A stretch of DNA of 64,000 nt from Clostridium algifaecis. Its GTDB lineage: Bacteria > Bacillota > Clostridia > Clostridiales > Clostridiaceae. Each line of letters starts with the position of its first letter. Position 1 is the first letter of the stretch. Positions 1 to 64,000 of this stretch are shown here, piece after piece. Location: assembly GCF_017874415.1 (NCBI RefSeq), contig NZ_JAGGLM010000001.1:310001-374000 (forward strand), given 5' to 3'. The translations under genes were made by a program, and so were the position numbers. Under the pieces are notes generated by a model. It did not search any database, was not told the origin of the DNA, and saw nothing but the letters and a program-made list of their open reading frames with translations.

Positions 1-545
1 TATATGTATTCTCAACCGAAAACTGGAAGAGACCAAAAGATGAAGTTTCTGTACTTATGAAGCTTTTAGTTAAATATTTAAGAAAAGAATTTAATGAGTT
101 AAACGAGAATAATGTTGTGATAAATCATATTGGAGATATACATAAGTTGCCTGAATTATGTGAGAAAGAACTCAATACTGCTTATGAAAATACAAAGAAT
201 AATACGGGATTAATTTTAAACTTGGCAATAAATTATGGAGGAAGATCAGAAATAACTCGTGCATTTAAGCTCATGAACAGGGATATTAAAAATGGGATAT
301 TAAAAGAAGATGATATAGATGATAGTACTATTTCAAATTATCTTTATACTAAAAATATGCCTGATCCAGATCTTATAATAAGGCCAAGTGGTGAACAGAG
401 GCTCAGCAATTTTCTCCTATGGCAGTGTGCATATTCTGAATTTTGGTATTCTGATATAAATTGGCCGGATTTTAAAAAAAGTGATCTTCATAAGGCTATA
501 TATGATTATCAGAATAGAGATAGAAGGTTTGGAGCAATTAAGTAA
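1..545 (+). CDS. uppS: Isoprenyl transferase (undecaprenyl diphosphate synthase), 5'-truncated by window edge
   Basis: Cis-prenyltransferase that condenses isopentenyl diphosphate onto farnesyl diphosphate to make the C55 carrier lipid for peptidoglycan and other envelope polymers; cytosolic, membrane-associated. The reading frame is open from base 3 (first residues YVFSTENWKRP, the conserved FSTENW block), so the real start lies left of the window and the ATG at 57 is internal. The C-terminal signature RPSGEQRLSNFLLWQ, near visible residue 127, carries the Arg and Ser residues that bind diphosphate. About 180 residues are visible of a family length near 250. It is followed by cdsA after 42 bases, the usual Firmicute order. 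Identification is secure; only the N-terminus is missing. Confidence 0.96.
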   Translation, partial: YVFSTENWKRPKDEVSVLMKLLVKYLRKEFNELNENNVVINHIGDIHKLPELCEKELNTAYENTKNNTGLILNLAINYGGRSEITRAFKLMNRDIKNGILKEDDIDDSTISNYLYTKNMPDPDLIIRPSGEQRLSNFLLWQCAYSEFWYSDINWPDFKKSDLHKAIYDYQNRDRRFGAIK

Positions 546-587
546 TGCGCAATTGTACGGCTAATTTGCTTTTATGGAGGTGCTATT

Positions 588-1385
588 TTGAACAGTAGAT
601 ATTTAGGAGCTGTTATAATTGCTCCTTTTATTTTATTCCTATTTGTAGGAGGAATATATTTAAACTATTTAATTATGATTCTTTCTATTATTGGTATGCA
701 TGAATTTTATGCCTCAGTTAAAAAAAATGGGATAAATGCAATTAGTAAATTAGGTTATTTAATTTGTATAATTTACTATTTTTACATAGGCTATAATGTC
801 AATTATAAACTTATATTTTTGTCACTTATAATATTGTCATTTATACTTATGTGCATTCCTGTAGTTAATTCTAAATACAATTTTATTGATATAGCTGTTA
901 CTATATTTGGATTTATATATGTTGGTGTTTTTTTTAGTTTTATAGTAATTGTTGACAATTTGAAATATGGTAATTATTTAGTATGGCTTATATTTATTGC
1001 ATCATGGATTTGCGATACATTTGCCTATTACAGCGGTAAATTTTTTGGAAAGAGAAAATTATGCCCAAGATTAAGTCCTAAAAAAACTTTTGAAGGTTCT
1101 ATTGGAGGCATAATTGGAAGCATTTTAAGCTGCACTTTATTTGGAATTTTTTCAATTTATAAAGGTGTTCCACTTGCTGTTTATAATTATGCAGCTATAG
1201 GTTTCCTCTGCGGAATACTTTCACAATTTGGAGACTTATTTGCATCGTCTATAAAAAGGCACGCAGGTGTAAAAGATTATGGCAATTTGATACCTGGACA
1301 CGGAGGTATTTTGGATAGGTTTGATAGTATATTATTTTCGGCAGTAGTGGTTTACTGTTATTTAACTATTATAAATTTAATATGA
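588..1385 (+). CDS. cdsA: Phosphatidate cytidylyltransferase (CDP-diacylglycerol synthase)
   Basis: Integral membrane enzyme that makes CDP-diacylglycerol from phosphatidic acid and CTP, the precursor of all phosphatidylglycerol-type lipids, including those made by PgsA encoded at 30439. The protein has 265 residues with about seven hydrophobic segments. The family signature occupies about residues 220-246 (SSIKRHAGVKDYG, then IPGHGGILDRFD) with the metal-binding Asp residues, and SPKKTFEGSIGG lies upstream of it. The start is TTG at 588, chosen because GGAGG sits at 576-580, seven bases upstream. It is in operon with uppS. Downstream, a 233-base gap separates it from dxr. Confidence 0.96.
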   Translation: MNSRYLGAVIIAPFILFLFVGGIYLNYLIMILSIIGMHEFYASVKKNGINAISKLGYLICIIYYFYIGYNVNYKLIFLSLIILSFILMCIPVVNSKYNFIDIAVTIFGFIYVGVFFSFIVIVDNLKYGNYLVWLIFIASWICDTFAYYSGKFFGKRKLCPRLSPKKTFEGSIGGIIGSILSCTLFGIFSIYKGVPLAVYNYAAIGFLCGILSQFGDLFASSIKRHAGVKDYGNLIPGHGGILDRFDSILFSAVVVYCYLTIINLI

Positions 1386-1390
1386 ATTAT

Positions 1391-1506
1391 AAATATCCCC
1401 AAAGTTATATATTTATGACTTGGTTATCTACAAATATTATATACATATGATATTTAAATTTAGGTAATAACTCAAATTGTAAATTTATAATTCTATGGGG
1501 ATATTT
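1391..1506 (+). other. Long-range inverted repeat enclosing a possible structured RNA
   Basis: AAATATCCCCA (1391-1401) is perfectly complementary to TGGGGATATTT (1496-1506), enclosing 94 bases. The GC tract is conspicuous in otherwise nearly pure AT spacer. It could be the closing stem of a structured element at the cdsA 3' end, or a chance pairing. I recognise no known riboswitch in it. Confidence 0.35.
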
Positions 1507-1553
1507 TGTTTAAAATAGTTTTTATAAACTTTATAATTATTAGAATTAAGGTA

Positions 1554-1562
1554 TGGTATAAT
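1554..1562 (+). promoter_or_regulatory. Possible extended -10 promoter for the dxr operon
   Basis: TGGTATAAT fits the TGnTATAAT extended -10 consensus of vegetative sigma factor; no good -35 is visible at 17 bases upstream, as is common for extended -10 promoters. A second TATAAT is at 1570-1575. Either would give a short leader to the dxr start at 1619. Confidence 0.4.
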
Positions 1563-1618
1563 AATCATGTTATAATTATCAAATGAAAATATTTACTGTA
1601 AAATAAGGAGAGGTATTC

Positions 1619-2776
1619 ATGAAGAAAATTTCTATTTTAGGTGCTACAGGCTCAATAGGTACGCAAACATTAGATGTTATCAGAAAAGATAAAGAAAGTT
1701 TCAAACTTATTGGAGTTTCTGCAAATAGCAATGTCAAGAAACTTATTGACATAATAGATGAATTCAAACCAGGGTATGCGGTTCTAAATGAAAAATTAGC
1801 TTATATTGAGCTTAAAGAATATTGTAAAAATAAAAATTTAAATATACAAGTATTATGTGGAATAGAAGGATTAAATATAATAGCTTCACTTGAAGAAGTA
1901 GATATGGTCGTAACATCTGTAGTTGGTATTGCAGGACTTATACCTACATTGAATGCTATAAGGGCAGGCAAGAGCATAGCACTTGCAAATAAAGAGACCA
2001 TGGTTTCGGGAGGAGACATAGTTAAAGAAGAGGTAAAAAAATATAATGCAAATATAATACCTGTCGATTCTGAACATGGTGCCATATTCCAATGTCTTAG
2101 GGGAAATAAAAAACAGGACGTGAATAAACTTCTTATAACAGCCTCAGGAGGTCCGTTTAGGGGAAAAAAGAGAAATGAGCTTGTGGATGTAAATGTAGAG
2201 GATGCGCTGAATCATCCAAAATGGAAAATGGGAAATAAACTCACAGTGGATTCTTCTACACTTATGAATAAAGGACTTGAGGTTATAGAAGCTCACTTTT
2301 TATTTGATATACCATATGAGAAAATACAGGTTGTAGTTCATCCTGAAAGTATAGTTCATTCTATGGTAGAATATAAAGATGGAAGTGTTATAGCTCAGCT
2401 CGGAAGCACGGATATGAGACTTCCAATACAGTATGCACTAAATTATCCAAAAAGAAATGAGGGTGTGGTAGATAAACTGGATTTTTATAAACTTGGGAGC
2501 TTGAATTTTGAGAAACCTGATATGGATACCTTTATACCTCTTAAACTTGCATATGAGGCAGGAAAATGCGGAGGAACCATGCCGGCTATTTTAAACTGTG
2601 CAAACGAGGCAGCTGTTTCATTGTTTTTAAATAAAAAAATTAAATTTTTGGATATAATGGATATATTAAAAGATTGTATGAATAAATTTGAGAAAAAAGA
2701 TAAATATACTTTAGATGATATATTAGAAGTAAACAAGAAGGTAAAAGGCTATGTAAATTATAAATATGGTAATTAG
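1619..2776 (+). CDS. dxr: 1-deoxy-D-xylulose 5-phosphate reductoisomerase
   Basis: Cytosolic NADPH-dependent enzyme that converts DXP to 2-C-methyl-erythritol 4-phosphate, the first committed step of the MEP isoprenoid pathway. The protein has 385 residues, the usual length. A Rossmann motif GATGSIGTQT is at residues 8-17, ANKETMVSGG is near 123-132, and the divalent-metal ligands D150 and E152 lie in PVDSEHGAIFQ. The substrate-binding block HPESIVHSMVEY follows. The ATG has GGAGAGG 7-13 bases upstream. rseP and ispG follow, so two MEP enzymes (Dxr, IspG) and the carrier-lipid synthase UppS share this locus. Confidence 0.97.
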   Translation: MKKISILGATGSIGTQTLDVIRKDKESFKLIGVSANSNVKKLIDIIDEFKPGYAVLNEKLAYIELKEYCKNKNLNIQVLCGIEGLNIIASLEEVDMVVTSVVGIAGLIPTLNAIRAGKSIALANKETMVSGGDIVKEEVKKYNANIIPVDSEHGAIFQCLRGNKKQDVNKLLITASGGPFRGKKRNELVDVNVEDALNHPKWKMGNKLTVDSSTLMNKGLEVIEAHFLFDIPYEKIQVVVHPESIVHSMVEYKDGSVIAQLGSTDMRLPIQYALNYPKRNEGVVDKLDFYKLGSLNFEKPDMDTFIPLKLAYEAGKCGGTMPAILNCANEAAVSLFLNKKIKFLDIMDILKDCMNKFEKKDKYTLDDILEVNKKVKGYVNYKYGN

Positions 2777-2826
2777 TACATATATTAGATTATAAGTTAA
2801 TGCTTAATATATAGGAGGAATGAAAT

Positions 2827-3837
2827 TTGTATATAATTTTAGCTATAATAGCTTTTGGTCTGTTAATTTTAATCCATGAATTAGGTCATTTTACTATGGC
2901 AAAAATAAATGGAGTAAAAGTAGAAGAATTTGCAATAGGAATGGGTCCACAATTATTTGGAATAAAGGGAAAGGAAACTAAGTATTCTATTAAATTACTT
3001 CCTATAGGTGGATATGTAAAAATGCTTGGAGATGAAGGAGAAAGCGCAGATCCAGGGGCATTTAATAATAAAACGCCTCTTAGAAAATTGAGTATTGTAA
3101 TAGCAGGACCGATAATGAATTTTATACTTGGGATATTATTGTTTGCTATTATAGCATCACAGAGAGGATATCTTGTGCCAATTATAAATAGCACAATTAA
3201 AAATCAACCAGCACAGCAAGTTGGATTAAAAACAGGAGATAGAATAATTAAAGTAAATAATTCTAAAATACATACATGGGAAGACTTTACAACAGAAATA
3301 TATACTAATGGAAAAAACAATCTTAATGTGACTTATAAAAGAGGGAACGACATAAAACAGGTTGCAATAAAACCTGTTTTTGATAAAAAAGAAAAGAGAT
3401 ATATGATCGGAGCTTCTGGAACTCAAATAACTAATCCTAATTTAGGTCAGTCGATTTCATATGGATTTATAGAAACAAGATCACTTGTAAATCAGACTTT
3501 TGCTTTTTTTAAGACTTTATTTAAGGGAAAGGCATCCATGAATGATGTGGGCGGCCCTGTAACTATAATAAAGATTTCAGGAGCAGCGGCAAAAGCAGGA
3601 ATTTTGAGCCTGGCTGCATTTTCTGCATATATAAGTGTACAGCTTGCGATATTTAATGTAATTCCATTTCCTGCGCTTGATGGGGGATATATATTCTTGT
3701 TTCTGTTTGAAATAATAACGGGTAAAAAAGTAGACGAAAATAGAGTAGGAATGATAAATTATGTTGGGTTTGCACTGCTTATGATGTTAATGGTGATTGT
3801 AACGGTAAAGGATATAATACATCCTATTCAATTTTAA
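2827..3837 (+). CDS. rseP: RIP metalloprotease RseP (site-2 protease family)
   Basis: Polytopic zinc protease (M50) that cuts substrates within the membrane, such as anti-sigma factors and signal-peptide remnants. The HELGH zinc motif is at residues 17-21 in the first membrane segment. One PDZ domain lies at about 110-190. The second active-site motif NVIPFPALDGG lies at about 277-287 with the third metal ligand Asp near 285. At 336 residues it is of the Gram-positive type with a single PDZ domain. The start is TTG at 2827 with TAGGAGG directly upstream. It lies between dxr and ispG, where Bacillus has rseP after dxr. Confidence 0.95.
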   Translation: MYIILAIIAFGLLILIHELGHFTMAKINGVKVEEFAIGMGPQLFGIKGKETKYSIKLLPIGGYVKMLGDEGESADPGAFNNKTPLRKLSIVIAGPIMNFILGILLFAIIASQRGYLVPIINSTIKNQPAQQVGLKTGDRIIKVNNSKIHTWEDFTTEIYTNGKNNLNVTYKRGNDIKQVAIKPVFDKKEKRYMIGASGTQITNPNLGQSISYGFIETRSLVNQTFAFFKTLFKGKASMNDVGGPVTIIKISGAAAKAGILSLAAFSAYISVQLAIFNVIPFPALDGGYIFLFLFEIITGKKVDENRVGMINYVGFALLMMLMVIVTVKDIIHPIQF

Positions 3838-3858
3838 TTTAAAGGTGAAGGGGTTATA

Positions 3859-4908
3859 ATGGTTAGAGCAAAGACAAAAAAAATAAAATTAGGAAATGTA
3901 TTTTTAGGTGGAGATTCTAAGGTTTCAGTACAGTCAATGACAAATACAGATACCAGAGATGAAGTATCTACTATAAATCAGATAAAAAAATTAGAAAAGG
4001 CAGGGTGCAATATAGTAAGATGTGCCGTGCCAGATATGGAAGCCTGTGATTCCTTAAAGAAAATTGTAAAAAATATAAATATACCTTTAGTTGCAGATAT
4101 TCATTTTGATTATAGATTGGCACTTAAATCTGTAGAAAATGGAGTATCTGGACTCAGAATAAATCCTGGAAATATAGGCAGCAAAGAAAGGGTAAGAGAA
4201 GTTTCTAAAGCTGCTAAATATTATAATGTTCCAATTAGAATAGGAGTTAATTCAGGTTCTTTAAGCATGGATATTTTGAAAAAATATGGTGGAGTTTCAT
4301 CGGACGGACTGGTAGAAAGTGCTTTAGATCATGTTAGAATATTAGAAAATGTAAATTTTGAAGATATAGTAATATCAATAAAATCGTCTAATGTGATTCA
4401 AATGATTGAAAGTTATAGAAAAATATCAAGCAAGGTGAAATATCCACTTCACCTTGGAGTTACAGAAGCAGGTACTATATTTAAAGGTACTATAAAATCA
4501 AGCATTGGTATAGGAACTCTATTGATGGATGGCATAGGTGATACAATAAGAGTTTCGCTTACAGGAGATCCGGTTGAGGAAGTTAAAGTTGGACGTGAAA
4601 TTCTAAAATCATGTGGACTATTAAAACAGGGGATTGAGTTTATATCATGTCCTACCTGCGGTAGAACTGAAATTGACTTAATAAAAATAGCTAATGAAGT
4701 TGAAACTAGACTTTCAAATGTAGATAAAAATATAAAGGTTGCCGTTATGGGATGTGTTGTAAATGGACCTGGAGAAGCAAGAGAAGCTGACATTGGAATA
4801 GCTGGAGGAAAAGGTGTTGGATTGATATTTAAAAATGGTGAAATTATTAAAAAGGTCAAAGAAAAAGATCTGGTGGAAGAACTTATTTTGGAAATTAATA
4901 ACTTATAA
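3859..4908 (+). CDS. ispG: (E)-4-hydroxy-3-methylbut-2-enyl-diphosphate synthase
   Basis: [4Fe-4S] enzyme of the MEP pathway that reductively converts MEcPP to HMBPP with ferredoxin or flavodoxin electrons. The protein has 349 residues and is of the short bacterial type, with a TIM-barrel N-terminal half. The cluster ligands are C264 and C267 in SCPTCGR, C299 in MGCVVNGPGE, and E306. RBS AAGGTGAAGGGG precedes the ATG. It occupies the position between rseP and polC that proS holds in Bacillus subtilis. The 21-base gap after rseP supports cotranscription. Confidence 0.97.
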   Translation: MVRAKTKKIKLGNVFLGGDSKVSVQSMTNTDTRDEVSTINQIKKLEKAGCNIVRCAVPDMEACDSLKKIVKNINIPLVADIHFDYRLALKSVENGVSGLRINPGNIGSKERVREVSKAAKYYNVPIRIGVNSGSLSMDILKKYGGVSSDGLVESALDHVRILENVNFEDIVISIKSSNVIQMIESYRKISSKVKYPLHLGVTEAGTIFKGTIKSSIGIGTLLMDGIGDTIRVSLTGDPVEEVKVGREILKSCGLLKQGIEFISCPTCGRTEIDLIKIANEVETRLSNVDKNIKVAVMGCVVNGPGEAREADIGIAGGKGVGLIFKNGEIIKKVKEKDLVEELILEINNL

Positions 4909-4939
4909 TTTGGTATTTTGCATTTAGGGAGGTAATATA

Positions 4940-7900
4940 GTGGCTGCTAATATTTTGAGACTTTTGCAAAATGATATAGATTCTTCAAGTGATGTTATGT
5001 TGGAAGAAGTAAAGCTTGAGAAAATACAATATTTAAAAAAGAGCAACAAGCTGAAGATAATAGTGAAATCAGTAAATGAATTAAATGCTAAAATACAGTG
5101 TAAGATAAAAGATATAGTAAGTAAGAAACTGGGATGTTTTACGGATATTGATCTGATATGTTATAAGGATATTTCAAATGTATCATTGGAGGAAGTTTGT
5201 AATAATTACTGGACTGAAGTTGTAAATATAATTTCATCATATATTCCGGTGTGCAGGGAATTTCTTAACGAATCTTCAATAGAAGTTAAAAATGACTGCT
5301 TGAATATATACAATGGCAATAATTTCATGTGTAATTTATTAAAGAAAAAGAATGTAGAAAAACTTCTAAAAAAAATTGTAAAAGATATATTTGGAATAAA
5401 TTGTAATACATCTATTGCATATGATGGAAAACTAATAAGCAAAAATTTTTTAGATGAAAGCGAAAAAATAGAAAAAAACTATATAAAAGATATAATTCAA
5501 AATGGAGAAAGAAACAATAATAAACCTGAAAAGAAAATTAAAAAAACATCATCAGATATAAAATTCAATGATAAAAGAGAAGAGGTTAAATCAGGTTCTC
5601 TAATATTCGGGAAACCAATAACAACCTCACCTATAGAAATAAAAACTATAGTAGGGCCTCAGGGCATAGTTATCATAAGGGGAACTATATTTAAAAAAGA
5701 AATAATAGAAACAAAAACAGGCAGAAAAATAGTTACATTTTATATAACGGATTATACAAGTTCAATTACAGTTAAATTTTTCCCAAGGCCTAAAGATGCA
5801 GATAGAATAATTGATGAAATAGAAGAGGGACTTTACTGTACAGTAAGAGGTGAAGCTGTAAATGACCCATATGCAAGAGAACTTGTTATAATGGCAAAGG
5901 ATATTGTAAAGTCAGTAAAAACCAAAAAAATGGATAATGCAGATGAAAAAAGAGTTGAACTTCATCTTCATACTAAAATGAGTGCCATGGATGCTGTAAA
6001 TTCTGCATCAGATTTAATAGAAAGAGCGGCAAGTTATGGACATAAAGCTATAGCTATAACCGACCATGGTGTGGTTCAGGCATATCCTGAAGCTATGACT
6101 GCAGCTAAAAAATATGGAATAAAAGTAATATATGGAGTGGAAGCTTATCTTGTAGATGATGGTGTTCCAATTACAATAAATGGATACGAACGAAACATAG
6201 ACGATACGTATGTAATTTTCGATATAGAAACCACTGGCTTTTCAAGTATTAATGACAGAATAATAGAAATAGGTGCAGTTAAAGTTAAAGAAGGTAAAGT
6301 AATAGATAAATTCAGTGAATTTGTGAATCCCAAAATGGCTATACCTGAACGTATTACGGAACTTACAAGTATTACAGATGATATGGTAAAGGAAGCAGAA
6401 GCTATAGATGGTATACTCCCAAGGTTTATTGAATTTATAGGAGATGCTGTAGTAGTTGCACATAATGCTGGGTTTGATACAGGATTCATAAAGAAGAACT
6501 GCAAAGATATTGGTATAAATTTTAATAATCCTATAATGGATACTGTTCAACTTTGCAGGTTCTTGTTTCCAGAACTTAAAAAATTCAAATTAAATACAGT
6601 TGCAAAGCATCTTGGCATATCGCTTGAAAATCATCATAGAGCTGTGGATGACGCTAAAGCCACATGTGACATACTTCTAAAGTGTTTTAAAGTACTGAAA
6701 GATATGGAAATTTTAAATCTTGGAAAACTAAATGAAGAATCTTTGAAAAATATAGATATAAAAAAACAGCCTACGTACCATCTTATAATTCTGGTTAAAA
6801 ATCAGGTAGGACTGAAAAATTTATACAAACTTATCTCTTTTTCAAATTTAGATTATTTCTTCAAAAGACCAAGAATGCCTAAAAGTCTTATCATGAAATA
6901 TAGGGAAGGGCTCATAATAGGTAGTGCCTGTGAAGCAGGACAGGTATATAAAGAGGTACTTAGTGGAAAAAGCGATGATGAACTTAAAAGTATGCTTGAT
7001 TTTTACGATTATCTTGAAATACAGCCCGTAGGAAATAATAAATTTTTAATAAAAAACGGCACTGTCAAAGATAAACGTGAACTTGAAAAAATAAATGAGA
7101 GAATTTGTTATCTTGGTGACAAGTACAATAAAAGTGTAGTTGCTACCTGTGATGTACATTTTATGGATGCAAAAGATGAGATATTCAGGCGGATTATAAT
7201 GGCGGGACAGGGATTTTCTGATGCAGACGATCAGCCGCCGTTGTATTTTAGAACTACAGATGAAATGCTTTCTGAATTTGAATATTTGGGTGATGAGAAA
7301 GCAAAGGAAGTAGTTATATATAATACCAATAAAATTGCAGATATTATTGAAGACGTAAAGCCAATACCTGATGAAACTTTTCCACCTAAAATAGAAGGTG
7401 CAGAAGAACAGATAAAAGAAATGACTTTGAATAAAGTTCACCGTATATATGGAGATAGACTTCCAGATATAGTTCAGGATAGGCTTGACAAAGAATTAAA
7501 TTCTATTATAAATAATGGATATGCAGTACTTTATCTAATTGCTGAAAAACTTGTAGCTAAATCTTCCCAGGATGGGTATCTTGTAGGTTCAAGGGGATCT
7601 GTTGGTTCCTCCTTTGTAGCTACTATGTCAAATATTACAGAAGTAAATGGGCTTCCACCTCATTATGTATGTCCAAAATGTAAGCACAGTGAATTTATTA
7701 CAGATGGTTCTGTAAGTTCAGGTGCAGATTTACCTGAAAAAAAATGTCCGGATTGTGGAACTGATATGAGAAGAGATGGACATAATATACCTTTTGAAAC
7801 ATTTCTAGGGTTCAATGGTGACAAAGAACCTGATATAGATTTGAATTTCTCAGGGGAATATCAATCAGTGGTTCATAAGTATACAGAGGTTTTATTTGGA

Positions 7901-9253
7901 AAAGGTCATGTATTTAAGGCTGGAACAATAGGAACTGTAGCTGAAAAGACAGCATACGGTTATGTTAAAAAATATCTGTCGGAAAGAAATATAACTGTTC
8001 CACAGGCTGAAATTGAAAGACTTACTATTGGATGTACTGGAATAAAGAGAACTACAGGACAGCATCCTGGTGGAGTAATGGTTGTACCGAGTGATAATGA
8101 AATATATAATTTTACTCCAATTCAGCATCCGGCTAACGATAATGATACTGATATAATAACTACCCACTTTGATTATCATTCTATAAGCGGAAGATTATTA
8201 AAGCTAGATATACTCGGGCACGATGATCCTACTGTACTCAGGATGCTCCAGGATTTAACTGGTGTCGACCCTAAAAAAATTCCACTTGGAGATCATAAGG
8301 TTATGAGTCTTTTTACATCACCTGAGGCACTTGGAGTTACCGCAGAAGAACTGGGATGTCCTGTGGGAACATATGGACTCCCGGAATTTGGAACTAAATT
8401 TGTAAGACAGATGCTAGTTGATACAAAGCCTAAAAGTTTTGCAGACTTGGTTAGAATATCCGGACTTTCCCATGGTACTAATGTTTGGCTAAATAATGCC
8501 CAGTATTATATAAAAGAAGGATATACTACTCTTAGCGATTGTATAGCCTGCAGAGATGATATAATGATGTATTTGTTAAGCAAAGAAGTTCCTCCAAAGG
8601 ATGCTTTTACTATAATGGAAAAAGTAAGAAAGGGAAAAGGTCTTACAGAAGAAAGAGAAGCAATCATGAAAGAACACGGAGTTCCTGATTGGTATATAGA
8701 ATCCTGTAAGAAGATAAAATACATGTTTCCTAAGGGTCATGCTGTGGCTTATGTTATGATGGCAGTTAGAATAGCGTATTTCAAGGTTTATTATCCAAAG
8801 GCTTACTATACCACGTATTTTACGGTTAGGGCAGATGAATTCGATGTAGATATAATTATTAGAGGAGAGGATTCAGTAAAGAAAAAGATGGATGAAATAT
8901 ATGCTATGGGAAATAATGCAACACAAAAAGACAAGGGACTTTTGACAATTTTGGAACTCACTTATGAAATGTATAAAAGAAAAATCAAGTTTCTGCCTAT
9001 AGATATATATAAATCTGATGCTGTAAAATTCTTAATGGAGGAAGATGGAATAAGGATTCCAATAAATGCACTTCCTGGAGTTGGAGAAAATGCTGCAAAA
9101 AATTTAGTTAAAGGAAGAGAAGAAGGAGAGTTTATTTCAAAAGAAGACATGAGAATGAGAGGAAAAGTCTCAAAGAGTGTAATTGAAATGCTGGATAGCC
9201 ATGGATGTCTTAAGGGTTTACCTGAGACTAACCAGCTTTGCCTGTTTGCATAA
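4940..9253 (+). CDS. polC: DNA polymerase III subunit alpha, Gram-positive type (PolC)
   Basis: Main replicative polymerase with built-in proofreading. The protein has 1437 residues, full length for the family. Domain order: N-terminal region (1-220), OB-fold (about 230-325), PHP domain beginning at [10 protein letters not shown] (342-351) with ITDHG near 373, DEDD exonuclease inserted in it from FDIETTG (D428, E430) to about 590, then the polymerase core with GSRGSVGSS near 880 and a four-Cys zinc site (CPKC/CPDC) about 40 residues further on, and a helix-hairpin-helix-like C-terminus ([12 protein letters not shown]). The start is GTG at 4940 with GGGAGGT upstream. A strong terminator follows at 9281. 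No missing active-site residue was seen. Confidence 0.97.
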
Positions 9254-9280
9254 AAATTCAAAAGTGTATTTTAGAAATTT

Positions 9281-9308
9281 AAAGGGGATTTATTCCTCTT
9301 TTTTTTTA
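9281..9308 (+). terminator. Rho-independent terminator after polC
   Basis: AAAGGGGA (9281-9288) pairs with TCCTCTTT (9294-9301) through one G-U, with a 5-base loop and a run of nine T. It closes the uppS-polC operon and separates it from the ABC importer. Confidence 0.85.
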
Positions 9309-9342
9309 TAAAAAATAGTATATAATGCATAATATATAAAAA

Positions 9343-9396
9343 ATGAATGCATTATATTCATACAAATTTTTAGAATAATGAATAATTAGCATTCAT
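9343..9396. promoter_or_regulatory. Twin palindromes ATGAAT-N7-ATTCAT, probable operator pair
   Basis: Two copies of the same interrupted palindrome lie at 9343-9361 and 9378-9396, 35 bases start to start. The second extends to ten paired bases (AATAATGAAT/ATTCATTATT, 9374-9400). They lie 45-100 bases upstream of the importer promoter. The half-sites resemble those of ArgR boxes (TGAAT...ATTCA), but the spacing is three bases longer than consensus, so the regulator is unknown. A weak CodY-like 15-mer (12 of 15 matches) is at 9365-9379. The rest of the 9254-9593 gap, apart from the terminator and promoter listed separately, is featureless AT-rich DNA without a T-box or known riboswitch. Confidence 0.5.
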
Positions 9397-9440
9397 TATT
9401 TTAAAAATAAAAATATATATAATAAATTATTACTTTTATA

Positions 9441-9469
9441 TTGACAATATAAAATATATATTGCATAAT
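9441..9469 (+). promoter_or_regulatory. SigmaA-type promoter of the amino-acid importer operon
   Basis: TTGACA (9441-9446), 17-base spacer, CATAAT (9464-9469). Transcription would start near 9476, giving a leader of about 118 bases to the ATG at 9594. Confidence 0.75.
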
Positions 9470-9593
9470 AATTATAAAATTAATAAACAAAAAGGAAAAA
9501 TTAATTTATAGCTGTTCAAAAAATATTTTTTTATGCAAATGTTATGAAACAATTATTTATATAAAATTCAATTTTACGAAAAGGTGATTAGAT

Positions 9594-10319
9594 ATGATTG
9601 AACTTAAAGGTGTTCACAAATATTTTGGAGATCTACATGTATTGAAAGGAATTGATTTAAAAATATCAGATGGGGAAAAGTTGGTTATAATTGGTCCAAG
9701 CGGTTCAGGAAAAAGTACATTAATTAGGAGTATGAATCTTCTGGAAAGACCAACTGAGGGAAAAGTGATAATAGATGGAACTGATATAACAGAACCTAAA
9801 GCACCAATTACAAAGATAAGACAATCTGTAGCTATGGTTTTTCAACAGTTTAATTTATATCCACATAAAACTGTACTTGAAAATGTTACTATGGCACCTA
9901 TTTTAGTAAAAAAAGTTCCTAAAAAGCAGGCTGAAGAATCGGGAATGGTTTACCTTGAAAGGGTAGGACTTAAGGAAAAAGCAAATGCATATCCTGCACA
10001 ATTATCTGGAGGTCAGCAGCAAAGAGTAGCTATTGCAAGGGCACTTAATATGAAACCTGAAATTATTTTATTTGATGAACCAACATCGGCACTCGATCCA
10101 GAAATGATTCAAGAGGTACTTGATGTCATGACTGATTTAGCACATGAAGGAATTACGATGGTTGCTGTGACCCATGAAATGGGTTTTGCACGCAGGGTAG
10201 CTGACAGAGTAATATTTGTAGATGATGGAGAGATACTAGAAGAAGGATCACCAGAACATTTTTTTACAAATCCATCTAATGAAAGAACCAAGTTATTTTT
10301 AAGCCGTATAGTACATTAA
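9594..10319 (+). CDS. Polar amino-acid ABC transporter, ATP-binding protein (GlnQ/HisP type)
   Basis: Cytoplasmic ATPase that drives uptake through the two permeases encoded downstream. The protein has 241 residues, typical of the PAAT family. Walker [10 protein letters not shown] is at 34-42, the Q-loop is in [12 protein letters not shown], the signature LSGGQQQR is near 137, Walker B is [12 protein letters not shown], and the H-loop His is in VAVTHEMGF. Gene order is ATPase, binding lipoprotein, permease, permease, all on one strand. The substrate is not decidable from sequence; glutamine, glutamate, aspartate, cystine and basic amino acids are all possible. The cassette lies where Bacillus has polC directly followed by rimP. 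Confidence 0.93.
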
Positions 10320-10366
10320 TAAAATTTATTTTATATTTATATTTATGATATGAGGAGGACAAGTAT

Positions 10367-11170
10367 ATGAAAAAAAGTAAGATATTTGCTGGAATTTTAA
10401 TTTTTATAGTTGGAATGGCATTTACAGGATGTGGATCTACTTCACAGAGCTCAAGTGGATCGACATCAGGATTGAAAGCTATAAAGGATAGAGGTTATCT
10501 TAATGTAGGTGTTAAATTGGATGTACCTAAATTTGGATATAAGGATCCTAAAACTTCTAAGATTGAAGGATTTGAAATTGATCTTTCAAAAGCAGTAGCT
10601 AAAAAGATATTTGGAGATGAAAACAAAATTAAGTTTCAGGGAGTAACAGCTAAAACCAGGGGACCACTTTTAGATAGTGGACAAGTAGACATGATTGCAG
10701 CTACATTTACTATAACTGATCAACGTAAGAAGAGTTATAATTTTTCAGATCCATATTTTACGGATCACGTAGGTTTAATGGTTAAGAAAAGTTCAGGAAT
10801 AAAAGACTTGAAAGGTTTAAACAATAAAAAAATAGGTGTAGCTCAAAGTGCTACAAGTAAAGATGCAATACAGAAAGAAGCAGAAAAGGTTGGAAGCAAA
10901 GTTTCTTTCTTAGAATTTGCAGGTTATCCAGATATTAAGTCTGCACTTGATTCTGGAAGGGTTGATTGTTTTTCAGTAGATAAATCAATACTTAGCGGAT
11001 ATTTGGATGATTCAACAGTACTTCTAAAGGAACAATTTAGTCCTCAGGATTATGGAATTGCAAGTAAAAAAGGAAACGATGATTTAGCTAAGACTATAAA
11101 TGAAACTATAAGTGAAATGAAAAAATCAGGAGAATTGAATAAACTAATCGATAAATGGGGTATTAAATAG
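10367..11170 (+). CDS. Amino-acid ABC transporter substrate-binding lipoprotein
   Basis: Surface-anchored receptor of the importer (SBP family 3). The first 21 residues form a lipoprotein signal with lipobox FTGC; the lipidated Cys would be C22, followed by a Ser-rich linker. The mature part (from about 36) shows the family pattern: GYLNVGVKLDVPKFGY, then IEGFEIDLSKAVAKKIFG, then DMIAATFTITDQRKKSYNFS with the ligand-carboxylate-binding Arg in the TITDQR block. It has 267 residues in all, normal length. The RBS GAGGAGG is 8 bases upstream of the ATG. The stop codon overlaps the GTG start of the next permease by one base. Confidence 0.93.
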   Translation: MKKSKIFAGILIFIVGMAFTGCGSTSQSSSGSTSGLKAIKDRGYLNVGVKLDVPKFGYKDPKTSKIEGFEIDLSKAVAKKIFGDENKIKFQGVTAKTRGPLLDSGQVDMIAATFTITDQRKKSYNFSDPYFTDHVGLMVKKSSGIKDLKGLNNKKIGVAQSATSKDAIQKEAEKVGSKVSFLEFAGYPDIKSALDSGRVDCFSVDKSILSGYLDDSTVLLKEQFSPQDYGIASKKGNDDLAKTINETISEMKKSGELNKLIDKWGIK

Positions 11171-11841
11171 TGCCGGGTCCTTTTGCAGCATTTAAATGGG
11201 AAGCTTTGCTAAGTGATAAATCTATATTTTTGCAGGGCTTTCTAGTAACTATACTGGCATCTATATTTGCATTAGTCTTAGCTATGATATTGGGTGTTAT
11301 TTTTGGAGTAATGGGAACATTAGAAAGTAAAGTTTTAAAGAGAATAAATAAGATATATGTTGCTATTATACAAAATACTCCGCTTGTAATACAGGTTTTC
11401 TTCCTATATAATGTACTTCCACATTTTAAAATTACAATATCTGTATTCAGCGTAGGAGTTATTGGTGTTGGAATATATCATGGCGCATATATTGCAGAGG
11501 TTGTCAGAGGTGGAATTGAGGCAGTTCCAAGGGGTCAAATGGAATCAGCTGTGTCACAGGGATTTACAAGTGTGCAGGCTATGAGATACATAATACTTCC
11601 ACAGGCAATTAAAATAATATTTCCACCACTTACAAATCAAGCTGTCGGACTTATAAAAAATACATCCGTTATGGCTATGATAGCAGGTGGAGACCTTATG
11701 TATCAGGCAGATTCCTGGTCAAGCAACAATCTTTACTATGGCCCTGCATATGTTGTTACGGCAATTTTGTATTTAATATTATGTTTGCCGCTTGCAAGAT
11801 TTGCACTTTCACTTGAAAAAAGGAGTGAGGTGAAGATATGA
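11170..11841 (+). CDS. Amino-acid ABC transporter permease (HisM/GlnP family), first of pair
   Basis: Inner-membrane subunit with about five transmembrane segments in 223 residues. The cytoplasmic coupling (EAA) loop is visible as [20 protein letters not shown] followed by ILPQA. The start is GTG in the junction TAGTG, overlapping the SBP stop by one base, which implies translational coupling. No better start with its own RBS is evident. It should heterodimerise with the product of the next gene. Confidence 0.9.
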
Positions 11842-12479
11842 TATCGGTACTTTTTAAACCGGATATAATTTTATTCTTGTTAAAAGGACTTTTAACTACA
11901 CTCCATATAGCTGTTGCTACAATAATAATTAGTTCTATTATAGGTACTGTTTTAGGAATTGCACGTTATGTTCAGCATAGGATTATAGGTAGAATAGCAG
12001 GATTTTATATAGAAATTGTTAGAAATACACCACTGCTTCTATTTATATTGGCTGTGAGATTTATGACTAAATTACAGCCAGTAAATGCAGGGATTACAGC
12101 TATGACTATATTTACAAGCGCTATTGTTGCAGAAATCGTTCGTGCAGGATTGAATTCTATAAATAAAGGGCAATGGGAGGCAGCTGAATCTCAAGGATTT
12201 ACTTATACTAAAATATTAATTCATGTTATATTACCACAGGCATTTAGAAATATGATTCCACCACTGTGTTCTACCTTTATTACAGTAATTAAAGATACAT
12301 CATTTGTTTGGGCTGTTGGAATTGAGGAACTTACAGGCAAAGGAATGATAATTATGGGACAATATGCTAAAACTTCTCAAGTTATTACTATTTTTGCAAT
12401 GCTGGCTTTTATGTATTTTGTCATAAATTATTCATTATCCATAATAGCAGCAAGACAGCAGCTTAAAATCGTCAGATAA
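11838..12479 (+). CDS. Amino-acid ABC transporter permease (HisQ/GlnP family), second of pair
   Basis: Partner permease of 213 residues with about five membrane helices and its own EAA loop ([18 protein letters not shown], then VILPQAFRN). It overlaps the preceding gene by four bases (ATGA). RBS GGAGTGAGGTG lies inside the 3' end of that gene. It ends the importer operon. No terminator with a good T-run follows directly; the next promoter is at 12529. Confidence 0.9.
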
Positions 12480-12528
12480 TTTTTAAATAATATGGTTATT
12501 TAATTGTATATGAAAATTTATATTTATC

Positions 12529-12557
12529 TTGAAATAAATGCTTTAGTATGTTAAAAT
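12529..12557 (+). promoter_or_regulatory. SigmaA-type promoter of the rimP-nusA-infB operon
   Basis: TTGAAA (12529-12534), 17-base spacer, TAAAAT (12552-12557). The predicted start is near 12564, about 150 bases before the rimP ATG. Confidence 0.7.
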
Positions 12558-12567
12558 GAGCATAGTA

Positions 12568-12650
12568 ATTCTACAGAAGATTGTTTAATTGTAGAGTGGG
12601 TTTAAACCCACTCTTTCTATTTGTAAAAACGCAGCGTAAGTTGCGTTTTT
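12568..12650 (+). promoter_or_regulatory. rimP leader: competing hairpins and terminator-like stem (candidate attenuator)
   Basis: Hairpin A pairs 12568-12575 (ATTCTACA) with 12590-12597 (TGTAGAGT, one G-U). Hairpin B is AGAGTGGGTTT/AAACCCACTCT at 12593-12614. A and B share bases 12593-12597, so they exclude each other. Hairpin C is AAAAACGCA (12625-12633)/TGCGTTTTT (12642-12650), an intrinsic-terminator shape. All lie between the predicted transcription start and rimP. Hairpins B and C could instead simply terminate read-through from the importer operon. Confidence 0.5.
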
Positions 12651-12714
12651 AAATTATAGTTATTAGCATTTTTTCTTTTGAATTGTTTAACATATAAGTA
12701 AGGAGGTAATAAGT

Positions 12715-13179
12715 ATGAGTGCAGATAATCTTTTAAATAAACTTTATGGACTTATAAAACCTATAGTTTGCAATTTGAACTATGAGTTGTATCATTTAGA
12801 AATAGTTAAAGAGGAAAATGAAAATTATTTAAGAATATATATAGATAAAGAGGATTCCGGCATATCCTTAGAGGACTGTGAAAAAGTAAGCAGGGCTGTC
12901 AGTGATATGCTTGATGTTGAAGATCCAATAAGTTTTTCTTACTACTTGGAAGTGTCTTCACCTGGCATAGAGAGAACATTATATACAGATGAACATTTAA
13001 AAAGGTATATTGGTAGTGAGGTAAGAATAAAAATAGATGGACTATTAAAAGGAAAAAAGGAATATGAAGGTGAACTTTTAAATTTCGACCAAGACAATCT
13101 ACAAGTAAAAATTAATGATGAAGATGTAGATGTTCCTAGAAATAAAATTTTAAATGTAAGCCTAAAGGTCAATTTCTAA
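12715..13179 (+). CDS. rimP: Ribosome maturation factor RimP
   Basis: Cytosolic factor for late assembly of the 30S subunit. It has 154 residues, the usual length. The N-terminal alpha/beta domain (about 1-85) contains the family stretch [20 protein letters not shown], followed by [10 protein letters not shown], which joins it to the C-terminal SH3-like barrel. The RBS AAGGAGGTAA is 7 bases upstream of ATG. It is the first gene of the nusA-infB operon, as in most bacteria. Confidence 0.95.
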
Positions 13180-13197
13180 GGGGAGGTATATGCAGAA

Positions 13198-14313
13198 ATG
13201 AATCAAGAATTTATAGAGGCCTTGAATGAGATAGTTAAAGAAAAGGGGATAAGCAAGGACTTAATGTTTACTACTATAGAGGATGCGCTGGTTGCAGCTT
13301 ATAAGAAAAATTATGCTTCACATGGTGCTAATAGTCAGAATGTAAAAGTTACTATGAATAGAGAAAATGGAGAAATTCATGTATATTCACAAAAAAAAGT
13401 AGTAGAAGATGTTGAAGATGACTTAAACGAAATGTTGCTAGAAGAAGCAAAAGAACTTGATCCAAATTATGAACTCGATGATTTGGTAAGTATAGAAGTT
13501 ACTCCAAAGAAATTTGGAAGAGTAGCCGCACAAGCAGCAAAACAGGTTGTAGTTCAGAGAATCAAGGAAGAAGAGAGAAGAATTATATACAGTGATTTTG
13601 CAGAAAAAGAAGATGACATAATAACAGGTGTAGTAATTAGAAAAGATAAAAATAATGTACTTATAGATCTTGGAAAAACAGAAGCAGTTCTTGGACCTAA
13701 TGAGCAAATGCCAGGTGAAAAATATAATTTCAATGACAGAATTAAATTATATATAGTTGAAGTAAAAAATACAACTAAAGGTGCACAAATTGTAATATCA
13801 AGAACACATCCTGGACTTATAAAAAGGTTATTTGAACTTGAAGTACCTGAGATATTTGACGGTATAGTGGATATAAAATCCATTGCGAGAGAAGCAGGGT
13901 CAAGAACTAAAATTGCAGTAAGTTCAAATGATGAAAATGTAGACCCTATGGGAGCCTGCGTAGGACCTAAGGGTATAAGAGTTCAAAGTATAGTAAACGA
14001 ACTTAAAAATGAAAAAATAGATATAATAAAATGGAATAAACTTCCAGAGGAATATATAGCAAATGCATTGAGTCCTGCAAAAGTTGTAGATGTTGATTTG
14101 GATGAAGACAACAAATTTGCCCAAATTGTGGTAGATGATGATCAATTGTCACTTGCAATAGGAAAAGAAGGGCAGAATGTAAGGCTGGCTGCAAAGCTTA
14201 CAGGATGGAAAATTGACATAAAAAGTAGATCTCAAGCTGATGATTTAGAAGAAGTATCTGAAAAAATAGAGGATATTCAAAGTGAAGACAGTGACAATGA
14301 TATTATTGAATAA
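13198..14313 (+). CDS. nusA: Transcription termination/antitermination factor NusA
   Basis: RNA-polymerase-associated elongation factor that affects pausing, hairpin termination and antitermination. It has 371 residues. The N-terminal RNAP-binding domain is about 1-130, the S1 domain about 135-200 (ITGVVIRKDKNNVLIDLGKT), and the two KH domains about 205-345 (VDPMGACVGPKGIRVQSI and LAIGKEGQNVRLAAKLTG). The C-terminus is short and acidic, without the extra repeats of E. coli NusA, typical for Firmicutes. In other bacteria NusA can regulate its own operon, which makes the leader upstream of rimP interesting. Confidence 0.97.
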   Translation: MNQEFIEALNEIVKEKGISKDLMFTTIEDALVAAYKKNYASHGANSQNVKVTMNRENGEIHVYSQKKVVEDVEDDLNEMLLEEAKELDPNYELDDLVSIEVTPKKFGRVAAQAAKQVVVQRIKEEERRIIYSDFAEKEDDIITGVVIRKDKNNVLIDLGKTEAVLGPNEQMPGEKYNFNDRIKLYIVEVKNTTKGAQIVISRTHPGLIKRLFELEVPEIFDGIVDIKSIAREAGSRTKIAVSSNDENVDPMGACVGPKGIRVQSIVNELKNEKIDIIKWNKLPEEYIANALSPAKVVDVDLDEDNKFAQIVVDDDQLSLAIGKEGQNVRLAAKLTGWKIDIKSRSQADDLEEVSEKIEDIQSEDSDNDIIE

Positions 14314-14325
14314 GGTGGTGCTATT

Positions 14326-14595
14326 ATGAAAAAGAAGAAAATACCACAGAGAATGTGTCTTGGCTGTATGGAAATGAAGCCCAAAAGAGAGCTTATAAGG
14401 GTAGTTAAGAATAAAGAAGGAGAAGTTTTTGTAGATATTACCGGCAAGAAAAATGGAAGAGGTGCATATGTTTGCAAGAATATAGAGTGCCTGGAATTGG
14501 CTTTCAAGAATAAAAGACTTCAGAAAAACCTTGAAACAAATATAGATGAAGAGTTGTATAACAAGTTAAAGGATGAAATAGAGAATGAAAAATAA
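14326..14595 (+). CDS. rnpM: YlxR family RNA-binding protein (RnpM type)
   Basis: Small basic RNA-binding protein of 89 residues. The YlxR signature is visible as RMCLGCMEMKPKRELIRVV near the N-terminus and GRGAYVCKN in the middle; CLGC and the later Cys residues are typical. In Bacillus the homologue was recently linked to RNase P modulation (RnpM); the assignment here is by family and position. It sits between nusA and the YlxQ gene, with 12 bases to nusA and an 11-base overlap with the next gene. Confidence 0.88.
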   Translation: MKKKKIPQRMCLGCMEMKPKRELIRVVKNKEGEVFVDITGKKNGRGAYVCKNIECLELAFKNKRLQKNLETNIDEELYNKLKDEIENEK

Positions 14596-14893
14596 ATTTC
14601 TCCAGTTTTTAGGATTAGCCAAGCGCGCAGGAAAAATTCTAGAAGGATATAATAAATGTGAAACAAATGTGAAGAATAACAAAATTTATCTTATAATAGT
14701 ATCTGAAGATGCTTCTTTGAATACTCTAAATAAATTTTTAGAATATGGCAATAAATATAATATAAATGTTATCGTTAGATGTTCTAAAGAGGAACTTGGC
14801 AGTGCTATTGGATTAAAAGAGATAAAAGTTATAGGGATCATTGATAAAAATATGAGTGAAAAATTGATTGACATACAAAAAGATAAATTTTAA
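14585..14893 (+). CDS. L7Ae/L30e family ribosomal-protein-like YlxQ
   Basis: The protein has 102 residues of the L7Ae/YlxQ fold, predicted to bind kink-turn RNA. The sequence begins FLQFLGLAKRAGKILEGYNK, the usual YlxQ opening, and a segment like LIIVSEDASLNTLNKF follows. It overlaps the YlxR gene by 11 bases and precedes infB by 18 bases, the conserved nusA-ylxR-ylxQ-infB order. The exact role is not established. Confidence 0.86.
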   Translation: MKNKFLQFLGLAKRAGKILEGYNKCETNVKNNKIYLIIVSEDASLNTLNKFLEYGNKYNINVIVRCSKEELGSAIGLKEIKVIGIIDKNMSEKLIDIQKDKF

Positions 14894-14911
14894 TTTCGGG
14901 GGTGAAAGTAT

Positions 14912-17062
14912 TTGTCAAAAATAAGAGTTTATGAATTAGCTAAAGAGTTGAATATATCCAGTAAAAAATTAATTGAAATTCTTTCAGAAGAATTCAATGT
15001 GGTAGTAAAAAATCATATGAGTATGATAGAAGAGGAAGATGCAGAACTTATAAAAGAATTTTTTGATGAAAAAAAGGATGAAAATAATGAAGAAAATGAT
15101 GAAGAAAATGATGAAGAAAGTGTTACAGCTAAAGAAGAAACTATAAGTAAAAAAAATATTACAAATGAAAAAAAATCAAAATCAAATAATAAAAAATCTA
15201 AAAATCAACTTCATGCGAATAGGAATAAGATAAACAAAAATGAAAATAAGGAAAAAGATCAAAATGTTGTTTCTAATGCTGAAGGTGATGCTGACGATGA
15301 AGAAAAAATTATAGAAATAGAGGATACAATAACAGTAAAAGAGTTGTCTGAAAAAATAGGGAAATCCTCTACTGAAGTTATAAAACAGCTTATATTTATG
15401 GGAGTAATGGCAGGGATAAATCAGGAAGTTGATTTCCCTACAGCAGAAAAGTTAGGAGAAAAATTCAATGTTGTTGTTTTAAAGAAAGAACATGATATTG
15501 ACGAAGAGCTTACAGATGAAGAACAAGATTATGACAGTGAGGAAAATTTAGAAAAGAAACCTCCTGTAGTAACCGTTATGGGTCATGTTGATCATGGTAA
15601 GACATCTTTACTGGATGCTATTAGAAAATCAAAAGTAACTTCTCATGAAGCAGGCGGAATAACACAGCATATAGGTGCTTATACTGTAAATATAAATGGA
15701 GAAAAAATTACATTTTTAGATACACCGGGTCATGAAGCATTTACAGCTATGAGGGCAAGAGGAGCACAGATTACTGATATAGTTATACTTGTAGTAGCTG
15801 CAGATGATGGAATAATGCCGCAGACTGAAGAAGCTATAAATCACTGTAAAGCAGCCAATGTTCCTATAATAGTTGCAATAAATAAGATAGATAGACCTGG
15901 GGCGAATGTTGATAGAGTAAAGCAGGAACTTACAGAATATGGGCTTGTTCCAGAAGATTGGGGCGGCGATGTTATATGTGTTCCTGTTTCTGCACATACT
16001 AAAGAGGGATTGGATACTCTTCTTGAAATGGTGCTTTTAACTGCTGAAGTTCAGGAACTTAAAGCAAATCCTAATAGAAAAGCCAGAGGTGCAGTAATTG
16101 AAGCAAAGCTTGATAAAGGAAGAGGAGCTGTTGCAACACTTCTTGTTCAAAATGGTACTTTAAATGTAGGAAGTTCAATAATAGTTGGAACTACTTATGG
16201 AAGAATAAGAGCAATGTTTGACGATAAAGGCAAAAAAATTAAATCAGCAGGACCTTCTATTCCAGTTGAAATATTAGGATTATCTGATGTACCTGAAGCT
16301 GGAGACAAATTTAACGAAGTAAAAGATGAAAAAACTGCAAGAGATCTGGCTGAGAGCAGAAAGCAGAAAGCTAGAGAAGAATATCTGCATTCTACACATA
16401 AGGTTTCCCTGGAGGATTTATATAATCAGATAAAAGAAGGAAAAGTGAAAGAATTAAATATAATTGTTAAAGCAGATGTTCAAGGCTCTATAGAGGCATT
16501 AAGACAATCTCTTCAAAACTTGTCAACAGATGAAGTAAAAGTAAGAGTAATTCATGGCGCTGTTGGAGCAATAACTGAAACTGATGTAAGTTTGGCCTCT
16601 GCTTCAAATGCTATCATAATAGGATTTAATGTAAGACCAGATACCAATGCTGAAAAAGCAGCTGAAAAAGAATCGGTAGATATAAAGACATATAGAGTAA
16701 TATATACAGCTATAGATGATATAAAATCCGCAATGATTGGAATGCTTGAACCGGATTATAAGGAGAAAGTGCTTGGTAAAGCTCAGATAAGACAGACATA
16801 TAAGATTTCAAATGTAGGTACTATTGCAGGATGTTATGTACAGGAAGGAAAAATTGTTAGAAATAGCAATGTAAGAATTATAAGAGATGGAATAGTTATA
16901 TTTGAATCTGAACTTGCATCTTTGAAGAGATTTAAAGATGATGCAAAAGAAGTTGCCCAGGGATTTGAATGCGGACTTTCTATTGAAAAATTCAATGATA
17001 TAAAAGAGGGAGATATAATAGAGGCTTATGTCATGGAAGAAGTTAAAAAGAAAGAACTTTAA
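14912..17062 (+). CDS. infB: Translation initiation factor IF-2
   Basis: GTPase that delivers initiator tRNA to the 30S subunit and promotes subunit joining. It has 716 residues. An N-terminal IF2 domain (1-50) is followed by a Lys/Glu/Asn-rich low-complexity linker (about 52-130), a second IF2_N domain (about 138-190), then the G domain with G1 GHVDHGKT (224-231), G3 DTPGHEAF and G4 NKID, and domains II-IV. Start TTG at 14912 is supported by GGGGGTGA at 14899-14905. The short N-terminus is normal for clostridia. Confidence 0.97.
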
Positions 17063-17099
17063 ACTGTTAACTGTGAACTAAACATGGAGGTGATAGTTT

Positions 17100-17450
17100 A
17101 TGTCTAAATATAGAAGCAGCAGGATAAATGAAGAAATGCGAAAAGAGATAAGTAACATAATAAGAAATGATGTAAAGGATCCAAGAATTACTGCTATGGT
17201 AAGTGTTACTAAAGTTGATGTTACAAAGGATTTAAGCTATGCTAAAGTATTTGTAAGTTTGTATGGAGATAATAAATCAAAAGAAGAAACCTTAGAAGCT
17301 TTAAAAAGTTCAGCAGGATTTATAAGAAGAGAAGTAGGTCATAAAATCAGGCTTAGAAATACTCCTGAAATATTAATTGAGCTGGATGATACAATAGAAC
17401 ATGGTATGCACATTGATGAACTTCTAAGGAAAATAAAGGAGCAAAAATAG
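17100..17450 (+). CDS. rbfA: 30S ribosome-binding factor RbfA
   Basis: A protein of 116 residues with a single KH-like fold that helps mature the 5' end of 16S rRNA. It begins YRSSRINEEMRKEISNIIRN and contains VSVTKVDVTKDLSYAKVFVS, both conserved. The RBS GGAGGTGA is directly upstream. The next gene, nrnA, starts two bases after the stop. Confidence 0.95.
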   Translation: MSKYRSSRINEEMRKEISNIIRNDVKDPRITAMVSVTKVDVTKDLSYAKVFVSLYGDNKSKEETLEALKSSAGFIRREVGHKIRLRNTPEILIELDDTIEHGMHIDELLRKIKEQK

Positions 17451-17451
17451 A

Positions 17452-18414
17452 ATGGTAATAGATGATATATTGGGAGAAATAAAAAAAATCAATAATATAG
17501 CTATTACTTTTCATAAATCTCCAGATGGAGATTCTATAGGAAGTACTCTTGCACTTTTTCAAGGCCTCAAGAATATGGGCAAAGAGGTGCAGATACTTTC
17601 TATGGAAGAAGTACCTAAAGACTTTAAATTTTTGCCATATTCCTGTAATATAAATGGCAAAAATTTTGAAGTTGAACCGAATATTGATTGTGTAATAGTC
17701 CTTGATTGTGGTGATAAGAAAAGGATAAATGCTAGATTAAACTTTGAAGACAGAAGTTATAAAATAATAAATATGGATCATCATCTTACAAATGAACAAT
17801 ATGGAGATTTTAATTATGTAGATTCAAAGGCAGCAGCTGTATCTGAAATTGTATATGATTTGTTAAATAAACTTAATGTAACTATAGATAGAGATATAGC
17901 TGAATGTCTATATACATCATTGATTACAGATACTGGATCCTTTAAATATCCGTCTACTACTGAAAAAACTCATAGAATAGCTGGAAAGCTCATAAGTACA
18001 GGGCTGGATTTCAGTACAATTCATAGAGATATATTTGATAATAAAGAATTTCAGAAAATCAAGTTAAATGGTATGGCAATTAACAGTATGAAACTTATAG
18101 ATGATAGAATATGTGTAATAAAAGTTACTAAATCCATGATTGATGAAACTGTAAAAAAAGATGATGTAGATACACATGACATAGTTAATATAGGACTTCA
18201 GATTGGAAAGGTGGACACTTCTATTCTATTAAAGGAGACAAAAGATGGAATAAAAGCAAGCTTGAGATCGAAGAAGATTGTAGATGTAAGAAAAGTTGCT
18301 GAAAAATTTAATGGCGGTGGACATATGAGGGCTGCAGGACTTCAAATTGAAGATAAAAGTATGGATGAAGTAGAAAATTTATTAGTTACAGAAGTTCAAA
18401 AAGGGTTGATTTAA
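17452..18414 (+). CDS. nrnA: DHH family nanoRNase / pAp phosphatase
   Basis: DHH/DHHA1 phosphoesterase of 320 residues, the length of NrnA. The N-terminal DHH domain has SPDGDSIGSTLAL near residue 24, VLDCGD near 83 and NMDHH near 107. The C-terminal DHHA1 domain ends in NGGGHMRAAGLQIE. Known family activities are degradation of 2-5-mer RNAs and dephosphorylation of 3',5'-pAp to AMP. It is located between rbfA and truB, as usual in clostridia, and the adjacent truB ATG begins one base after its stop. Confidence 0.92.
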   Translation: MVIDDILGEIKKINNIAITFHKSPDGDSIGSTLALFQGLKNMGKEVQILSMEEVPKDFKFLPYSCNINGKNFEVEPNIDCVIVLDCGDKKRINARLNFEDRSYKIINMDHHLTNEQYGDFNYVDSKAAAVSEIVYDLLNKLNVTIDRDIAECLYTSLITDTGSFKYPSTTEKTHRIAGKLISTGLDFSTIHRDIFDNKEFQKIKLNGMAINSMKLIDDRICVIKVTKSMIDETVKKDDVDTHDIVNIGLQIGKVDTSILLKETKDGIKASLRSKKIVDVRKVAEKFNGGGHMRAAGLQIEDKSMDEVENLLVTEVQKGLI

Positions 18415-19296
18415 ATGGATGGAATTTTGAATATAAATAAGCCTGTTGGCATAACTTCCTTTGATGCAGTTAGAAAAGTAAGATCAATTTTAAAAATCAA
18501 AAGAGTTGGTCATACAGGTACACTTGACCCTGGAGCATCAGGAGTGCTTCCAATTTGTATAGGCGGAGCTACAAAATTTGTAGATTATATAATGGAAGGA
18601 AAAAAAACATACATTGCTGAATTGAGATTGGGAATTACAACTGATACTTATGATAAATATGGAAAAGTAGTTTCTGAATCTCCTGTGGAATTGGATAAAG
18701 AACAGATAATAAATGTTATAATGAATTTTGTAGGTGATATAGAACAAATACCTCCAATGTATTCTGCCATTAAAGTTAATGGAAAGAGATTGTATGAACT
18801 GGCAAGAAAAGGCATTGAAGTTGAAAGGAAGAGCAGAAGTATAACAATATATAGTATTGATATACTTAATTTTAATTTACCATATATTAAATTAAAAATT
18901 CAGTGCTCAAAGGGAACTTACATAAGAAGCCTTTGCTATGATATTGGTAAAAAACTTGGCTGCGGTGGTACAATGTGGAGTCTTGAAAGAACGCATACTG
19001 GCGAGTTCGATATTTCAGATTCTATTCCTGTTTTAGAGCTTAGCACGGAAAAAATTTTCAACAATTTGACACCTGTAGACAGAGCACTTAACAAGTATCC
19101 TCCGGTTTATATAGAAGACAATTTTAAAAAAAAGATATTAAATGGAGTTATTATAAAAGATAATGATTTTTTAAATAGCATAAATGAAGATAGACTTTAT
19201 AGAGTATATGTAGATAAAAATAAATTTATAGGAATCGGTATAAATAAAAAAAATATTGGGTTTAAAATTACAAAGTTATTGATTCGGGGTAAGTAA
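18415..19296 (+). CDS. truB: tRNA pseudouridine(55) synthase TruB
   Basis: Makes pseudouridine 55 in the T-loop of tRNAs. It has 293 residues. The catalytic Asp is D38 in HTGTLDPGASGVLP. Further family blocks are PPMYSAIKVNGKRLYELAR and CSKGTYIRSLCYDIG. The C-terminal part resembles the short PUA-like tail seen in Firmicutes. The start ATG follows the nrnA stop (TAAATG). It is coupled to ribF, which begins two bases after the stop. Confidence 0.96.
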   Translation: MDGILNINKPVGITSFDAVRKVRSILKIKRVGHTGTLDPGASGVLPICIGGATKFVDYIMEGKKTYIAELRLGITTDTYDKYGKVVSESPVELDKEQIINVIMNFVGDIEQIPPMYSAIKVNGKRLYELARKGIEVERKSRSITIYSIDILNFNLPYIKLKIQCSKGTYIRSLCYDIGKKLGCGGTMWSLERTHTGEFDISDSIPVLELSTEKIFNNLTPVDRALNKYPPVYIEDNFKKKILNGVIIKDNDFLNSINEDRLYRVYVDKNKFIGIGINKKNIGFKITKLLIRGK

Positions 19297-19298
19297 CC

Positions 19299-20231
19299 AT
19301 GATAGTAATAGAAGATAATTTTAATATGCACTTTAAGGAAGAAACATATGTTGCACTTGGAAGTTTTGATGGCCTTCATCTTGGACATATGTGTCTTATA
19401 AATAAAGTAATTCAGCTTTCAAAAGTCAATAATGCAAAAAGTATGGTGTTTACATTTAAATTCCATCCTCGCATGGTAATTAATAAAAGTACAGCACCTA
19501 AAATTTTAATGGATAATGAAAGTAAGTTGGAAGTATTAAAAAACGCTGGTTTGGACATAATAAATATGACGAACTTTAATTCTGATTTCATGAAAATATC
19601 TCCTGAAGAATTTATAGTTAACCTTATAAATAGTTATAAGGTTAAAGGATTGGTGGTAGGCTTTAACTACAGATTTGGATATAAAAATACTGGAGATGTG
19701 GAACTACTGAAAAAGTTGAGTATAAAATATAAATTTTCCCTTGATATTATAGAACCTGTAAAGTACAATGAAGAAACTGTTTCAAGTTCAATTATAAGAA
19801 AACTTATTTCTGAAAAGGGTGATGTGAAAAAAGCAGCTGATATGCTTACAAGACCTTTTATGATAGAAGGATCCGTAATTCATGGAAAAAAACTTGGAAA
19901 AGAGCTTGGATTTCCAACTGCCAATTTAAAGATTGACAAAATGATTATAATACCTAAGGAAGGTGTATATTTTACTATAGTAAAATATAAAGATAATTAT
20001 TATAGGGGTATAACTAATGTAGGTGATAATCCTACTACAAATGACAATAAATTGAGTATTGAGACTAACATTCTAAATTTTAATCAAAATATATATGATG
20101 AACATATTAAGGTGTATTTTATTGAAAGAATTAGGAATGAATCTAAATTTCACACTCTTGAAGATTTAACAAATCAGCTTAAAAATGATAAGGAGTATGC
20201 TGAAAACAGAAAATTAGAAATTAATTTTTAA
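19299..20231 (+). CDS. ribF: Bifunctional riboflavin kinase / FAD synthetase
   Basis: Makes FMN and then FAD from riboflavin. It has 310 residues. The N-terminal nucleotidyltransferase domain has GSFDGLHLGH near residue 22 and a terminal SSSIIR motif near 164; the C-terminal flavokinase domain begins near 183 with GKKLGKELGFPTANL. Normal length, intact. It is the last gene of the rimP-led operon before the separate rpsO promoter. Confidence 0.96.
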   Translation: MIVIEDNFNMHFKEETYVALGSFDGLHLGHMCLINKVIQLSKVNNAKSMVFTFKFHPRMVINKSTAPKILMDNESKLEVLKNAGLDIINMTNFNSDFMKISPEEFIVNLINSYKVKGLVVGFNYRFGYKNTGDVELLKKLSIKYKFSLDIIEPVKYNEETVSSSIIRKLISEKGDVKKAADMLTRPFMIEGSVIHGKKLGKELGFPTANLKIDKMIIIPKEGVYFTIVKYKDNYYRGITNVGDNPTTNDNKLSIETNILNFNQNIYDEHIKVYFIERIRNESKFHTLEDLTNQLKNDKEYAENRKLEINF

Positions 20232-20237
20232 AATTAA

Positions 20238-20266
20238 TTTACAATAGTAGTTTTATTTGTTATAAT
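20238..20266 (+). promoter_or_regulatory. SigmaA-type promoter of rpsO
   Basis: TTTACA (20238-20243), 17-base spacer, TATAAT (20261-20266). The predicted start is near 20273. Confidence 0.75.
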
Positions 20267-20272
20267 TACAGT

Positions 20273-20354
20273 CGTGATCCTTATGCTAAGAATTTTGACT
20301 TGCCGACATTATTCTTGGAATAGAGGGGATTAACAATATGGAGGTGTTACAAAA
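20273..20354 (+). promoter_or_regulatory. rpsO leader, candidate S15 autoregulatory RNA
   Basis: The roughly 82-base untranslated leader contains CTAAGAAT pairing with ATTCTTGG (one G-U) around a 17-base loop, and GTCG/CGAC half-sites flanking part of it. S15 represses its own translation through leader RNA in several bacteria with unrelated structures, so such a role is plausible here but not shown. Confidence 0.4.
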
Positions 20355-20618
20355 ATGGAAAAGGCATTAAAAGAAGAAATAATGAAGAAGTATGAAAGAC
20401 ATGAAGGAGACACTGGTTCACCAGAAGTTCAGATTGCACTTCTTACTGAAAGAATCAATCACTTAAACGACCATTTAAAGATTCATAAAAAAGATCATCA
20501 CTCAAGAAGAGGTCTTTTAATGATGGTTGGTAAGAGAAGAGGTCTTCTTAATTATTTAATTAAAGAAGATATTGAAAGATATCGTGCTATTATAAAGGCA
20601 TTAAATTTAAGAAAATAA
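20355..20618 (+). CDS. rpsO: 30S ribosomal protein S15
   Basis: Primary 16S-rRNA-binding protein of the 30S platform; 87 residues. The sequence shows [20 protein letters not shown] and [20 protein letters not shown], the two conserved S15 blocks. RBS GGAGGTG is located 7 bases upstream of the ATG. It has its own promoter and terminator, followed by pnp as in most bacteria. Confidence 0.97.
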
Positions 20619-20622
20619 CATT

Positions 20623-20650
20623 GGAGCGGCCTCAACCGCTCTATTATTTT
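20623..20650 (+). terminator. Terminator between rpsO and pnp
   Basis: GAGCGG (20624-20629), loop CCTCAA, CCGCTC (20636-20641), then TATTATTTT. The T-run is interrupted, so some read-through into pnp is likely. Confidence 0.7.
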
Positions 20651-20689
20651 AAAAAAATATTAATATTTAAATGAGAAGGAGGTAATTTA

Positions 20690-22801
20690 ATGAGCGAAAC
20701 TATTGAAACTACTATTGCAGGGAGAACCTTAAAAGTAGATTATGGCAAAATAGGGATGTTATCTGATTGTGCTATTTTCATAAGTTATGGTGATACCGTG
20801 GTTTTAGTTAATGCAAATGCATCAGATAAACCACGAGAAGGAGTAGATTTTTTCCCTTTGAGTATAGAATATGAAGAGAAACTGTATTCTGTTGGAAAAA
20901 TTCCGGGAGGTTTTATAAAAAGAGAGGGTAAACCTACCGACAAGGCAATACTTCATGCCAGAGCAATAGATAGACCTTTAAGACCGCTTTTCCCTAAAGG
21001 ATATAGAAATGATGTTCAGGTAGTATGCACTGTAGTATCTGTTGAACAGGATAACTTGCCTGATATACTTGCCATAAATGGTGCATCAATTGCACTATGC
21101 CTTTCAAGCATTCCTTTTAATACTCCAGTTGGAGCAGTTTCTGTTGGAATAGTAGATGAAAAATTTGTAATAAATCCAGGACTTGAGGAAAGAAAAAAGA
21201 GTACTCTTAATCTTACCGTGTGTGCTACAGATGAAAGAATAATGATGGTCGAAGCTGGAGGATCTGAAATAGCAGAAGATGTAATGTATGATGCCATAAT
21301 GTTTGGATTTGAGGAATGTAAAAAAATAGTTAAATTTCAAAAAGAAATCATGGATAAATACGGAAAAGAAAAAATTGTTCCGGAATTATACAAGGTTGAC
21401 GAGACATTGGAACAAGAGGTTAGAGATTTTTGCTTCGATATGGTTAAAGAAGTTATGTATATAACAGATAGAGATAAAAGAAATGATGAATTGGATGCAG
21501 TAAAGCAAAAAGTGGATGATGAATTTAAAGAAAAGTATCCGGATAATGGTGCAGACATTGCAGAAGTACTTTATAAAATTCAAAAAGAAATAGTTAGAAA
21601 TATGCTTTTAAATGAACACAGAAGGCCGGATGGAAGGAAATTTGATGAAATAAGGCCAATAAGTTGCGAGGTTGGCATACTTCCAAGGACTCATGGTACA
21701 GGGCTATTTACAAGAGGCTTGACTCAGGTAATGACTGTTGCAACTTTAGGATCTCTTGGAGATGCACAGATACTTGATGGAATAAGCTCTGAAGAATCGA
21801 AAAGATACATACATCATTATAATTTCCCATCTTACAGTACAGGAGAAACAAGACCATTAAGGGGACCTGGAAGAAGAGAAATAGGGCATGGTGCATTGGC
21901 AGAAAAGGCGCTTATACCACTTATTCCAAGTGAAGAAGAATTTCCATATACTATAAGACTTGTATCTGAAGTTTTGAGTTCAAATGGTTCTACATCACAG
22001 GCAAGTATATGTGGAAGCACACTTGCACTTTTAGATGCAGGAGTTCCAATAAAAAGACCGGCAGCTGGTATAGCTATGGGACTTATAACCAGTGAAGATT
22101 TGTCAAAAGAGGAAATAATCACCGATATACAGGGTATAGAGGATTTCTTTGGAGATATGGACTTTAAAGTAGGAGGAACTGAAGTTGGAATAACAGCTAT
22201 TCAGTTTGATACAAAAATTCATGGACTCTCAAAAGAATGTGTAAGGGGAGCACTTGATGGAGCCAGAAAAGCAAGACTTTTTATACTTGATAAGATTAAT
22301 GCTTGCATAGAAGCACCAAGAAAAGAGCTTTCAAAATATGCACCAAAGACATTTACTATGAATATAGCTCCGGATAAGATAAGAGATGTAATAGGTGCAG
22401 GCGGAAAAGTTATAAATAAGATAATAGCAGAAACAGGAGTAAAAATTGACATAAAAGAAGATGGAAAAATATTTGTTATGTCAGATGATACTGAATCTGC
22501 AAAAAAAGCATTAAAGATTATAGACGATTTGACAAGAGAAGTAAAAGTAGGCGAAATTTATCTGGGCAAGGTTACTAATATTACTAAATTTGGAGCTTTT
22601 GTTGAAATACTTCCTGGAAAAGAAGGTCTTGTTCATATATCAAAACTTGACTTTAAACGGGTAAATAAAGTTGAAGATGTAGTTTCGTTAGGTGATGAAA
22701 TACTGGTTAAGGTAGTAGAAATAGATAACCAGGGTAGAATAAATCTTTCGAGGAAAGATGCAATAAAGGATTCAGAGAAAAAAGAATCAAAAGAAGAATA
22801 A
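20690..22801 (+). CDS. pnp: Polyribonucleotide nucleotidyltransferase (PNPase)
   Basis: Phosphorolytic 3'-5' exoribonuclease; 703 residues. Two RNase PH-like domains flank a helical linker (first about 1-220, second about 310-545 with [19 protein letters not shown]). A KH domain ([15 protein letters not shown], about 562-576) and an S1 domain ([20 protein letters not shown], about 620-640) follow. RBS AAGGAGGT lies 6 bases upstream of the ATG. The acidic and lysine-rich tail is unremarkable. A terminator follows at 22807. Confidence 0.97.
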
Positions 22802-22806
22802 AATAG

Positions 22807-22833
22807 AAGGGCTTAGGTGCCTTTTTATTTTTT
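22807..22833 (+). terminator. Rho-independent terminator after pnp
   Basis: AAGGGC/GCCTTT stem (one G-U) around a six-base loop, followed by TTATTTTTT. Confidence 0.75.
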
Positions 22834-22949
22834 GTATTATATTTTTAGTACATATTAAATGATTAGTATACAACAGAAAAATAAACATAATATAATTTAT
22901 AAGTATAATATTTGTTATGATTTCAAATGGTAGAATGAGAGGGTACTAT

Positions 22950-24248
22950 ATGTATAATATATTTAAAATGAATAGTGGAATTAGGGTTGTAGTGGAAAAC
23001 ATAAATTATGTAAATTCAGTTAGTGTAGGGCTGTGGGTGAAAAATGGTTCTAGAAATGAGAATATATCTGAAAATGGCATATCACATTTTGTTGAGCATA
23101 TGTTTTTTAAAGGAACTAAAAAGAGATCGGCTTTTAATATAGCAGAATGCATAGAAGAAGTAGGGGGACAGATAAATGCTTTTACAGGAAAGGAATCAAC
23201 TTGTTTTTATGTAAAGGCTCTGGACTCTCACTTAGATTTAGCACTGGATGTAATATCTGATATGTTATTTAATAGTAAATTTTTACCTGAAGATATAAAC
23301 AAGGAAAAAAGTGTTATAACTGAAGAAATAAATATGAATGAAGATTCACCTGAAGACGTGCTTTTTGACGTTTATGCTAAGGCAGCATGGGGAGATGATT
23401 CATTGTCTTATCCCATACTAGGTACAATAGAAAGTGTTAAAAGTTTTAGCAGGCAGCAAATAGTAGAGTATATAGGAACTCATTATATACCTGAGAATTG
23501 TGTCATATCAATATGTGGAAAAGTTGATTTAAATAATATTAAAAATTTGATGGAAAAATATTTTGGCAATTGGAGAAGCAGCAGTATAAAACCAGTAGTG
23601 TACTCTAAACCTGAATTTTTAAGAAATCATTTTTTTAAGAAGAAAAGTATAGAACAGCTGCACCTTAATTTAGGAATACCTGGTATAGAGATGGGACATG
23701 ACGATTTGTATCCAGCATTGGTTTTAAACAACATACTTGGAGGAGGAGCATCTTCTATTTTATTTCAAAAAATTAGGGAAGAAAAATCTTTATGTTATTC
23801 TATATATTCGTATATATCTTCCTTTAACAACACAGGCGTAATTAATATATATACTGGGCTAAATCCAAAGTATGTATATGATGCTATAAGTATAATAATG
23901 GAAGAAATTTATAATTTTATAAAAAAAGGAATAGATGAAGAAAGATTAAGAAAAACAAAAGAGCAGATAAAAGGTAATTATATACTTGGACTTGAGAGTA
24001 CTACAAGTAGGATGTTTAGCAATGGCAAGTCTGTATTATTTTTGAACAAGGTGCGTACACCGGAGGAAATAATGAATAAAATAGACAGAATTGATTCTGA
24101 TAAATTAAAAGAAGTAATGGATAAGACTTTTGGAAAAGGAGTTATCAATTCAGCCTTTGTAGGAGAGAATATAGATACTGATATGGTAGAAAATTTACTT
24201 GATGAATATAGAAATCCATTTCATTCAAATCACAGTTTGAATATTTAG
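22950..24248 (+). CDS. M16 family zinc peptidase (MlpA/YmxG-like)
   Basis: Pitrilysin-type metallopeptidase of the processing-protease class; 432 residues from this start. The inverted zinc motif HFVEH is at residues 46-50, with the downstream Glu ligand in the TEEINMNED stretch. The frame is open from an ATG at 22917, but the ATG at 22950 has AGAGGG at 22938-22943 with six-base spacing and gives the usual N-terminus (MYNIFKMNSGIRVVVE). Position after pnp and before ymxH matches Bacillus mlpA. The natural substrate is unknown. Confidence 0.9.
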   Translation: MYNIFKMNSGIRVVVENINYVNSVSVGLWVKNGSRNENISENGISHFVEHMFFKGTKKRSAFNIAECIEEVGGQINAFTGKESTCFYVKALDSHLDLALDVISDMLFNSKFLPEDINKEKSVITEEINMNEDSPEDVLFDVYAKAAWGDDSLSYPILGTIESVKSFSRQQIVEYIGTHYIPENCVISICGKVDLNNIKNLMEKYFGNWRSSSIKPVVYSKPEFLRNHFFKKKSIEQLHLNLGIPGIEMGHDDLYPALVLNNILGGGASSILFQKIREEKSLCYSIYSYISSFNNTGVINIYTGLNPKYVYDAISIIMEEIYNFIKKGIDEERLRKTKEQIKGNYILGLESTTSRMFSNGKSVLFLNKVRTPEEIMNKIDRIDSDKLKEVMDKTFGKGVINSAFVGENIDTDMVENLLDEYRNPFHSNHSLNI

Positions 24249-24307
24249 TAATACAGGTTAAAAGAGGCTCATATATTATACTGAATTATAAATTTGGAGG
24301 TATATAT

Positions 24308-24580
24308 ATGGGCGAAAATATAAAATTTTATAGTGAAATGGAAAGATATGAAATTATAAATGTAAATGATGGTGACAGATTTAACTGTTTAGGAAATAAT
24401 GATATAATTGTAGATGAAAATGGAAACTTAAAAAATTTGCTTTTAAACAATAATAAATCAAAATTAAGCTTTTGGGGCAAAAGTGAATTTATAGAAGTAC
24501 CATGGGATTGCGTAAAAAAAATTGGCTCCAAGACTATAATAATAGATGCTGATGAAAAGAATTTAAAAAGAATTCATTAA
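24308..24580 (+). CDS. YlmC/YmxH family PRC-barrel sporulation protein
   Basis: Small PRC-barrel-like protein of 90 residues. The pattern is that of the YlmC/YmxH family: initial strand with YEIINVNDGDRFNCLG, then DIIVDENGNLKNLLL, and the closing strand FIEVPWDCVKKIGSKTIIID. In Bacillus ymxH is located in the same place, beside mlpA. The biochemical function is unknown; the sporulation link is by family naming and gene context. RBS TTGGAGGT is upstream. Confidence 0.85.
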   Translation: MGENIKFYSEMERYEIINVNDGDRFNCLGNNDIIVDENGNLKNLLLNNNKSKLSFWGKSEFIEVPWDCVKKIGSKTIIIDADEKNLKRIH

Positions 24581-24661
24581 CAAAAGTATAAATGTATTAA
24601 TAGAATAATATAAGATGATGTATATTATCTATTAAAAATATTTACATGATGGAGAATTAAT

Positions 24662-25858
24662 ATGAGAATATTAGTACAAAAATTTGGGGGAACCTCTGTT
24701 TCTACCCATGAAAGAAGAGAAAATGTAGCAGATAAAATAATAAAGGCAAAAAAAGAAGGATATTTTCCTGTGGTTGTAGTATCTGCAATTGGAAGACGAG
24801 GCCAACCCTATGCTACAGATACTCTCCTTTCTTTGATAAGTAATAATTTTAAAATAAAAAATAAACTAGCATCTGATTTAATAATGAGCTGTGGTGAAAT
24901 TATAAGTGCTGTAGTTATGAGTGATGAACTTTCAAAACATGGACTGGATGCAGTACCGATGACAGGAGGACAGGCATCTATAATTACAGATAATAATTAT
25001 AATGATGCTTCTATTTTAAGTGTAAACGTAGATAAAATATTTAAGATAATTCAGGAAGAAAAAATACCTGTAGTCGCCGGATTTCAGGGTATGAGCAAAG
25101 ATGGTTTTGTAACTACTATCGGGAGAGGGGGCAGTGATGTTACAGCTGTACTCCTGGGAAACGCACTCAAGTCTGAAAAGGTTGAAATATATACTGATGT
25201 AGATGGAATAATGACAGCAGATCCAAGGATAGTATCAAATGCATCTCTTATTAAGGAAATAGATTATAATGAGGTGTTCCAGCTTGCTGATCAGGGAGCG
25301 AAGGTTATACATCCAAGAGCAGTAAAATTTGCAATGAATTCAGGAATACCGTTAGTTATTAAAAATACTCTAAATGATAGCTCGGGAACTGTTATAAGTG
25401 GTTCAATTACTGAAAATCAATCTAATGTTATAAGCGCAATAACGTCTATGAATGGAAGGGTTCAGATAATAATAGAGCACAATAAAAATATTGAAAATGA
25501 AAATTATTTTAATATTTTTGACGAACTTGCGGATAGTCTTATAAGTATAGATTTGATAAATGTATTTCCAAGAGGAAAAATTTTTACGATAAATGAAAAT
25601 GATGTTGACAATTTTAAAATTGTAATGGAAAATTTAAGAATAGAGTATTCAATTATAGAACATTGTACTAAAATAGCACTTATAGGAAGCGGTATGAGAG
25701 GGGTGCCTGGAGTTATGGCAAAAATACTGAAGATACTTTCTAAAGAAAATATACATGTGCTCCAGACTGCTGATTCACATACTACAATATGGTGCCTTGT
25801 GGAAAGCAAGTCAGCAGATAAAGCTATAAATGCACTTCATAGAGGATTCAATCTTTGA
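24662..25858 (+). CDS. dapG: Aspartate kinase (DapG type)
   Basis: Phosphorylates aspartate to start the lysine, diaminopimelate, methionine and threonine branch. It has 398 residues, a single-polypeptide class. The N-terminal kinase motif is KFGGTSVS (residues 7-14), TIGRGGSDVTA is near 154, and the C-terminal third carries paired ACT domains (GSGMRGVPGVMAKILK near 340, TADSHTTIWCLV near 374). Gene context (ymxH upstream, tepA and spoIIIE downstream) matches Bacillus dapG, but asd, dapA, and the dipicolinate synthase genes are absent here. Feedback specificity cannot be read from sequence. Confidence 0.92.
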   Translation: MRILVQKFGGTSVSTHERRENVADKIIKAKKEGYFPVVVVSAIGRRGQPYATDTLLSLISNNFKIKNKLASDLIMSCGEIISAVVMSDELSKHGLDAVPMTGGQASIITDNNYNDASILSVNVDKIFKIIQEEKIPVVAGFQGMSKDGFVTTIGRGGSDVTAVLLGNALKSEKVEIYTDVDGIMTADPRIVSNASLIKEIDYNEVFQLADQGAKVIHPRAVKFAMNSGIPLVIKNTLNDSSGTVISGSITENQSNVISAITSMNGRVQIIIEHNKNIENENYFNIFDELADSLISIDLINVFPRGKIFTINENDVDNFKIVMENLRIEYSIIEHCTKIALIGSGMRGVPGVMAKILKILSKENIHVLQTADSHTTIWCLVESKSADKAINALHRGFNL

Positions 25859-25947
25859 TTTAAAATTTCTTGTTTGATAGTATACGAATTTTCTTAATGT
25901 ACAAAATAAAATAGTAATATATTATTTTATACATGGAGGAGATAGCT

Positions 25948-26610
25948 ATGCTGGATGAACAAAAAAGAGAAGATATAAAAGAATTTGGAAGAGGTATGAT
26001 AAATGACTTAAAGGATGAGATCCAAATACTTCCTATAATAGGACAGATAGAAGGACATGAAATACTTCCTCCCCAGACAAAGACAACAAAATATGAACAT
26101 GTGATACCTCAGCTTATTTCAATTGAGGAGAACAGTCAAACTAAAGGATTACTTATAATTTTAAATACAGTAGGTGGAGATGTAGAGGCAGGACTTGCTA
26201 TAGCTGAGATGATAAGGAGCCTTAGTAAAGTTACAGTTTCTCTTGTAATAGGAGGAGGACATTCAATTGGTGTTCCACTTGCTACAAGTTCGGATTATTC
26301 TTTTATATCTCCATCTGCGACTATGATAGTTCATCCAGTCAGGATGAATGGGATGATAATAGGAGTACATCAGACTTTTGAATATTTTAATAAAATACAG
26401 GACAGAGTAAATGAATTCATAATTAGAACTTCAAATATAAAGAGAGAAAAATTAAAAAGTCTAATGTCTAAGACTGATGAACTCTTAAATGATGTGGGAA
26501 CCATGCTGGTTGGAAAAGAAGCAGTAGATGTAGGACTTATTAACGAAGTCGGAGGAGTAAGCAGTGCATTAGCTAAGCTTCACCAGCTTATAAATGAACA
26601 AAACAAATAA
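25948..26610 (+). CDS. ClpP-like serine protease, TepA family
   Basis: ClpP-fold protein of 220 residues from this start. The catalytic pattern shows a Ser in [11 protein letters not shown] (about residue 102) and His in [10 protein letters not shown], consistent with the ClpP/TepA Ser-His dyad. In Bacillus TepA is implicated in protein translocation and spore-protein turnover. The start at 25948 is preferred to an open ATG at 25933 because GGAGGA (25935-25940) falls seven bases before it. Position before spoIIIE is conserved. Confidence 0.88.
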
Positions 26611-26616
26611 AATTAT

Positions 26617-26645
26617 CCATAGGAGTAATCCTATGGTATTTGTAT
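26617..26645 (+). terminator. Weak terminator after the tepA-like gene
   Basis: CCATAGGA (26617-26624), loop GTAA, TCCTATGG (26629-26636), followed by TATTTGTATTT. The stem is perfect, the T-tract broken. Confidence 0.6.
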
Positions 26646-26724
26646 TTAAACTGTAAAGGAAATACGAAAATAGTGTAGAATTATTATAAATGAATGAAAG
26701 ATTCTGCATTTGGAGATGATTTGT

Positions 26725-28977
26725 ATGGCAAAAAGAAGGCAAAAGTCTTGTAAGGAGAATAGTGATATTAAAGGAATAATACTTATCACTTTAGGTATTT
26801 TAATGCTAATAAGTGTATTTTCACCTTCTACATCTGGAATATTTGGCAGAAATATTAAAAAAATATTAATTGCAATTATGGGTCTGGGAGCTTTTTTGTT
26901 TCCTGTTTTAATAGTTTTTATAGGAGGGTGTTTTTTAGTCACAAAAAATAAAATATATTTTAATAAAAAATTTTATGTAATATTATTATTTATAATAAAT
27001 ACATTGTTGTTTATACAAATGTTAGGTATGTCTGAATATTATCCTGAATATAGTACAATGGAGAGCATAAAAAAATTATATAATTCAGAAAGCATATTTC
27101 ATGGCGGCATTATAAGCCTACTTTTGGATATACCGCTGATTAAACTGTTTGGCAGTGTTGGCTGCTATGTTATATTTGCAGGTGTTTATCTGATTTCATT
27201 TATGATTATGAGCAAAGTTACAGTATATGATATTTTACATAAAATTAAACAATCTAGTGCTCATAAAGATAGAGGAAATCAAGAGAAGATAATAGAAGAT
27301 AAAAATAGCAAAAATGTAAAAAATATTGATGAAGAAAAAGAAGGATTTATTAATGGGCTAAATAGTAGAATAAAAATATTGAATTTTATGAAATCCAAAG
27401 ATGATACTGTGCTGCAGGAAAAAGAAAACGGAAATACAGAAGATAAAAATCAATCTTTGAAACATCCTATAGAAATAGAAATAGCTTCTGACAAGATACC
27501 AAATAAGTCTATAAATGAAGAATTGAATAAAAAGATGATTGAAAGTGAATCTGAAGAATTAGTATATAATTTTCCAAAGATAGAATTGCTTAAACAAAAT
27601 TCTCAGTCAAGACTAAACAAAGAAGATAAAAAAGATTTAATAAATAGTGCAAATAAATTAGAAGAAACTTTAAGTAGTTTTGGGGTTGAAGCAAAAGTTA
27701 TGCAGGTCAGTAAGGGCCCATCTGTTACCAGGTTTGAACTACAGCCGAGCGCTGGAGTTAAAGTAAGCAAGATAGTTAATTTGTCCGATGATATAGCACT
27801 TGGACTTGCAGCTACAGGTGTAAGGATAGAAGCCCCAATACCTGGAAAGTCCGCCATAGGTATAGAGGTGGCAAATAAAATACTTACACCGGTTTATTTA
27901 AGAGAAGTAATTGAATCAAAAGAGTTTTTGAATTCGAAGGGCAATTTAGCTTATTGTCTTGGAAAAGATATAGGAGGAAACTGCATTGTATCTGATTTGA
28001 CGAAGATGCCTCATTTATTAATAGCAGGAGCGACTGGCTCAGGAAAGAGCGTATGTATAAATACCATGGTAATAAGTCTGCTTTATAAATATTCTCCTCT
28101 TCAGGTGAAGCTTCTCATGATAGATCCAAAGGTAGTTGAACTTAGTGTATATAATGGAATTCCACATCTTTTGATACCTGTAGTTATAGATCCTAAAAAA
28201 GCGGCGGGTGCATTAAACTGGGCAGTTCAGGAAATGACAAGGAGATATAAGCTATTTGCAGATAACAGTGTCAGGAATATAGAAGGGTATAACAAACTGG
28301 TAGATGAAGGAAAAGTTGAAAGCAAACTTCCATTGGTAGTAATAATAATTGATGAGCTTGCAGATCTTATGATGGTATGTCCTAATGAGGTTGAAGATTA
28401 CATAGGAAGGCTTGCACAAATGGCGAGGGCTGCAGGTATGCATCTTGTTATAGCTACTCAAAGACCGTCTGTTGATGTTATTACAGGTGTAATTAAGGCA
28501 AACATACCTTCAAGGATATCTTTTGCTGTATCAAGTCAGATTGATTCAAGAACCATACTTGACAGCAGCGGAGCTGAAAAGTTACTTGGAAAAGGTGATA
28601 TGTTATTTTATCCCGTAGGAGAAGGAAAACCTGTTAGAATTCAGGGTGCATTTATATCTGAGAAGGAAGTGGAGAATGTAGTTAATTATATAAAAGAGAA
28701 TCAAGGTGCACCTCAGTATGAGGATAAAATAATGGAGGAGATAAATACAAATACATCAAAGAGTGATGATGATTGTGATGAACTTTTAAATGAAGCAATA
28801 AGAATAGTAGTAAATTCAGGACAAGCATCAACTTCTTTTGTTCAGAGGAGGCTTAGAGTTGGATATAATAGAGCTGCCAGAATAATAGAACAAATGGAGG
28901 AGAGAGGCATAATATCTGGAAAAGATGGTACAAAACCAAGACAAATCCTTGTAAGTAAGGATGAATACAAGCTTTAA
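26725..28977 (+). CDS. DNA translocase FtsK/SpoIIIE
   Basis: Membrane-anchored hexameric DNA pump that clears chromosomes from the division or sporulation septum. It has 750 residues from this start. The N-terminal region (about 15-170) has four to five hydrophobic segments, then a charged linker (about 175-300). The motor has Walker A AGATGSGKSV, Walker B VVIIIDELADLMM, and the C-terminal winged-helix gamma domain (STSFVQRRLRVGYNRAARII) that reads orienting DNA sites. ATG 26725 is chosen over the upstream in-frame TTG because GGAG lies 9 bases before it. One protein may serve both the FtsK and SpoIIIE roles. Confidence 0.94.
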   Translation: MAKRRQKSCKENSDIKGIILITLGILMLISVFSPSTSGIFGRNIKKILIAIMGLGAFLFPVLIVFIGGCFLVTKNKIYFNKKFYVILLFIINTLLFIQMLGMSEYYPEYSTMESIKKLYNSESIFHGGIISLLLDIPLIKLFGSVGCYVIFAGVYLISFMIMSKVTVYDILHKIKQSSAHKDRGNQEKIIEDKNSKNVKNIDEEKEGFINGLNSRIKILNFMKSKDDTVLQEKENGNTEDKNQSLKHPIEIEIASDKIPNKSINEELNKKMIESESEELVYNFPKIELLKQNSQSRLNKEDKKDLINSANKLEETLSSFGVEAKVMQVSKGPSVTRFELQPSAGVKVSKIVNLSDDIALGLAATGVRIEAPIPGKSAIGIEVANKILTPVYLREVIESKEFLNSKGNLAYCLGKDIGGNCIVSDLTKMPHLLIAGATGSGKSVCINTMVISLLYKYSPLQVKLLMIDPKVVELSVYNGIPHLLIPVVIDPKKAAGALNWAVQEMTRRYKLFADNSVRNIEGYNKLVDEGKVESKLPLVVIIIDELADLMMVCPNEVEDYIGRLAQMARAAGMHLVIATQRPSVDVITGVIKANIPSRISFAVSSQIDSRTILDSSGAEKLLGKGDMLFYPVGEGKPVRIQGAFISEKEVENVVNYIKENQGAPQYEDKIMEEINTNTSKSDDDCDELLNEAIRIVVNSGQASTSFVQRRLRVGYNRAARIIEQMEERGIISGKDGTKPRQILVSKDEYKL

Positions 28978-29114
28978 ATTAATTTATATATTTATTTTAT
29001 TGATTAAACTTTATACATTTGTCTTGTAAAATAGTTAAAGTAGTTTTAAAATAACATATGTATTTATTTTATTAGATTAAATATCATATTATAATTAAAT
29101 GCAGGAGGAGTAAA

Positions 29115-30455
29115 TTGAATAAATTAAGAGTTGGATTGGTAAGTCTTGGTTGTGATAAAAATAGAGTAGACTCTGAAATTATACTAAATAATTTAAGAAT
29201 GGAATATGATGTTGTTTCAGATTTAAAGCAAGCAGACATAATAATTGTAAATACTTGCGGCTTTATAGAATCGGCTAAACAGGAATCCATAGATACTATA
29301 ATTGAAATGTCTGAGTATAAAGATGACTTCAATTGCAAAATACTTATTGCAACGGGCTGTTTAACTCAAAGATATGGAGAAGAGCTTGCACATCTTTTAC
29401 CAGAGGTCGATATAATGCTCGGGGTAAATGACTATGACAAATTAAATGAAGATATCAAAAAATATATTGAAAACGAAAATGATAAGGTGTACAGTTTTAA
29501 TTATAGTGATTTGAATATAAATGAAGGAGATAGGATAATTACAACAACCTCACATACTGCATATGTAAGGATTGCTGAAGGATGTGATAATTGCTGCACA
29601 TATTGTATAATACCTAAAATAAGAGGTAAATATAGAAGTAGGAAGATGGAATCCATTCTAAAAGAATGCGAGGATTTATCACAGCAGGGGGTAAAAGAAA
29701 TAATATTAATTGCCCAGGATACATCAAGATATGGAATAGATTTATATGGCAAGAAAATGCTTTCAGAACTTTTACATAATATTTCTGAGATTAAAAACAT
29801 AAAATGGATTAGGATACTTTATTGCTATCCTGAAGAAATAACAACTGAATTGATAAATGAAATGGCTGAGAATGATAAAGTATGTAAATATATAGATATA
29901 CCTTTGCAGCATATAAGTGATGATATACTTAAAGCCATGGGCAGAAAGGGAAGAAAATCAAAGATAGTTGAAAATATAAATAATTTAAGAAAAAGCATCC
30001 CGAATATTGTTATAAGAACTACTTTAATAGTAGGCTTTCCGGGTGAAACTGAAGAAAATTTTAATGAATTAAAAAGCTTTATAGAAAATGCAAGACTTGA
30101 TAAAGTTGGAGTTTTTAAATATTCAAGAGAAGAAGGAACTCCAGCTTATAGCATGAAGAATCAAATTTCTGAAGATATAAAAGTAGAAAGACAAGGAGAA
30201 ATCATGATGCTTCAGCAAAAAATATCAAGGGAAATAAATAAAAGTAAGATTGGCAAAATTTATGAAACCATTCTAGATGGAAAAGAAAATGAAATTTATT
30301 ATGGAAGAAATTATGAAATGAGTCCTGAAATAGATGGTATCATATATATAAACAGTAAAGATGATTTAAAAATAGGCAGTATAGTTAATGTAAAAGTAAC
30401 GGACAGCTTTGAATATGATTTAATGGGAGTTGTATGTGATGAATTTAGCAAATAA
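29115..30455 (+). CDS. rimO: Ribosomal protein S12 methylthiotransferase RimO
   Basis: Radical-SAM enzyme that adds a methylthio group to an Asp of S12; 446 residues. The N-terminal UPF0004 domain has [12 protein letters not shown] and [10 protein letters not shown]; the radical-SAM cluster motif is CDNCCTYC near residue 157; a C-terminal TRAM domain is at about 375-440. The SLGCDKN opening separates RimO from MiaB. The start is TTG at 29115 with AGGAGGAG upstream. It overlaps pgsA at its 3' end. Confidence 0.95.
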
Positions 30456-31026
30456 ACTTACAATGATTAGAATTATACTTGTACCAGTGTTTTTAGTTTT
30501 TATGGCAGTTAAGAATATGCCTTATGGTAAAATTATTGCCATAATCATATTTATATTAGCATCTATAACTGATAAATTAGATGGGTATATAGCCAGAAGC
30601 AGGAATCAGATTACCAGGTTTGGAAAATTTATGGATCCTTTAGCAGATAAACTTTTAGTTACAGCAGCTCTTGTTTCTCTGGTAGAATATCATATAATAC
30701 CTTCCTGGGTTGCAATGATAATAATAGCCAGGGAATTTGCAGTAACAGGCCTTAGAGGTGTAGCAGCGGCAGAAGGGATAGTGATAGCTGCAAGTCCATG
30801 GGGAAAAGCTAAGACTGTAACTCAAATAATAGCAATAATATTAGCACTTATAAATTTAAATTACAATCATGTATCATTAGGAGCACTTAGGGGATTTGTA
30901 AATCATCCTCATAAAGTTTTGAACTATGTTACAGGTATTGCTATGGCAATTGCTATAATAATGACAATAGTATCTGGAATAGATTATTTTGTTAAGAATA
31001 AGGAAGTAATGAGATCGGACAAATAG
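30439..31026 (+). CDS. pgsA: CDP-diacylglycerol-glycerol-3-phosphate 3-phosphatidyltransferase
   Basis: Integral membrane enzyme that makes phosphatidylglycerolphosphate from the product of CdsA. It has 195 residues from this start. The CDP-alcohol phosphotransferase motif D-x2-DG-x2-AR-x8-G-x3-D-x3-D is present as [10 protein letters not shown] and [10 protein letters not shown]. The frame is open from a TTG at 30430, but the ATG at 30439 gives the usual [13 protein letters not shown]-terminus with GGGAG upstream. It overlaps rimO by 17 bases. The pgsA-recA-rny order matches Bacillus, without cinA. Confidence 0.95.
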
Positions 31027-31075
31027 AGTTTTAATCCATTTATTTTATGAATTGAAATAGATGGATTAAAACTCT
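31025..31075. repeat. Fifteen-base perfect inverted repeat between pgsA and recA
   Basis: AGAGTTTTAATCCAT (31025-31039) and ATGGATTAAAACTCT (31061-31075) are exact complements around 21 bases that contain TATTT/AAATA. It overlaps the pgsA stop. There is no T-run, so it is not a textbook terminator; it may protect the pgsA mRNA 3' end or end transcription weakly. Confidence 0.6.
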
Positions 31076-31115
31076 AAAATATGTCTATAATTAGAATATA
31101 TTAGAACTTATTTTA

Positions 31116-31144
31116 TTGACTGTAGATATATTATGTTATATAAT
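31116..31144 (+). promoter_or_regulatory. recA promoter
   Basis: TTGACT (31116-31121), 17-base spacer, TATAAT (31139-31144). The start would be near 31151, exactly at the SOS box. Confidence 0.8.
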
Positions 31145-31150
31145 TAAAAA

Positions 31151-31162
31151 GAACTTATGTTC
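31151..31162. promoter_or_regulatory. LexA (SOS) box upstream of recA
   Basis: GAACTTATGTTC fits the Gram-positive SOS box GAAC-N4-GTTC exactly. It covers the predicted start of transcription, where bound LexA would block initiation. lexA itself is not in the window. Confidence 0.9.
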
Positions 31163-31185
31163 GAATACGAGAGGATGTGAAAGTT

Positions 31186-32265
31186 TTGGCAAATTTAAAT
31201 AATGAAAAATTAAAAGCCATAGAATCAGCTATGGGACAGATAGAAAAGCAGTTCGGAAAAGGCTCTATAATGAAACTTGGAGAACACAGCATACTTAATA
31301 TAGATTCTATTTCTACAGGATGCCTTGATTTGGATATAGCCCTTGGCATCGGAGGAGTTCCAAGAGGAAGAGTAGTTGAAATATTCGGACCTGAATCTTC
31401 AGGTAAAACGACAGTAGCACTTCACATAGTAGCACAGGCACAGAAGTCTGGAGGTGCAGCAGCTTTTATAGATGCAGAGCATGCACTTGATCCTTCTTAT
31501 GCCAAAAACCTAGGGGTTGATATTGAAAACTTAATAGTATCACAACCTGATACGGGAGAACAGGCACTTGAAATAGTAGAAGCACTTGTGAGATCAAATG
31601 CCATAGATGTAATTGTAATTGATTCTGTTGCAGCATTGGTACCAAAAGCTGAAATAGAAGGTGAAATGGGAGATTCTCATGTGGGTCTTCAGGCAAGGCT
31701 TATGTCTCAGGCGCTTAGAAAACTGACAGCATCTATAAACAAGTCAAGGTGTGTAACTGTTTTTATAAATCAATTAAGAGAAAAAGTTGGAGTTATGTTT
31801 GGAAATCCTGAAACTACTCCTGGTGGTAGAGCATTGAAATTTTATTCTTCTGTAAGAATGGATGTAAGAAGAATTGATTCTATAAAGCAGGGTGACAGTA
31901 TAATTGGTAATAGGACAAAAGTTAAAGTAATAAAGAATAAAGTAGCACCACCATTTAAACAGGCTGAATTTGATATAATGTATAATCAAGGCATATCTAA
32001 AGAAGGAAATATTTTGGACGTTGGAGTTAGAGAAGAATTAGTACAAAAAAGTGGAGCATGGTTTTCATATAAAGAAACAAGATTAGGACAGGGAAGAGAA
32101 AATTCTAAACAATTTTTAAAAGAAAATCCAAATATAAGTTTGGAAATAGAAAATAAGATAAGAAAAAAATATAATTTACCATTAGCAAAAGCTGAAATTG
32201 AAAATAACAAGTCAAAAACTGAAGAAGATAGTGAAAAGAGCAATTCTAAAGTTAAAGAAAAATAA
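31186..32265 (+). CDS. recA: Recombinase RecA
   Basis: Strand-exchange ATPase and coprotease for LexA cleavage; 360 residues from this start. Walker A is GPESSGKT, Walker B is in [12 protein letters not shown], and the loop with [20 protein letters not shown] is typical. The C-terminal tail is Lys/Glu/Ser-rich. TTG at 31186 gives the family N-terminus ([13 protein letters not shown]) with GAGAGG eleven bases upstream; the in-frame GTG at 31177 lies too close to that site. It is SOS regulated through the box at 31151. Confidence 0.96.
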
Positions 32266-32297
32266 ATTTGTGTATTTAAGTGAAATAAAATATGAAC

Positions 32298-32326
32298 TTG
32301 ACAATGATTAAAATTTAATATAAAAT
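32298..32326 (+). promoter_or_regulatory. SigmaA-type promoter of rny
   Basis: TTGACA (32298-32303), 17-base spacer, TAAAAT (32321-32326). It leaves a leader of about 118 bases, in which I see no clear structure. Confidence 0.75.
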
Positions 32327-32450
32327 TAAGACAAATTCTGGTTTATCATGTATTTAGGAATTACCAATTGAATAATATGACACCTTTTCTATGCTTGCAC
32401 ATTTAACTTAAAATATAGATACATAAATATGAAGCAAAGGAGGTGTCCGT

Positions 32451-33995
32451 GTGAATTCTGTATTAATATATGAAATTATTACTGGTATAATAATAGCAGT
32501 TATTGTATTGATTGAATTTTATATTATAAAAAATAAAGTATCTGCTATAAAATCACAGGCTCTTGAAGAGTCTAATAGATTAAAGGATGAAGCTAAAAAA
32601 GAAGCTGAATCTAAAAAAAAGGAAGCTATATTAGAGGCTAAAGAAGAAGCTCATAAATTAAGAAATGATGTAGAAAGAGAATCCAGGGATAGAAGAAATG
32701 AATCCCAAAGGTTTGAAAGAAGATTAATTCAAAGAGAAGAATTACTGGATAAAAAGAATGATACACTTGAGAAAAGAGAAGATACTCTTGACAAGAAGCA
32801 GCAAGAACTTGAAAAGCTACAGACAGGTGTAGAGGAGCTTTATAAAAAACAAAGTAATGAACTTGAGAGGTTATCTGGTTTAAGTTCTGAGCAAGCTAAA
32901 GAAATTTTACTTGAGAAAGTTAAAAAAGAAATTAAACACGAGTCTGCAATCATGATTAAAGAGGTTGAAACAAGAGCTAAAGAAGAAGCTGATAAGAAAG
33001 CAAGAGAGATTATAACTTGTGCCATTCAAAGATGTGCAGCAGATCATGTGGCTGAGACTACAGTACATGTAGTAACCCTTCCTAATGATGAAATGAAAGG
33101 TAGAATAATAGGAAGAGAAGGTAGAAACATAAGGACTCTTGAAACATTGACAGGTGTGGACTTGATTATTGATGACACGCCGGAAGCTGTAATATTATCC
33201 GGATTTGATCCAATAAGAAGAGAGGTTGCTAGAATAGCACTGGAAAAGCTTATAATTGATGGAAGGATACACCCAGCTAGAATAGAAGAAATGGTGGAAA
33301 AAGCTAAAAAAGAACTGGAAAGTGATATTAAAGAAGAGGGCGAACAGGCTACATTTGAAACTGGTGTGCACGGTCTTCACTTAGAGATAATAAAATTACT
33401 CGGAAGACTAAAATATAGAACCAGTTATGGCCAAAACGTACTTAAACATTCCGTAGAAGTTTCATATTTGGCAGGTCTTATGGCCTCAGAAATAGGAATA
33501 GATCCAACTATAGCAAAAAGAGCTGGACTTCTTCATGACATAGGAAAAGCAGTAGATCATGAAGTGGAAGGCCCACATGCAATTATAGGAGCGGAATTTG
33601 CTAAAAAATATCATGAATCTTCAGTTATTGTAAATGCAATAGCGGCCCATCATGGAGATGAGGAATTTCAATCTTTAGAGGCTGTGCTTGTTCAGGCAGC
33701 AGATGCTATTTCAGCAGCAAGGCCTGGAGCTAGAAGAGAGACTTTAGAAGCTTATATTAAACGTTTGGAAAAATTAGAAGAAATAGCAAATACATGTGAA
33801 GGTGTAGAAAAGTCATATGCCATTCAAGCGGGAAGAGAACTTAGAATTATGGTTAAACCAGAAGATGTTGATGATGCAGGAGCCGTTGAGATGGCAAGAA
33901 ATGTAGTGAAAAAAGTAGAGGATGAATTAGAATATCCTGGCCAGATCAAAGTAAATGTAATTAGAGAAACTCGTGCAGTTGAATATGCAAAATAG
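32451..33995 (+). CDS. rny: Ribonuclease Y
   Basis: Membrane-anchored endoribonuclease that initiates mRNA decay in Firmicutes; 514 residues. One N-terminal membrane helix (about 4-26), a long charged coiled coil (about 28-190), a KH domain with [15 protein letters not shown] (about 216-230), and an HD domain with LLHDIGKA and an upstream [10 protein letters not shown]. The start is GTG at 32451 with AAAGGAGGTG upstream. It has its own promoter, and a long terminator follows. In Bacillus ymdB lies between rny and spoVS; here it is missing. Confidence 0.97.
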
Positions 33996-34016
33996 TAAAT
34001 TTTAATAAAGAGTGTG

Positions 34017-34077
34017 AAAAAATTCCTTTTACGTTTTCTAAAAGTACTAATTTTTAGAAAATATAAAAGGAATTTTT
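34017..34077 (+). terminator. Terminator after rny
   Basis: AAAAATTCCTTTTA (34017-34030 region) pairs with TAAAAGGAATTTTT (34064-34077), and an inner TTTTCTAAAA/TTTTAGAAAA stem is also present. A T-rich tract follows. The 3' arm doubles as the -35 element of the spoVS promoter. Confidence 0.75.
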
Positions 34078-34094
34078 AATTTTTTGTAGAATAG
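34066..34094 (+). promoter_or_regulatory. Probable SigmaH promoter of spoVS
   Basis: AAAGGAATT (34066-34074), 11 bases, GTAGAATAG (34086-34094). This fits the Bacillus SigmaH consensus RnAGGAWWW-N11/12-RnnGAATWW at all defined positions but the last. spoVS is a known SigmaH target in Bacillus subtilis. The -35 element overlaps the rny terminator. Confidence 0.65.
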
Positions 34095-34143
34095 TATAAA
34101 GTAGTAACAATAACAAATAAAGTTAATATATAGGAGGTTCGTT

Positions 34144-34404
34144 ATGGAAGTATTAAAAGTTTCAGCAAAATCAAGTCCAAATTCAGTTGCAGGAGCATTA
34201 GCAGGTGTATTGAGGGAGCGAGGAGCCGCTGAAATACAAGCAATAGGAGCAGGAGCATTAAATCAGGCTATTAAAGCAGTAGCGATTGCAAGAGGTTTTG
34301 TGGCACCTAGTGGAATCGATTTAATATGCATTCCGGCCTTTACAGATGTTGAGATAGATGGTGAAGAGAGAACTGCAATTAAATTAATAGTGCAGCCAAG
34401 ATAA
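34144..34404 (+). CDS. spoVS: Stage V sporulation protein S
   Basis: Small Alba-like protein of 86 residues needed for late sporulation in Bacillus. The sequence is highly conserved: LKVSAKSSPNSVAGALAGVL, GAGALNQAIKAVAIARGFV and PAFTDVEIDGEERTAIKL. The RBS TAGGAGGTTCGTT precedes ATG. It is monocistronic, with a probable SigmaH promoter and a strong terminator. Confidence 0.96.
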   Translation: MEVLKVSAKSSPNSVAGALAGVLRERGAAEIQAIGAGALNQAIKAVAIARGFVAPSGIDLICIPAFTDVEIDGEERTAIKLIVQPR

Positions 34405-34412
34405 TATAGGTT

Positions 34413-34456
34413 AAATTAAATAGAGGCTTGATTATTCAAGTCTCTATTTAATTTTT
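34413..34456 (+). terminator. Rho-independent terminator after spoVS
   Basis: A 19-base stem (34413-34431 with 34436-34454, one G-U) around loop TTAT, followed by TTTTT. Confidence 0.9.
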
Positions 34457-34459
34457 ATA

Positions 34460-34487
34460 TTGACTATATTATATACTATGTTAAAAT
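34460..34487 (+). promoter_or_regulatory. Promoter of the UbiA-glycosyltransferase-SMR operon
   Basis: TTGACT (34460-34465), 16-base spacer, TAAAAT (34482-34487), directly behind the spoVS terminator. Confidence 0.65.
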
Positions 34488-34530
34488 GTAAAAAGGTGTA
34501 CAACTGTTTGTTGCAATTAGGAGGAGTTTT

Positions 34531-35391
34531 ATGGTAGCGTTGATTGAACTAATGAGACCTAAACAGTGGATAAAAAATTTTTTTGTATTTGCTGCAATTA
34601 TTTTTTCAGGGAAATTTTTAAATTTTGATATATTAATCTTAAATATAGTAACCTTCTTATTATTTTGTATTACGTCATCTATAATATATGTGTTAAATGA
34701 TATAGTAGATATAGAAAAGGATAGGTGTCATCCTGAAAAGAAAAAAAGACCGCTTGCAAGTGGACGTGTAAGCAAAAAGTCAGCTATAATTTTAGATATA
34801 GCTTTATTTATTTTGGTTATATATTGTAATTATAATTTTGTAAATATAAAAGTTTTGGGTATAATGCTTACATATATTTTTATAAACATATTGTATTGTT
34901 TTAAATTAAAAAATATAGTTATAATAGATGTTATGACTATAACTTTTGGATTTGTATTGAGAGTTGAAAGTGGAAGTATTGCTACTGGAGTTGAAGTTTC
35001 GCCGTGGCTATTTTTATGTACAGTATTATTGTCTTTGTTTTTAGCTCTCAATAAAAGGAAAAGCGAGCTTATAACTTTAAAAGATAATAGTTCAAATCAT
35101 AGGAAGATATTAAAGGAGTATTCAATTAATAGCATAGATAAAATGCTTACAATAGTAAATCCATCCATACTTATGGCATACTGTCTTTATACATTTAGCT
35201 CTATTCAAAGCAAGACTATGATAGTTACTATTCCATTTGTACTTTATGGAGTATTTAGATATGAATATTTAATGGACAAAAAGAATATAGGAGGAAAACC
35301 AGAAGATGTATTTGCAAAGGATAAACCTTTTCTAATAAATGTACTTATGTGGGTTATTAGTGTTATATTAATAATATATTTAAAACTTTAG
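34531..35391 (+). CDS. UbiA-family prenyltransferase, polyprenyl-phosphate phosphoribosyltransferase-like
   Basis: Polytopic membrane enzyme of 286 residues. It opens with MRPKQWIKNFFVF, the pattern of the DPPR-synthase branch of UbiA proteins, and the first Asp-rich motif NDIVDIEKD at 56-64 is followed by HPEKKKRPLASG. The second motif is weaker (IIDVMTITFGFVLR, D133). Known members transfer 5-phosphoribose from PRPP to a polyprenyl phosphate. The next two genes (membrane glycosyltransferase, SMR carrier) fit a route that builds, flips and uses a lipid-linked sugar. Subfamily placement is by motif only; a quinone- or heme-type UbiA is less likely. Confidence 0.75.
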   Translation: MVALIELMRPKQWIKNFFVFAAIIFSGKFLNFDILILNIVTFLLFCITSSIIYVLNDIVDIEKDRCHPEKKKRPLASGRVSKKSAIILDIALFILVIYCNYNFVNIKVLGIMLTYIFINILYCFKLKNIVIIDVMTITFGFVLRVESGSIATGVEVSPWLFLCTVLLSLFLALNKRKSELITLKDNSSNHRKILKEYSINSIDKMLTIVNPSILMAYCLYTFSSIQSKTMIVTIPFVLYGVFRYEYLMDKKNIGGKPEDVFAKDKPFLINVLMWVISVILIIYLKL

Positions 35392-35410
35392 AGAGGGATG
35401 CTAGCTTTAT

Positions 35411-36736
35411 ATGGAAATAAAAAGTCTTTTTAAAGATGGATTTTATGTAGAAAGTGGAAAACACTTGTTTAAGAAAAAAAACAAAGAAATTTATAGTAAA
35501 ACTATTTATTATAAAATAATTATAGCAATTGACATAATTATGTCTGCATTGTGGATAGTGTTTGTAAATTCTTTCCCGTTTTCAGACTTTGATTATTATT
35601 ATACTATGGCTGTAAATATATCAAATGGCGGTGCATGGGGAAATACATATACTTCTTTAGGATATTCAATAGTATTGGGTGGAATATTCAAGCTGTTTGG
35701 AGCGAGTATTTTAAAAGCGAAGATATTTAACCTAATATTGACTATTATAAACTGCTTGATTTTTAAATCCATTCTACTCAAGATAAATTTAAATGAAATT
35801 GATAGAAAAATATTATTTGCATTATTTGTATTTATTCCTAATAATATATTCTATAACAGCATACTTGGAACTGAACTTTTATTTACATCGTTACTTTTAC
35901 TTATAACATATGTATATATGAGTGATATGAAATACAAGTATCTTTATATTGGAATTTTGTCGGGATTAAATACGATGATTAAACCATTTTTTATAGTGAT
36001 TTTTTTTGCTATATTTTTAGTAGATATAGTAAAACATAAAAAAATTATATTTTCCATAAAAAATTCACTTATTGTACTTATATTAACTGCTATAGTAATT
36101 TCACCGTGGATATATAGAAATTCAAAACTAATGGGACAATTTACATATGTATCAAATAATGGTGGAATAGTACTTTATATAAATAATAATTCTCAGAATC
36201 ATAAAGGAAGATGGATGGCAGCAGGGGATGTTGAAAATTCTATTGTAAATACAGAAGAATATAAAAAAGCTAATATGACAGAAAAAAATAAAATGTTAAA
36301 TTTAGCGGCTAAAAAATGGATAAAAGCTCATCCTGGAGAGTTTATAAAATTAGGTTTTAAAAGACTTTTTAATACATATTTTGTAGGCGATGATATAATT
36401 TATAGTACATATGGCAGTGGTATAAGCAATAATTTTAAACTTTTGCTTATAGCCTATACGAATTTTGTAAGAGAAATAATATTTGCACCTGGCATTGCAT
36501 GTATATTGCTCTACAGTATATTTATACTGATTGAAATAATAAGAGGCAGGAGCCAACTTATTGACAAATTCAATATATATGGAGTGGTACTGTTTTTTAT
36601 GTTTACATGTGTCTATTTTGTAACAGAAGGGCAAGGAAGATATTCTTTTCCGGTAATATTTGTGATTATATATTTCTTTTATATGATTGTAAGAACGTTT
36701 TTATTTAAAAGAGTAGATGGGAAGGGATTTGAATGA
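35411..36736 (+). CDS. GT-C fold membrane glycosyltransferase (ArnT/PMT-like)
   Basis: Protein of 441 residues with about ten to eleven hydrophobic segments. After the first membrane helix, an outside loop has FSDFDYYYTMA (about 57-67), in the place of the catalytic acidic residues of ArnT/PMT enzymes, and YTSLGYSIVLGGIFKLFG follows. A large soluble loop near residues 240-320 precedes the last helices. Such enzymes use a polyprenyl-phosphate sugar donor on the outer face of the membrane. The acceptor is unknown. It lies 19 bases after the UbiA gene and overlaps the SMR gene by four bases (ATGA), so the three are coupled. Confidence 0.75.
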   Translation: MEIKSLFKDGFYVESGKHLFKKKNKEIYSKTIYYKIIIAIDIIMSALWIVFVNSFPFSDFDYYYTMAVNISNGGAWGNTYTSLGYSIVLGGIFKLFGASILKAKIFNLILTIINCLIFKSILLKINLNEIDRKILFALFVFIPNNIFYNSILGTELLFTSLLLLITYVYMSDMKYKYLYIGILSGLNTMIKPFFIVIFFAIFLVDIVKHKKIIFSIKNSLIVLILTAIVISPWIYRNSKLMGQFTYVSNNGGIVLYINNNSQNHKGRWMAAGDVENSIVNTEEYKKANMTEKNKMLNLAAKKWIKAHPGEFIKLGFKRLFNTYFVGDDIIYSTYGSGISNNFKLLLIAYTNFVREIIFAPGIACILLYSIFILIEIIRGRSQLIDKFNIYGVVLFFMFTCVYFVTEGQGRYSFPVIFVIIYFFYMIVRTFLFKRVDGKGFE

Positions 36737-37089
36737 TTGCATTAATATTGGTTTCTGTCTTTTTAGGGGCTATTGGACAGGTACTTGTTAAATATGGAGC
36801 AGCCAATCTCCAACTTGATTTTACCCTGCAATATTTATTTCAGAGCATTTTAAGCATATTGAAGAACTTACCTGTTATGTGTGGAATAATATCATATGGC
36901 ATTAGCTTTTTATTATGGATAAAAGTTTTAAGTAAAGTTGAACTGAGTTATGCATACCCTATGGTAAGTATCGGATATATAATAACAATGATATTTTCTT
37001 ATTTTCTTTTTAAAGAGAATATATCTTTAACTAGAATAATAGGTGTAGCTTTTATAGTAGTAGGTGTAATTTTTATTTCAAAAAGTTAG
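36733..37089 (+). CDS. SMR/EamA-type four-helix membrane carrier (ArnE-like)
   Basis: Small protein of 118 residues with four hydrophobic helices, beginning ALILVSVFLGAIGQVLVKYG, the ArnE/EmrE-like pattern in which helix 1 has a Gln or Glu at the central site. PMVSIGYIITMIFSYFLFKE in helix 3 and the final GVIFISK are typical for single-domain EamA carriers. Operon position next to an ArnT-like transferase suggests it flips the lipid-linked sugar rather than exporting drugs; this is inference. It overlaps the preceding gene by four bases. Confidence 0.72.
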   Translation: MIALILVSVFLGAIGQVLVKYGAANLQLDFTLQYLFQSILSILKNLPVMCGIISYGISFLLWIKVLSKVELSYAYPMVSIGYIITMIFSYFLFKENISLTRIIGVAFIVVGVIFISKS

Positions 37090-37094
37090 TTTAA

Positions 37095-37116
37095 AATATC
37101 TACAATTTCAGATATT
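37095..37116. repeat. Short inverted repeat before the aminotransferase gene
   Basis: AATATCT (37095-37101), eight bases, AGATATT (37110-37116). It is a possible weak terminator of the glycolipid operon or an operator; no T-run is present. Confidence 0.35.
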
Positions 37117-37153
37117 ATTAATATATATAAACTTATAATATGGAGGGGTAAAA

Positions 37154-38347
37154 ATGATTCTGTCAAGAAAAGCCAAAAAGATTGAAGCATCCATAACTTT
37201 GGCAATAACTGCTAAAGCGAAGCAAATGAAATCAGAAGGCATTGATGTAATAGGATTTGGAGCAGGTGAACCGGATTTTAATACTCCGGAATATATTCAA
37301 AATGCTGCAATTAATGCTATAAAAAATGGATATACAAAATATACTGCAGCTTCTGGGATTGAAGAGCTCAGAGAGGAAATAGCCGAGAAATTGAAGAAAG
37401 ACAATAATTTAAATTATTCTACAGATCAGATTATTGTATCTACTGGAGCTAAACAATGCCTAAGCAATACATTTTCATCGGTACTTAATCCAGGAGATGA
37501 GGTAATTGTGCCAGTTCCTTACTGGGTAAGTTATCCAGAACTCATAAAGCTTGCAGATGGGGTACCTGTATTTGTAAAAACTAAAAAAGAAGATGGATTT
37601 AAGTATAATATAGAGGAGCTTGAAAAAGCAGTTACGGATAAGACTAAACTTATTGTAATAAATAGTCCTAATAATCCTACTGGAACTGTATACACAAAGA
37701 AAGAACTAAAAAATATAGCAGATTTTGCAAAGAAGAATGATATATTAATATTATCCGATGAGATATATGAAAAATTAATATATGATAATAATGTACATGT
37801 AAGTATAGCAAGTTTGTCAGATGACGCATATGAACGAACGATTATTATAAATGGAATGTCAAAAACTTATGCCATGACTGGATGGAGAATAGGTTATGCA
37901 GCAGGAAATAAAGACATTATAAAATTAATGTCCAACATACAGAGTCATACTACGTCTAACCCTAATTCAATAGCTCAGTATGCATCTCTAGCTGCTTTAA
38001 GATATGATAGTCCTGAGGTAAAATATATGATACATGAATTTAGTAGTAGAAGAGACTATATGTTAAAAAGAGTTGAAGATATAAAAAATATATCTGCATT
38101 TAGACCTCAGGGAGCCTTTTATGTATTCGTGGATATATCAAAAACATTTGGCAAAAAAGCTCATGGAATGGAAATTAAGGATTCTATTAGCTTTTCACAG
38201 CAATTACTTGAAAAACAAAGGGTAGCTGTAGTGCCTGGAATTGGCTTTGGAATGGATGATTATATAAGATTATCTTATGCTACTTCTATGGAAAATATAA
38301 AAGAAGGACTTAATAGAATAGAAGATTTTATAAAAAGTTTGAAATAG
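37154..38347 (+). CDS. PLP-dependent aspartate/aromatic aminotransferase (class I)
   Basis: Cytosolic aminotransferase of 397 residues, subgroup I-gamma-like (AspB/AatA). INSPNNPTGTVY carries the substrate-contact Asn, SDEIYEKLIY the cofactor Asp/Tyr, and NGMSKTYAMTGWRIGY the PLP lysine K237. The C-terminal Arg is in IRLSYATS. Probable role: oxaloacetate to aspartate, possibly with broader specificity. RBS TGGAGGGG is 6 bases before ATG. It is followed by a separate ptsH promoter. Confidence 0.9.
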   Translation: MILSRKAKKIEASITLAITAKAKQMKSEGIDVIGFGAGEPDFNTPEYIQNAAINAIKNGYTKYTAASGIEELREEIAEKLKKDNNLNYSTDQIIVSTGAKQCLSNTFSSVLNPGDEVIVPVPYWVSYPELIKLADGVPVFVKTKKEDGFKYNIEELEKAVTDKTKLIVINSPNNPTGTVYTKKELKNIADFAKKNDILILSDEIYEKLIYDNNVHVSIASLSDDAYERTIIINGMSKTYAMTGWRIGYAAGNKDIIKLMSNIQSHTTSNPNSIAQYASLAALRYDSPEVKYMIHEFSSRRDYMLKRVEDIKNISAFRPQGAFYVFVDISKTFGKKAHGMEIKDSISFSQQLLEKQRVAVVPGIGFGMDDYIRLSYATSMENIKEGLNRIEDFIKSLK

Positions 38348-38358
38348 TGAAATATTCA

Positions 38359-38386
38359 TTGAAACATATTAAAAAAATGATATAAT
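38359..38386 (+). promoter_or_regulatory. SigmaA-type promoter of ptsH
   Basis: TTGAAA (38359-38364), 16-base spacer, TATAAT (38381-38386). Confidence 0.7.
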
Positions 38387-38434
38387 TATTAAGAGAACGT
38401 TTTTTAATATACTATGAATTAGGAGTGATTTAGG

Positions 38435-38695
38435 ATGGTATCTAAAGAAGTTACAGTTAAAAGTGCAACAGGACTTCATGCAAGACCTGCAACTCTATTA
38501 GTTAAGAAGGCTTCTTCTTTTAAATCAGATATGTCTATGGAATTTGATGGTAAAAAAGCTAATATCAAAAGTTTGATAGGAGTACTGTCATTAGGTGTTA
38601 CTAAAAATTCCACAGTAAAAGTTGTTGCATCTGGTGATGATGAAGCTTTAGCAGTTGAAGAAATAGTTAAATTGATAGATTCATTAGAAGAATAA
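38435..38695 (+). CDS. ptsH: Phosphocarrier protein HPr
   Basis: Phosphocarrier of the sugar phosphotransferase system; 86 residues. The phosphorylated His is H15 in TGLHARPAT, and the HPr-kinase site S46 is in ANIKSLIGVLSLG. Having both sites makes it a true HPr rather than Crh, so it can serve in both sugar uptake and CcpA-type catabolite control. It stands apart from ptsI, which is usual in clostridia. RBS TTAGGAGTGAT is upstream; a long bidirectional terminator follows. Confidence 0.93.
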   Translation: MVSKEVTVKSATGLHARPATLLVKKASSFKSDMSMEFDGKKANIKSLIGVLSLGVTKNSTVKVVASGDDEALAVEEIVKLIDSLEE

Positions 38696-38699
38696 AATC

Positions 38700-38756
38700 A
38701 TATACTCTACATAAATAAAAGGCTCAAAATGAGCCTTTTATTTATGTAGAGTATAT
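38700..38756. terminator. Bidirectional terminator with a perfect 27-base stem
   Basis: Bases 38700-38726 pair without mismatch with 38730-38756 around a three-base loop (AAA); the core is AAAAGGCTCA/TGAGCCTTTT with T-runs on both strands. It serves the convergent ptsH and DUF378 genes. The right arm contains the last codons (Y-T-L-H-K-stop) of the minus-strand gene. Confidence 0.92.
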
Positions 38757-38962
38757 TTTGTCTTTGCTTTAAATAAAAATAATAGTATATCTATTCCAGC
38801 CACACCTACAAGTATGTAAAGAAGTCTTCCTATAAAATTAAGTGGTTCTCCAAATATAATCTCGATTAAATTAAAACCAAGTATACCTGTAATGCCTGAA
38901 ATTAGAGCAGCTAGCACGATTAAAAAAATGGAAAGCTTATCTATAATATTGAATTTATACAT
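38738..38962 (-). CDS. DUF378 family small membrane protein (YuzA-like)
   Basis: Protein of 74 residues with two hydrophobic helices (about 8-30 and 44-63) separated by FNLIEIIFGEPLNFIGRL, then LYILVGVAGIDILLFLFKA, which is the DUF378 pattern. It differs from typical members in lacking the NWGL segment in the first helix. Function unknown. RBS GGAGGTAA lies upstream on the minus strand. It is divergent from the glycerophosphodiesterase gene. The C-terminal codons are inside the terminator stem shared with ptsH. Confidence 0.75.
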   Translation of the reverse strand: MYKFNIIDKLSIFLIVLAALISGITGILGFNLIEIIFGEPLNFIGRLLYILVGVAGIDILLFLFKAKTKYTLHK

Positions 38963-39063
38963 AAAAATTACCTCCTGTAACGTTTCTCAATTAAAGTATA
39001 TTAAAATATAAAAAATATATTACAACTAAATGTATAAATTCGTGAAAAATAGAAAATAACATA

Positions 39064-39092
39064 TTGAAGTTGAGTATTTATATAATTATAAT
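39064..39092 (+). promoter_or_regulatory. Promoter of the glycerophosphodiesterase gene
   Basis: TTGAAG (39064-39069), 17-base spacer, TATAAT (39087-39092). Confidence 0.65.
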
Positions 39093-39122
39093 ATAATATA
39101 AATTAAAGGGGATGGTGATACT

Positions 39123-40070
39123 GTGTATAAAAAGATAATTTCAATAATAGTTATTTTAGCCATAATTTCAATTCCAAAGTTTCATACTATAGATCCCGGC
39201 CGCAGTATTAAATTTCCAGGTTATATTTATGATACTAAGAATGTAAAAGCAAGTAAGATTAACAGTACAGATATAAATAATAACTTATCATTTAATATTC
39301 TGAACAGGAGATATGATTTCATAAATTTAAATAAAACAACCATAATAGCTCATCGTGGAGCAAGCGGTATTGCTCCTGAAAATTCTATACCAGCAATTGA
39401 TGAAGCAGGCAAAATGGGATACTTTGGAGTAGAGCTCGATATATGTTCTTCATCTGATGGAGTTTTATATCTGTTACATGATGGAAAACTTGATAGAACT
39501 ACAGACGGATCAGGAAGTATAACTGATAAAACGTCCACACAAATAGACAACCTTAGAATTAATAGAGGAGCAAATATAGATTTATATCCTGATTTAAAAA
39601 TACCACGTTTTGAAGATGCATTGGAAGAATGTGAAAAAAACAATCTTGTGCCTGTATTTGATATTAAAGTTTTTAGCAAGAAAGACAGGGACGTAAATAC
39701 ATTCATAAATATTATTTACAAACATAATTATGAAAAAAAATTATTGGTTCATTCTTTCAATTACAAAATAATGGAGGATATACGCAAAAAGAATAAAGAA
39801 ATTATATTAATGCCTATGGTAAATCCTAAAGATAAAGTTCACGGTTATAATTATATAAGGTCTTTTGGATTTACAGGACTCGATTGTTATAATAAGTATC
39901 TTAATAAAGCTCTGGTACAGCGTGCACATAAAGATGGTTTGAAAGTATTTGCGTGGACAGTTGATAAACCCTCAACTTTGAAAAAAGATATAGACATGGG
40001 AGTTGACTTTATATATTCAAATAAAATACCACCCGACAAAACTTCAAAACAAAATATTAAAAAATTTTAG
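39123..40070 (+). CDS. Glycerophosphodiester phosphodiesterase, membrane-anchored or secreted
   Basis: GDPD-family phosphodiesterase (TIM barrel) that cleaves glycerophosphodiesters to glycerol 3-phosphate; 315 residues. The first about 20 residues are a hydrophobic signal or anchor (IISIIVILAIISIP) without an obvious cleavage site. The catalytic block AHRGASGIAPENS is near residues 77-89, the metal ligands E and D are in GVELDIC, and the second His is in LLHDGKLDRTT. The start is GTG at 39123 with GGGGATGGTG upstream. It probably acts outside the cell on lipid or teichoic-acid debris. Confidence 0.9.
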   Translation: MYKKIISIIVILAIISIPKFHTIDPGRSIKFPGYIYDTKNVKASKINSTDINNNLSFNILNRRYDFINLNKTTIIAHRGASGIAPENSIPAIDEAGKMGYFGVELDICSSSDGVLYLLHDGKLDRTTDGSGSITDKTSTQIDNLRINRGANIDLYPDLKIPRFEDALEECEKNNLVPVFDIKVFSKKDRDVNTFINIIYKHNYEKKLLVHSFNYKIMEDIRKKNKEIILMPMVNPKDKVHGYNYIRSFGFTGLDCYNKYLNKALVQRAHKDGLKVFAWTVDKPSTLKKDIDMGVDFIYSNKIPPDKTSKQNIKKF

Positions 40071-40175
40071 TAGTGCATGAAAAATTTAGCCTCTAAATTA
40101 AATATGAACTCTTTATCATATTGTACCCAAAGAGTATAATAAGTTATGTAATTATTTAGGAAAGGAAGATAAACT

Positions 40176-41123
40176 TTGAAAATTAAAGACCTAATATCAA
40201 ATAATAATATAATTGTTTTTTTACTTGTAAGGAATATGGAAGAGTCCATAGATAGGAATAATAACCCATATATCAAATTTTCTTTGAGCGATGGAAGAGA
40301 TGATATTGATGCATTTATGTGGGGAGCTAAAAAGGAAAATTTAGAGCCTGGAATTGAAACAGGTAAGATAATAAAAGTGAAAGCTACGGTAAAAAATCAG
40401 AGAAATAGGCTTCAATTAATAATACAAAAAATAAGACTATCTGTGCCTGATGATGATATAGATGAAGGCAGTTTTATAAAGAAAGCACCTGTGAGTTCAG
40501 AAGATATGCTAAGATCTATCTTAGATGAGGTAAATAAGTTTCAAAATATTGATTTAAAAAAGTTAGTAATCAAATTACTGGATGATAATAAAGATAAGCT
40601 CTTGTACTATCCAGCCGCAAAAACTGTTCATCATGCTGTAAAAGGAGGACTTTTATATCATATTTATAGGATGCTTAAAAATGGTATAAATATGGCAGAA
40701 ATATATAATGAATATGTAAATAGGGATCTACTATTGTCAGGTATTATTATCCATGATATTGGGAAAATAAATGAAATTGAATCCAATAACTTGGGCATAG
40801 CGGATGATTATTCAAAGGAAGGAAAGCTTCTTGGACATATTGTACAGGGTACTATTATGCTCCATGATGTTGCTAAGGAGCTCAACATTTCAGATGAGGT
40901 AGAACTTTTGCTGAAACATATGATAGTTTCTCATCATGGTCTAGAGGAAAATGGATCTCCTAAAAAACCTATGATTTTAGAGGCAGAGCTTTTACACCAT
41001 TTGGATGAAATTGATGCTAATGTGTATCAGTTTCAGGATACATTAAGAGACGTTTCTAAAGGTGAGTTTAGCGAAAGGCAATTTTTCCTTGGGAATATAC
41101 AGATATACAGGAATAACTTATAA
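40176..41123 (+). CDS. 3'-5' exoribonuclease YhaM-like (OB-fold plus HD domain)
   Basis: Protein of 315 residues, the family length. The N-terminal OB-fold (about 10-100: YIKFSLSDGRDDIDAFMWG) is followed by an HD domain whose metal ligands are seen in VHHAVKGGLLYH, IIHDIGK and HHGLEENGSPKKP (about 145-265). Bacillus YhaM is a Mn-dependent exonuclease on RNA and single-stranded DNA. TTG start with AAAGGAAG upstream. A terminator follows, so it is separate from the hydrogenase operon. Confidence 0.87.
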   Translation: MKIKDLISNNNIIVFLLVRNMEESIDRNNNPYIKFSLSDGRDDIDAFMWGAKKENLEPGIETGKIIKVKATVKNQRNRLQLIIQKIRLSVPDDDIDEGSFIKKAPVSSEDMLRSILDEVNKFQNIDLKKLVIKLLDDNKDKLLYYPAAKTVHHAVKGGLLYHIYRMLKNGINMAEIYNEYVNRDLLLSGIIIHDIGKINEIESNNLGIADDYSKEGKLLGHIVQGTIMLHDVAKELNISDEVELLLKHMIVSHHGLEENGSPKKPMILEAELLHHLDEIDANVYQFQDTLRDVSKGEFSERQFFLGNIQIYRNNL

Positions 41124-41133
41124 TATCTTAAAG

Positions 41134-41160
41134 GAGTGCATATGCACTCTTATTTTTTTA
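41134..41160 (+). terminator. Terminator between the yhaM-like gene and the hydrogenase operon
   Basis: GAGTGCATATGCACTC (41134-41149) is a perfect palindrome followed by TTATTTTTTT. Confidence 0.85.
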
Positions 41161-41235
41161 TATTCAATTATAGTTATATTGTATGAATTTATATTATATA
41201 AATAATATAAGGAATTAAAAGGTAGTGATATAACA

Positions 41236-42087
41236 ATGACTTTAGATAAAAAGTATACTGCTAAACTACTAACACGTGAAGCTATAAAGCTAGTTGAAAA
41301 TAAGAAGATAAAAAAGTTAAATGCTATCTGGCTGGAGGTAACAGGATGCTCGGGAAATATTATTTCTTTTTTAAATGGTGAAAATCCCGGACTTAACTAT
41401 ATTTTAAATGAATTAATCAATCTAAAGTACAATAATACCTTAATGGTTTCGGAAGGAGATTTTGCTTTTAAACAATTTTTAGATACCATGAATACTGAAT
41501 TTATATTATTAGTAGATGGGGCAGTATCCACTGCCCAAAATGGTTTTTATAATATTATTGCTAATTATAAAGGAAAACCAATTACTGCATTAGAAGCTAT
41601 AAAAATGGCAGGAGAAAAAGCAAAATATGTTGTGACTGTTGGAACTTGTGCTTCCTTTGGCGGAATTTCTGCTGCAAAACCCAATCCTTCTAGAAGTACT
41701 AGTGTGGAAAAAGTAATAAGCAATGAAGTTATAAAACTTCCAGGATGTCCATGCCATCCGGATTGGGTGATAGGAATTTTAGCACATCTTATTGTTTTTG
41801 GAAAGCCTGAACTGGATAGTGAAGGAAGGCCTATTCTTTTTTATGGAGTAACTATTCACGATATGTGTACAAGAAGAGGATATTTCGATAAAGGAATTTT
41901 TGCCAGCAAATTTGGAGAAGATGGATGTATGTTTAAATTAGGATGCAGGGGACCTGTTACTAAAACAGATTGTCCAAAAAGAAAATGGAATGGATATGTA
42001 AATTGGCCTGTTCAGGCTAATACCAATTGCATAGGATGTGCAAATTCAAGTTTCCCCGATGGTATGGAGCCATTTATAAGATATTAG
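41236..42087 (+). CDS. [NiFe]-hydrogenase small subunit, cytoplasmic type
   Basis: Electron-transfer subunit with three Fe-S clusters; 283 residues. Proximal-cluster residues appear in GCSGNIISFLN (C38), VGTCASFGG and GCPCHPDW. The distal cluster is seen in IHDMCTRRG with GCMFKLGCRGP, and the medial cluster in CPKRKW and NCIGCANSSFPDG. It has neither an N-terminal Tat signal nor a C-terminal membrane anchor, so the enzyme should stay in the cytoplasm. The opening motif lacks the usual first Cys of CTGCS and instead reads GCSGN, as in uptake enzymes of the cyanobacterial kind. It is first of nine tightly packed genes. No strong promoter is clear in 41161-41235. Confidence 0.93.
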   Translation: MTLDKKYTAKLLTREAIKLVENKKIKKLNAIWLEVTGCSGNIISFLNGENPGLNYILNELINLKYNNTLMVSEGDFAFKQFLDTMNTEFILLVDGAVSTAQNGFYNIIANYKGKPITALEAIKMAGEKAKYVVTVGTCASFGGISAAKPNPSRSTSVEKVISNEVIKLPGCPCHPDWVIGILAHLIVFGKPELDSEGRPILFYGVTIHDMCTRRGYFDKGIFASKFGEDGCMFKLGCRGPVTKTDCPKRKWNGYVNWPVQANTNCIGCANSSFPDGMEPFIRY

Positions 42088-42096
42088 GAGGATTTT

Positions 42097-43485
42097 ATGA
42101 AAAAGACTATTACAATTGATCCCATTACAAGAATAAGTGGTTTTTTGGAAACTAAAGTTAAAGTAGAAGGCAATATTATTGCAGATGCCAAAACCAGTGG
42201 ATTATTATTTAGGGGCTTTGAAAAGATGCTTAAAAGTAGGAAACCTTTAGATGCGGTATATTTTACAGAAAGAATATGTGGAATATGTTCTACAGCTCAT
42301 GCTGTGGCTTCAACCATGGCACTGGAAGATGCACTAAAGGTGAAAATAAGTTTAAATGATTCATATATTCGCAATTTAATGCATGGATTTGAATTTATAC
42401 AAAATCATTTAAGGCACTTTTATAATTTAACTATACCAGATTATGTAAAAATAGCTAGTACTAATTCCCTGTATTCAACACAGTACAATGATTATAGACT
42501 TTCAGACAAGTTGAACAGGAGAATAAGTGATCATTATATGGATAGCATTAAATACAGTAGATTGGCCCATGAAGGATTAGCTGTATTGGGTGGAAAAGCA
42601 CCACATAGTCATGGAATTTTTGTAGGCGGAGTTACCGTAAATATAGATGCATATAAGCTGACAAAAATTAAATCCATAGTTTCTGAGTTAAAGAAATTTA
42701 TTGATGATTTTATGGTAGAAGATATATGTACAATTTCTAAATATTATTCTGATTATTTTAAAAAGGGAGAAGCTTACGGCAATTTTATGAGCTACGGAGT
42801 TTTTGATGAATACCACGATCCTGAAATAAGTTATGTAAAACCTTCGGTACTAATAAATGGGCAAAAGCATGATTTCGATGTTAACAAAATTACCGAAAAT
42901 ATACTTCATACCTGGTATATGAATGATAATGAGGAGTCAATTAATTTGTCTAAAGAAGAAGGATACAGCTTTATAAAATCACCTAATTATGATGGATATC
43001 CTATGGAAGTAGGACCTCTTTCAAGGCAGATACTCGCAGGTGAATATAAAGGAGGCAGCTCCTGTATGGACAGAATTGTTGCAAGAGTAAAGGAAACTAA
43101 AAAAATTATAAACATTATGAAAGGACTTGCGGAAAGGATTGAACTATTGCCATGCAATCAAAAGGTATATGATATTCCTGATAAAGCATTTGGTGCAGGA
43201 TTAATAGATACTACCAGAGGAGCATTAGGTCACTGGATAAAAATAGAGAACAAACTCATAAAACATTATAATATTATAACTCCTACAGTGTGGAATATGG
43301 GACCTAAAGATGAATCGGGCAGATGGGGCGTTGGAGAAAAATCTCTAATAGGAACAAGGATAAATGATATAAGTAAACCTGTAGAGGTTGGGAGAATTAT
43401 GAGATCTTTTGACCCCTGTGTTTCCTGCGCTACCCATTTAATAAGTGATAACTACAAACCAGTTCATATCCAGGTTCTCACATGA
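42097..43485 (+). CDS. [NiFe]-hydrogenase large subunit (precursor)
   Basis: Catalytic subunit of 462 residues. The N-terminal nickel motif is RICGIC (C61, C64) and the C-terminal one is DPCVSCATH (C441, C444, H447). A 15-residue tail after H447 should be removed by the protease encoded next door, so it is a matured rather than a tail-less enzyme. The start ITIDPITRISGFLE is typical. RBS AGGAGG lies before ATG. The gene begins 9 bases after the small subunit and overlaps the protease gene by four bases. The likely function is H2 uptake; the direction in vivo is not proven by sequence. Confidence 0.95.
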   Translation: MKKTITIDPITRISGFLETKVKVEGNIIADAKTSGLLFRGFEKMLKSRKPLDAVYFTERICGICSTAHAVASTMALEDALKVKISLNDSYIRNLMHGFEFIQNHLRHFYNLTIPDYVKIASTNSLYSTQYNDYRLSDKLNRRISDHYMDSIKYSRLAHEGLAVLGGKAPHSHGIFVGGVTVNIDAYKLTKIKSIVSELKKFIDDFMVEDICTISKYYSDYFKKGEAYGNFMSYGVFDEYHDPEISYVKPSVLINGQKHDFDVNKITENILHTWYMNDNEESINLSKEEGYSFIKSPNYDGYPMEVGPLSRQILAGEYKGGSSCMDRIVARVKETKKIINIMKGLAERIELLPCNQKVYDIPDKAFGAGLIDTTRGALGHWIKIENKLIKHYNIITPTVWNMGPKDESGRWGVGEKSLIGTRINDISKPVEVGRIMRSFDPCVSCATHLISDNYKPVHIQVLT

Positions 43486-43946
43486 AGGTCAAGGTTATTG
43501 CAATAGGAAATATCTTAATGGAGGATGACGGCATTGGAATAAAGGTAGCGGAGAGAATAAAAGGCAGTCTTGTAAGAAATAACATAGAAGTTATAATTGG
43601 AGAAACTGATTTTCAGTATTGTATTTCATTAATAGAAAATGGGGATTTTGTATTTATATTAGATGCGGTTTGTTATAACAAAAGTCCTGGAGAGATAACA
43701 ATTACCAATTTAGAGGAATATAAATGTAAAAAAAAATATTATACCCAGCACAGCTGTAATGTCATAGATTTAATAAAATTATACTATAAATCAATAAGAG
43801 GTTTTGTTATTGGAATTGAAGTTGGCAGTGTCAGTTTTAAATTAGGCCTTAGCCAGCAGCTGGAAGACAAAATTGACATAATTTCCAAAGAAGTTTTAGA
43901 AGATATTCTTTTAAAAGTTAACTCTAAAGATTTGGAGGGAAAATAG
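43482..43946 (+). CDS. Hydrogenase maturation endopeptidase (HyaD/HycI family)
   Basis: Nickel-dependent protease of 154 residues that cuts the large-subunit tail after Ni insertion. The probable Ni-binding residues of the family are E14 in GNILMEDDGIG, D61 in FILDAV and H90 in TQHSCNVIDL. It overlaps the large-subunit gene by ATGA, and the next gene starts directly after its stop. The substrate is presumably the tail following H447 of that protein. Confidence 0.92.
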   Translation: MKVKVIAIGNILMEDDGIGIKVAERIKGSLVRNNIEVIIGETDFQYCISLIENGDFVFILDAVCYNKSPGEITITNLEEYKCKKKYYTQHSCNVIDLIKLYYKSIRGFVIGIEVGSVSFKLGLSQQLEDKIDIISKEVLEDILLKVNSKDLEGK

Positions 43947-44375
43947 TTGAATCTTTACTTGATTTCAAAACTTCAGAGTATTAAACAGAGAATTGGTTAT
44001 TACAATCAACAAATGATTATTAATCCATGGCCGCATATGAAAAACTATTATGGATGTTTAATAAATAATGAAATAGTAAAATTACAGGTACTAATAGGTG
44101 AAATGTATGAACAGGAAAAGAGTGAGAATGGAGTACGACAGGTAAAAGAGCTTACTTTGGAAGAACTATCAAAGTATGATGGAGCTAATGGAGCACCTGC
44201 CTATATAGCTATTGATGGCATAGTATATGATGTAAGCTTATCTCCCGTTTGGGCTGGAGGGACTCATTATGGACTGTATGCAGGCAGGGACTTGACAACT
44301 GAATTTAAAAATTGTCATAAGGGTCAGATGAGCATATTAGAAAATCTGCCCAAGGTAGGAAATTTAAAAGTTTGA
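43947..44375 (+). CDS. Cytochrome b5-like heme/steroid-binding domain protein in the hydrogenase operon
   Basis: Protein of 142 residues. The N-terminal half (1-65) is not recognised and contains WPHMKNYYG. The C-terminal half (about 66-142) is a cytochrome-b5-like domain: ELTLEELSKYDGANGAPAYI, DGIVYDVSLSPVWAGG, HYGLYAGRDLTTEF and LPKVG. H107 and H124 are candidate heme ligands. There is no signal peptide. Start TTG at 43947 follows the TAG of the protease gene, with GGAGGGAAA just upstream. It could be the electron acceptor or a heme-binding partner of the hydrogenase; similar proteins accompany clostridial [NiFe] hydrogenases as far as I recall. Confidence 0.8.
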   Translation: MNLYLISKLQSIKQRIGYYNQQMIINPWPHMKNYYGCLINNEIVKLQVLIGEMYEQEKSENGVRQVKELTLEELSKYDGANGAPAYIAIDGIVYDVSLSPVWAGGTHYGLYAGRDLTTEFKNCHKGQMSILENLPKVGNLKV

Positions 44376-44391
44376 AGGAGTGAATTAGAAA

Positions 44392-44652
44392 ATGCATGAT
44401 ATTATATTATTAAGTAAAATATCTAAGGCTTTGAACAAATGCTGTGTTCAAAATAAAATTTTAAAAGTAAATAAATTAATTGTAGTTGTAAATGAAAATA
44501 GCCATGTTAATTCCTCTAATCTTTATGATTATCTTAGAAGTTATAATGAAGACATAACAGACGAATTGACAGAAGTTAAAATTGAAATTGAAGATTTGCC
44601 TGATCAAATAGCAATAATTAAAAATATAGAAGGTGATGTGGCTGAAAACTAA
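44392..44652 (+). CDS. HypA-like protein lacking the zinc-binding domain
   Basis: Protein of 86 residues. MHDIILLSKISKAL resembles the HypA opening, in which the M-H-[ED] His binds nickel; later VNKLIVVVNENSHVNSSNLY resembles the HypA strand and helix. The usual zinc finger (two CxxC pairs) is missing: the only Cys are the adjacent pair at 17-18. It lies between the b5-like gene and hypF, a place where hyp operons carry hypA. It may be a divergent Ni chaperone or a structural remnant. It overlaps hypF by up to 20 bases. Confidence 0.6.
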   Translation: MHDIILLSKISKALNKCCVQNKILKVNKLIVVVNENSHVNSSNLYDYLRSYNEDITDELTEVKIEIEDLPDQIAIIKNIEGDVAEN

Positions 44653-46927
44653 TGATATAATTACCTGCAAGAAAAGGTATCTTCTAAAAATATATGGAAT
44701 AGTTCAGAGCATTGGCTTCAGACCTTTTGTGTACAATAAAGCAAAAAAATACAAAATCCAGGGTTGGGTAAACAATTCAGGGGGTTCAGTAGTTATTGAT
44801 TTAACTGGAACCAAAGAAAACATTAAAAAATTTATACTAGACATTATTAAAAATCCACCTATTCAAGCGGTTATAGAAAAAGTAGAATGTTCTACCTTAA
44901 AATATTATAATTATCACAATTTTATTATCAAAGAAAGCCTTAAAAACAATTCTTCAGTAAAGTTCATACCACCAGATATAGGAGTTTGTCCAAAATGTAT
45001 CCATGAAGTTATTAGTAAAAAGGATAGAAGATATAAATATGCTTTTACAAGCTGTACACAGTGTGGACCTAGATATTCAATAATGAGATCACTACCATAT
45101 GATAGAAACAGCACAACTATGAATGAATTCGAAATGTGTGAAAGCTGTGAGGAAGAATACAATAATAATTCAAATAGAAGATTTCATTCGGAAGCAAATT
45201 GCTGTCAGGAATGTGGACCATCTTTAATACTTATGAATAATAAAAGAGAGACTATAAATTGTGAAGATGTAATTGAAAAAGTTATATTTTTAATAAAAAT
45301 AGGAAAAATTATTGCCATAAAAGGAATAGGAGGTTTTCATTTAGTTTGTGATGGCAGAAATGAAAAAGCTGTAAGTGAACTTAGAATGAGGAAAAAAAGA
45401 CCGACTAAACCTTTGGCAGTTATGATTAAGGACATAAACCTCATAAAAGAGTATTGTGAGGTTAGCGAAAAGGAAGAAGAAATTTTAACAGGCAGCAAAA
45501 GACCTATTGTTCTTTTAAAGAAGAATACAGATATTACATTACCATATAATATAGCACCTAATCAAAAAAAATTAGGAATTATGATGCCTTATACTCCACT
45601 GCATTATTTATTACTTGAAAAAGAATTGGATGTGCTTATAATGACCAGCGGAAACATAAGCGGGAGGCCTATGGAATATAAAAATACCAGTGTACTTGAA
45701 AATTTAAATAATGTATCAGACTATTTTTTAATGCACAATAGAAAAATTGTTGTTCCTGTTGATGATTCAGTGGTTAAGGTATTAAATGATAAAGAATGTA
45801 TAGTTAGACGGGGAAGAGGATATTCTCCGTCTACAGAAAATTTAGGAGTAAGGGATAATATTATAGCTCTAGGACCGGAACAAAAAAACAGCATTTCTCT
45901 TTCTAAAAATGGATATGTATATACCAGTCAATACCTGGGGGACTTAAAAAAACTTGAGTACTATAAAAATTACAGATATGTACTAAAACATTTAATTAAT
46001 TTGCTGGACATAAACCCACGGGTATTGGTACAGGATATGCATCCTTTCTATATTACATCAAAATATGCTGATAATTTAAATATAAGAAAAATCAAGATAC
46101 AGCATCATCATGCCCATATGGTTAGCTGTATGGCAGAGCATGGAATTTACCGCAAAGTTATAGGAGTTATTTATGATGGAACGGGCTTTGGAATAGATGG
46201 TAATATATGGGGAGGAGAATTCTTCGTAGGTACAAGAAGTCATTTTAAAAGAGTGGGACATTTAAAATATGTAAGCATACAGGGAGGCGATGCAGCTATA
46301 AGGGAACCATGGAGGTCTGCTGCCAGTTATTTGTATTCTTTGGACTATCCTATAGAGAAATTTATAAATAATGTGAATCAACCCAGTATAGATATAATTA
46401 CACAAGCTCTAAGGGCTTCACTTAATTGCTATAAGTCTTCCAGTGTGGGACGATTGTTTGATGCTGTTTCATCTTTTTTGGGACTTAGAAATTATAGTAC
46501 ATATGAAGGTGAAGCTTCTATAGATTTGGAGAATATAATAGCGGAAAATATAATAGAAAGCTACATTTGCAATATAGATAAAATAAGTAATGTTTTTCAA
46601 ATTGAATATAAGGATATTGTTTATGGAGTAATAAAGGATATAGAAAAAGGAATATCTAAAGCTGTAATATCAGCTAAATTTCATAACACACTTTCCAGGG
46701 TTACTTGTAATCTGGTTATTAAATTATCGAAGTTATATAAAATTGAGGATGTGATTTTAAGCGGCGGCGTGTTCCAAAATGAGCATTTACTTAAATCTAT
46801 ATATGATGAACTTACATTGAGAGGACTTAGAGTCTTTTTTAATTCTAAGACTCCCATAAATGACAATGGAATTTCCTTTGGACAAATTGCTGCTGCAAAT
46901 GCCATTATTGAAGGAGAGGAGATATAA
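44633..46927 (+). CDS. hypF: Carbamoyltransferase HypF
   Basis: Makes the thiocarbamate on HypE from carbamoyl phosphate and ATP, the origin of the CN ligands of the active-site iron. It has 764 residues. Acylphosphatase-like domain (GIVQSIGFRPFVYNKA near 23-38), tandem zinc fingers (CPKC, CTQCG, CESC, CQECG, about 118-200), YrdC-like domain (about 205-390) and Kae1-like carbamoyltransferase domain (VIYDGTGFGIDGNIWGGEF near 515) are in the standard order. The start could be GTG 44633 or ATG 44636, both with AGAAGG nearby; both overlap the preceding gene. Full length and intact. Confidence 0.95.
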   Translation: MMWLKTNDIITCKKRYLLKIYGIVQSIGFRPFVYNKAKKYKIQGWVNNSGGSVVIDLTGTKENIKKFILDIIKNPPIQAVIEKVECSTLKYYNYHNFIIKESLKNNSSVKFIPPDIGVCPKCIHEVISKKDRRYKYAFTSCTQCGPRYSIMRSLPYDRNSTTMNEFEMCESCEEEYNNNSNRRFHSEANCCQECGPSLILMNNKRETINCEDVIEKVIFLIKIGKIIAIKGIGGFHLVCDGRNEKAVSELRMRKKRPTKPLAVMIKDINLIKEYCEVSEKEEEILTGSKRPIVLLKKNTDITLPYNIAPNQKKLGIMMPYTPLHYLLLEKELDVLIMTSGNISGRPMEYKNTSVLENLNNVSDYFLMHNRKIVVPVDDSVVKVLNDKECIVRRGRGYSPSTENLGVRDNIIALGPEQKNSISLSKNGYVYTSQYLGDLKKLEYYKNYRYVLKHLINLLDINPRVLVQDMHPFYITSKYADNLNIRKIKIQHHHAHMVSCMAEHGIYRKVIGVIYDGTGFGIDGNIWGGEFFVGTRSHFKRVGHLKYVSIQGGDAAIREPWRSAASYLYSLDYPIEKFINNVNQPSIDIITQALRASLNCYKSSSVGRLFDAVSSFLGLRNYSTYEGEASIDLENIIAENIIESYICNIDKISNVFQIEYKDIVYGVIKDIEKGISKAVISAKFHNTLSRVTCNLVIKLSKLYKIEDVILSGGVFQNEHLLKSIYDELTLRGLRVFFNSKTPINDNGISFGQIAAANAIIEGEEI

Positions 46928-46928
46928 T

Positions 46929-47156
46929 ATGTGTCTTGCTGTACCAGCTCAAATAAAAATTATTAATGGAAATTTAGCAGATGTAGACATTATGGGAATA
47001 GACAAAAAAGTGGATATACAGCTTATAGAAAATCCCAAAATAGATGATTATGTTTTAATACATGCAGGTTTTGGAATACAGAAAATAGATAAAGAATATT
47101 TTGATTATCTGGAAAATATATTTAAAAGTGAAATAGATAGTGGAGAAAATATATGA
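46929..47156 (+). CDS. hypC: Hydrogenase assembly chaperone HypC
   Basis: Chaperone of 75 residues that, with HypD, carries Fe(CN)2CO to the large subunit. MCLAVPAQI with Cys2 is the defining motif, followed by DVDIMGIDKKVDIQLIEN and DYVLIHAGFGIQKID. The frame is open upstream into hypF, but the Cys2 motif fixes the start at 46929, one base after the hypF stop. It overlaps hypD by ATGA. Confidence 0.96.
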   Translation: MCLAVPAQIKIINGNLADVDIMGIDKKVDIQLIENPKIDDYVLIHAGFGIQKIDKEYFDYLENIFKSEIDSGENI

Positions 47157-48235
47157 ATAAAGAACAACTTTTAATTAAACTGGTTGACAGAATAAAAAAC
47201 AGTAAACTAGAGAACTTTACAATTATGGAAGTATGTGGAACGCATACTAAAAGTATATCAAAGCTTGGAATAAGAGAATTATTTTATCCTAAAATAAAAT
47301 TATTATCAGGACCAGGATGTCCAGTTTGTGTAACTCCCGAGGGGTATATAGATGCAGCTATAAATATTTTAAACAGAAAAGATGTTATATTAACAACCTT
47401 TGGAGATTTGATGAAAGTTAAAGGAAGCATAGAAAGTTTAATAGAGCAAAGAGAAAAAAGAAAAAATATAAATATAGTTTATTCACCTTTAGATGCTATT
47501 AAAATTGCACAAAAAAATAGAAATTTTCAGGTGGTATTTTTGGCAGTAGGTTTTGAAACTACTGCCCCAACAATTGGAGTTGCTATAAAAATAGCCAGGG
47601 AAAACAATATAAAAAATTTTTCTGTCCTCAGCGGCCTTAAGGTTATGAGACCGGTTTTACATAAAATATTAAAAAACGAAAAAAATAAAGTACAGGGAAT
47701 CATTTGCCCGGGACATGTAGCAGTTATAACCGGATCGGAGTATTTCAGATTTATAACTGAGGAATATAATGTTCCAGCAGTAGTAGCAGGATTTGAAGGC
47801 TTGGATATTATATCTGCAATATATTTTTTAATAGCACAGAAGGATAATGAGAAAAAGCAGTTTAAAAACTTGTATAAAACCTGTGTAACACCCTATGGAA
47901 ATGTGCTTGCCAGTAGAATTATGGATGAAGTATTTTCCACAGGGAATTCTATATGGAGGGGAATTGGACAGGTGCATGGATCAGGCCTGTATTTGAATCA
48001 TAAATATGAAGAATTTGATGCCTTGAAAAAATTTAATCTGGTTATACAGGAAAAAAGTAATGAATCCTGTGTGTGCAGCCAAATTATATTGGGTCAGAAG
48101 ATTCCCTATGAGTGCCCCTTTTTTGCTAAAAGGTGTACTCCTGAATCTCCAGTAGGACCATGTATGGTGTCCTCGGAAGGCTCCTGCTGTGTATATTATA
48201 AATATGGGGGTAAATATTATGGAAGAAACTATTAA
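47153..48235 (+). CDS. hypD: Hydrogenase formation protein HypD
   Basis: [4Fe-4S] scaffold where iron receives CN and CO; 360 residues. VCGTHTKSI holds the Cys and His for iron, and the redox Cys pair is in GPGCPVCVTPEG. CPGHVAVITG lies in the central part. The cluster ligands are in the C-terminal stretch (ECPFFAKRCTPESPVGPC and SSEGSC). It overlaps hypC by four bases and hypE by 17. Confidence 0.96.
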   Translation: MNKEQLLIKLVDRIKNSKLENFTIMEVCGTHTKSISKLGIRELFYPKIKLLSGPGCPVCVTPEGYIDAAINILNRKDVILTTFGDLMKVKGSIESLIEQREKRKNINIVYSPLDAIKIAQKNRNFQVVFLAVGFETTAPTIGVAIKIARENNIKNFSVLSGLKVMRPVLHKILKNEKNKVQGIICPGHVAVITGSEYFRFITEEYNVPAVVAGFEGLDIISAIYFLIAQKDNEKKQFKNLYKTCVTPYGNVLASRIMDEVFSTGNSIWRGIGQVHGSGLYLNHKYEEFDALKKFNLVIQEKSNESCVCSQIILGQKIPYECPFFAKRCTPESPVGPCMVSSEGSCCVYYKYGGKYYGRNY

Positions 48236-49220
48236 ATTAGTATATGGTGATGGTGGAAAATATACTAATGAATTAATCAAAGAAATTATTTACAAATGCT
48301 TTAATAATGTTATTTTGACTTCTGGAATAGACTCAGCTGTTTTTTCTGTAAAGCATGGTAAGGCAGCTTTTACAACAGATTCTTTTGTAGTAAAACCACT
48401 ATTTTTCCCGGGTGGAGATATTGGTAAGTTGGCAATTTGTGGAACTATAAATGATTTGTCTGTATCCGGTGCAAAGCCTATTTATTTAAGTTGTTCTTTC
48501 ATAATAGAAGAAGGATTTCCTACAAAAGCTTTTGAACTTATAGTTAAATCTATGGCAGAACAATGTAAAAAATCAAATGTAAAAGTTGTAACAGGAGATA
48601 CAAAAGTAGTTGAAAAGGGTGGCGTAGATGGAATCTTCATAAATACTTCAGGGGTAGGTACAATTGAAAAAAATTATGAAATAAAACCTATTGAATCTGG
48701 AGACAGGATAATTGTTAGTGGGAATATAGGAGAACATGGTACAACTATAGCACTTGAAAGGTATAAAATAAAGGTAAAAGGTGATTTTAAAAGTGATTGT
48801 GCTTCTGTTTATAAAATTACAAGTATGATAAAAGAATATTATCCATTTATCAAAATTATGAAAGATCCTACCAGGGGAGGAATCGCTACAATCATAAATG
48901 AACTTTCAAGTATAGCAGGTTTGTCGGTGAAACTTACAGATGGAAGCATTCCTATTAGCAGGGAGATAGAAGGAATAAATAAAATTTTGGGATTAGATCC
49001 ATTATATATGGCCTGTGAAGGAAGGCTTGTATTAGTAGTAAAAAGCAATATGGCTGATGAAGTGCTGCAAAAAATGAAAAAACTAGAACAATGTAGAAAT
49101 GCAAAAATTATAGGAGTTTTTACTGATGAACAGTATCCTATGGCTTATATAGAGAATTCTTTTGGTGGAAAGAGGATTTTAAATACTTTAGATCAACAGA
49201 TGCTGCCCAGGATATGTTAA
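48219..49220 (+). CDS. hypE: Hydrogenase expression/formation protein HypE
   Basis: PurM-like ATPase of 333-334 residues that dehydrates the C-terminal thiocarboxamide to thiocyanate. The N-terminal VYGDGG and TDSFVVKPLFFPGGDIG are standard, and the essential C-terminal Cys is the last residue (LPRIC). ATG 48219 is chosen since GGGGGT at 48206-48211 precedes it by 8 bases; more upstream in-frame ATGs lie deep in hypD. It is last in the operon. HypB is not encoded here, and no terminator with a strong T-run follows. Confidence 0.95.
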   Translation: MEETIKLVYGDGGKYTNELIKEIIYKCFNNVILTSGIDSAVFSVKHGKAAFTTDSFVVKPLFFPGGDIGKLAICGTINDLSVSGAKPIYLSCSFIIEEGFPTKAFELIVKSMAEQCKKSNVKVVTGDTKVVEKGGVDGIFINTSGVGTIEKNYEIKPIESGDRIIVSGNIGEHGTTIALERYKIKVKGDFKSDCASVYKITSMIKEYYPFIKIMKDPTRGGIATIINELSSIAGLSVKLTDGSIPISREIEGINKILGLDPLYMACEGRLVLVVKSNMADEVLQKMKKLEQCRNAKIIGVFTDEQYPMAYIENSFGGKRILNTLDQQMLPRIC

Positions 49221-49304
49221 TAAAATATAGTTATGGAAGTATATAAATTTTTAGATTATAATCTAGATAGTGTTAAATATATAAAAGAAAAGGGGTATAC
49301 AATT

Positions 49305-49853
49305 ATGTACTTTAGAAAAAAAGGTGAGGAGAATACCAAGAATACTGTAAAATTAGCATTAGATATGGCTGTAGAAAGGAATATAAAATATATTGTTGCA
49401 GCATCTTCAAAGGGAGGTACTGCAAAACTTCTCAAGAATGATAAAGGAATAAATATTGTAGCGGTAACACATGCATATGGTTATCCTGAACCAGGAAAGA
49501 ATGAACTTCCTGAAGAGGTTCGCAGGGAACTTGAGAATGATGGAATAAAAGTGCTTACAACTACCCATGTATTAAGTGGTGCAGAGAGAGGAATTAGTAA
49601 GGCCTTTGGTGGAATTAGTCCTGTCGAGGTAATTGCAAATACATTAAGGTTCTTTGGGCAGGGAACTAAAGTTTGTGTAGAAGTTTCTATTATGGCTTTA
49701 GATGCAGGCTTAATACCTTTTGGAGAGCCAATTATTGCAATAGGTGGTTCAGCACATGGAGCAGATACTGCGATGATACTTACTCCTTCACATGCAGACA
49801 GCATATTTGATACCAAGATCAATGAATTTATTTGCAAACCGTATAATTGCTAA
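49305..49853 (+). CDS. Pyruvate kinase C-terminal-domain-like stand-alone protein
   Basis: Protein of 182 residues homologous to the C-terminal alpha/beta domain of pyruvate kinase, not to the catalytic barrel. Typical family features are NTVKLALDMAVERNIKYIVA, SSKGGTAKLL and VTHAYGYPEPGKNELPEEVR. Such proteins are common in clostridia and methanogens; function unknown. The frame opens at 49233 without an RBS; the ATG at 49305 has AAAAGGGG upstream and the usual MYFRKKGEENT N-terminus. The preceding intergenic bases include palindrome TAGATTATAATCTA inside the open frame. It lies just after hypE but probably is not part of that operon. Confidence 0.8.
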   Translation: MYFRKKGEENTKNTVKLALDMAVERNIKYIVAASSKGGTAKLLKNDKGINIVAVTHAYGYPEPGKNELPEEVRRELENDGIKVLTTTHVLSGAERGISKAFGGISPVEVIANTLRFFGQGTKVCVEVSIMALDAGLIPFGEPIIAIGGSAHGADTAMILTPSHADSIFDTKINEFICKPYNC

Positions 49854-49972
49854 AATAGTATTGATAGTATTAAAATAAAAATACGAATGTATAAGTATGA
49901 AAAACCATTTTTATATGTTATAATATGAACAAAAAGTGTAAAAAAACTAAATACTTACGGAGGAATTTTAAC

Positions 49973-51403
49973 ATGAGAGATACATACAATACTCCTTTGA
50001 ATTCAAGATATGCATCAAAAGAAATGAGCTACATATTTTCAGAGGAAAAGAAATTTAGAACATGGAGAAAGCTTTGGGTTGCTCTTGCTGAAAGTGAAAA
50101 GGAACTTGGACTTAATATAACTTCCGAGCAGATAGAAGAGTTAAAAGCCAATGTAGATAACATAAATTATGAAGATGCTCAGAGAAGAGAAAAAGAAGTA
50201 AGACATGACGTTATGAGTCATGTTTATGCCTATGGACTTCAATGCCCAAAAGCAAAGGGTATAATACATTTAGGTGCAACTAGCTGTTATGTAGGTGATA
50301 ACACAGACCTTATAATTATGAGAGAAGGTCTTGTTTTAATTAAGAAAAAGATTTTAAATGTAATAAATCTTTTAACTAAATTTGCATTAAAGTATAAGGG
50401 ACTTCCTACTCTTGGATTTACACATTTTCAACCAGCACAGCTTACTACTGTGGGAAAAAGAGCGACGCTTTGGATACAGGATTTATATCTTGATCTTGAA
50501 AATCTTCAATTTGTAATAGATAATATGAGATTTAGGGGAGTTAAAGGAACTACAGGAACTCAGGCAAGTTTTATGGAACTATTTGATGGAGATACAGAAA
50601 AAGTAAAGAATTTAGATAAAATGGTAACTAAAAAGATGGGATTTAAAAAAGAGTTTATGGTTACAGGACAGACTTATACTAGAAAAGTGGATTCAATAAT
50701 ACTAAATACTCTTTCTGAAATTGCCCAGAGTGCATATAAGTTCAGCAATGATATAAGATTGCTTCAAAACATGAAGGAAATGGAAGAACCTTTTGAAAAG
50801 AAACAGATAGGATCATCTGCTATGGCATATAAGAGAAATCCTATGAGAAGTGAGAGAATGGGATCTCTTGCAAGATATATAATAGTAGATGCACTTAATC
50901 CTGCAATAACAGCATCTACCCAGTGGTTTGAGAGAACACTTGATGATTCGGCAAATAAAAGAATAGCAATACCTGAGGCTTTCCTGGCACTTGATGGTGT
51001 GCTTAATTTGTACATGAATATATCTGAAAATATGGTAGTGTACGAAAAGGTTATTGAATCACATGTAAAAAGAGAACTGCCTTTTATGGCTACAGAAAAT
51101 ATAATAATGGAAGCTGTTAAAAAAGGTGGAGACAGACAGGAACTTCATGAGAGAATAAGGGAACATTCCATGGAAGCTGCTAAAAAAGTAAAAATGGAAG
51201 GTGCGGATAATGATCTCATAGACAGAATAATAGGAGATTCATTTTTCAATATGTCAAAAGAAGAAATATTGAGCCTTATAGATCCTTATAAGTTTATAGG
51301 AAGAGCGGAAGGACAGGTAGAAGATTTTATAAATACAGCTATCAAGCCTTTACTTGATGAAAACAGGGAATTTCTTGGAGAAGAAGCAGAAATAACTGTT
51401 TAG
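49973..51403 (+). CDS. purB: Adenylosuccinate lyase
   Basis: Fumarase-superfamily enzyme in purine synthesis, splitting SAICAR and adenylosuccinate. It has 476 residues from this start. The signature [11 protein letters not shown] is near residue 288, with [13 protein letters not shown] near 97 and [11 protein letters not shown] near 194. The start at 49973 ([15 protein letters not shown]) has ACGGAGG at a good distance; the open frame from 49925 has no such site. I see no purine riboswitch and no convincing PurR box upstream; a TATAAT is at about 49919. Confidence 0.95.
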
Positions 51404-51480
51404 AAAAATTATTTTATGGAGTGTACTTGTATAGGAGAAATTCATATCATATTAGTAGATAATTGTGTTTGGAGGTTAAT

Positions 51481-52344
51481 ATGAGCAGTCATAGTAATGA
51501 GAATGATCTTATGCAACTTGCACTTTATATGATTCCAAGATATATGAAAAGGATAAAAAAATATAATAGAAGATATATGGAAGAAAATCATGAAGGTCAC
51601 AGTCATGGACATGAGGATCAACCTTTTATAGATGAAAAAAAACTTATTGATTTTTTAAAAGATAATCTTATGGAAAAAAAGGATATTGAGCACTTGAATA
51701 AGAAAAATAATCCTCAAGGTGATGACTTGATTAAAAAAGGAAAAGAAAAGGCAAAGGATATTATAGATAAAGCTATAGATGCTGATATAAAAGAAGAAAA
51801 GACTAATAATACTGGCAAGCCAAACAAATCAAACGAAGCTGCGGGGATTAAAAAAGCTGAAGATATAAATAAAAAAAATTATACAGACACAAAAATTAAT
51901 AACTATTATATAAGCGATTTTCTGGCTAATTTTTATGGAAAGCCTATAAAGATAGAATTTAAATATTCTGTATCAAATTCTTTAGATAATGTTTTACTTG
52001 TATACTCAGATGAAGCCTTAGTAAAAATACAAAATAGTGATAACAAAATTTTTGTAATACCTTTTAATAATATAACTGGAATTTATTTAAAGGATTATTT
52101 GCCAGAAAGTCAGTTAATTAAAACAGAAATTGATAGTAAACCCGTAAAAAAAACTATGGAAGATTATTTTAAAAGCATATCTAATAAAAAAATATCTATA
52201 GAAATTATAAACAATGAAAAAGCTAAATTCATACATGAAGCAGTTATTAAAAAAGTTTATGATAATTTTATTATGCTGGATAACAGTTCTATAATAAGCA
52301 TTGGTAGTATAATACTTATAGAGGAATTGTTTGATAAAAATTAA
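51481..52344 (+). CDS. Unrecognised His-rich, Lys/Asp-rich protein with a repeated beta domain
   Basis: I do not recognise the family. It has 287 residues from the ATG preceded by TTGGAGG. The N-terminus is helical, with a His/Glu-rich patch HEGHSHGHEDQ (about residues 37-47), then a charged low-complexity stretch rich in K, D, E, N (about 60-140). The C-terminal half has two similar segments of about 45-50 residues (KPIKIEFKYSVSNSLDNVLL and KKISIEIINNEKAKFIHEAV, each ending in an I-G/I-I hydrophobic strand), as in Sm-like or small beta-barrel repeats. No signal or membrane helix. A spore-coat or metal-binding role is possible; unproved. Confidence 0.75.
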   Translation: MSSHSNENDLMQLALYMIPRYMKRIKKYNRRYMEENHEGHSHGHEDQPFIDEKKLIDFLKDNLMEKKDIEHLNKKNNPQGDDLIKKGKEKAKDIIDKAIDADIKEEKTNNTGKPNKSNEAAGIKKAEDINKKNYTDTKINNYYISDFLANFYGKPIKIEFKYSVSNSLDNVLLVYSDEALVKIQNSDNKIFVIPFNNITGIYLKDYLPESQLIKTEIDSKPVKKTMEDYFKSISNKKISIEIINNEKAKFIHEAVIKKVYDNFIMLDNSSIISIGSIILIEELFDKN

Positions 52345-52373
52345 ATAACACTGAAAAGAGGAAATGTACAATT

Positions 52374-52787
52374 ATGTATATAAGCAACACTAATATAAAG
52401 GTAAGATATGCTGAAACTGACAGAATGGGAATAGTTCATCATTCCAATTATTATGTATGGTTTGAAGAGGCGAGAGGAGATTTTATAGAGAAAATTAACA
52501 TAACCTATAAAGAAGTAGAAGATATGGGCATAATGATGCCTATTATGGAAACTCACTGCAAGTATATGAGAGCATCAAAGTATGGTGACATTATTGAAAT
52601 AAAGACTTCAATTAAAGAGCTAACTCCTGTTAAGATATTATTTGATTACAGGGTTATAAATAAGAAAAGTGGAGAATTGCTTGCAAAAGGTGGTACAACG
52701 CAAACTTTTATAAATAATGATTTCAAGATAATAAATATGGAAAAAAAGTATCCTGAAATTTGGAAAAAATTTCAGACATTACAGTAA
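52374..52787 (+). CDS. Acyl-CoA thioesterase, YbgC/FadM family (hotdog fold)
   Basis: Protein of 137 residues with a single hotdog domain. The motif KVRYAETDRMGIVHHSNYYV contains the family's active-site Asp (D16) and the tyrosine/His set; WFEEARGDF follows. It likely hydrolyses a short or branched acyl-CoA; the substrate is unknown. RBS AAGAGGAAA is weak. It ends in a strong bidirectional terminator against gltX. Confidence 0.87.
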   Translation: MYISNTNIKVRYAETDRMGIVHHSNYYVWFEEARGDFIEKINITYKEVEDMGIMMPIMETHCKYMRASKYGDIIEIKTSIKELTPVKILFDYRVINKKSGELLAKGGTTQTFINNDFKIINMEKKYPEIWKKFQTLQ

Positions 52788-52830
52788 ATAAAAAGTCATG
52801 GATTTTAAAATTCATGACTTTTTATTTACT
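52783..52830. terminator. Bidirectional terminator, 24-base self-complementary arms
   Basis: Bases 52783-52806 pair with 52807-52830 with one G-U and no spacer, centred on ATTTTAAAAT. Outer arms read AAAAAGTCATG and CATGACTTTTT. It serves the convergent thioesterase and gltX genes and overlaps the thioesterase stop. Confidence 0.88.
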
Positions 52831-52831
52831 G

Positions 52832-54289
52832 CTAATTAGCTGCATTCTTTAATTTTTCAAGACCTATATGTAATCTCTTTAGAGATTCTTCTTTGCCTAT
52901 AATGTCGGCAATTTCATAAGCGCCGCCGGCAGAGAATTTTTTGCCTGACAGGGCAGTTCTTATAGGCCAGAATACTATACCGTTTTTCACACCAAGTTCT
53001 TTTACTAAATCCATACAAGCTTTTTCTATATTTTCTATATTCCAGTTTTCAATAGATTCAAACATAGGAATAATTTTTTCGAGAGTTTTAATGGAATTTT
53101 CAAAGTTAGTTTTCATTTTCTTATGTACATAAAGATCTTCTGAATACTCTGGAAGAGATTCAAAGAAATCTATGAAATCAGGAATTTCACTTAATATTTC
53201 AACTCTTGGTTGAAGGAGCTCGCTTATTTTTGTAAAGTCTAAATCTTTTGAAATAACTTTTTTATAATAAGGCATTGCAATTTGAGTGAAATCTTCCTTG
53301 GACATCTTTTTTATATATTCACCATTCATCCATTTTAATTTTACATCATCAAACATAGCGGGTGATTTATTTATGCTTTTGTAATCAAAGGCGTCTACTA
53401 ATCCATCCAAACTGAATATCTCATTTTCTCCTCTTGGATTCCAGCCGAGCAGAGCTATATAGTTTAGTACGGCATCCTTTAAATAACCTTTTTTGATCAG
53501 ATCTTCAAATGAAGCATCACCATTTCTCTTGCTGAGTTTATGATGAGCATCCTTCATTATTGGAGGACAGTGAACATAAGTTGGAACATTCCATCCAAAA
53601 GCTTCATAAAGCCTGTTATATTTAGGTGCAGAAGACAAATATTCACTACCACGTACTACATGGGTAATTCCCATGAGATGATCATCTACTACATTTGCAA
53701 AATTATATGTAGGGAATCCGTCTGATTTTATAAGTATCATATCGTCTAATTCGGAATTGTCTACAGTTATATCACCATAAATATCATCATGAAAAACAGT
53801 AGTTCCAGTTTCAGGATTATTTTGTCTTATGATATATGGAATTCCATCATGTAAATTTTTTTCTATTTCTTCTTTTGAAAGATTAAGACAGTGTTTATCA
53901 TATTTATAGGTTTTCTTTGAATTTTCTGCACCTTCTCTTAGTTTATCCAATCTTTCTTTTGAACAAAAACAGTAATAAGCTTCACCTTTAGCTATTAGGT
54001 CTTTAGCATATTTTAAGTATATATCTGTTCGTTCACTTTGTACATAAGGTCCTACAGGTCCTCCTATATCAGGCCCTTCATCGTGTTTGAGTCCTGTAAG
54101 CTTTAAAGTATCATAGATTATATCTAAAGCACCTTCTACAAATCTTTCTTGATCTGTATCTTCTATTCTAAGTATAAAATCTCCATGTTCATGCTTTGCT
54201 ATCAAGTAGGCATATAGAGCAGTTCTTAGATTGCCAACGTGCATATAACCAGTTGGGCTTGGTGCAAATCTTGTTCTGACTTTATTCAT
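52832..54289 (-). CDS. gltX: Glutamyl-tRNA synthetase
   Basis: Class I synthetase of 485 residues from this start. HIGH-type motif [19 protein letters not shown] is at the N-terminus, and the KMSKS-type motif is [10 protein letters not shown] near residue 250. Typical length. The frame extends to 54328, but the ATG pair at 54292/54289 follows GGGAGTGACT; M at 54289 gives eight-base spacing and the usual [12 protein letters not shown]. Whether it is discriminating or also charges tRNA-Gln cannot be settled here. The leader has a terminator-like hairpin (see 54315). Confidence 0.95.
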
Positions 54290-54314
54290 CATAGTCACTC
54301 CCATTATTTTAAAG

Positions 54315-54345
54315 TAAAAACCTCTCATCGAAAAGACGAAAGGTT
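54315..54345 (-). terminator. Terminator-like hairpin in the gltX leader
   Basis: On the minus strand AACCTTTCGTC pairs with GATGAGAGGTT (two G-U) around TTTTC and ends in TTTTTAC. It lies between the gltX promoter and its start codon, so it may attenuate gltX. No T-box elements were found in the short leader. Confidence 0.6.
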
Positions 54346-54367
54346 AAACAATTTATCTAACTATTAA

Positions 54368-54396
54368 ATAATATAATAATGAAGTTTTAGTGTCAA
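54368..54396 (-). promoter_or_regulatory. SigmaA-type promoter of gltX
   Basis: On the minus strand, TTGACA (54396-54391), 17-base spacer, TATTAT (54373-54368). Transcription would start near 54361. Confidence 0.75.
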
Positions 54397-54453
54397 GATA
54401 AATATGGCAACCTGGTATTAAATTGCATAATCTAAAAATACAAAAAATATAAT

Positions 54454-55968
54454 TTAAATGCTGCGTATTTCAGAACTTATTTTTTCTAGTAAAAGTTCTT
54501 TATCACAAGAGTCTAAATCGTCTATAGAATCCAGGACAGATAATATTTTATTTCTGACAATACTAAATTTTTGAGGAACCATACCTGGAATAAATGTATC
54601 TCCAGGGTGAGGTATAAATGTGGAGTATTCATTTAAAGTTAGAAGATCACTAAAATCTTTTGAAGCTTTTTCATCACCATGTACAAGTATAACTTTTTTT
54701 GGTTTTGATTTAAAACTAGAAAGCCAGTTAAAGAGTCCATTTTTATCCGCATGACCTGATAACCCCTGAAGATTAAATATTTTGGCATTTACCGCTATTT
54801 CTTCACCAAATATCTTTACTTTTTTAGCACCATCTATTATTTTACGTCCAAGTGTACCTTCTGCCTGGTAGCCTACAAATACTATAGAGCTTTCTTTTCT
54901 CCAGAGATTATGTTTTAAATGGTGTTTTATTCTTCCTGCTTCACACATACCGCTGGCGGATATTATTATAGCACCATTATTTATTTTATTAAGTTTTATT
55001 GATTCCTCTGGAGAACGTACGAAAGTTAAACCATCAAAATTTAGAGGATCAATACCTTTACTCAGGAGACCTTTTGCTTCTTCGTCATAATATTTTTGAT
55101 ATCTCGAGAATATGGCGGTGGATTCAGAAGATAAAGGACTGTCTACGTAAACTTTTATATTACTCAGTATATTTTCTGAAATATATTTATTTAATGCATA
55201 TATAACTTCCTGGGTTCTTCCAACTGCGAAGGAAGGTATTATTACATTTCCTCCTCTTTTAAAAGTATCTATTATAATTTGTGATAAATCTTTTAATTCA
55301 TTGGATAAGTTAGTATGGAGTCTGTTTCCATAGGTAGTTTCCATAATTAAATAATCAGCATAATCTATAGGAGTTGGATCTTTTAAAATTGGTATATGTT
55401 TGTTGCCCAAATCACCTGTATATACAATTTTTATTTCTTTTTTATCATCTTCTATAAGCATTTCAACTATAGCTGATCCTAAAAGATGTCCTGCATCTCT
55501 AAATCTTAATTTAAAGCCATCAAATAATTCAATCCACTGATCATAAGGATAACCTTTAAAAAGGTACATTGAAACCTGTGCTAATTTTACAGTATATAGT
55601 GGTTCTATTGGTTTTAGTCCCTGTCTTGTTCTCTTTCTATTTTGCCACTCTGCTTCGGATTCAAGAATATGACCGCTGTCTGGAAGCATTACACTGCAAA
55701 GGTCTTTTGTGCCTTCTGTGCATATTATATCTCCTTTAAAACCTTGTTTATAAAGAAGGGGTATTCTTCCGCTATGATCTATATGGGCGTGACTTAAAAT
55801 CAAGTAATCGATTACTTTAGGATTAAAATTAAAGGTTTCATTTCCACGTTCTTTTTCATCTGTTCCCTGGTACATGCCACAGTCGAGTAGTACATTTTTC
55901 CCGTTTATTTTCAATAAATGACATGAACCTGTAACACAGCCTGCTGCACCGTAAAATTCTATTTTCAT
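54454..55968 (-). CDS. MBL-fold beta-CASP RNA metallo-hydrolase
   Basis: Zinc-dependent nuclease-like protein of 504 residues. The metallo-beta-lactamase motif is SHAHIDHSG (H60, H62, D64, H65); GDAGHLLGSA-like and PSFAVGRTQEV blocks follow, then the beta-CASP region with ASGMCEAGRIKHHLKHNL and a C-terminal His-containing LVHGDEKASKDF. It resembles the archaeal CPSF-like/YSH1 kind rather than RNase J. Target RNA unknown. RBS GAGGAGGTA is on the minus strand. A leaderless or short promoter to the right was not resolved. Confidence 0.87.
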   Translation of the reverse strand: MKIEFYGAAGCVTGSCHLLKINGKNVLLDCGMYQGTDEKERGNETFNFNPKVIDYLILSHAHIDHSGRIPLLYKQGFKGDIICTEGTKDLCSVMLPDSGHILESEAEWQNRKRTRQGLKPIEPLYTVKLAQVSMYLFKGYPYDQWIELFDGFKLRFRDAGHLLGSAIVEMLIEDDKKEIKIVYTGDLGNKHIPILKDPTPIDYADYLIMETTYGNRLHTNLSNELKDLSQIIIDTFKRGGNVIIPSFAVGRTQEVIYALNKYISENILSNIKVYVDSPLSSESTAIFSRYQKYYDEEAKGLLSKGIDPLNFDGLTFVRSPEESIKLNKINNGAIIISASGMCEAGRIKHHLKHNLWRKESSIVFVGYQAEGTLGRKIIDGAKKVKIFGEEIAVNAKIFNLQGLSGHADKNGLFNWLSSFKSKPKKVILVHGDEKASKDFSDLLTLNEYSTFIPHPGDTFIPGMVPQKFSIVRNKILSVLDSIDDLDSCDKELLLEKISSEIRSI

Positions 55969-56055
55969 AATAATACCTCCTCATTTGTTATTATATAAAT
56001 TATAACATTTACACTAATCAATTACATTGAATTTATAAAAATATTTAAATAAAAA

Positions 56056-56083
56056 ATAAAAACCCTTACGATAAAGGATTTTT
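56056..56083 (-). terminator. Terminator at the end of the D,D-carboxypeptidase gene
   Basis: On the minus strand AAAAATCCTT pairs with AAGGGTTTTT (one G-U) around a six-base loop. The stem includes the last codons and stop. Confidence 0.75.
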
Positions 56084-57325
56084 ATTATATTTGTTGAAAT
56101 AAAACTTTCTTAATATTAGAATGAATATCAGTATTACCAGGAATAAAATTACAAACGCCGCAATATAAAAAGGCAAGACCTTTTTTATTAGCTGATTTGA
56201 AGCCAGTGAAGAATATAATTTATAGTCTTTTGAATTCTCTCTTTGTTTTATATTGAGAGTGCCTATAGGGTTAGTGCCATTTAAATTTTTGATATTTAGG
56301 TTATTGAGTTTTATATTCTGTTTTAATTCGTTCTTATTTACAGCATTCTCGTAATAAAGTACATTATCCGATACTTTTATAGGTATAGTTATATTTACAT
56401 GAGGTCCTACAATTAAAGGTTTATATTTTAAAGTTTTATTTACAATAATTGAATTCTTTTTATAAAGAATGTCGGGCTTTTTTGAATAACTCCAGTTTAT
56501 TATTTTTTCCATGTCATTAAATACATAGGTATCATTTGGATCGTATTCTGATTTCATGACTACACCTAATATTTTTCTCCCAGAACGTTCATATACTGCT
56601 ACAAGGCATCTGCCAGCAGGGTCGGTATATCCTGTTTTTCCGCCTATACATCCATCTTTACCAAGGAGTTTGTTAGTATTTTTTATAGGAAAACTTATAC
56701 CTTTTTTAGTTTTTATAGTGATTGCACTTTTATTTATTGTTTCTCTTATCCATTTATTTTTAAAAGCTTGTCTTCCTATAACACTCATATCGTAGGCTGT
56801 AGAATAATGGTCTTTATTATGAAGGCCGTTTGGAGTGACAAAATGGGTATTTTTTAAATTTAAATCTTTAACTTTTTTATTCATCTTATCTGCAAAGTGT
56901 GGAATATCTTTTGATAAATTTTCACCTATCATATAAGCTATATCATTTGCAGAATGCATTAGCATTGCATCCATTGCAGATTCGGCAGACATTGAATCGC
57001 CTATATCTATAGGATGTATATCACGATTTAAGGATGAAGTAGGCTGCATTTTTGCGTCTTTAGTATAAGTTAAAGTTGAATTTTTACTTTTACTTTCTGC
57101 TAGAATTAAAGCTGTTAAAAGTTTTGTTGTACTTGCAGGATAAATTTTACTATCTATATTTTTTTCATATATAATTTCTCCAGTTTGCATGTCCACTGTA
57201 ATTGCTGCCATGCCATATATTTGCGGCGATGGAGTAGGAGCTTGATCTTTTGCATATACACTGTCAAAGTTTAATAAGAATACTATTATAAATGTAATAA
57301 TTATGTAAAATTTATTTTTGTTCAA
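56066..57325 (-). CDS. D-alanyl-D-alanine carboxypeptidase (S11, DacF-like)
   Basis: Penicillin-binding protein of 419 residues that trims the D-Ala from peptidoglycan stem peptides. A signal peptide covers about residues 1-25. The active-site triad is S65-x-x-K68 in PASTTKLL, S125-A-N127 in MHSANDIAY, and K230-T-G in IGGKTGYTDPAG. A C-terminal membrane helix (about 388-412) and basic tail follow a beta domain. Start is TTG with GGAGTGAC upstream on the minus strand. Comparable clostridial proteins act in spore or vegetative cortex maturation; which applies here is not clear. Confidence 0.92.
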   Translation of the reverse strand: MNKNKFYIIITFIIVFLLNFDSVYAKDQAPTPSPQIYGMAAITVDMQTGEIIYEKNIDSKIYPASTTKLLTALILAESKSKNSTLTYTKDAKMQPTSSLNRDIHPIDIGDSMSAESAMDAMLMHSANDIAYMIGENLSKDIPHFADKMNKKVKDLNLKNTHFVTPNGLHNKDHYSTAYDMSVIGRQAFKNKWIRETINKSAITIKTKKGISFPIKNTNKLLGKDGCIGGKTGYTDPAGRCLVAVYERSGRKILGVVMKSEYDPNDTYVFNDMEKIINWSYSKKPDILYKKNSIIVNKTLKYKPLIVGPHVNITIPIKVSDNVLYYENAVNKNELKQNIKLNNLNIKNLNGTNPIGTLNIKQRENSKDYKLYSSLASNQLIKKVLPFYIAAFVILFLVILIFILILRKFYFNKYNKNPLS

Positions 57326-57429
57326 TTAAGTCACTCCATTTATTTAAATTTATGTGTATATTATAATATGAGTATAACATTAAGAATTATATTTTACAAT
57401 TTAATAAAAACTATAGAGAGGCGATTTGT

Positions 57430-58038
57430 ATGGATAATATATATAAAATATTTAAGAATAGAAAATCCAATATAATAGGAAATTTTAATAAAGCATCGGT
57501 TATGATTCTTTTAAGCGGCGAGAAGGATAATCCAAATGTAATATTTGAAGTTAGAGCGATGGGACTTTCCCATCAGCCTGGAGATATATGTCTTCCTGGA
57601 GGTAAGATAGAAAAAGGTGAAAGCCCTGAGAAAGCAGCTGTAAGGGAGACTATGGAAGAACTGAATCTAACAAGACAAAGTATTGATTTTATAGGAGATA
57701 TGGATTATGTAGTTACTCCATTTAATTTTATTATGTTCCCATTTGTGTCAAGATTAAACTCACAAAAAGAAATAGTGCCTAATGAAACTGAAGTGGACCA
57801 CATTTTTAAAGTGCCGTTAAAATTTTTTATAGAAACTAAACCGGATTCATATGAACTTCCAGTAGTTCAAAAATTAGATGAAAAATTTCCGTATAAGCTT
57901 ATAAATGATGGAAAAAATTATAAGTTCAGGCAGGGAAAGATAATAGATTATTTCTACAAATATGAGAATTATGTTATATGGGGTTTTACTGCACTTATAA
58001 TGAAGAGATTTGTTGATATAATTGTATCTGGCGACTAA
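57430..58038 (+). CDS. Nudix hydrolase, CoA-pyrophosphatase type
   Basis: Protein of 202 residues. The Nudix box is GGKIEKGESPEKAAVRETME (57-76) followed by ELNL, and the upstream LSHQPGDICLP with the box fits the NudL/CoA diphosphatase branch (Nudix with a UPF0035 region LLxxRa). The predicted reaction is CoA or acyl-CoA cleavage into 3',5'-ADP and phosphopantetheine. RBS GAGAGGCGA is upstream. It precedes an unexplained 211-base segment. Confidence 0.86.
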   Translation: MDNIYKIFKNRKSNIIGNFNKASVMILLSGEKDNPNVIFEVRAMGLSHQPGDICLPGGKIEKGESPEKAAVRETMEELNLTRQSIDFIGDMDYVVTPFNFIMFPFVSRLNSQKEIVPNETEVDHIFKVPLKFFIETKPDSYELPVVQKLDEKFPYKLINDGKNYKFRQGKIIDYFYKYENYVIWGFTALIMKRFVDIIVSGD

Positions 58039-58180
58039 TAACATTTATTTCAATCAAAGAAAGGGATGAAACTAGGCGTTAGATCGGGTTGTTAACGAAA
58101 ACTGGATATATTAATATAGAAGAAGAAAAATTATGGAGTTAGAATGGATTTGTGATGAAGAAAGTTTTTATTAGAATAAC

Positions 58181-58231
58181 CAAGCTGGAGATTTGTCATA
58201 TAAAAATTATATATACAAAGCCTCCAGCTTG
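58181..58231. repeat. Large hairpin between the Nudix gene and pncB
   Basis: CAAGCTGGAG (58181-58190) and CTCCAGCTTG (58222-58231) are perfect complements; inner TTTGT/ACAAA and ATATA/TATAT pairs extend the stem. It stands between convergent genes and may terminate both, although neither side has a good T-run. The bases 58039-58180 before it contain CGTTA/TAACG and no gene I can identify. Confidence 0.55.
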
Positions 58232-58249
58232 AATAAGAACTAGGTAGGA

Positions 58250-59731
58250 TTATTCTTCATAAGTTTGAGAATATTTATGAAGTAAATTCTGTTTTAAATC
58301 CCAGAGTTTGTCTGATAAATCTACATAATAAGTATGCGGATTTTCAAATCTTAAAACTTCAGGCCACATTTTTGCCGTTTCTTCTTTTACAATATTTCTT
58401 ATAGTCATTACATCTGGATTTTCGTAGATTAACTTACCATTATTAAATATCTTCACCATAAGTTCTTTTACATAATAATCCTTTAATTTCTTCTTTTTCC
58501 ATGTAAATACAGGATCGAATATTTCAATAGGTTTATTTGTATCAATTTTTTCATCTCTTAAAGTTATCAAGTCTGCTATAGCTTTATTTTCTTTTTTGTC
58601 ATATATCCTGTAAATATTTTTAAAACCTGGATTGGTTATCTTTCCTTCATTTTCACTTATCTTTATCTTAGGAATTATATTTTTATTTTCATCTTCTACA
58701 GCAGATAATTTGTATACACCGCCAAATACAGGTTCTGATTTTGCAGTTATAAGTCTTTCGCCTACTCCAAAAGAATCTATGGAAGCACCCTGACTTAGTA
58801 CGTCTCTTATAATAAATTCGTCTAATGAATTTGAAATTACAATTTTAACATCGCTAAAACCGGCATCATCTAATATTTGTCTGCATTTTTTAGTAAGATA
58901 AGTTATATCTCCACTGTCTATTCTTATTCCCTTAGGTCTTTTTCCCATAGGAAGAAGTACTTCATTAAAAGCTTTTATGGCATTTGGAAGTCCGGATTTT
59001 AATACATTGTAGGTATCTATTAATAGGACACAATTATCTGGATATATTTTTGACCATGCCTTAAAAGATTCATATTCGGAAGGAAATAATTGTACCCAGC
59101 TGTGAGCCATTGTACCGACAGCAGGTATGCCAAACATTTGCTCTGATATTGTACAAGCTGTAGAGCTGCAACCACCTATAACGGCAGCTCTTGCACCGTA
59201 AATTGCGCCATCATATCCCTGGGCACGTCTTGAACCGAATTCCATAACAGGTCTTCCGTCAGCGGCTTTGGATATTCTGTTTGCTTTTGTAGCTATTAAA
59301 GTTTGATGGTTTATTGTTAGAAGTATCATTGTTTCTACGAATTGAGCTTGAATTGCAGGTCCTCTTACAGTTACAAGAGGTTCATTTGGGAAAACTGGAT
59401 TTCCTTCTGGAATTGCCCATACGTCACATGAAAAATTAAAGTTTTCTAAGTAATCTAAAAACTTTTGCGAAAAATCACCTTTTTCTTTTAAGTATTCTAT
59501 ATCATCCTTTGAAAATTTTAAATTAGATAAATATTCTATTAATTGCTGGACTCCGGCCATAATACAGTAGCCGCCGTCATCAGGTATTTTCCTAAAAAAC
59601 ATATCAAAATAAGCTATTCTGTTTCCAATTTCACTTTCTAAATAGCCATTTCCCATGGTGAGTTCATAAAAATCTACCAGCATGGTGAGATTTCTGCCAT
59701 TCCTCACATCAAAATTTTTTATGTACTCCAT
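58250..59731 (-). CDS. pncB: Nicotinate phosphoribosyltransferase
   Basis: Salvages nicotinate into NAD synthesis with PRPP and ATP; 493 residues. FYELTMGNGYLESE is at the N-terminus, EFGSRRAQGYDGA carries the catalytic phosphohistidine region, and IRIDSGDITYLTKKCRQILD follows. The length and the C-terminal IYDKKENKAIADLITL block fit the Gram-positive type. RBS GGAGATTTTATT precedes the ATG on the minus strand. It is divergent from the helicase gene, sharing a spacer with an inverted repeat. Confidence 0.95.
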   Translation of the reverse strand: MEYIKNFDVRNGRNLTMLVDFYELTMGNGYLESEIGNRIAYFDMFFRKIPDDGGYCIMAGVQQLIEYLSNLKFSKDDIEYLKEKGDFSQKFLDYLENFNFSCDVWAIPEGNPVFPNEPLVTVRGPAIQAQFVETMILLTINHQTLIATKANRISKAADGRPVMEFGSRRAQGYDGAIYGARAAVIGGCSSTACTISEQMFGIPAVGTMAHSWVQLFPSEYESFKAWSKIYPDNCVLLIDTYNVLKSGLPNAIKAFNEVLLPMGKRPKGIRIDSGDITYLTKKCRQILDDAGFSDVKIVISNSLDEFIIRDVLSQGASIDSFGVGERLITAKSEPVFGGVYKLSAVEDENKNIIPKIKISENEGKITNPGFKNIYRIYDKKENKAIADLITLRDEKIDTNKPIEIFDPVFTWKKKKLKDYYVKELMVKIFNNGKLIYENPDVMTIRNIVKEETAKMWPEVLRFENPHTYYVDLSDKLWDLKQNLLHKYSQTYEE

Positions 59732-59794
59732 AATAAAATCTCCTCTATTTGTGTTTTAATTATGCATAATATGACAATAATTATGTATATACAC

Positions 59795-59824
59795 ATTGTA
59801 ATACATTAGTGAATTTATTACAAT
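59795..59824. promoter_or_regulatory. Inverted repeat ATTGTAATA-N12-TATTACAAT between pncB and the helicase gene
   Basis: The nine-base arms (59795-59803 and 59816-59824) are perfect. Two direct copies of AATTATGYATA lie nearby. It is a candidate operator for pncB or the helicase gene. I do not identify the regulator; NiaR is a possibility from context only. Confidence 0.45.
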
Positions 59825-59873
59825 ACAAAGATTTAAATGGATTACATATACTTCTGGGAGAGTGATATTTACC

Positions 59874-61709
59874 ATGTTTATAGACAATAATCTGGATATT
59901 AAACAACAGGAGGCAGTTGACACAAATTATAAAAATGTTGAGGTATGTGCGCCTCCTGGCTCTGGAAAAACTACGGTTATCATAAACAGGGTTTGTAATT
60001 TAATAGAAAACAGGAAAGTAAAACCACATAATATAATTGTAATAACTTTTACAAAAGCAGCGGCTGTTAATATGAAAAAAAGATATTTGAATATTTCAAA
60101 AGGAACAAATAATACCCCTTTTTTTGGAACATTTCATTCTCTTTTCTATAAAATACTATCAAAATATACAGGAAAAATAAATATAATTGAACAGGAAAAA
60201 TCATATGAAATTGTGAAACATGTATTGAATTTATATATGGATTCAGTAAGTGATGAAAAAGTAAAAAAGGTGTTAAATGATATATCTTTTTTCAAGAACC
60301 AGGATAGCAGTATATACAATTTTGATAGCAGTATAGATAGGAGTGTTTTTATTGACTGTTTTGAAAGTTATGAAGAATATAAAGCAAAAAATAGTTTAAT
60401 GGATTTTGATGACCTCCAATTAAAGTCTAAAAGGCTGTTTTTGCAAAGGAATGATGTTCTATGTAATTATAGGAAACTATTTAAATATATATTGGTTGAT
60501 GAATTTCAGGATTGTGACAGGCTTCAGATAGAATTACTCCAATTGATATCCTATAGTAATTCCATATTTGCGGTGGGGGATGAAGATCAATGTATTTATT
60601 CGTTTAGGGGATCTAACCCTGAATGCATGGTAAACTTTCACAAATATTTTGATGGTGGAAGGAAAATTTTTTTAAGCACCAATTATAGAAGCAATAAAAA
60701 TATAGTAGATATTTCAAAAGCCCTCATATCAAATAACAAGAATAGGAATTCAAAAATTATAAAAGAAAATAAAGAAACGATAGGCAAAATAAATTTTTCT
60801 GTTTTTGAAAGAAAAGTTGATGAATCTAATTATGTCTCAGATAAAATTAAAGAATTCATAGATATAAATAAAGTTGAAGTCAATGATATTGCTGTACTTT
60901 ATAGAACTAACATAGAATCAAGAAGCATAATAGACAGCTTTTTAAAAAATAATATAAAATTTAAGTTCCTCGATAAAAAATACAATTTTTTTGAGCATTT
61001 TATATGTCAGGATATAATAGCTTATTTAAAATTATCTGTAGATGAATACGATAGGAATAGTTTTATAAAAATTATAAATAAACCTTATAGGTACGTAAGC
61101 AAAATAAATATACATAAATTAAGAAAATATCCTGTAAAGGAAAATTGTTTTGACATCTTAAGAGGCATTGATGGGCTGCCTATTTTTCAAATTAAAAATA
61201 TGGGAAAACTTAAGAGAAAAATATCAAAATTAAGTAAAATTCGTCTGGATGAAGCGGTGGATTTAATATTAAATAAATTAGGATATATCAATTATTTAAA
61301 AGAATATTGCAACAAAGTAAATACTGATATTTCTGAAGTTGAGGATATTATAGAAGAATTTAAAGATGCTTGTTATGGTTATAATAACATAAAAGATTTT
61401 TTAGAATATGTAGAAGAGTTCTCAAACAGTATAAAAGACAGTCTAACATCTAATGCTGACGTAATAATAAGCAGCATTCATGGAGTTAAAGGAATGGAAT
61501 TTAAAAATGTATTTATAATCAACTGTAATGAAGGAATAATCCCACATTCAAATAGCATTCCAAAATCAATAGAAGAGGAGAGACGACTTTTTTATGTAGG
61601 AATTACAAGGACTATAGAAAATTTAGAACTTTGCTCGGTTAAAACCATAAACGGAAAGACAGTCAAAGTTTCGAGATTTATTGAGGAATGTGAAGTTATA
61701 ACTCAATAA
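59874..61709 (+). CDS. UvrD/PcrA-type ATP-dependent DNA helicase, short
   Basis: SF1A helicase of 611 residues, shorter than PcrA (about 730). Motif I APPGSGKT is at 26-33, motif II is DEFQDCDRLQ, motif III is GDEDQCIYSFRGS, motif IV is around NYRSN, motif V is SSIHGVKGMEFKNV and motif VI is EEERRLFYVGITRT. No exonuclease domain. ATG 59874 is preferred to the GTG at 59862, since GGGAGAG lies upstream of the former. It is probably a paralogue of the PcrA encoded elsewhere. Confidence 0.88.
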   Translation: MFIDNNLDIKQQEAVDTNYKNVEVCAPPGSGKTTVIINRVCNLIENRKVKPHNIIVITFTKAAAVNMKKRYLNISKGTNNTPFFGTFHSLFYKILSKYTGKINIIEQEKSYEIVKHVLNLYMDSVSDEKVKKVLNDISFFKNQDSSIYNFDSSIDRSVFIDCFESYEEYKAKNSLMDFDDLQLKSKRLFLQRNDVLCNYRKLFKYILVDEFQDCDRLQIELLQLISYSNSIFAVGDEDQCIYSFRGSNPECMVNFHKYFDGGRKIFLSTNYRSNKNIVDISKALISNNKNRNSKIIKENKETIGKINFSVFERKVDESNYVSDKIKEFIDINKVEVNDIAVLYRTNIESRSIIDSFLKNNIKFKFLDKKYNFFEHFICQDIIAYLKLSVDEYDRNSFIKIINKPYRYVSKINIHKLRKYPVKENCFDILRGIDGLPIFQIKNMGKLKRKISKLSKIRLDEAVDLILNKLGYINYLKEYCNKVNTDISEVEDIIEEFKDACYGYNNIKDFLEYVEEFSNSIKDSLTSNADVIISSIHGVKGMEFKNVFIINCNEGIIPHSNSIPKSIEEERRLFYVGITRTIENLELCSVKTINGKTVKVSRFIEECEVITQ

Positions 61710-61745
61710 TGAAGATAGATTTATAATTGATGATTAATATATTAT

Positions 61746-61778
61746 AAAAAGACTGTTCTAAAATCAGACAGTCTTTTT
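61746..61778. terminator. Bidirectional terminator after the helicase gene
   Basis: AAAAAGACTGT (61746-61756) pairs perfectly with ACAGTCTTTTT (61768-61778) around an 11-base loop, with T-runs on both strands. It serves the helicase gene and the minus-strand Cys protein gene. Confidence 0.88.
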
Positions 61779-61795
61779 ATAGTGTTGTTATAGTC

Positions 61796-62104
61796 TTATG
61801 CTTGGATACCTTTAATCCCAAATTTAGGTTGGAAAAAAGGTATTTTTGGCTTTTGATAAACGTTTATATCACCAGCAACTTTTAAATCTTTTGAAACAAA
61901 TATTTTGACATCTTGATATTTATAAATGTCATATAGTTCTTTGTCCCAAACTTCAGTTTCAAATAAAACTTTAACTTTAGGAGTTTTGACATCAGTATTG
62001 CAATTACCACAATCACAATTTATCGATGTTTTCTTTATAGATACTACAAAGCATAGATTTTTACCATGAACATAATTCAAAGCTTTGTCATCAATTTTTA
62101 CCAT
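61796..62104 (-). CDS. HesB-like small Cys-motif protein (CC/Se family-like)
   Basis: Protein of 102 residues. The opening MVKIDDKALNYVHGKN resembles HesB-like proteins, and the Cys motif INCDCGNCN (C30, C32, C35) sits where related (seleno)proteins carry CC or UC pairs. ELYDIYKYQDVKIFVSKDLK is a second family-like block. No Sec codon is present: all are Cys or sense codons. It may bind or sense a metal or persulfide. RBS GGAGATGAT is present on the minus strand. It may or may not be cotranscribed with the Fe-S protein gene upstream. Confidence 0.55.
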   Translation of the reverse strand: MVKIDDKALNYVHGKNLCFVVSIKKTSINCDCGNCNTDVKTPKVKVLFETEVWDKELYDIYKYQDVKIFVSKDLKVAGDINVYQKPKIPFFQPKFGIKGIQA

Positions 62105-62216
62105 AATATATCATCTCCAAATTAATTTTATAATACCAATATCAATAATAAAAAATTGTTGAAATAATATTTAATAATATTTTATAAAATTAATGTGTAG
62201 ATTTTATGAAGAAAAT

Positions 62217-62243
62217 GCCATCAGAAAAATATTTTCCGACAGC
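62217..62243 (-). terminator. Possible terminator after the polytopic Fe-S protein gene
   Basis: On the minus strand, GCTGTCGGAAAA pairs with TTTTCTGATGGC (several G-U) around a short loop, followed by ATTTTCTTC. Confidence 0.55.
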
Positions 62244-62250
62244 ATCTAAA

Positions 62251-63645
62251 CTACATACGCATTGACATTGGAAGCATAAACAGTAGTATGTTTATAATAC
62301 ATAGTATTACTATTAAAAAACCATATACTATTGAAGTCTTTAGAGATTTGCTATTTTTGCCACCGTAATTACTCTTGGCAAGTCTATATGCAGTGTATAT
62401 TGAACCTATAGTTCCAAGAACAATTAAAATATATTGGAGAACTTGTATTGTTGGGGTATCTAATATTGCTGTTGAACCTTGCATATTTATTCCGAATAAT
62501 CCCATAAAAGTATAAAAAATTGATTTGCCTTCTGCTAGCAGATGGAAAAGGTTATGGGCTATATGGGCAGATAGATCTAGTGGGATGATGGCATATCCAA
62601 ATTTAGCAAAGTTTTGTTTAACAGAATCTCCATTAAATTTTTTAGCAATTAATCCTGTTGTAGTTAACATTATTATAGGAATTAACATTGCTATAATAAA
62701 TGTTATAGTAAAGATTACATAGTAGCTTGTAGTTCCAGTTATATGTTCAAGCCAACTTAAGATACCATTCCATATATCAACCATGGTAATATTTTGTACA
62801 AATACAATACCCATAATTACAATAGCAAGGAAAGATTCTTCAAGTTTTGGCTTGCGAATAAACCATAACTCTCTAGTAGGTACACGTTGTGATATTCTTA
62901 TAGAGTCATTAGGACAATTCTTTACACAGTTTCCACAAAAATTACATTCTGCATTGGTTTCCATAGCCCTTGGAAACTCAAACATAGGACACCCAGCGGC
63001 TTTATCACTGCCTTTGTAACAGGCTAAGACCTTACATTTGGCACACTTTTCAGGAGTAGCTCTAAGTTCCATCATTCCTGTTCTAGTATAGTTACCAGAT
63101 AATCCACCTAAAAAGCATAAATATCTGCACCAAGTTCTACGTTCAAATATTGCACCAGAAAATACTACACCAGTAGTAATCAATAACAATAGTGTTCCAG
63201 AACCTCTAGGCGATTCAACAACTCCAAAAACGTGATCACTCCAAGTAATTGCAATAAACGTTGCATCAATAATCCAAATTCCATATTTTTTTAAAAACTT
63301 AGGAACTGGATGGTTATTTCCAACAAATTTTTGAACAACATCGTTAAGAAGTCCAAAAGGACATATAGCACACCAAAATCTACCTAATAGGAATAACATA
63401 ATTGGCAGTATAGGCCACCATAATACCCATGTACCGGCAGTACCAAAATTATCATGGGCTTCAGCTGGTCCAAAGAGTAGTTGATATACTATAAATGCAA
63501 AAACTATTGCTACTGGCCATTGAAAGATACCAGGATACCACTTGCTTTTAATAAAGCTTGCAAATTTTTTATTATTTAAAAGATTTCTATCATCTGATGA
63601 GGATGTTTTTTCTTCATAAACTAAAGGTTTCTTTTTTTCTGACAT
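62251..63645 (-). CDS. NapH/NosR/CcoG-like polytopic [4Fe-4S] membrane protein
   Basis: Protein of 464 residues with about nine membrane helices. WCAICPFGLLNDVV and WCRYLCFLGG are membrane Cys motifs as in NapH and NosR. A ferredoxin region at about 200-255 has CAKCKVLACYKGSDKAAGCP and CNFCGNCVKNCP. C-terminal helices and a DLSAHIAHNLFHLLAEG block with several His follow. The protein probably passes electrons across the membrane. It lies 18 bases upstream of no other gene but downstream of the FixH-like gene, so the pair resembles ccoG-ccoH-type sets. RBS GCGAGGTAA is visible on the minus strand. Confidence 0.82.
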   Translation of the reverse strand: MSEKKKPLVYEEKTSSSDDRNLLNNKKFASFIKSKWYPGIFQWPVAIVFAFIVYQLLFGPAEAHDNFGTAGTWVLWWPILPIMLFLLGRFWCAICPFGLLNDVVQKFVGNNHPVPKFLKKYGIWIIDATFIAITWSDHVFGVVESPRGSGTLLLLITTGVVFSGAIFERRTWCRYLCFLGGLSGNYTRTGMMELRATPEKCAKCKVLACYKGSDKAAGCPMFEFPRAMETNAECNFCGNCVKNCPNDSIRISQRVPTRELWFIRKPKLEESFLAIVIMGIVFVQNITMVDIWNGILSWLEHITGTTSYYVIFTITFIIAMLIPIIMLTTTGLIAKKFNGDSVKQNFAKFGYAIIPLDLSAHIAHNLFHLLAEGKSIFYTFMGLFGINMQGSTAILDTPTIQVLQYILIVLGTIGSIYTAYRLAKSNYGGKNSKSLKTSIVYGFLIVILCIINILLFMLPMSMRM

Positions 63646-63663
63646 AAAATATTACCTCGCTTT

Positions 63664-64000
63664 TTATGCTTTTATAGTTTTTTTCTTCTTTTTCTTTGTA
63701 ATCCCAGCAATCACTATTATTAAAGTAATTACAACTAAGAAACCTCCAATAACAAACCAATTAGGGCCAGAACTTACTACGTCTACATTAAAATCAGCCA
63801 TTTTTTCTCCATTACTTGCCATAAAGTTTGTTTTAACTTTCCATTTGCCTTTATCACTAAATTTTACAGTTCCAACGTATTCGCCATCTTCATGACCCTT
63901 TTTAAATTGGATAGTTTCAGGCTTGGAGTCATTCATATTCATATCACCCATGCTGCCTTTATCCATTTCTACATATACTTTCACATCAGCATTATTTATT
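63664..64000 (-). CDS. FixH/YtkA-like membrane protein, truncated by window edge
   Basis: The visible C-terminal part is about 112 residues. The frame is open to base 64000 (INNADVKVYVEMDKG), so the GTG at 63984 is not the true start. An immunoglobulin-like beta domain with VYVEMDKGSMGDMNM and GKWKVKTNF ends in a membrane helix NWFVIGGFLVVITLIIVIAG and a poly-Lys tail. The Met-rich segment MGDMNM suggests copper or metal binding, as in YtkA-like proteins. It ends 18 bases before the Fe-S protein gene. Confidence 0.68.
   Translation of the reverse strand, partial: INNADVKVYVEMDKGSMGDMNMNDSKPETIQFKKGHEDGEYVGTVKFSDKGKWKVKTNFMASNGEKMADFNVDVVSSGPNWFVIGGFLVVITLIIVIAGITKKKKKKTIKA

Follow-up and report, generated by a model that had tools for sequence, protein, structure and literature searches.

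The three-gene operon described here lies in a 64,000-nucleotide stretch of the Clostridium algifaecis genome (the window), and it probably encodes a compact three-component system that places ribofuranose on an envelope molecule outside the membrane. We give this reading a probability of roughly 78%. The UbiA-family protein, placed in its family by sequence, would transfer 5-phosphoribose from PRPP to polyprenyl phosphate. An unlinked phosphatase would strip the 5-phosphate, and without a DprE1/DprE2 epimerase the sugar would remain ribose. The small multidrug resistance-type (SMR) protein would then move the polyprenyl-phospho-ribose to the outer face, where the GT-C enzyme would pass the ribose to a surface acceptor. 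One UbiA protein may feed several GT-C enzymes, and this genome has a second GT-C gene on contig C7.

If this reading is true, a ribose-bearing envelope molecule is expected in clostridia, for example in C. ljungdahlii and C. tyrobutyricum, and DPPR-type chemistry, known in mycobacteria, extends through Bacillota. An orthologous sensor system and a near-unique operator make a switch of surface pentosylation directly testable, and the missing phosphatase poses a clear biochemical question. The kind of pathway has been known since 2024 (PMC11127046); the clostridial version, and the tie of its relatives to a sensor, appear to be new.

The operon and its setting

The three open reading frames, with their promoter, coordinates and spacings of 19 and -4 bases, stand as first described (Table 1). 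Neither a phosphatase gene nor an epimerase gene was found in the window operon. Two terminator-like sites occur in positions 34100-37300, against 0.5 expected. The promoter is kept 5' of the UbiA gene in the C. algifaecis genome and in nine relatives, where segments of the spacer and an AAAAAG 3' of the second hexamer are also conserved. Because the hairpin and this conserved promoter lie between spoVS and the operon, the operon is read as transcribed from its own promoter, with spoVS a mere neighbour. The first-pass annotation had placed the locus next to spoVS, which is correct as to position, with a terminator-like hairpin between the two. A link to spoVS or sporulation is ruled out on these grounds, and in Desulfosporosinus the three genes are located elsewhere.

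Table 1. Features of the operon in the window, with positions counted from its first letter
Feature	Position	Strand	Basis or remark
Terminator-like hairpin, 19 pairs	34413..34454	+	between spoVS and operon
Promoter TTGACT-16-TAAAAT, TG ahead of second hexamer	34460..34487	+	
UbiA-family polyprenyl-phosphate phosphoribosyltransferase (DPPR synthase-like), putative donor synthesis	34531..35391	+	NCBIfam, phmmer, motif
GT-C-fold glycosyltransferase, proposed polyprenyl-phospho-ribose:acceptor transferase	35411..36736	+	fold, residues
SMR-family protein (ArnE/ArnF-like), proposed lipid-linked sugar flippase	36733..37089	+	Pfam EamA, Multi_Drug_Res

The three proteins

By sequence, the UbiA protein belongs to the DPPR synthase branch of its family. 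It scores above the NCBIfam cut-offs of two DPPR synthase models (NF008977, 251.4 of 234 bits; NF008978, 224.3 of 207 bits) and below that of a third decaprenyl-phosphate phosphoribosyltransferase model (NF008976, 157.9 of 474 bits). The closest solved structure is a mycobacterial enzyme (PDB 8j8j, phmmer, 3.8e-37). Characteristic motifs are found at residues 56-64 (NDIVDIEKD) and 175-179 (KRKSE, the loop-IV Arg/Glu); among the distinct UbiA proteins of the loci, NDxxDxxxD is present in 66/66 and [GNS]KRxxE in 60/66. Far lower scores, well under the respective NCBIfam cut-offs, were obtained with the haem, quinone and chlorophyll prenyltransferase models, which rules out these three identities. 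The DPPR synthase type proposed by the first-pass annotation is thus upheld by two curated cut-offs, and the quinone or haem placement that it had named in advance as refuting was not what the scores gave. The protein is the only match of its kind in the 2.96-Mb C. algifaecis genome. Among phages, a single UbiA match (36%) was obtained, in an unannotated 6.6-kb record.

The GT-C protein has 441 residues and a GT-C fold, with ArnT first among the fold matches. Its first outer loop carries S58-D59-F60...Y63 and its C-terminal region E406-G-Q-x-R410-Y411; the acidic D59 is invariant. From this fold and these catalytic-type residues we infer a ribose transferase acting onto a surface acceptor. The protein has no ArnT family match. 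A GT136 structure does not appear in the PDB fold list, which says nothing for or against membership. The second GT-C gene of C. algifaecis (G000:C7) encodes a protein 54% identical to that of the operon, and the plasmid search returned no GT-C match. The more divergent relatives of the GT-C protein (28-33% identity) show no link with UbiA. That of L078 (187 bits), for example, precedes an ArnC/PgfS-like GT2, itself below the cut-offs of those models, in a genome (G031) with no UbiA match at E 1e-3. Such relatives should not be taken as ribose transferases.

The SMR protein scores above the Pfam cut-offs of EamA and Multi_Drug_Res. Its best NCBIfam model is ArnF (68.4 of 99), and ArnE is also below its cut-off (41.2 of 92). 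Family and linkage suggest that it flips polyprenyl-phospho-ribose outward.

Co-occurrence and distribution

One set of 146 Clostridiaceae genomes served for the searches with all three proteins. The cuts between close and distant classes were our choice, placed where the score tables show gaps, and the counts depend on them. At E 1e-3, UbiA matches occur in 54/146 genomes and GT-C matches in 57/146. Close UbiA proteins are found in 41 genomes (at least 387 bits, plus G033, where UbiA is in pieces) and close GT-C proteins in 42 (at least 245 bits). All 41 of the former are among the 42, and the remaining genome (G039) has a more distant UbiA. Fisher's test on this 41/41 co-occurrence, with no correction for relatedness, gives 1.3e-35. 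Of the 13 further genomes with a UbiA match, 12 have a distant one (149-276 bits) and one has a match of 20 bits; in the 15 further genomes with a GT-C match, the best score lies at 19-187 bits, with G031 at the top. Per genome among the 41, there is one UbiA and from one to five GT-C matches, weak or partial ones included.

SMR matches were obtained in 42/146 genomes (1e-12), and the 30 close orthologues (at least 145 bits) are all among the 41. They lie directly 3' of the GT-C gene on the same contig in 29 of the 30, the exception being on another contig (G068). Synthase, putative flippase and GT-C are encoded together in the window and in 29 of the 41 genomes. In 11 of the 41, including G073, which is taken as C. 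tyrobutyricum ATCC 25755 and has UbiA-GT-C with no SMR gene, a close SMR orthologue is absent, and in 9 of these 11 the GT-C gene lies away from UbiA. It follows that either another flippase exists or flipping is not the role of the SMR protein.

A scan of named genomes with a GT-C alignment, in which 80 of 95 relatives were kept, extended the distribution beyond Clostridium. UbiA, GT-C and SMR genes stand together at L161-L163, L167-L170, L172 and L174, which belong to Desulfosporosinus and its kin, some of them metagenome bins; the UbiA gene of L161 is interrupted by a transposase-like ORF. L160 has all three together with GT-C on the opposite strand, L176 and L179 have UbiA-GT-C but no SMR gene, L164 and L171 have GT-C alone, and L195 (Syntrophomonas) has the order GT-C-UbiA-SMR. 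The first-pass annotation had proposed co-occurrence of the trio across clostridia as a check. Co-occurrence is borne out for UbiA and GT-C and by the Desulfosporosinus trio, and less so for SMR, missing from 11/41, and for GT-C linkage, with GT-C apart from UbiA in 9/41. Since the genes do co-occur in both Clostridium and Desulfosporosinus, the refuting outcome it had named, that the three never travel together, is not what is found.

These data also bear on the idea that the three are unrelated neighbours, namely a quinone or haem prenyltransferase, an orphan transferase that uses a different donor and an SMR pump for drug efflux. The breadth of the SMR family and the pairing of a divergent GT-C relative with an ArnC/PgfS-like GT2 are compatible with it. 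Against it stand the UbiA scores, far below the quinone and haem cut-offs, the gene order common to Clostridium and Desulfosporosinus, and the 41/41 co-occurrence. We consider this idea refuted in part and, as a whole, extremely unlikely.

Removal of the 5-phosphate

The first-pass annotation saw in the operon one enzyme for each step. Putative genes for making, flipping and transferring are indeed there, but no dedicated phosphatase for removal of the 5-phosphate is seen. At the 29 distinct spoVS-linked UbiA-GT-C loci, no HAD match lies within five genes (0/29). HAD-IB proteins are present in 142/146 genomes whether or not these have UbiA, two copies being the usual number; C. algifaecis carries two, and close-UbiA genomes mostly keep the same two as their relatives without UbiA. 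We accordingly reject HAD-IB as the phosphatase dedicated to the system in the window, since no HAD lies near any of the 29 loci and the family is near-universal. Around the 12 distant clostridial UbiA loci (L061-L072), within five genes, HAD-IB is found at 7, a GT-C relative at 7 and two SMR genes at 3, while five of the 12 have neither HAD nor SMR nearby; the HAD protein of L064 exceeds the TIGR01490 cut-off (136.6 of 98.3).

A PHP-domain gene, a possible phosphatase gene, follows SMR or GT-C in only five species, at 4/29 spoVS-linked loci and at L080. For the copy of L012, the best model is 3',5'-nucleoside bisphosphate phosphatase, followed by RNase RNM and phosphoribosyl 1,2-cyclic phosphate diphosphodiesterase models, all below cut-off. 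The C. algifaecis genome has a 37% identical PHP relative outside the operon.

The lack of a dedicated phosphatase makes it conceivable that the 5-phosphate is retained. The SMR protein would then flip polyprenyl-phospho-5-phosphoribose and the GT-C enzyme would transfer ribose-5-phosphate, giving an anionic surface sugar. The window operon without a phosphatase gene, the absence of HAD and the scarcity of PHP-domain genes (only 4/29) at the spoVS-linked loci, and the HAD-IB copy number, mostly the same with or without a close UbiA, all agree with such a route. We nevertheless regard it as improbable, given the HAD-IB genes near 7/12 distant loci, the PHP-domain gene that five species have within or beside the operon, with its best model a phosphatase (below cut-off), and the published account of the Citrobacter ORF15 enzyme. 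As described there, ribose side chains were still formed with phosphatase-dead ORF15, and in other systems the phosphatase is a separate enzyme (PMC11127046). From the former result, house-keeping phosphatases can do the step, and one of them is likely to remove the 5-phosphate in the ribose system proposed here.

Identity of the pentose

The DprE1 family was searched with NF053785 in the 146 Clostridiaceae genomes, and no protein exceeded the cut-off (0/146). Weaker matches occur in 91/146 (1e-10), the highest at 65.6 bits, and those listed cover the FAD-binding part only. Among 18 genomes behind named loci, four gave a DprE1 match at 1e-30: two Bacilli (455.4 and 487.4 bits, cut-off 500) and, at 324.6 and 327.3 bits, two from the Desulfosporosinus group, which is represented by seven. 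The four named Clostridium genomes gave no match in this search, in which the control, Corynebacterium glutamicum, exceeded the cut-off. In Aneurinibacillus and Tumebacillus (L193, L197), the gene behind GT-C-UbiA encodes a protein that scores best with the DprE1 model (455.7 and 428 of 500, the 428 reflecting a late-called start), and the one after it a short-chain dehydrogenase with DprE2 as second-best model (188 and 197 of 250), all below cut-off.

Ribose is therefore our best guess for the sugar of the window system, as it would stay ribose where no DprE1/DprE2 epimerase acts on it. An alternative is that enzymes encoded elsewhere epimerise the ribose to arabinose or xylose, so that another pentofuranose reaches the surface. 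The epimerase-like genes beside GT-C-UbiA in the two Bacilli relatives, and the DprE1-class gene elsewhere in 2/7 Desulfosporosinus-group genomes, speak for it. For the clostridial system we think it very unlikely, since the operon has no epimerase, the best DprE1 match in 146 Clostridiaceae genomes reaches 65.6 bits and the four named Clostridium genomes have no DprE1 match at 1e-30. An arabinose donor is rejected for the family for lack of DprE1 over cut-off. The earlier suggestion of ribose itself is strengthened by this contrast between Clostridiaceae and the two Bacilli.

Relation to known systems

The mycobacterial DPA pathway consists of Rv3806c, Rv3807c, DprE1/DprE2, Rv3789 and Emb/Aft. 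It shares with the clostridial system an Rv3806c-type first step, 8j8j being the closest structure, and GT-C transferases as the last. The clostridial system differs in its smaller GT-C protein, in an operon free of phosphatase and epimerase genes and in the lack of a DprE1 over cut-off. In the Arn system of enterics (ArnT, ArnE/ArnF), the donor is made by ArnA/B/C/D and not by a UbiA enzyme from PRPP. The clostridial SMR protein is below the ArnF cut-off and the GT-C protein has no ArnT family match.

The founding pentofuranose system is that of Citrobacter youngae O1/O2, ORF15-ORF14-ORF12 with GT136, for which the biochemistry has been done (Kelly et al. 2024, PMC11127046). As described there, it comprises a polyprenyl phosphoribose synthase, a MATE flippase and a GT-C enzyme, with epimerases for xylose and arabinose. 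ORF15 led to Gram-positive candidates that include a Bacillus, the mycobacterial exporter is called SMR-type, and the main text makes no mention of Clostridium (PMC11127046). Like the clostridial system as proposed here, the Citrobacter system, as reported, encodes synthase, flippase and GT-C together, has NDxxDxxxD and yields ribose unless an epimerase is present. Its GT-C residues D31/Y35/R349/Y350, with positions from the paper only, match the clostridial Asp with Tyr four residues on in the first outer loop and the late Arg-Tyr. The two differ in that C. youngae has a MATE flippase and a fused HAD phosphatase domain, whereas the clostridial operon has an SMR/EamA protein and no phosphatase fused or adjacent. 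The clostridial GT-C protein, set beside GT136 by these reported residues only, is shorter (441 aa) and often present in several copies, and the clostridial version is linked to a two-component system, unlike the published description of C. youngae.

In Clostridioides difficile, the HexRK two-component system controls the hexSDF envelope glycolipid (PMC10128005). It is alike in being two-component control of a small-operon envelope glycolipid in a clostridium-like organism, and unlike in its proteins (MGDG synthase-, deacetylase- and MprF-like) and its hexosamine glycolipid; the abstract names no UbiA, SMR or GT-C (PMC10128005). Among open-licence PMC titles and the opening parts of abstracts, no clostridial surface pentose and no operon like this one was found.

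A linked two-component system and a direct-repeat site

Behind the second GT-C gene, on contig C7, come genes for a response regulator and a kinase; VanS is the model that the kinase matches best, at a score below its cut-off. GT-C with regulator and kinase in this arrangement is found in 8/13 genomes of the genus, and the order UbiA-regulator-kinase-GT-C-SMR at L162, L163 and L169. Between C. algifaecis and Desulfosporosinus, the regulators are 60% and the kinases 37% identical over full length, and the C. algifaecis-type and Desulfosporosinus systems are mutual best hits. The Desulfosporosinus regulator retrieves the GT-C-linked regulator first in 3/3 Clostridium genomes, in two by small margins (310.1 vs 294.2 and 310.8 vs 300.9). 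The reverse search puts the operon's own regulator first in G151 and G152. From G153 and G154, where the trio occurs but the system does not, it retrieves only 42-44% relatives. Both of the two best regulator matches in G099 (taken as C. hydrogenum) adjoin GT-C genes, the first of them one of the distant PMT_2 group. Response regulators lie at most two genes from 13/100 distinct GT-C genes, compared with 25/799 control genes of the same loci, counts that include related rows and carry no p-value. On the tree, this trait has changed at least four times.

A direct repeat with an 11-base period, presumably resembling a Pho box, is common to the promoters of both kinds of linked locus. The pattern CTTCANNAANTCTTCA was drawn up after inspection of those promoters. 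The C. algifaecis genome (2.96 Mb) has a single match, 108 bases 5' of the second GT-C gene. Across 20 whole genomes there are 22 matches, against 8 for the reversed pattern, and 12 of the 22 precede a GT-C or UbiA gene of the kind described here. Among the other 10, one precedes an unrelated two-component pair (L206) and one falls between carA- and carB-like genes (L205), which shows that the site is not entirely exclusive to the system. Across L001-L200, loci chosen around such genes, 11/2145 distinct genes have it within 350 bases upstream on the same strand: 8 GT-C genes (those of L048 and L101 being broken copies) and 3 UbiA genes. An exact site stands at the linked GT-C gene in 7 of the 8 genus genomes with the system; the eighth (G001) is one base off there and has an exact site before a broken second copy. 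In genus genomes without the system, none has the site before a GT-C gene (0/5).

The site is absent in front of the window's own operon, and the system is tied to that operon through the C7 paralogue and through Desulfosporosinus. Because the second GT-C gene has a VanRS-like system and a near-unique repeat site, an envelope signal probably induces some of the decoration. A broader proposal, which we hold tentatively and judge on the unlikely side, is that an inducible system in clostridia and Desulfosporosinus forms a Gram-positive counterpart of Arn. A shared supply of polyprenyl-phospho-ribose would serve several GT-C enzymes, some of them switched by the VanRS-like system through the 11-bp direct-repeat operator upon contact with an envelope-active agent, and ribose-5-phosphate may be what is attached.

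As a separate observation, an FtsX-type permease lies at most two genes from 6/100 distinct GT-C genes, a count taken without a control, with three changes on the tree; we draw no BceAB-like link from it.

Gain and loss of genes in the trio operon

A gene for a PHP-domain phosphoesterase has entered the operon of the UbiA, GT-C and SMR genes in five species, and its product is a candidate for the missing phosphatase, the dedicated enzyme that would remove the 5-phosphate from lipid-linked phosphoribose.

PHP-domain phosphoesterase genes in trio operons (coordinates within each locus)
Locus	Coordinates	Flanking genes
L012	253-1107	
L015	182-1039	
L018	3202-4053	
L080	7544-8368	
L136		SMR and AAT

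The trio is also found broken. In Acididesulfobacillus acetoxydans (L161, 5148-9625), a 530-aa open reading frame, transposase-like by eye, cuts the UbiA gene in two; the donor step is naturally disrupted there, while GT-C and SMR stay open. The trio of genome G033 (L111; contig C1, 1630815-1633330) is undergoing decay, with several stops in both UbiA and GT-C and an open SMR gene.

Relatives in other surroundings

A divergent GT-C relative at L078 (8302-10531; compare L182) precedes an ArnC/PgfS-like GT2 gene, which scores below the cut-offs of those models; this pairing suggests that the donor module can be switched within one transferase family. Genes for BceB-like permeases lie at most two genes from GT-C paralogues at L054, L079, L082, L083, L084 and L099, with the FtsX domain checked at two of these loci, L054 and L079; this neighbourhood hints at antimicrobial-peptide stress.

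In Thermotalea (L196), Anaerosolibacter (L198) and Geosporobacter (L200), UbiA is adjoined by a gene for an S-layer-like protein (by eye) and, on its other flank, by an LPG_synthase_TM-type gene (PF03706; tested in L196), with GT-C 4-5 kb away. A UbiA protein with 36% identity to that of the window is encoded at 4874-5740 of MT837543.1, an unannotated 6.6-kb phage record from human faeces.

The 11-base-period direct repeat upstream of the window genome's second GT-C gene recurs in Desulfosporosinus lacus (G151; L206, 7100-9548) upstream of another two-component pair, and there it also precedes a gene set resembling, by eye, a MacAB-type exporter.
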